22,880 nucleotides of DNA, taken from positions 1 to 22,880 of the forward strand of contig NW_026516556.1 of the NCBI RefSeq assembly GCF_025602895.1. The letters are read 5' to 3'. Every line of letters begins with the position of its first letter. Positions within the stretch are counted from its first letter, which is position 1. Source of the stretch: Polychytrium aggregatum (Eukaryota > Chytridiomycota > Chytridiomycetes > Polychytriales). Below are positions 1-22,880 of this stretch, piece after piece. The position numbers and the translations under genes are program-made. Below the pieces are notes generated by a model. That model did not search any database and was not told the origin of the DNA. It saw only the letters and a program-made list of their open reading frames with translations.

Positions 1-8
1 AACTAAAA

Positions 9-29
9 CCTAACCTAACCTAACCCTGA
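9..29 (+). repeat. Telomere-like CCTAA repeats left of LINE copy A
   Basis: Three CCTAA units (9-23) and one CCCTGA (24-29) directly precede the LINE 5' end. The preceding eight bases are not a clean repeat. CCTAA is the C-rich strand of a TTAGG telomere repeat, a five-base unit best known from arthropods but also possible in other eukaryotes. The same unit and the same CCCTGA junction precede LINE copy B at 6376-6443, which is the main reason to read this short run as part of a telomere-LINE array rather than chance. Confidence 0.75.
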
Positions 30-40
30 CACATCGAGTT

Positions 41-178
41 CTCTGCTCCTGCCGCACCTATCCTGCTCCTGCTGCACCTGTCCTGCTCTTGCTGCACCTG
101 TCCTGCTCTTGCTGCACCTGTCCCTGCTCTTGCTGCACCTGTCCTGCTCCTGCTGCACCTGTATTGCTCTTGCTGCAC
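41..178 (+). repeat. 20-bp tandem repeats in the 5' UTR of LINE copy A
   Basis: Seven units of about 20 bp with consensus TCCTGCTCYTGCTGCACCTG, the first and last diverged (CCGCACCTA; TATTGC). One unit (121-141) has an extra C absent from copy B. The sequence is pyrimidine-rich and open in several frames, but its repeat structure and position upstream of the ORF1 ATG suggest a 5' UTR/promoter array, as with the monomers of some mammalian L1 elements. Promoter function is inferred. Confidence 0.8.
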
Positions 179-426
179 CGTGTGGCCTGCACCACACTGC
201 TTTCACCTCTGTGTTTGTTCCAGCTCTGCCCCTCCAGTTCCCCGCCCTCGCTCCCACACTCCCTGTCCCCTTCCCCACTGCTGAGCGATGTCCAAGGACA
301 GACCCCAGCAGTCCCTTCTCCCGGCCTCGACCAATCGCTGTCGGCAGCTTGATCTTCAAGCGCAAGGAGCGACCCGTGGCCACCCCTTCCTCCCCCGCCA
401 AGCGTCGCCTGTCCTTGCCCGACGCA

Positions 427-2574
427 ATGACCATGCTCCCCAGGCCGGAGCATGACGAGCGTCTCCCCGAGTCCGAGTTCCCGTCCGTGTCCGTGCCCGA
501 GTCCAGGCTCCCGGCCCCGCCCGAGTTCAGGTTCCCGGCCGAACCCGACTTTTCGTTCCCGCCCTTGGACCGCGCTGCCGCCCGTGCCGCCGTCGACATT
601 GATGAACTGGAGGACATCAATGTCGAAGAAGACCTCAGCCCGGACCAAGAGCCTGACGCTGAGCCCTCGTCCTCCTGTGCCGACCAAGACCACCCTGCCG
701 AGTCCCTGGCTCCCGTGTCCTCCTCCGCCGCTCCCCACCAAGACCACTGTGCCATGGACATTGTTGTCCAGCCCAGTGCCGACGTCGTCTCGGTTCCTTG
801 GCGCGACGAGTTCTGGCGCAAGTGGCACGCCTCGTCCGACGTCGATGATCAGAAGGCTGCAACCCAGATCATCGACGTCACCAAGATGAACAACCAGCTG
901 TGGATGGCCGTGACCGCCAAGCTGCAGTGCACTGTCCTGTGCCGCAAGTGCAAGCTCGCCTCGGCCGATCCCTGGATCGTCGTCAAGCACGGCAAGGACG
1001 AGCTCCAGCTCAAGTGTCCCCAGGCCCTCGAGGACGGACCCTGCCCCGGCCAGATGTCGGCCTTCCAGTTCTGGGCCCACATGAGCCGCACCACCAAGGA
1101 GTCCCGCAAGCTGTTTGTGGATGCGTTCTCGGACAAGTTCAAGGAGAACTTCCACACCAAGTGCGGCCTCAAGACCATGGACAAGCAGCGCGCCGTCCCC
1201 CGTGGTGCCTCTGAAGGCGCCCCTCGAGCAGCCCCTGCTTCCACTGCTGACCCCGTCGATCCAGCTCGTCGAGCTGTTGATGCTGTTGGCACTGCGTCCC
1301 CTGTCCCCAAGGCCAGGCCCGTCCTTCCGCCCCGACCCGTCGTCAAGGCCAAGACCCCTCCTCCGTCCCAGGCTCCCGTCCCTGCGATGAAACCCGAGGA
1401 GGCCCTCGCTATCCTCAAGCGAGAGGCTGACCGGGTGCAGTCCATCCTGTTCGAGGCACTCGTGGCCGACAACATGGATGCTGCCACCAAGGCCATGGTC
1501 CAGAAGATCGCCAAGTCCAATGTGGCAATCAGCCGTGCCACGGAGCAGCTCCGCAAGTCTGTTGCCAACAAGACTGCCACCCCCAAGACCCAGTCCCCCG
1601 GTTCCAAGACCCAGTCCTCCGGCTCCCTCCCTGGCTCTGCCCCTGTTTCCGCCCCGTCTCCCTCGTACAAGGCCGCTCTCTTGAAGAACGTTCGGGAGGC
1701 CGAGAGCCGTGTCGGCCGCATGTCCGAGGCCAGCCAGCTCGACGAATGGAAGAGGATGCTGACCACCGGCCGAATGCCAGGCTCCTCCAAGCCGATCCAG
1801 CCCAACCAGCACCGCCAGCCAGTCCTTGTCCCCGGGACGGTCGCCAACTCTGAGCTCCGGAACGACAAGTTCAGGGAGGCCGTCACCAACATGGACTGGC
1901 TGTACGTCGAGGGCATCCGCTGTGGCGACCTCGGCAGTGTCCGCCGCAACCTCAAGCGATGCGGCATCGACACCAGGGAGTTGGCCGAGATCAACTTCCC
2001 TGAGGCCACGGTCATGGAGGTCCTTGTCCGCGACAAATCCAACAAGGCCGACCTTGGTGCCCGTCTGGAGTCGCTGTCGTCCACACATGGCAGGGTCAGG
2101 GTCGTACCGGCCTACGACGTCATCCATGGTCTCAAGCACCATGGACTGGCCCTGTCCCGATCCGATGCCATCAAGAACTTTATGGCAAAGTCCCTCCGCC
2201 AGGCAGCCAAGGCCAAGACCGCCCCTGTCCGCCGCTGCATCCAGATGCGCATCCCCGAGGAGTACCGCGACGAGTACGACTCGCTCCTCAAGAAGGCCCT
2301 ATCCGGCAAGGAGGTCAAGCGGGCGGACATCACCGCCGTCCCCAAGGTCCCTGGTTCTGCCGCTGCCGCTGCCTCGTCGTCTGCCTCTGCCGCTGCCGCT
2401 ACCGCTGCCCCTGCCGTTGTCGTTGCTGTCGCTGCTGCTGCTGCCCCCGCCGCTGGTGCCTCGTCAAAGCCCAGCAAGCCTCACCCCGCCTACAGAGTCC
2501 CGCTGTCCGTCATGGACACTGACTCTGAAGGAGAGGGCCCCCGGGCCAGCAGCAGCGCTGCACGACTCCAATGA
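427..2574 (+). CDS. LINE copy A ORF1 protein, N-terminus disrupted by a 1-nt insertion
   Basis: In copy B the ORF1 frame starts at ATG 6701 (residues MSKDRPQQSLL...) and would encode 761 aa without its LTR insertion. The matching ATG of copy A is at 288, but one extra A at 333-334 throws that start out of frame. The main frame is open further upstream without an ATG; the first in-frame ATG is 427, giving 715 aa (46 residues shorter). Visible parts (copy B numbering): acidic Pro-rich N-terminus; Cys cluster C218-X2-C221-X21-C243-X8-C252, possibly zinc-binding; a charged possibly helical stretch; a C-terminal region from about 535 (WLYVEGI...) that resembles ORF1 domains of fungal LINEs; an Ala/Val-rich tract; basic end. 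LINE ORF1 proteins bind the element RNA; that role is inferred here. The stop codon overlaps the ORF2 start (ATGA). Confidence 0.72.
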   Translation: MTMLPRPEHDERLPESEFPSVSVPESRLPAPPEFRFPAEPDFSFPPLDRAAARAAVDIDELEDINVEEDLSPDQEPDAEPSSSCADQDHPAESLAPVSSSAAPHQDHCAMDIVVQPSADVVSVPWRDEFWRKWHASSDVDDQKAATQIIDVTKMNNQLWMAVTAKLQCTVLCRKCKLASADPWIVVKHGKDELQLKCPQALEDGPCPGQMSAFQFWAHMSRTTKESRKLFVDAFSDKFKENFHTKCGLKTMDKQRAVPRGASEGAPRAAPASTADPVDPARRAVDAVGTASPVPKARPVLPPRPVVKAKTPPPSQAPVPAMKPEEALAILKREADRVQSILFEALVADNMDAATKAMVQKIAKSNVAISRATEQLRKSVANKTATPKTQSPGSKTQSSGSLPGSAPVSAPSPSYKAALLKNVREAESRVGRMSEASQLDEWKRMLTTGRMPGSSKPIQPNQHRQPVLVPGTVANSELRNDKFREAVTNMDWLYVEGIRCGDLGSVRRNLKRCGIDTRELAEINFPEATVMEVLVRDKSNKADLGARLESLSSTHGRVRVVPAYDVIHGLKHHGLALSRSDAIKNFMAKSLRQAAKAKTAPVRRCIQMRIPEEYRDEYDSLLKKALSGKEVKRADITAVPKVPGSAAAAASSSASAAAATAAPAVVVAVAAAAAPAAGASSKPSKPHPAYRVPLSVMDTDSEGEGPRASSSAARLQ
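2571..2574 (+). promoter_or_regulatory. ATGA stop-start overlap coupling ORF1 to ORF2 (copy A)
   Basis: The ORF1 stop TGA (2572-2574) and the ORF2 start ATG (2571-2573) share an ATGA tetranucleotide, also present in copy B at 15063-15066. Stop-start overlap in the bicistronic RNA of the telomeric LINE SART1 is known to support termination-reinitiation; the same mechanism is inferred here. Confidence 0.7.
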
Positions 2575-5500
2575 ATCCACACCCCTCGCAGGGAGGCGGC
2601 AGGGCCCAGACATCCCTGACCGTCGCTTCCTTCAATGTCTGTGGCATCAACGTCAACGACGTTGAACTCAAGAACCTCATCGACACCAACGACATCGACT
2701 TTGTCGGTGTCCAAGAAACCCTCGCCGACCTCGAACCCCGCAGCCCTCTCTGTGGCTATGCCGTCAAGGTCCCTGGTCCCCGTTGCCGCGCCGGTAGAGG
2801 CATCGCCATCCTCTACAACCCGGCCAGGATCGACCCGCACGACTTCACCAACATTGAAGTCAGCGACAAGGGCGACGCCATGTGGGTGACATACAAACAC
2901 GTCATCCACATCGGCAACTTCTACCTGTCCCCGAGCCTCAAGCTGGACGACTACCGCGAGGCCCTCCAGTCGATCCACACCAAGGCCGCCCTCCCCGACG
3001 CCCAGGTCATTGTGGTGGGTGACTTCAATGCCCACCTCAGTGCCCTGAGCGGACTGCCCACGCCGCTCCGTGGCAGGGAGAAGATCCTCGAGGACACTGT
3101 CTCCCGCGCCGGTCTCCGCGTTGTGCCTCCAGCTGTGATCCCGACCCACACCCGGCAGCGGGGTCCCAGCTGGACAACGATCGACTACATCTTTGTGTCG
3201 CATCGCCAGGCCAACAACGACCCGCTGCTGCAGGTCGACACTGCCGGTGCCTTCCGTGGCCAGTCCGACCACTTCCCCATCTGGGCGACTCTGCGGGTAC
3301 AGCCAAAGTACTACCCAAAGGTCGACCAATGGCAGTGGAAGATCGCCCAGCTCGAGGATCCTGCCGTCCGCGCCCAGTACCTCTTGGCGCTGCTGGACGA
3401 GCGCGAACGCGGTCTGCAGCGCATCCAGGCTGCACTCCGGCCAATCTCAAGGGGATCGGTCATTCCGATCTCGGAGAGTGCGGCCCAGGACTGCATCGAC
3501 CGCGCCTGGTCCATCATGATCGCCCTGATCACCACCGCTGCCGACTCCACCATCGGCAAGGCTTCCATCAAGACCGTCTGGAAGGACCCGGCCCTGATCC
3601 CCGAGATGCGGCAGCTTCGCGAGAGGCGCCGCGATCTCATCTACCAGCTCAAGTTGCCCGGGCTCTCCCTCCGCGTCGCCGAGGACAAGCGCGCCGAACT
3701 CCGCGCTGTCCGCAAACAAGAAAAGAACCTCATCGTCCAGTCCCGCCGAGCAGCCGAGACCCTGGCCATGAACAAGCTGCACTCCCTCAACGCTTCCGAG
3801 GTCGCCAAGTCCCTGGCCGCCATGAAGAAGCGCAAGGAGCTCGACGACGCCTTCCACTTTGACAACTCGGACGAGGCCCTCGAGCGACTTGTGGTCCACT
3901 ACGGCAAGGTCTCCTCGCACTCCCAGGACACCCCCGGTGCCGCCTTTGACCGGACCGTCGGCCCAAGACCCCTGGACACTGTTCCGCGCCTGCTCCCCGA
4001 GGACCGCTCCATTCCCCGATTGTCGTCGGACGAGGTGGCCGATGCCATCGTCAAGTCCCCCAAGCGCAAGTCTTCCGGCCCGGACAAGATCAAGGCCGAG
4101 ATGCTGCACCCTGTCGCTCCCGTGGTCGCTCCCTGGCTCCGGGCCATCCTGCTGGCCGCCCTCAAGGCCTCCGTCGTCCCGACCGAGTGGAACACTGTCC
4201 TGATCCACCCGGTCTACAAGAACAAGGGTTCGATCCTCGATCCGGCCATGTACCGGCCCATCGGGTTGACCCAGGTCCTCCGCAAGATCGCCGAGCGAGT
4301 CCTGCTGCCGTTCCTCACCCGCGAGATCGGCATCATGGACATTGCCCAGGGAGGCTTCCGCCCGGACCGAGGCACCCTCGACCAGGTGTACTCGCTCGAC
4401 GCTCTTGTCCGCATGAACAAGATCCGCGACGACGAGTACAGCCTGGTCTTCCTCGACATCAAGGCCGCCTACGACACTGTCTGGCGGGAGCGCCTCTGGG
4501 ACAAGATCGCCACCCGAGGTGCTGGTCCGGTCGCCGTCGGGGTCCTCAGGGCCATGTTCGACCGCACTCTTGTCCGCGTCGCCAGCAAGGGCCGCACGTC
4601 GCAGCCTGTGTGGCTGCAGAAGGGTCTCATCCAAGGCTCGGTCCTGAGTCCCCTTCTGTTCAGTGCCCACATTGACGACCTGCCTGGACTGCTCCGAGCC
4701 GAGGACGGACTTGTGCTTGCCTCGAGTCGCCACCACCGTCTCCGGGTCAACTCGCTCTGGTTTGCCGATGACGGTGTCCTCATCTGTCCGGCTGGCCGCA
4801 CCCAGGCCATGCTGGATATCTGCGAACGCCACAGCATCGACAACCGGTACCGCTTCTCGCCTCCCAAGTGCGAGGTGCTGTACTCGGCCTGCAACGTCGA
4901 CCAGCTCCATCCCGCCAAGCTGTACGGCACCGAGCTGCCCAAGGTCCTCCAGTTCCGCTACCTCGGTGTCATGGTCGACATTGACGGATTCCGCCCGGAC
5001 CTCCAGTTCGACAAGCTCCTCCGCAAGGTCCACATGGTCACCGACACCGTGGTTGGACTCGGCATCACCCTCGGCAAGGTCTCGGCCAAGACCATCACCC
5101 AGGTCTACAAGACCTTTGTGCGGCCGACCCTCGAATACGGGATGGCCATGGACATCCCCGACCCAGCTCTGCGCGACCGCCTCGACGACGCCCAGATGAC
5201 GGCCCTCCGCACCATGTTCCGCGTCGGCCCCGGCACTCCCGTCGGTGCCATGCACCTCAACTGCGGCCTTCCCAAGATGTCGGTCCGTGTCAAGATGCTG
5301 GCCCTGCAGAACTGGGCCCGCTGGGACGACCAAGTCTCTGACGGCGACAAGATGCTGTCGATGATCCTGCGCAACAAGATCATTGCGCCCTACCACCCCG
5401 ACCAGTTCCTCGGCCAAGGAGTCCGAGCCGATCCGCACTGGGCCATGGTGGTCCGCCGACAAGAGGCCGACCACTCCCTCACGGCCACGGAGATCTACCG

Positions 5501-6245
5501 AGGCAAGACCCGACACCAGCCGCCGCCGCCCGGACCGCCCCGACCCCAGCCCGTCCCGATCAAGACCCTCATCTTCGAGGACCACATGAAGAACGGCTTC
5601 GACCGCTCCAAGCAGCTCACCGCCGCCTGCACCCCGTCGACCAAGATGTCGGGACTCTGGGAGGCTCGCGGGTACCAAGGATCCATGATCATGCTCATGT
5701 TCATGGTCCGATGGCGACTCGGTGCTCTCCCAGGCCACTTCAGATTTGGCTACCGCAAGTGCAAGAACCTGGCTCGACACGGATCCGGGATCGACTTGAC
5801 CAGGACCCACGCACAGCAGTGTGTGGATCCGCATCAAGTCCTGGTCCGCAAGGTCGCAGCCCTCAAGACGGCCCACCCGACTTGGGTGGAAAGTGGTATA
5901 GCCGGAGTGGGACCAGTGGACAAGCTGCTGGACCTGCTCAGTTTCGATCGCACTCCCCCTCGCAGTCGCACCCCTCCCGCACTTGGATCACTTGCTGCTC
6001 ATGTACCCGCTCCCCGCACTGCCTTCCGAGCATTCGCACTTGGTGCACACCCAGCACCACCACCCACTCCCACACCCAGTGTAGTCCCACCCTTGCAGTC
6101 TCTCCCTGCACCCTCATCACAGCGTAGTATAGTGTCAGCACTTGTCATTCCTCCACCCCGACCCCCCCTCGATCCTGCTGTTCCCTTGTGGGAACTGCTC
6201 GAAAATGTGTTCACCCGCTTGGTCTCAGACCTTGTGGGCAGCTGA
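2571..6245 (+). CDS. LINE copy A ORF2: endonuclease / reverse transcriptase
   Basis: Intact 1,224-aa protein. N-terminal exonuclease-endonuclease-phosphatase domain (about 15-245): FNVCG near 20, catalytic Glu49 in VQET, GDFN at 151-154, TTIDYIF and SDH at 232-234. It nicks target DNA to expose a 3'-OH. Reverse transcriptase at about 490-800: YRPIGLTQVLRKIAERVL, motif A Asp629 in FLDIKAAYDTVW, motif B IQGSVLSPLLF, catalytic FADD at 731-734. C-terminal region (about 1030-1110) contains a Cys and a THAQQC motif (His1080, Cys1084), an incomplete counterpart of the usual LINE Cys-His finger, then a Pro-rich tail of about 115 residues. No RNase H motifs. Together these carry out target-primed reverse transcription. 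All catalytic motifs are present, so the protein is plausibly active. Start chosen because both copies share the ATGA overlap. Target preference for telomeric repeats is inferred from context only. Confidence 0.93.
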   Translation: MNPHPSQGGGRAQTSLTVASFNVCGINVNDVELKNLIDTNDIDFVGVQETLADLEPRSPLCGYAVKVPGPRCRAGRGIAILYNPARIDPHDFTNIEVSDKGDAMWVTYKHVIHIGNFYLSPSLKLDDYREALQSIHTKAALPDAQVIVVGDFNAHLSALSGLPTPLRGREKILEDTVSRAGLRVVPPAVIPTHTRQRGPSWTTIDYIFVSHRQANNDPLLQVDTAGAFRGQSDHFPIWATLRVQPKYYPKVDQWQWKIAQLEDPAVRAQYLLALLDERERGLQRIQAALRPISRGSVIPISESAAQDCIDRAWSIMIALITTAADSTIGKASIKTVWKDPALIPEMRQLRERRRDLIYQLKLPGLSLRVAEDKRAELRAVRKQEKNLIVQSRRAAETLAMNKLHSLNASEVAKSLAAMKKRKELDDAFHFDNSDEALERLVVHYGKVSSHSQDTPGAAFDRTVGPRPLDTVPRLLPEDRSIPRLSSDEVADAIVKSPKRKSSGPDKIKAEMLHPVAPVVAPWLRAILLAALKASVVPTEWNTVLIHPVYKNKGSILDPAMYRPIGLTQVLRKIAERVLLPFLTREIGIMDIAQGGFRPDRGTLDQVYSLDALVRMNKIRDDEYSLVFLDIKAAYDTVWRERLWDKIATRGAGPVAVGVLRAMFDRTLVRVASKGRTSQPVWLQKGLIQGSVLSPLLFSAHIDDLPGLLRAEDGLVLASSRHHRLRVNSLWFADDGVLICPAGRTQAMLDICERHSIDNRYRFSPPKCEVLYSACNVDQLHPAKLYGTELPKVLQFRYLGVMVDIDGFRPDLQFDKLLRKVHMVTDTVVGLGITLGKVSAKTITQVYKTFVRPTLEYGMAMDIPDPALRDRLDDAQMTALRTMFRVGPGTPVGAMHLNCGLPKMSVRVKMLALQNWARWDDQVSDGDKMLSMILRNKIIAPYHPDQFLGQGVRADPHWAMVVRRQEADHSLTATEIYRGKTRHQPPPPGPPRPQPVPIKTLIFEDHMKNGFDRSKQLTAACTPSTKMSGLWEARGYQGSMIMLMFMVRWRLGALPGHFRFGYRKCKNLARHGSGIDLTRTHAQQCVDPHQVLVRKVAALKTAHPTWVESGIAGVGPVDKLLDLLSFDRTPPRSRTPPALGSLAAHVPAPRTAFRAFALGAHPAPPPTPTPSVVPPLQSLPAPSSQRSIVSALVIPPPRPPLDPAVPLWELLENVFTRLVSDLVGS

Positions 6246-6375
6246 GGCAGCACTAGGCTGCAACAGGAGTAAATAGGCTTGCCTGTGTACTCAACGTGCC
6301 GGGGTACCAACCTGTTGGACCTGATGGCTTGTCTTCTTGAATAAAGTTGACTATAGTAACAAAAAAAAAAAAAAA
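6246..6375 (+). terminator. LINE copy A 3' UTR, polyadenylation signal and poly(A) tail
   Basis: The 3' UTR has a small hairpin GCAGC/GCTGC (6247-6261) and a second one, GGT-A-CCAA/TTGG-ACC, at 6303-6321, both retained in copy B. AATAAA lies at 6340-6345, 15 nt before a run of 15 A (6361-6375). The poly(A) runs directly into CCTAA repeats, so the last two A could be telomeric. The hairpins could be reverse transcriptase recognition elements, as in other LINE 3' UTRs; that is inference. Confidence 0.82.
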
Positions 6376-6443
6376 CCTAACCTAACCTAACCTAACCTAA
6401 CCCTGACCCTGACCTAACCTAACCTAACCTAACCTAACCCTGA
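6376..6443 (+). repeat. Interstitial telomere-like array between LINE copies A and B
   Basis: Order of units: five CCTAA (6376-6400), two CCCTGA (6401-6412), five CCTAA (6413-6437), one CCCTGA (6438-6443), then LINE copy B. All units are in the same orientation. It sits exactly between the poly(A) of one LINE and the 5' end of the next. On the G-rich strand the units read TTAGG and TCAGGG. Confidence 0.88.
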
Positions 6444-6454
6444 CACATCGAGTT

Positions 6455-6591
6455 CTCTGCTCCTGCCGCACCTATCCTGCTCCTGCTGCACCTGTCCTGC
6501 TCTTGCTGCACCTGTCCTGCTCTTGCTGCACCTGTCCTGCTCTTGCTGCACCTGTCCTGCTCCTGCTGCACCTGTATTGCTCTTGCTGCAC
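6455..6591 (+). repeat. 20-bp tandem repeats in the 5' UTR of LINE copy B
   Basis: Same seven-unit array as copy A at 41-178, one base shorter because the fifth unit lacks the extra C. No other difference was noticed. The full-length ORF1 ATG follows at 6701. Confidence 0.78.
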
Positions 6592-6700
6592 CGTGTGGCC
6601 TGCACCACACTGCTTTCACCTCTGTGTTTGTTCCAGCTCTGCCCCTCCAGTTCCCCGCCCTCGCTCCCACACTCCCTGTCCCCTTCCCCACTGCTGAGCG

Positions 6701-8388
6701 ATGTCCAAGGACAGACCCCAGCAGTCCCTTCTCCCGGCCTCGACCATCGCTGTCGGCAGCTTGATCTTCAAGCGCAAGGAGCGACCCGTGGCCACCCCTT
6801 CCTCCCCCGCCAAGCGTCGCCTGTCCTTGCCCGACGCAATGACCATGCTCCCCAGGCCGGAGCATGACGAGCGTCTCCCCGAGTCCGAGTTCCCGTCCGT
6901 GTCCGTGCCCGAGTCCAGGCTCCCGGCCCCGCCCGAGTTCAGGTTCCCGGCCGAACCCGACTTTTCGTTCCCGCCCTTGGACCGCGCTGCCGCCCGTGCC
7001 GCCGTCGACATTGATGAACTGGAGGACATCAATGTCGAAGAAGACCTCAGCCCGGACCAAGAGCCTGACGCTGAGCCCTCGTCCTCCTGTGCCGACCAAG
7101 ACCACCCTGCCGAGTCCCTGGCTCCCGTGTCCTCCTCCGCCGCTCCCCACCAAGACCACTGTGCCATGGACATTGTTGTCCAGCCCAGTGCCGACGTCGT
7201 CTCGGTTCCTTGGCGCGACGAGTTCTGGCGCAAGTGGCACGCCTCGTCCGACGTCGATGATCAGAAGGCTGCAACCCAGATCATCGACGTCACCAAGATG
7301 AACAACCAGCTGTGGATGGCCGTGACCGCCAAGCTGCAGTGCACTGTCCTGTGCCGCAAGTGCAAGCTCGCCTCGGCCGATCCCTGGATCGTCGTCAAGC
7401 ACGGCAAGGACGAGCTCCAGCTCAAGTGTCCCCAGGCCCTCGAGGACGGACCCTGCCCCGGCCAGATGTCGGCCTTCCAGTTCTGGGCCCACATGAGCCG
7501 CACCACCAAGGAGTCCCGCAAGCTGTTTGTGGATGCGTTCTCGGACAAGTTCAAGGAGAACTTCCACACCAAGTGCGGCCTCAAGACCATGGACAAGCAG
7601 CGCGCCGTCCCCCGTGGTGCCTCTGAAGGCGCCCCTCGAGCAGCCCCTGCTTCCACTGCTGACCCCGTCGATCCAGCTCGTCGAGCTGTTGATGCTGTTG
7701 GCACTGCGTCCCCTGTCCCCAAGGCCAGGCCCGTCCTTCCGCCCCGACCCGTCGTCAAGGCCAAGACCCCTCCTCCGTCCCAGGCTCCCGTCCCTGCGAT
7801 GAAACCCGAGGAGGCCCTCGCTATCCTCAAGCGAGAGGCTGACCGGGTGCAGTCCATCCTGTTCGAGGCACTCGTGGCCGACAACATGGATGCTGCCACC
7901 AAGGCCATGGTCCAGAAGATCGCCAAGTCCAATGTGGCAATCAGCCGTGCCACGGAGCAGCTCCGCAAGTCTGTTGCCAACAAGACTGCCACCCCCAAGA
8001 CCCAGTCCCCCGGTTCCAAGACCCAGTCCTCCGGCTCCCTCCCTGGCTCTGCCCCTGTTTCCGCCCCGTCTCCCTCGTACAAGGCCGCTCTCTTGAAGAA
8101 CGTTCGGGAGGCCGAGAGCCGTGTCGGCCGCATGTCCGAGGCCAGCCAGCTCGACGAATGGAAGAGGATGCTGACCACCGGCCGAATGCCAGGCTCCTCC
8201 AAGCCGATCCAGCCCAACCAGCACCGCCAGCCAGTCCTTGTCCCCGGGACGGTCGCCAACTCTGAGCTCCGGAACGACAAGTTCAGGGAGGCCGTCACCA
8301 ACATGGACTGGCTGTACGTCGAGGGCATCCGCTGTGGCGACCTCGGCAGTGTCCGCCGCAACCTCAAGCGATGCGGCATCGACACCAG
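6701..8388 (+). pseudogene. LINE copy B ORF1, 5' part, interrupted by LTR insertion
   Basis: Starts at ATG 6701, the best ORF1 start in the window because it keeps the long frame that copy A loses by a 1-nt insertion. Encodes residues 1-562 of the inferred 761-aa ORF1 protein, including the Cys cluster at 218-252, and is cut inside the C-terminal domain (after GIDT). Read into the LTR, the frame adds about ten foreign residues and stops at 8417-8419. Residues encoded here match copy A from IAVGSL onward. The remaining part is at 14469-15066. The insertion should remove the C-terminal half of the conserved domain and uncouple the ATGA overlap from upstream translation. Confidence 0.85.
8384..8388. 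repeat. Left target site duplication (ACCAG) of LTR retrotransposon 1
   Basis: ACCAG immediately precedes the 5' LTR and is repeated at 14464-14468 after the 3' LTR. The uninterrupted copy A has a single ACCAG followed by GGAG at this point. A 5-bp duplication fits Ty3/gypsy integrases. Confidence 0.93.
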
Positions 8389-8807
8389 TGTGATGACCAG
8401 CATCACAACGGACCAATGAGATTGTCCCGCATGCTCTCGCCCTCCGCACCAATCATGAGTCCCCACGTGTTTGTTTGCCCCCATGCATGAGCACGCGCCG
8501 TTGCCACCCGCGTCTACTGGTTTCCTGCCTCCCCCACCGCTCGGCACATGTCCCCGGGCTGTGCCAAGCCTCTCTCGCTTGCACACCAGCCACTCTCGCA
8601 CCCCCTTCTCGCTTCTCTGTGATGCTCCACCCTTCTCGCCCACTTTTGCCCCTCGACCTTCTCCCGGTCTATAAATAGCCCTGCATGTCTGAGCCTATGT
8701 TGAACACCAGTTCGAACAAAACTTGTTCTTTGGTGTTCGGGGCTAAAAGCTAATAAAGCTCATACCAAGCACTTGGTCTTCGTCCTTGCGCTTGTTCACT
8801 CCTTACA
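8389..8807 (+). repeat. 5' LTR of retrotransposon 1
   Basis: 419 bp, TGTGATG...CTTACA. Begins with a GTGATG/CATCAC inverted repeat, then two CCAAT boxes, a CACGTG E-box (8464-8469), a pyrimidine-rich stretch, TATAAATA (8670-8677) and AATAAA (8752-8757). The AATAAA sits in the loop of a short AGCT/AGCT stem. Same length as the 3' LTR and no difference found by eye. Confidence 0.95.
8670..8720 (+). promoter_or_regulatory. LTR 1 core promoter and predicted mRNA 5' end
   Basis: TATAAATA at 8670-8677. AGTTCGAACAAA at 8709-8720, starting 39 nt after the first T of the TATA box, is perfectly complementary to the primer-binding site at 8809-8820. Transcription is therefore predicted to start at or near 8709, because self-priming needs this sequence at the RNA 5' end. 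CACCA (8705-8709) and GAACAA (8714-8719) can also pair with TGGTG (8731-8735) and TTGTTC (8723-8728). Confidence 0.7.
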
Positions 8808-8808
8808 C

Positions 8809-8820
8809 TTTGTTCGAACT
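8809..8820 (+). other. Primer-binding site of retrotransposon 1, predicted self-primed
   Basis: TTTGTTCGAACT lies one base after the 5' LTR. It lacks the TGG that pairs with a tRNA 3' CCA end, but is a perfect 12-nt complement of 8709-8720 in the R region. This matches the self-priming scheme of Tf1-type elements, in which the first 11 nt of the mRNA fold back on the site and are cleaved to give a primer. Caution: the core GTTCGAAC is a palindrome, so part of the complementarity is intrinsic. Confidence 0.72.
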
Positions 8821-8984
8821 CTCTTCTACTGATACCACCTGCTTGGTATCTTCCGCTCCTAGCCCCGCCCCTTTCCTAGTCCTGTCCGAACCTCAAGCAC
8901 ACTTGTGTCTGAGCCCTCTTCGCTCTCCTGTTCTTGAACCTCCTCGCTTTTTTTTTTTTTCCCAGTCCCAGTCCCAGTCCCGCC

Positions 8985-9962
8985 ATGGATCCTGCCCTCG
9001 TGGACCGCCTCCGTGCCTTGGAGGCCGAGCTCGCCGAGCTCCGGACAGCTCGCGATGCTCCTGCCGCTGGGTACAGCGTGCAGATGCCGGACCGTTACGA
9101 CGGTAACCGGCAAGGGTTCCGGGCATTCGTAAATCAGTGCAAACTGTATATACGAATGCAGCCCCACCGGTTCCCTGCTGACCCGATTAAGGTCGGATTC
9201 GTCATTAGTCTGCTCACTGGACCGGCTCTCCAGTGGGCGACTCCGATGCTTGAGATGGGTGATCCCCGACTCAACTCTTTTGGCGATTTCCTAGAACGCT
9301 TTTCCAAAGTGTTTGACGACCCTGATCGGGCCAGGACTGCCGAGTCAGTGATCACCACACTGTCTCAGGGCAACCGCCCGTGCGCAGTCTATGCATCCGA
9401 GTTCCTTCGTATTGCCGCCGATACGACTTGGAACGACGGTGCAAAGATCTCGTTCTTCCGACTTGGCTTGTCGGATGATGTCAGAGACGAACTTTCGCGA
9501 GTTCGCCCTCTGCCACGAGATCTGGAGGAGTACATCGAGCTTTGTAACGAGCTCGATGCACGAATCCGCGAGCGCCGTCAAGAGCGCCGAAGCACGCCTG
9601 CCCGCTACCGGTCTTCCCAGTTCGCCTTTGGTTCCGCCTCCGCTGCCGTTCCCGCCATCGCTCCCGCGCCCGTCCTCGCTCCGCCGCACCCCTCCTACAT
9701 TGTTTCCGAGCCCATGCAAGTGGACTCTGCCGTCTCTGGACCCCTGACCGCCGAGGAGAAACAACGCCGCCGCCGCTTTGGACTCTGCCTGTACTGTGGC
9801 AAGAAGGGCCACTTGGTACGAAACTGCCCCGTCAAGTTTGGATCTACCAGAGCTACCGGACCGCCCCCTGGACCTCCCGGCCCGAGGATCATCCGCACCA
9901 TCGTTTACGAAGATGGAGAAGTGCAAGACTTCAGTTCGGGAAACGACCAGGCCCGGTTCTAA
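8985..9962 (+). CDS. gag: Gag (capsid/nucleocapsid) of retrotransposon 1
   Basis: 325-aa protein starting at ATG 8985 in good context (CGCCATGG). The frame is open further upstream through a T13 run and three CCCAGT repeats (8948-8978) but has no ATG there. A short N-terminal helix rich in Leu/Glu is followed by a Ty3/gypsy capsid domain (about 30-200; YDGNRQGFRAFVNQCKLYI, LLTGPALQWA), a basic Arg-rich linker, and a canonical CX2CX4HX4C zinc knuckle (Cys268, Cys271, His276, Cys281) that binds genomic RNA. It assembles the cytoplasmic virus-like particle in which reverse transcription occurs. The stop at 9960-9962 lies in the loop of the frameshift hairpin. Confidence 0.93.
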   Translation: MDPALVDRLRALEAELAELRTARDAPAAGYSVQMPDRYDGNRQGFRAFVNQCKLYIRMQPHRFPADPIKVGFVISLLTGPALQWATPMLEMGDPRLNSFGDFLERFSKVFDDPDRARTAESVITTLSQGNRPCAVYASEFLRIAADTTWNDGAKISFFRLGLSDDVRDELSRVRPLPRDLEEYIELCNELDARIRERRQERRSTPARYRSSQFAFGSASAAVPAIAPAPVLAPPHPSYIVSEPMQVDSAVSGPLTAEEKQRRRRFGLCLYCGKKGHLVRNCPVKFGSTRATGPPPGPPGPRIIRTIVYEDGEVQDFSSGNDQARF

Positions 9963-9984
9963 GTGAAGGCCTTGAACCGGAGCC
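9938..9984 (+). promoter_or_regulatory. -1 ribosomal frameshift signal, gag-pol of retrotransposon 1
   Basis: GGGAAAC at 9938-9944 is phased as G GGA AAC in the gag frame, the canonical X XXY YYZ form; slipping back one base gives GGG AAA and enters the pol frame. After a 5-nt spacer comes a hairpin: GGC (9950-9952) plus CCGGTTC (9953-9959) pair with GAACCGG (9974-9980) and GCC (9982-9984), one bulged A, with the gag stop TAA in the loop. Arrangement and spacing match known -1 frameshift sites. Not tested experimentally here. Confidence 0.82.
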
Positions 9985-12900
9985 GTGCCCACCGCCTTCC
10001 GAAAGTGAAGACATTGGTAAGGTGCCTTTGGTAAGTACTGGGGAAGCAGTGATGTGCGGACAGCTTCGCCTTGCCTCTGGACCGGCGGACACTCTCAGCT
10101 CTGGCATAGTACCCGTGGCACCTCTGGTGTCACTGGGAACTGCACCTCATCCACAGGTGCAAATACCTGAGCTGTCCTGCCAACCCTCGGCAAAGTTAAC
10201 TGTCTGTGCTAGCCGCAACCCTGGTGCCGAAGCTGGTACCGAACCAAAGTCTTGTGTTTCGTCTGTTCGTCGTTGCTCGTTGGTTGTTCCCGTCGCTGTT
10301 CGTCTTCCTTCTGGTGATTCTCTGTCGTGCGAAGGACTTGTCGATTCTGGTGCCTCTGGCAACTTTATCGACGAGGACTTTGTTGCTCGACACTCTGTCC
10401 CCACCTGCTCCAAGGCTTCGCCCTTGGCAGTGGAAGGCGTGGATGGTAAGCCGCTGTCGTCTGGCCCCATCCTCCGCGAGACTGCTCCACTCGAGGTGAT
10501 TCTCGGGGACGTCTCGCAACGCCTTCGGTTCGATGTGATCAGGTCTCCACATCAACCACTTATCCTTGGCTTTCCTTGGTTGCGCACCGCCGAGCCCAAG
10601 ATTGTCTGGTCTCGCGGTCTTCTTTGTCTCCCTCCTTCTGTTGATTCCGACCCCTCTCCATGCACTACTTCTCTTTCGTCTTGCTCCACTTCCTCCAATG
10701 TCACTCCCCTTCTTGATGATTCCACTCCTTTGATTGATCTAAGCTCCTCTCCTACGCTCCCACCTTCGTCTTCCCCTTCTTGTCTTGTTCCTCCCGAACC
10801 CCTTCGCTCTTCCCAAACCCCTTCTTCTGTTGTCAGTTCTCTTTCCCTCCTTGATGTACCTCCTCCTGTTGTTTGTTCTTCGGACATTGTTCAGAATAAA
10901 GTAACCGTCGAACATTATTCTGACCTTGTCCACGCCCCTCCTCTCAGCTCGGACGCTCCTCTCCGCGTCTGCAGCATTGATTACCGCTCGATGCGCGAGT
11001 CTTTGGATGCATGCAGGCATGGAACGCAACCCCTGACCATCTTTCAGGTCCATGTCCTGCCCACTGACGAGCCGAGCACTGCGACTGTCGAAGTGCCTGC
11101 GGAGTACAAGGACTTCCTGTCTGTTTTCTCTAAACAGGAAGCTGACTCCTTGCCTCCGCATCGCCCTTATGACTGCCCCATTGACTTGGAGCCGGGCAAG
11201 TCGCCAAAGTTCGGGCCTCTGTACTCACTGTCCGAGCCCGAACTTCACGCTCTGCGTGACTATCTCGACGAGAATCTTGCCAAGGGATTCGTTCGTCCTT
11301 CGTCGTCCCCAGCAGGCTCACCAATCCTCTTCGTCAAGAAGAAGGACGGCTCACTTCGTCTTTGCGTTGACTACCGCGCACTGAACGGTATCACGGTAAA
11401 GAACCGTTACCCTTTACCGCTGATCGGCGAGCTGCTGGACCGACTTCGAGGCGCGAAGGTGTTCACTAAGCTGGACCTTCGTGGAGCCTACAATCTGCTG
11501 CGCATCCGCTCCGGGGACGAGTGGAAGACAGCTTTCCGTACTCGATATGGGCACTTCGAGTACTTGGTGATGCCCTTTGGGCTCACCAACGCGCCAGCGA
11601 CGTTCCAGCACTTCATCAACGACGTCCTGCGCACCGAGTTGGACCAGTTCGCAATTGCGTATCTTGACGATATCTTGATCTACAGTGCTGATCCGTCGCA
11701 GCATGTAGAGCACGTCAAGCAGGTCCTCTCGAAGCTCCGAGCTGCAAAGCTGTATTGCAAGCTGGAGAAGTGCGAGTTCTCCAAAACCTCGGTCTCGTTC
11801 CTTGGTTTCATGGTCTCGCCCGAGGGCATCGGTATGGAGCGATCCAAGCTCTCTGCGATCTTGGATTGGCCCATACCGCGCAACATCTCGGATCTTCGAT
11901 CCTTTGTCGGGTTTGCGAACTTCTATCGACGCTTCATCGATGGATACGCAAAGATCGCGGGGCCCATGACTCGGCTCTTCCGGAAGACGCATGGCTTCCA
12001 GTGGTCCCGCGAAGCCGATAAAGCATTCAGATCCTTGAAGGATGCCTTCGTTTCGGAGCCCGTTCTGGTGCATCCGGACCCATCCAAGCCGTTCGTCGTA
12101 GAGTCAGATGCGTCGGACTTTGCGCTTGGATGCGTGCTCTCCCAGCGGGGTGCTGATGATCGCCTTCATCCTTGCTCGTTCCATTCGCGGACACTCTCGA
12201 ATGCTGAACGTAACTACAGCATATACGAGAAAGAGCTGTTGGCGATCAAGGAGGCTTTCGAGGCGTGGCGACACTACCTCGAAGGCGCCCAGCATCCCGT
12301 TGCCGTTCTGACCGATCACAAGAACTTGGAGTACCTGGCAACGGCTCGCATCCTAAACCAGCGTCATGCACGGTGGTCCCAGTTCTTGTCTCGGTTCGAC
12401 ATCCGCATCCAGTACCGTCCTGGTGCGAGGAACGGCAAGGCCGATGCCCTGTCTCGTCGCTCGGACTACATCCCTTCGTCGGCCTCCGTGTCGAGGGATC
12501 CGCCTCTGCTTCTCGATCCTGCCGCGGTGATACGCGTGCTCCGAAGCAGAGACGCCCGCTCTTCGGTTGCAAGTCGCAGTGACCCTGTGGATTTGCTGCA
12601 GCTCATAGCCGAAGAGCAGGCTCGGGATCCCGGTCTAGACAAATACCGTCGTGACCCGAAGTTCGTCTGGAATGGCCAGTACCTCACCTTCCAGAACAGG
12701 ATTGTGGTCCCAGAGTCGTGCCGAGTTCCGGCGCTCAAGTCGTGCCATGACCCAGTCGCTGTGGGTCATCCAGGCATCCGACGGACTCTGGCTCTGGTAT
12801 CGCGACAGTTTTGGTGGCAAACCTATCGGAAAGATGTCAAAGAGTACGTCTCGACGTGCGACACCTGTGCACGCTCGAAAGCTCCGCGACACAAGCCGTT

Positions 12901-14044
12901 TGGGTTCCTGTTGCCACTCCAGACAGCCGATCGACCCTGGGGGACACTGACCATGGACTTTATCACTGATCTGCCAAAGTCCAAGGGTCACACCTGCATC
13001 TTTGTGGTGGTATGCAGCCTCACAAAGATGGCACACTTTATGTCCTGGCGTTCACTGCCGTCGGCGGAGGAGACTGCGTCACTGTTCCTCGACAATGTCT
13101 TTCGTCTCCATGGCCTCCCCGACACAGTGGTTTCAGACCGAGGAAGTCAGTTCACCTCTCGGTTCTGGAAGGCACTCTGCACGCAGCTCGGGATCCAAAC
13201 CAGTCTGTCCACGGCCTTCCATCCCCAGACCGATGGACAGACTGAGAGGGTCAACCAGGTCATCAACCAATACCTGCGCTGTTACACGTCGTATCAGCAA
13301 GATGACTGGGCCGAGCTGCTGCCGTTGGCCGAGTTCTCTTACAATAACCTCGAGAACTCGTCAACACATGCCTCGCCATTCTTGGCAACCTATGGGTTCC
13401 ACCCAAGGTTCGAAGTCCCCGTTGTCGCTGGCGGCCCTGATGTTCCCTCTGCCACGGAGAGGGTTGAACATCTCCAGCGGAACCTGGCACTGTTGAAGGA
13501 GAATCTTGAGAAGGCAAAGTCTGACTACAAGCACTTCTCAGATCTCCGGAGGTCCCAGGCTCCCGACTTGCGTCCGGGCGATCAAGTCTGGGTGCTGACT
13601 CGTAACATCAGCACCACTCGCCCAAGCAAGAAGCTGGATTACCAGAGGATTGGACCATTCACCATCCTCGAGGCCGTCGGGACATTGGCTTTCCGCCTGG
13701 ACTTGCCAAAGGACATAAAGGTGCACCCGGTGTTCCATGTGTCTCTTCTTGAGCCCTACAAGAAGAACTCGCTTCCGGGTCGGGTGCAAGCGCCGCCCCC
13801 TGCGGTGGTCATCGATGGGAACTTGGAGTGGGAGGTCGAAGAGATCTTAGACTCCAAGTTCGTGCGCGGAAAGCTGCACTATCTCATCGATTGGAAAGGC
13901 TACCCGGTCACCGATCGAAGTTGGGAGCCCGCCGACATTGTCTTTGCCCCAACGGTGGCCGCGGAGTACCACCGACGCTACCCAGACAAGCCTGGCCCCA
14001 GGAGAACTCAAGATGGAACACGCCGTAGTTTAAGGAGGAGATAG
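9938..14044 (+). CDS. pol: Pol polyprotein of retrotransposon 1 (PR-RT-RNaseH-IN-chromodomain), -1 frame
   Basis: About 1,368 residues from the frameshift site, made as a Gag-Pol fusion; no ATG is needed. Numbering below starts at 10022. Aspartic protease: VDSGASGNFID, Asp108. Reverse transcriptase: LDLRGAYN, MPFGLTNAPATFQ and YLDD at 547-550. RNase H: ESDAS with Asp696 and YEKELLAI. Integrase: zinc finger His909-X6-His916-X29-Cys946-X2-Cys949; catalytic Asp979, Asp1039, Glu1075 with DX35E spacing; a GPFTILEAVG / LPKDIKVHPVFHVS region typical of chromovirus integrase C-termini. Chromodomain from about 1270 (WEVEEILDSK, YLIDWKGY, SWEP), which in related elements directs integration towards modified histones. 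All catalytic residues are present and no interrupting stop was seen. The stop TAG (14042-14044) abuts the 3' LTR. It copies and integrates the element. Confidence 0.95.
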   Translation, partial: GKRPGPVLSEGLEPEPCPPPSESEDIGKVPLVSTGEAVMCGQLRLASGPADTLSSGIVPVAPLVSLGTAPHPQVQIPELSCQPSAKLTVCASRNPGAEAGTEPKSCVSSVRRCSLVVPVAVRLPSGDSLSCEGLVDSGASGNFIDEDFVARHSVPTCSKASPLAVEGVDGKPLSSGPILRETAPLEVILGDVSQRLRFDVIRSPHQPLILGFPWLRTAEPKIVWSRGLLCLPPSVDSDPSPCTTSLSSCSTSSNVTPLLDDSTPLIDLSSSPTLPPSSSPSCLVPPEPLRSSQTPSSVVSSLSLLDVPPPVVCSSDIVQNKVTVEHYSDLVHAPPLSSDAPLRVCSIDYRSMRESLDACRHGTQPLTIFQVHVLPTDEPSTATVEVPAEYKDFLSVFSKQEADSLPPHRPYDCPIDLEPGKSPKFGPLYSLSEPELHALRDYLDENLAKGFVRPSSSPAGSPILFVKKKDGSLRLCVDYRALNGITVKNRYPLPLIGELLDRLRGAKVFTKLDLRGAYNLLRIRSGDEWKTAFRTRYGHFEYLVMPFGLTNAPATFQHFINDVLRTELDQFAIAYLDDILIYSADPSQHVEHVKQVLSKLRAAKLYCKLEKCEFSKTSVSFLGFMVSPEGIGMERSKLSAILDWPIPRNISDLRSFVGFANFYRRFIDGYAKIAGPMTRLFRKTHGFQWSREADKAFRSLKDAFVSEPVLVHPDPSKPFVVESDASDFALGCVLSQRGADDRLHPCSFHSRTLSNAERNYSIYEKELLAIKEAFEAWRHYLEGAQHPVAVLTDHKNLEYLATARILNQRHARWSQFLSRFDIRIQYRPGARNGKADALSRRSDYIPSSASVSRDPPLLLDPAAVIRVLRSRDARSSVASRSDPVDLLQLIAEEQARDPGLDKYRRDPKFVWNGQYLTFQNRIVVPESCRVPALKSCHDPVAVGHPGIRRTLALVSRQFWWQTYRKDVKEYVSTCDTCARSKAPRHKPFGFLLPLQTADRPWGTLTMDFITDLPKSKGHTCIFVVVCSLTKMAHFMSWRSLPSAEETASLFLDNVFRLHGLPDTVVSDRGSQFTSRFWKALCTQLGIQTSLSTAFHPQTDGQTERVNQVINQYLRCYTSYQQDDWAELLPLAEFSYNNLENSSTHASPFLATYGFHPRFEVPVVAGGPDVPSATERVEHLQRNLALLKENLEKAKSDYKHFSDLRRSQAPDLRPGDQVWVLTRNISTTRPSKKLDYQRIGPFTILEAVGTLAFRLDLPKDIKVHPVFHVSLLEPYKKNSLPGRVQAPPPAVVIDGNLEWEVEEILDSKFVRGKLHYLIDWKGYPVTDRSWEPADIVFAPTVAAEYHRRYPDKPGPRRTQDGTRRSLRRR
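14032..14044 (+). other. Polypurine tract of retrotransposon 1, overlapping the pol stop
   Basis: AAGGAGGAGA at 14032-14041 followed by TAG lies immediately upstream of the 3' LTR. This is the expected place for the RNase H-resistant primer of plus-strand synthesis. The same bases encode the last pol codons and the stop. Confidence 0.72.
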
Positions 14045-14463
14045 TGTGATGACCAGCATCACAACGGACCAATGAGATTGTCCCGCATGCTCTCGCCCTC
14101 CGCACCAATCATGAGTCCCCACGTGTTTGTTTGCCCCCATGCATGAGCACGCGCCGTTGCCACCCGCGTCTACTGGTTTCCTGCCTCCCCCACCGCTCGG
14201 CACATGTCCCCGGGCTGTGCCAAGCCTCTCTCGCTTGCACACCAGCCACTCTCGCACCCCCTTCTCGCTTCTCTGTGATGCTCCACCCTTCTCGCCCACT
14301 TTTGCCCCTCGACCTTCTCCCGGTCTATAAATAGCCCTGCATGTCTGAGCCTATGTTGAACACCAGTTCGAACAAAACTTGTTCTTTGGTGTTCGGGGCT
14401 AAAAGCTAATAAAGCTCATACCAAGCACTTGGTCTTCGTCCTTGCGCTTGTTCACTCCTTACA
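14045..14463 (+). repeat. 3' LTR of retrotransposon 1
   Basis: 419 bp, same sequence as 8389-8807 as far as can be read. Starts TGTGATG directly after the pol stop and ends TTACA before the second ACCAG (14464-14468). Confidence 0.95.
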
Positions 14464-14468
14464 ACCAG
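14464..14468. repeat. Right target site duplication (ACCAG) of LTR retrotransposon 1
   Basis: Second copy of the 5-bp duplication at 8384-8388; LINE ORF1 resumes at 14469 with GGAGTTGG, as in copy A after 1977. Confidence 0.93.
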
Positions 14469-15066
14469 GGAGTTGGCCGAGATCAACTTCCCTGAGGCCA
14501 CGGTCATGGAGGTCCTTGTCCGCGACAAATCCAACAAGGCCGACCTTGGTGCCCGTCTGGAGTCGCTGTCGTCCACACATGGCAGGGTCAGGGTCGTACC
14601 GGCCTACGACGTCATCCATGGTCTCAAGCACCATGGACTGGCCCTGTCCCGATCCGATGCCATCAAGAACTTTATGGCAAAGTCCCTCCGCCAGGCAGCC
14701 AAGGCCAAGACCGCCCCTGTCCGCCGCTGCATCCAGATGCGCATCCCCGAGGAGTACCGCGACGAGTACGACTCGCTCCTCAAGAAGGCCCTATCCGGCA
14801 AGGAGGTCAAGCGGGCGGACATCACCGCCGTCCCCAAGGTCCCTGGTTCTGCCGCTGCCGCTGCCTCGTCGTCTGCCTCTGCCGCTGCCGCTACCGCTGC
14901 CCCTGCCGTTGTCGTTGCTGTCGCTGCTGCTGCTGCCCCCGCCGCTGGTGCCTCGTCAAAGCCCAGCAAGCCTCACCCCGCCTACAGAGTCCCGCTGTCC
15001 GTCATGGACACTGACTCTGAAGGAGAGGGCCCCCGGGCCAGCAGCAGCGCTGCACGACTCCAATGA
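14469..15066 (+). pseudogene. LINE copy B ORF1, 3' part
   Basis: Continues ORF1 after the LTR insertion, codons 563-761 plus stop. It holds the rest of the C-terminal domain (INFPEATVMEVLVRDKSNKA; IPEEYRDEYDSLL), the Ala/Val-rich tract and the Ser-rich end, and ends in the ATGA overlap with ORF2. No in-frame ATG lies at its start; separated from its own 5' part by 6 kb, it is not expected to be translated as ORF1. Residues match copy A. Confidence 0.85.
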
Positions 15067-18000
15067 ATCCACACCCCTCGCAGGGAGGCGGCAGGGCCCA
15101 GACATCCCTGACCGTCGCTTCCTTCAATGTCTGTGGCATCAACGTCAACGACGTTGAACTCAAGAACCTCATCGACACCAACGACATCGACTTTGTCGGT
15201 GTCCAAGAAACCCTCGCCGACCTCGAACCCCGCAGCCCTCTCTGTGGCTATGCCGTCAAGGTCCCTGGTCCCCGTTGCCGCGCCGGTAGAGGCATCGCCA
15301 TCCTCTACAACCCGGCCAGGATCGACCCGCACGACTTCACCAACATTGAAGTCAGCGACAAGGGCGACGCCATGTGGGTGACATACAAACACGTCATCCA
15401 CATCGGCAACTTCTACCTGTCCCCGAGCCTCAAGCTGGACGACTACCGCGAGGCCCTCCAGTCGATCCACACCAAGGCCGCCCTCCCCGACGCCCAGGTC
15501 ATTGTGGTGGGTGACTTCAATGCCCACCTCAGTGCCCTGAGCGGACTGCCCACGCCGCTCCGTGGCAGGGAGAAGATCCTCGAGGACACTGTCTCCCGCG
15601 CCGGTCTCCGCGTTGTGCCTCCAGCTGTGATCCCGACCCACACCCGGCAGCGGGGTCCCAGCTGGACAACGATCGACTACATCTTTGTGTCGCATCGCCA
15701 GGCCAACAACGACCCGCTGCTGCAGGTCGACACTGCCGGTGCCTTCCGTGGCCAGTCCGACCACTTCCCCATCTGGGCGACTCTGCGGGTACAGCCAAAG
15801 TACTACCCAAAGGTCGACCAATGGCAGTGGAAGATCGCCCAGCTCGAGGATCCCGCCGTCCGCGCCCAGTACCTCTTGGCGCTGCTGGACGAGCGCGAAC
15901 GCGGTCTGCAGCGCATACAGGCTGCACTCCGGCCAATCTCAAGGGGATCGGTCATTCCGATCTCGGAGAGTGCGGCCCAGGACTGCATCGACCGCGCCTG
16001 GTCCATCATGATCGCCCTGATCACCACCGCTGCCGACTCCACCATCGGCAAGGCTTCCATCAAGACCGTCTGGAAGGACCCGGCCCTGATCCCCGAGATG
16101 CGGCAGCTTCGCGAGAGGCGCCGCGATCTCATCTACCAGCTCAAGTTGCCCGGGCTCTCCCTCCGCGTCGCCGAGGACAAGCGCGCCGAACTCCGCGCTG
16201 TCCGCAAACAAGAAAAGAACCTCATCGTCCAGTCCCGCCGAGCAGCCGAGACCCTGGCCATGAACAAGCTGCACTCACTCAACGCTTCCGAGGTCGCCAA
16301 GTCCCTGGCCGCCATGAAGAAGCGCAAGGAGCTCGACGACGCCTTCCACTTTGACAACTCGGACGAGGCCCTCGAGCGACTTGTGGTCCACTACGGCAAG
16401 GTCTCCTCGCACTCCCAGGACACCCCCGGTGCCGCCTTTGACCGGACCGTCGGCCCAAGACCCCTGGACACTGTTCCGCGCCTGCTCCCCGAGGATCGAT
16501 CCATTCCCCGCTTGTCGTCGGACGAGGTGGCCGATGCCATCGTCAAGTCCCCCAAGCGCAAGTCCTCCGGCCCGGACAAGATCAAGGCCGAGATGCTGCA
16601 CCCTGTCGCTCCCGTGGTCGCTCCCTGGCTCCGGGCCATCCTGCTGGCCGCCCTCAAGGCCTCCGTCGTCCCGACCGAGTGGAACACTGTCCTGATCCAC
16701 CCGGTCTACAAGAACAAGGGTTCGATCCTCGATCCGGCCATGTACCGGCCCATCGGGTTGACCCAGGTCCTCCGCAAGATCGCCGAGCGAGTCCTGCTGC
16801 CGTTCCTCACCCGCGAGATCGGCATCATGGACATTGCCCAGGGAGGCTTCCGCCCGGACCGAGGCACCCTCGACCAGGTGTACTCGCTCGACGCTCTTGT
16901 CCGCATGAACAAGATCTGCGACGACGAGTACAGCCTGGTCTTCCTCGACATCAAGGCCGCCTACGACACTGTCTGGCGGGAGCGCCTCTGGGACAAGATC
17001 GCCGCCCGAGGTGCTGGTCCGGTCGCCGTCGGGGTCCTCAGGGCCATGTTCGACCGCACTCTTGTCCGCGTCGCCAGCAAGGGCCGCACGTCACAGCCTG
17101 TGTGGCTGCAGAAGGGTCTCATCCAAGGCTCGGTCCTGAGTCCCCTTCTGTTCAGTGCCCACATTGACGACCTGCCTGGACTGCTCCGAGCCGAGGACGG
17201 ACTTGTGCTTGCCTCCAGTCGCCACCACCGTCTCCGGGTCAACTCGCTCTGGTTTGCCGACGATGGTGTCCTCATCTGTCCGGCTGGCCGCACCCAGGCC
17301 ATGCTGGACATCTGTGAGCGTCACAGTGTCGACAATCGCTACCGCTTCTCGCCTCCCAAGTGCGAGGTGCTGTACTCGGCCTGCAACGTCGACCAGCTCC
17401 ATCCCGCCAAGCTGTACGGCACCGAGCTGCCCAAGGTCCTCCAGTTCCGCTACCTCGGTGTCATGGTCGACATTGACGGATTCCGCCCGGACCTCCAGTT
17501 CGACAAGCTCCTCCGCAAGGTCCACATGGTCACCGACACCGTGGTTGGACTTGGCATCACCCTCGGCAAGGTCTCGGCCAAGACCATCACCCAGGTCTAC
17601 AAGACCTTTGTGCGGCCGACCCTCGAATACGGGATGGCCATGGACATCCCGGACCCGGCTCTGCGCGACCGCCTCGACGACGCCCAGATGACGGCCCTCC
17701 GCACCATGTTCCGCGTCGGCCCCGGCACTCCCGTCGGTGCCATGCACCTCAACTGCGGCCTCCCCAAGATGTCCGTCCGTGTCAAGATGCTGGCCCTGCA
17801 GAACTGGGCCCGCTGGGACGACCAAGTCTCTGACGGCGACAAGATGCTGTCGATGATCCTGCGCAACAAGATCATTGCGCCCTACCACCCCGACCAGTTC
17901 CTCGGCCAAGGAGTCCGAGCCGATCCGCACTGGGCCATGGTGGTCCGCCGACAAGAGGCCGACCACTCCCTCACGGCCACGGAGATCTACCGAGGCAAGA

Positions 18001-18737
18001 CCCGACACCAGCCGCCGCCGCCCGGACCGCCCCGACCCCAGCCCGTCCCGATCAAGACCCTCATCTTCGAGGACCACATGAAGAACGGCTTCGACCGCTC
18101 CAAGCAGCTCACCGCCGCCTGCACCCCGTCGACCAAGATGTCGGGACTCTGGGAGGCTCGCGGGTACCAAGGATCCATGGTCATGCTCATGTTCATGGTC
18201 CGATGGCGACTCGGTGCTCTCCCAGGCCACTTCAGGTTCGGATACCGCAAGTGCAAGAACCTGGCTCGACACGGATCCGGGATCGACTTGACCAGGACCC
18301 ACGCACAGCAATGTGTGGATCCGCATCAAGTCCTGGTCCGCAAGGTCGCAGCCCTCAAGACGGCCCACCCGACTTGGGTGGAAAGTGGTATAGCCGGAGT
18401 GGGACCAGTGGACAAGCTGCTGGACCTGCTCTCTTTCGATCGCACTCCCCCTCGCACTCGCACCCCTCCCGCACTTGGATCGCTTGCTGCTCATGTACCC
18501 GCTCCCCGCACTGCCTTCCGAGCATTCGCACTTGGTGCACACCCAGTACCAGCACCCACTCCCACAACCAGTGTAGTCCCACCCTTGCAGTCTCTCCCTG
18601 CACCCTCATCACAGCGTAGTATAGTGCCAGCACTTGTCACTCCACCACCCCGACCTCCCGTCGATCCTGCTATTCCCTTGTGGGAACTGCTTGAAAATGT
18701 GTTCACCCGCTTGGTCTCAGACCTTGTGGGCAGCTGA
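15063..18737 (+). CDS. LINE copy B ORF2: endonuclease / reverse transcriptase
   Basis: Intact 1,224 aa, same domain order as copy A: endonuclease (VQET, GDFN, SDH), reverse transcriptase (FLDIKAAYDTVW, FADD) and C-terminal HX3C region with Pro-rich tail. It differs from copy A by about twelve residues: four before residue 1090 (R to C in MNKI-DD, T to A, and two I to V) and about eight in the Pro-rich tail. Many more differences in the first 1,090 codons are silent (about 27), as expected if the protein was under selection during the elements' history. The ORF is open, but its own ORF1 is split by the LTR element, so normal bicistronic coupling is lost. The upstream LTR could supply transcription; that is speculative. 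Confidence 0.92.
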   Translation: MNPHPSQGGGRAQTSLTVASFNVCGINVNDVELKNLIDTNDIDFVGVQETLADLEPRSPLCGYAVKVPGPRCRAGRGIAILYNPARIDPHDFTNIEVSDKGDAMWVTYKHVIHIGNFYLSPSLKLDDYREALQSIHTKAALPDAQVIVVGDFNAHLSALSGLPTPLRGREKILEDTVSRAGLRVVPPAVIPTHTRQRGPSWTTIDYIFVSHRQANNDPLLQVDTAGAFRGQSDHFPIWATLRVQPKYYPKVDQWQWKIAQLEDPAVRAQYLLALLDERERGLQRIQAALRPISRGSVIPISESAAQDCIDRAWSIMIALITTAADSTIGKASIKTVWKDPALIPEMRQLRERRRDLIYQLKLPGLSLRVAEDKRAELRAVRKQEKNLIVQSRRAAETLAMNKLHSLNASEVAKSLAAMKKRKELDDAFHFDNSDEALERLVVHYGKVSSHSQDTPGAAFDRTVGPRPLDTVPRLLPEDRSIPRLSSDEVADAIVKSPKRKSSGPDKIKAEMLHPVAPVVAPWLRAILLAALKASVVPTEWNTVLIHPVYKNKGSILDPAMYRPIGLTQVLRKIAERVLLPFLTREIGIMDIAQGGFRPDRGTLDQVYSLDALVRMNKICDDEYSLVFLDIKAAYDTVWRERLWDKIAARGAGPVAVGVLRAMFDRTLVRVASKGRTSQPVWLQKGLIQGSVLSPLLFSAHIDDLPGLLRAEDGLVLASSRHHRLRVNSLWFADDGVLICPAGRTQAMLDICERHSVDNRYRFSPPKCEVLYSACNVDQLHPAKLYGTELPKVLQFRYLGVMVDIDGFRPDLQFDKLLRKVHMVTDTVVGLGITLGKVSAKTITQVYKTFVRPTLEYGMAMDIPDPALRDRLDDAQMTALRTMFRVGPGTPVGAMHLNCGLPKMSVRVKMLALQNWARWDDQVSDGDKMLSMILRNKIIAPYHPDQFLGQGVRADPHWAMVVRRQEADHSLTATEIYRGKTRHQPPPPGPPRPQPVPIKTLIFEDHMKNGFDRSKQLTAACTPSTKMSGLWEARGYQGSMVMLMFMVRWRLGALPGHFRFGYRKCKNLARHGSGIDLTRTHAQQCVDPHQVLVRKVAALKTAHPTWVESGIAGVGPVDKLLDLLSFDRTPPRTRTPPALGSLAAHVPAPRTAFRAFALGAHPVPAPTPTTSVVPPLQSLPAPSSQRSIVPALVTPPPRPPVDPAIPLWELLENVFTRLVSDLVGS

Positions 18738-18866
18738 GGCAGCACTAGGCTGCAACAGGAGTAAATAGGCTTGCCTGTGTACTCAACGTGCCGGGGTACC
18801 AACCTGTTGGACCTGATGGCTTGTCTTCTTAAATAAAGTTGACTATAGTAACAAAAAAAAAAAAAA
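18738..18866 (+). terminator. LINE copy B 3' UTR, polyadenylation signal and poly(A) tail
   Basis: Matches copy A apart from one noticed substitution beside the signal (TTAAATAAAG versus TTGAATAAAG). AATAAA at 18832-18837, A14 at 18853-18866. Both hairpins of copy A are retained. It is followed directly by LINE copy C sequence. Confidence 0.82.
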
Positions 18867-19835
18867 CCGCCTCGACGACGCCCAGATGACGGCCCTCCGC
18901 ACCATGTTCCGCGTCGGCCCCGGCACTCCCGTCGGTGCCATGCACCTCAACTGCGGCCTTCCCAAGATGTCGGTCCGTGTCAAGATGCTGGCCCTGCAGA
19001 ACTGGGCCCGCTGGGACGACCAAGTCTCTGACGGCGACAAGATGCTGTCGATGATCCTGCGCAACAAGATCATTGCGCCCTACCACCCCGACCAGTTCCT
19101 CGGCCAAGGAGTCCGAGCCGATCCGCACTGGGCCATGGTGGTCCGCCGACAAGAGGCCGACCACTCCCTCACGGCCACGGAGATCTACCGAGGCAAGACC
19201 CGACACCAGCCGCCGCCGCCCGGACCGCCCCGACCCCAGCCCGTCCCGATCAAGACCCTCATCTTCGAGGACCACATGAAGAACGGCTTCGACCGCTCCA
19301 AGCAGCTCACCGCCGCCTGCACCCCGTCGACCAAGATGTCGGGACTCTGGGAGGCTCGCGGGTACCAAGGATCCATGATCATGCTCATGTTCATGGTCCG
19401 ATGGCGACTCGGTGCTCTCCCAGGCCACTTCAGATTTGGCTACCGCAAGTGCAAGAACCTGGCTCGACACGGATCCGGGATCGACTTGACCAGGACCCAC
19501 GCACAGCAGTGTGTGGATCCGCATCAAGTCCTGGTCCGCAAGGTCGCAGCCCTCAAGACGGCCCACCCGACTTGGGTGGAAAGTGGTATAGCCGGAGTGG
19601 GACCAGTGGACAAGCTGCTGGACCTGCTCAGTTTCGATCGCACTCCCCCTCGCAGTCGCACCCCTCCCGCACTTGGATCACTTGCTGCTCATGTACCCGC
19701 TCCCCGCACTGCCTTCCGAGCATTCGCACTTGGTGCACACCCAGCACCACCACCCACTCCCACACCCAGTGTAGTCCCACCCTTGCAGTCTCTCCCTGCA
19801 CCCTCATCACAGCGTAGTATAGTGTCAGCACTTGT
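18867..19835 (+). pseudogene. LINE copy C: 5'-truncated ORF2 fragment
   Basis: 969 bp corresponding to copy A 5177-6145, without length difference and with no substitution found; copy B differs from both at several sites here. It encodes ORF2 residues about 870-1191: end of the reverse transcriptase region, the HX3C region and part of the Pro-rich tail. The 5' end begins immediately after the poly(A) of copy B. The 3' end is cut by the second LTR retrotransposon, so its own 3' UTR and tail must lie beyond the window. The frame runs on into the LTR and stops at 19975-19977. Not functional; it has lost the endonuclease and the catalytic FADD. Confidence 0.9.
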
Positions 19836-20551
19836 TGTAACGTCCACTACTGGGACGTTGGGGCAAGACGGGGAGGGAGGGGGTACAAGACAAGACAGGA
19901 CGGGGCAGAACAGGGCGGTGCTAGGCTACTCTAGCGGACGGGTGAGCTCGGGGAGCACTTACGTTTATTCACGATAAAACCGAACTCCAGACAAACGGGG
20001 GGAACGGGGGCAACCCGCAGGTATACCCTGCGGTGGCCTGCCTGCGGTGCGTGAAAACGCAAAGCGCAGCACAGGTCACGACCCACTGCGCCGCGCAGTA
20101 CGCGCAGTACGCGCAGCACAGCGTCGGAGATACCATCTCCTACACTCCCACACTTAAGAAGGCTTCCTGCGAGGAGCCCTGCGTGTGCTCTTTATTTGGG
20201 GCTCCTCGAGGTGTTTACCGTATTTACTCAGCTCCTCGGGTGCATGGGACAAGTCCTCCAGTGTTTGCCATGTGTTGCCCGAGTGTGGGTAACTGTTAGG
20301 GATAGCTCCTGCTTGTTCTCCACTTTGACTGCACACTTGGCTGTTCTTTTGCCTTTCTGTTTGTTTGTGTGTAGCTTTGCAGTTCCCCTCCAATTTTCCG
20401 CCTTTTGCCTGCCATTTCCGCTCCTTCCGCACTTCCGTTTCCCCGCGCTGCTCCGCTTCCTTTGTCTTCTTCGCACGCGCCGGTTTGTTTGTGCACGCGC
20501 CTTGCTGCGATTGGTTGCAATTCGGCTGCCGGTCATGTGTCCCACCACCGG

Positions 20552-20650
20552 TGACTCATGACCTGCCTGACCGCCCCGATCTCTTGTTCATCTCGCATGC
20601 ATTTGCCCCAACCTTATACTTGACCAATCCGCTTCTTGGACGTTGAGTCA
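20552..20650. promoter_or_regulatory. Paired AP-1/Gcn4-type (bZIP) sites in LTR 2
   Basis: TGACTCA at 20552-20558 and TGAGTCA at 20644-20650 match the bZIP core site, about 190-290 bp upstream of the TATA box. The first lies in a GGTCATG/CATGACC inverted repeat (20531-20563). Binding is inferred; two perfect 7-mers within 100 bp of an LTR U3 are suggestive only. Confidence 0.4.
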
Positions 20651-20837
20651 CATTGCTTCGCCTTTGCACGTTTCTCCTGCCAGGTGCTTCGCTTTTGCTT
20701 GCGCCTCCCTCGCTTTGGTTCTCTGCCTGTCTCGGTGGTCCTTCTCGGCCCTCGTTCGTGCATCGCCCCCTTCGCCCTGCTCGATCGCCCACTTTTCCCT
20801 CCCTTGGCCGCCCTTCGCTGCCAAGTCCGGACTTGTC

Positions 20838-20888
20838 TATAAATAGCCTGACCCCCGCGATGTGTAGTCGAACCTCAGCGTTCAAAAT
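20838..20888 (+). promoter_or_regulatory. LTR 2 core promoter and predicted mRNA 5' end
   Basis: TATAAATA at 20838-20845. AGCGTTCAAAAT at 20877-20888 starts 39 nt after the first T of the TATA box, exactly as in LTR 1, and is perfectly complementary to the primer site 21087-21098. Predicted transcription start at or near 20877. Confidence 0.72.
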
Positions 20889-20930
20889 AGGACTAAATAA
20901 AGTGCCTTCTACTTTATTCTCTGAGTGTTC
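20870..20930 (+). other. R-region hairpin enclosing the polyadenylation signal of LTR 2
   Basis: AATAAAGT (20896-20903) and ACTTTATT (20911-20918) form a perfect 8-bp stem with a 7-nt loop, so the AATAAA is paired. An outer stem GAACCTCAG (20870-20878) pairs with CTGAG-T-GTTC (20921-20930) with one bulge and spans the predicted start site at 20877. Confidence 0.6.
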
Positions 20931-21086
20931 CTCACGTCTCATTTCGAGACTAGTCTTATCTTGAACGGATCTTTGCTTCCCTCGCTCCCTCTCCGAGTCC
21001 ACTTCGGACTTTACCCTTGCCTTCCCTGAGCTCACTTCGAACTCACTTCTTCTTTTGCCGTTGAGTCCCCTTTGGACTCTAACATC

Positions 21087-21098
21087 ATTTTGAACGCT
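21087..21098 (+). other. Primer-binding site of retrotransposon 2, predicted self-primed
   Basis: ATTTTGAACGCT, two bases after the LTR end, is a perfect 12-nt reverse complement of 20877-20888. No TGG-type tRNA primer site is present next to the LTR. Unlike element 1 the match is not driven by a palindrome, which makes it the stronger of the two cases for self-priming. Confidence 0.78.
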
Positions 21099-21155
21099 CC
21101 CTCTTGGCTTCCCGGCCTTTCTTCTTCTTTCGCCTCTCTTTCCCTCGTCGATCCG

Positions 21156-22109
21156 ATGGCTGAGCCTGCTGCACCCCCTGCAGACCTCAACGCGTATCTG
21201 GCGCGCATGGAGGAGCGTATGAACGCCCTCATGACCCAGAACGCTGCTCTCCATCGTCAGATCCAAGATCTGCAAGCTCCCGCCGCCGCTCCCCGCCAGG
21301 TCTACCAGGTCAACAAGCCCAAGGAGTTCCTAGGTTCCCGCGATGAAACGACGGCCTTCCTCGCCCAGTGCCACCTGGTTTTCCTCGCCGATCCTGCCTT
21401 CTTCGCGCCCGAGCGCCAGAAGGTCCTGTACGCCACCTCCTTCCTCCGCGGTGAAGCCTTCAAGTGGTACGAGGCCGCCTTTTATATGGCCAACCGCTTC
21501 CCGGCTTCCTTCGCGGATTTTGAAGTTGCCCTCAAGTCGACCTTCGGTGAGGACACGGCCTCCTCGCAAGATAAGGCCTTGAACGACCTCAAACGCTTGG
21601 TCCAGCTCAAGTCCTGCCAAGCCTTCGCCACCCGCTTCGTCCAGCTCGCCGCCCGCGTCCAGACTGACGAACCCACCAAGATGCACTTCTTCAAGGAGGG
21701 TTTGAAGTCTGAGGTCAAGTTCCACCTCATCGGTCTCCGCCCCGCTCCCGCTTCCCTGCCTGAGTTGATCAAGGCAGCGGTCGAGTACGACGATGCCCTC
21801 CATCGTCTCAAGATCTCCTCCCGTTCCCAACCTCCTCCTCCTTCTTCTCGCTCTGCTCCCCATCACCACCATTCTCCCGCGCATGTTTCTTCTTCCTCCT
21901 CTTCTGCACCCACTCCCATGGACCTTGACTCTGTCTCGGTCCGCCCTGCTAAGCTCTCCGACGTCGAGAAAAAGCGACGTCGTGAGCAGGGTCTCTGCCT
22001 GTACTGCGGGGAAAAGTCTTGTCCCGGCAGTCGCGATGTTCAGCAGTGCCCGGTTCTGGTCAAACGGAACTCGGGAAATGCCCACAGCCGAGCAGCACCT
22101 CGCAAGTAA
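21156..22109 (+). CDS. gag: Gag of retrotransposon 2
   Basis: 317 aa from ATG 21156 (MAEPAAPPADLNAYLARMEERM). The frame is open upstream to the primer site but lacks an ATG, so this start is preferred. N-terminal coiled-coil-like segment (about 10-40, LNAYLARMEERMNALMTQNAAL), a Ty3/gypsy capsid domain (about 50-225; FLGSRDETTAFLAQCHLVF, FLRGEAFKWYE, LKSCQAFATRFVQLA), a Ser/His/Pro-rich linker, then a Cys motif Cys281-X2-Cys284-X4-Cys289-X8-Cys298. This aligns with a zinc knuckle but the usual His is Cys and the last spacing is eight instead of four. It should form the particle shell and bind RNA. The stop (22107-22109) lies in the loop of the frameshift hairpin. Confidence 0.9.
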   Translation: MAEPAAPPADLNAYLARMEERMNALMTQNAALHRQIQDLQAPAAAPRQVYQVNKPKEFLGSRDETTAFLAQCHLVFLADPAFFAPERQKVLYATSFLRGEAFKWYEAAFYMANRFPASFADFEVALKSTFGEDTASSQDKALNDLKRLVQLKSCQAFATRFVQLAARVQTDEPTKMHFFKEGLKSEVKFHLIGLRPAPASLPELIKAAVEYDDALHRLKISSRSQPPPPSSRSAPHHHHSPAHVSSSSSSAPTPMDLDSVSVRPAKLSDVEKKRRREQGLCLYCGEKSCPGSRDVQQCPVLVKRNSGNAHSRAAPRK

Positions 22110-22128
22110 GCGAGGTGGTCTGTTCGGC
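22073..22128 (+). promoter_or_regulatory. -1 ribosomal frameshift signal, gag-pol of retrotransposon 2
   Basis: GGGAAAT at 22073-22079 reads G GGA AAT in the gag frame, a canonical slippery heptamer; the shifted reading GGG AAA is in the pol frame. A 7-nt spacer is followed by a hairpin: outer stem 22087-22095 with 22120-22128 (nine pairs, one G-U), a GT bulge at 22118-22119, inner stem CACCTCGC/GCGAGGTG (22096-22103 with 22110-22117), and a 6-nt loop AAGTAA holding the gag stop. The pol frame is open from 21986, so the overlap is 124 nt. Confidence 0.87.
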
Positions 22129-22880
22129 GATACGAACATCTTCCCCCTCTGACTCGTCACTATCGGACGATAAGCTTCTTCTTCCGGCCACTCTTATCGT
22201 CATGAGTCTTTCTGGCCCGGTCTCCATCTCCCTTTCTGTTTTTATTGATGATGGATGTTCCGCTCTTGCCCTCATTGATCCTGCCTTTGCCGATCTCCAT
22301 AAACTCTCTCTTATCCCTCTTTCTACTCCTTACTCCGTTTCCCTTGCTGATGGTTCTTCGGCCGGTTTCATTCGTTTCCAAACCGCGCCTTTGACTCTGA
22401 CCATTGGTTCCCACACCGAGTCGATTTCTTTTCTTGTGACTCGACTCTCCACCACTCCCATCACTCTTGGTCTTCCCTGGATGCGCTTGCATAATCCAGT
22501 TGTTAATTGGAAGTCCCTCTCCCTTTCATTCTCCGATCCCTCTTGCCTTGCTGATGGACACATCCTCGCGGATGTCTCTGCTTCTTCCTTGGACACTCCG
22601 TCCGCTTCCGGCTCCTCGCCTCCCCCTTCGGGCACTTCGCCTTTGACTCCTCCTCCCTCCGGTCCTTCCCTTACACCGGTTCCCTCCTTTGGCACTTCGC
22701 CTTCCCTTTCTTCCCGCCTTGACTCTGCTTCGCTTTCTGAAGAGCCAACGGCTTTATCTTCACCCGACATTGAGCTCGTTAATGCGGCGAGTCTTCTCCG
22801 TCTTGCACGGGAAGACAAGCTCGACATTTTCGCTGCCCAAATGGATATCCGTCCTCCTTCGCCGGAGACGTATCCTACGT
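22073..22880 (+). CDS. pol: Pol of retrotransposon 2, N-terminal part (protease), -1 frame, cut by window end
   Basis: Open from 21986 to the end of the window; expected to be made as a Gag-Pol fusion by frameshifting at 22073. About 270 residues are visible. A retropepsin-like domain starts near 22180: VFIDDGCSALALIDPAFA carries the active-site position (Asp at 22247) but reads D-D-G where D-S-G or D-T-G is usual; the flap and second half include PLTLTIGSHTESISFLVT and ITLGLPWMRLHNPVVNW, the ILG(L)PWL-type motif of Ty3/gypsy proteases. A Ser/Pro/Thr-rich linker follows, then VNAASLLRLARE, the lead-in to the reverse transcriptase. Reverse transcriptase, RNase H and integrase must lie beyond the window. 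The first ATG in this frame downstream of gag is 22202, inside the protease, so an independent start is unlikely. Confidence 0.85.

Follow-up and report, generated by a model that had tools for sequence, protein, structure and literature searches.

Complementary stretches in two LTR elements of the window

The window, that is, the whole stretch of 22,880 nt analysed here, carries two LTR retrotransposons, S1 (element 1) and S2 (element 2), in each of which 12 nt of the 5' LTR are the exact complement of a site just past that LTR. Does this pairing represent the primer and primer-binding site of a self-priming element, and is it peculiar to these two? The features of S2 were located as follows:

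20294-21084, + strand: S2 5' LTR, 791 bp, TGTTAG...CTAACA (from the upstream breakpoint in copies and the 791-bp LTR of L041)
20838-20845, + strand: S2 TATAAATA box, read from the sequence
20877-20888, + strand: predicted S2 RNA 5' end and candidate self-primer AGCGTTCAAAAT, 39 nt from the TATA box and exactly complementary to 21087-21098
21085-21086, + strand: S2 gap TC, 2 nt, from the LTR CA to the putative primer-binding site (sequence)
21087-21098, + strand: putative S2 primer-binding site ATTTTGAACGCT, exact reverse complement of AGCGTTCAAAAT
21156-22109, + strand: S2 gag reading frame (domain matches to Retrotrans_gag and Ty3_capsid)

The window includes the 5' LTR and gag of S2 and stops short of its 3' LTR. 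Similarity upstream of the LTR was lost at 20293/20294 in five of seven copies (L002, L003, L004, L005 and L008), the other two (L006 and L007) diverging sooner, within the LTR. Both LTRs (L040 and L041) are present in another copy, on contig C157, whose 3' LTR (L041) is 791 bp long and 99.5% identical; this copy also gave an SH3_Tf2-1 match, and no target-site duplication was found at it. Since the LTR bounded by these copies spans 20294-21084, the site begins two bases past its terminal CA. The initial annotation had described a TATAAATA box at 20838, a 12-mer 39 nt from its first T and the complement of this 12-mer two bases after the LTR, and all of these letters proved exact. Genome-wide, the intact S2 primer/site pair was found at 236 places (each matched on both strands, the pattern being its own complement); the site was identical among the 100 matches listed of 234, as was the primer among the 100 listed of 372.

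S1 is a complete element of the Ty3 type:

8384-8388, + strand: S1 target-site duplication ACCAG, second copy at 14464-14468 (flank comparison)
8389-8807, + strand: S1 5' LTR, 419 bp, identical to the 3' LTR
8670-8677, + strand: S1 TATAAATA box (sequence)
8709-8720, + strand: predicted S1 RNA 5' end and candidate self-primer AGTTCGAACAAA, complementary to 8809-8820
8762-8771, + strand: strand of a second S1 duplex within the LTR, ATACCAAGCA, pairing with 8840-8849
8809-8820, + strand: putative S1 primer-binding site TTTGTTCGAACT, 1 nt after the LTR, pairing with AGTTCGAACAAA
8840-8849, + strand: strand of the second S1 duplex past the binding site, TGCTTGGTAT, pairing with 8762-8771
8934-9962, + strand: S1 gag frame (reading frame and domain search)
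10022-14044, + strand: S1 pol frame with RT, RNase H, integrase, SH3_Tf2-1 and chromodomain (Pfam domains)
14045-14463, + strand: S1 3' LTR, identical to the 5' LTR

The S1 domains follow the Ty3 pol order with a chromodomain (RT, RNase H, integrase, SH3_Tf2-1, Chromo), a domain content that likens S1 to Tf1 and Tf2; its protease match falls below the Pfam cut-off. S1 sits inserted within a LINE copy (window 8384-14468), and its LTRs are identical and the repeated LINE stretches 99-100% identical, so these insertions look recent. The same geometry had been proposed for the two elements, and this held for the spacing (39 nt) and the length of the match (12 nt), but not for the gap after the LTR, which is 1 nt in S1 and 2 nt in S2.

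Recurrence of the match in ten families

The genome surveyed comprises 64.7 Mb in 418 contigs. The sample was made up of 20 gag-selected loci, each about 10 kb long (20 of the 150 gag-domain matches listed), together with six 5'-end stretches near integrase matches (L042-L047) and three RT pieces. A perfect match of 9-12 nt between a site 1-2 nt after the LTR CA and a stretch of the LTR was found in ten families (S1-S10), which bears out the proposal that the self-match recurs beyond the first two elements. The candidate primers are:

S1: AGTTCGAACAAA, 12 nt
S2: AGCGTTCAAAAT, 12 nt
S3: AGTTCGAACAA, 11 nt
S4: GAGACGACAA, 10 nt
S5: AGGCAGACAA, 10 nt
S6: AAGAGGAATCA, 11 nt
S7: AAGAGAAGTCA, 11 nt
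S8: AAGACGAGTCT, 11 nt
S9: GTCTTGCCA, 9 nt
S10: GTCTTGCCT, 9 nt

Across the ten families a TATA-like box lies about 37-40 nt from the primer. The distance is 39 nt in S1-S3, 37-39 nt in S6-S8 (in which the boxes overlap and can be read in two ways) and 38 nt in S4 and S5, whose TATA-like boxes are weaker; for S9 and S10 it is 37 and 38 nt with a loose box, and 39 and 40 nt when aligned by eye to TATAAATA. S1-S6 were detected without any TATA condition, and the spacing of S9 and S10, as well as of S7 and S8, is not independent, because the search that found them required a box at 33-45 nt. Equal length and spacing as a fixed law, as the initial annotation would have it, proved too strict, given lengths of 9-12 nt, gaps of 1-2 nt and TATA distances of about 37-40 nt. 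In line with its expectation, the LTR ended in CA 1-2 nt before the site in all ten families found, and the Tf1 precedent makes it plausible that the rule predicts RNA starts as well.

The signature was present in 13 of the 20 gag-selected loci (12 by a fixed rule, plus L021), and a tRNA-type site, TGGTAGCATCGG, in six of the 20, four of which were also among the 13. Neither type of site was seen in the remaining five (L011, L016, L017, L022 and L024), which are decayed or unreadable. The six later stretches yielded S9 in three, S10 in one and the tRNA-type family T1 in one, L045 being unassignable. L017, L022 and L025 are remnants of decayed LTR elements, with an LTR identity of about 80% in L017 and L022 and stops in the RT-like stretches of L017 and L025. 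Among the accompanying searches, that for PF07727 (Copia-type) gave no matches, the controls being without matches too, so that it does not demonstrate an absence; the gag search gave nine homologues, one of them named only 'hypothetical protein'; and a search for relatives in viral_contigs matched three stretches, none of which was confirmed.

Inverted matches are in themselves easily produced by chance: inverted 10-mers were common in shuffled sequence, at 6.15 per shuffle round when the CA was the only condition. Matches of the observed length at the observed place were not. When the 25 nt after the LTR were shuffled (and compared, for S2, against the LTR stretch 20600-21084), a 12-nt match was reached in 0/2000 shuffles for S1 and S2 each, in line with the initial claim that such matches are unlikely by chance. 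A fixed rule (a match of >=9 nt, a CA that precedes the site by 1-2 nt and a TATA-like box 37-40 nt upstream) gave 13 matches, in 12 of the 20 sampled 10-kb loci, versus a mean of 0.2 per round on block-shuffled loci (20 rounds), and a looser rule gave four matches in the six later stretches (S9 three times, S10 once) versus 0.14 on average, and never more than two, in 200 shuffle rounds. The probability that the S2 pairing is a chance inverted match is thus vanishingly small. The primer of S1 and S3 holds an 8-nt palindrome, GTTCGAAC, and for that reason their match is partly self-complementary by itself; this weakens the argument against chance for S1 alone, not for S2.

Comparison with tRNA primers and the RT tree

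Alternatively, the site after the LTR could be an ordinary tRNA primer-binding site, for the 3' end or an internal fragment of a tRNA, with an incidental match in the LTR. Sites of this type do exist in the genome, where three other families, T1, T2 and T3, carry TGGTAGCATCGG directly after the LTR. The T site is complementary at 12/12 positions, CCA included, to the 3' end of a tRNA-Met (L051:1474-1545 in ARAGORN) whose gene in the same genome ends CCGATGCTA (the search pattern matched at 22 places), and which, from the hallmarks of its sequence, we take to be the initiator; a second, different tRNA-Met is also present (L037). At the same place, the longest self-complement in T1, T2 and T3 was 4, 3 and 4 nt, not above the level of shuffles.

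The S sites were compared with a partial tRNA set of 11 genes (9 anticodons) plus the initiator end. The best 3'-end-anchored match of any S site within this set was 8/12, so that none of the S sites was the complement of a tRNA 3' end, CCA included, among those compared. The longest exact match anywhere, 9 nt, was that of S1 and S3, whose sites have TTCGAACTC in common with the T-arm of tRNA-Gln, an internal position; for S2 and S4-S8 it was 7 nt. The S9 site starts with TGG, as a tRNA primer-binding site might, but S10 has AGG in place of the TGG of its sister S9, and its LTR copy is altered to match. Since, in addition, the LTR match recurs at this position in ten families whose sequences differ, a tRNA primer for the S2 site appears very unlikely on the tRNAs compared.

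Self-priming had been suggested as the common mode in this genome. In that form the suggestion was not borne out: the self-match is present in 10 of the 13 families that have a readable site, but the other three have the initiator-tRNA-type site, and exact ACATGGTAGCATCGG sites number 558 (289 + 269) genome-wide, versus the 236 S2 pairs.

An RT tree was built from the 13 families of this genome alone, with one copy each (for S2, a homologous RT piece). S1-S10 were split from T1-T3 with a support of 98/97; the root of the drawing is arbitrary, and S2, T2 and T3 are long branches. RT identity was 87% for S1/S3, 77% for S4/S5, 83-87% among S6-S8 and 86% for S9/S10. Because S1 is nearer to T1 (60%) than to S2 (54%), it is the tree, not the raw identities, that carries the division into S and T. 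The two elements of the window had been called unrelated, a description that does not fit their 54% RT identity and their position on the same side of the supported split.

Paired change of primer and site

Covariation, which had been put forward as a check, was seen between close relatives, in which primer and site changed together; S2 itself was uninformative, without variation in the listed copies. The primers of S6, S7 and S8 vary at 4/11 positions, those of S4 and S5 at 4/10 and those of S9 and S10 at 1/9, the pairing being perfect in every case, and S1 and S3 differ at 0/11. Each of S4 and S5 has a single primer among the 34 places listed. In reverse transcription as generally understood, plus-strand synthesis copies the primer, and the site of a new element would in this way be written from the primer itself. 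Paired change would then not need two independent mutations, and it would record which molecule primed.

Folding of the leader RNA

When the leaders of the ten families were folded as RNA, with no shuffle control, the primer/site duplex had mean pairing probabilities of 0.83-0.99, and 10 of the 12 duplex pairs formed in the minimum-energy fold of S2. The same folds would be expected of a stem-loop that serves the leader in packaging, dimerisation or translation control, and not as a primer; both strands are joined in all ten leaders, and the remainder of the leader folds as well. However, one strand sits at the obligatory primer-binding position, 1-2 nt after the CA, where no alternative candidate site was seen, and the other lies at the expected RNA start, all of which makes such a stem-loop extremely unlikely as the explanation.

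An extra duplex after the site was clear in S1 (10 nt; 0/400 shuffles equally long) and S3 (8 nt), with differing sequences, and borderline in S6 (p = 0.06); in S2 (p = 0.195) and the other six families the flank did no better than shuffles. None of the ten leaders showed a duplex with the upstream flank. No full three-duplex 'pretzel' form was detected in S2, and a single extra duplex, resembling one arm of the Tf1 pretzel, stands out in S1 and S3 only.

Proposed priming mechanism and known systems

In the S2 pairing, the two strands are very probably the self-primer and the primer-binding site belonging to an LTR retrotransposon of the Tf1/sushi type, in the Ty3 chromodomain group, as judged from the sequence. 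Transcription of S2 would begin at 20877, some 39 nt past the TATA box, and the first 12 nt of the RNA would fold back on 21087-21098, just past the LTR. The RNase H of the element would then cut after the duplex, as in Tf1, and minus-strand DNA would be primed by the 5' RNA fragment set free. The 1-2 nt that separate the CA from the site would come to lie beyond the LTR, at the end of the cDNA. It is possible, although doubtful, that the whole clade keeps one geometry (about 39 nt, 9-12 nt and 1-2 nt) while the primer sequence drifts freely, each new site being copied from the primer, and that most families use the central duplex alone, without the Tf1 pretzel.

Self-primed reverse transcription is an already published mechanism, to which the S families probably add members. 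In the available text of the sources, the first 11 nt of Tf1 RNA complement the primer-binding site and the cut falls between nt 11 and 12 (PMC7175516); self-priming was found in Tf1 and inferred for Tf2, Tj1, Tosmo1-3, Tcry1 and Tcn1 (PMC7175516, PMC4600332, PMC10085805). The Tf1 leader is described there as a three-duplex 'pretzel' that includes an additional duplex after the site, a form that Tj1, Tosmo1-3 and Tcry1 are all able to adopt (PMC10085805). As far as these texts allow a comparison, the S families are like Tf1 and Tf2 of Schizosaccharomyces pombe in having a complementary stretch of similar length (9-12 nt versus 11 nt in Tf1) at the same place after the LTR, and differ from them in being known from sequence alone, with no pretzel in S2 and one extra duplex in S1 and S3. 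They share with Tj1 (S. japonicus), Tosmo1-3 and Tcry1 a self-primer deduced from sequence (PMC4600332, PMC10085805), but these elements come from fission yeasts and, according to the same texts, can all form the pretzel. Tcn1-Tcn5 of Cryptococcus neoformans are likewise fungal LTR elements, likened here by description only; in the text available, self-priming was proposed for Tcn1 and a possibly novel priming for Tcn2-5 (PMC7175516), and neither priming mode was found for SM-Tcn1 (PMC2864245).

A predicted RNA 5' end complementary to the site beside the 5' LTR was found in S2 and nine further families, which extends self-primed reverse transcription, as predicted here, to at least ten families in one genome. 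A rule read from sequence, with no need of transcripts, assigns the mode of priming, places the LTR end and predicts where the RNA starts; its TATA-to-primer distance was not found in the available text of the literature searched, outside which the original Tf1 papers lie, and it may exist in print. Both modes occur side by side and are divided along the RT tree, which opens the switch between them to comparative study.

Surroundings of the elements in the window

The contig begins in a run of telomere-like CCTAA repeats (window 1-30), and a second run lies at about 6375-6440. The CCTAA runs precede LINE copies and also occur between the poly(A) at the end of a LINE and the LINE that follows. 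The LINEs (Exo_endo_phos and RT) run head to tail, an arrangement that recalls telomere-associated LINE arrays. The LINE 5' region holds, at window 6421-6600, a tandem repeat of 20-nt units. Judging from its elements, the genome is probably fungal. S2 lies in a match to the 3' portion of a T1 element (window 19836-20293). At another locus (L020, 2323-2780) an S5 element is found no more than 1 bp away from that position in T1, possibly a favoured target.
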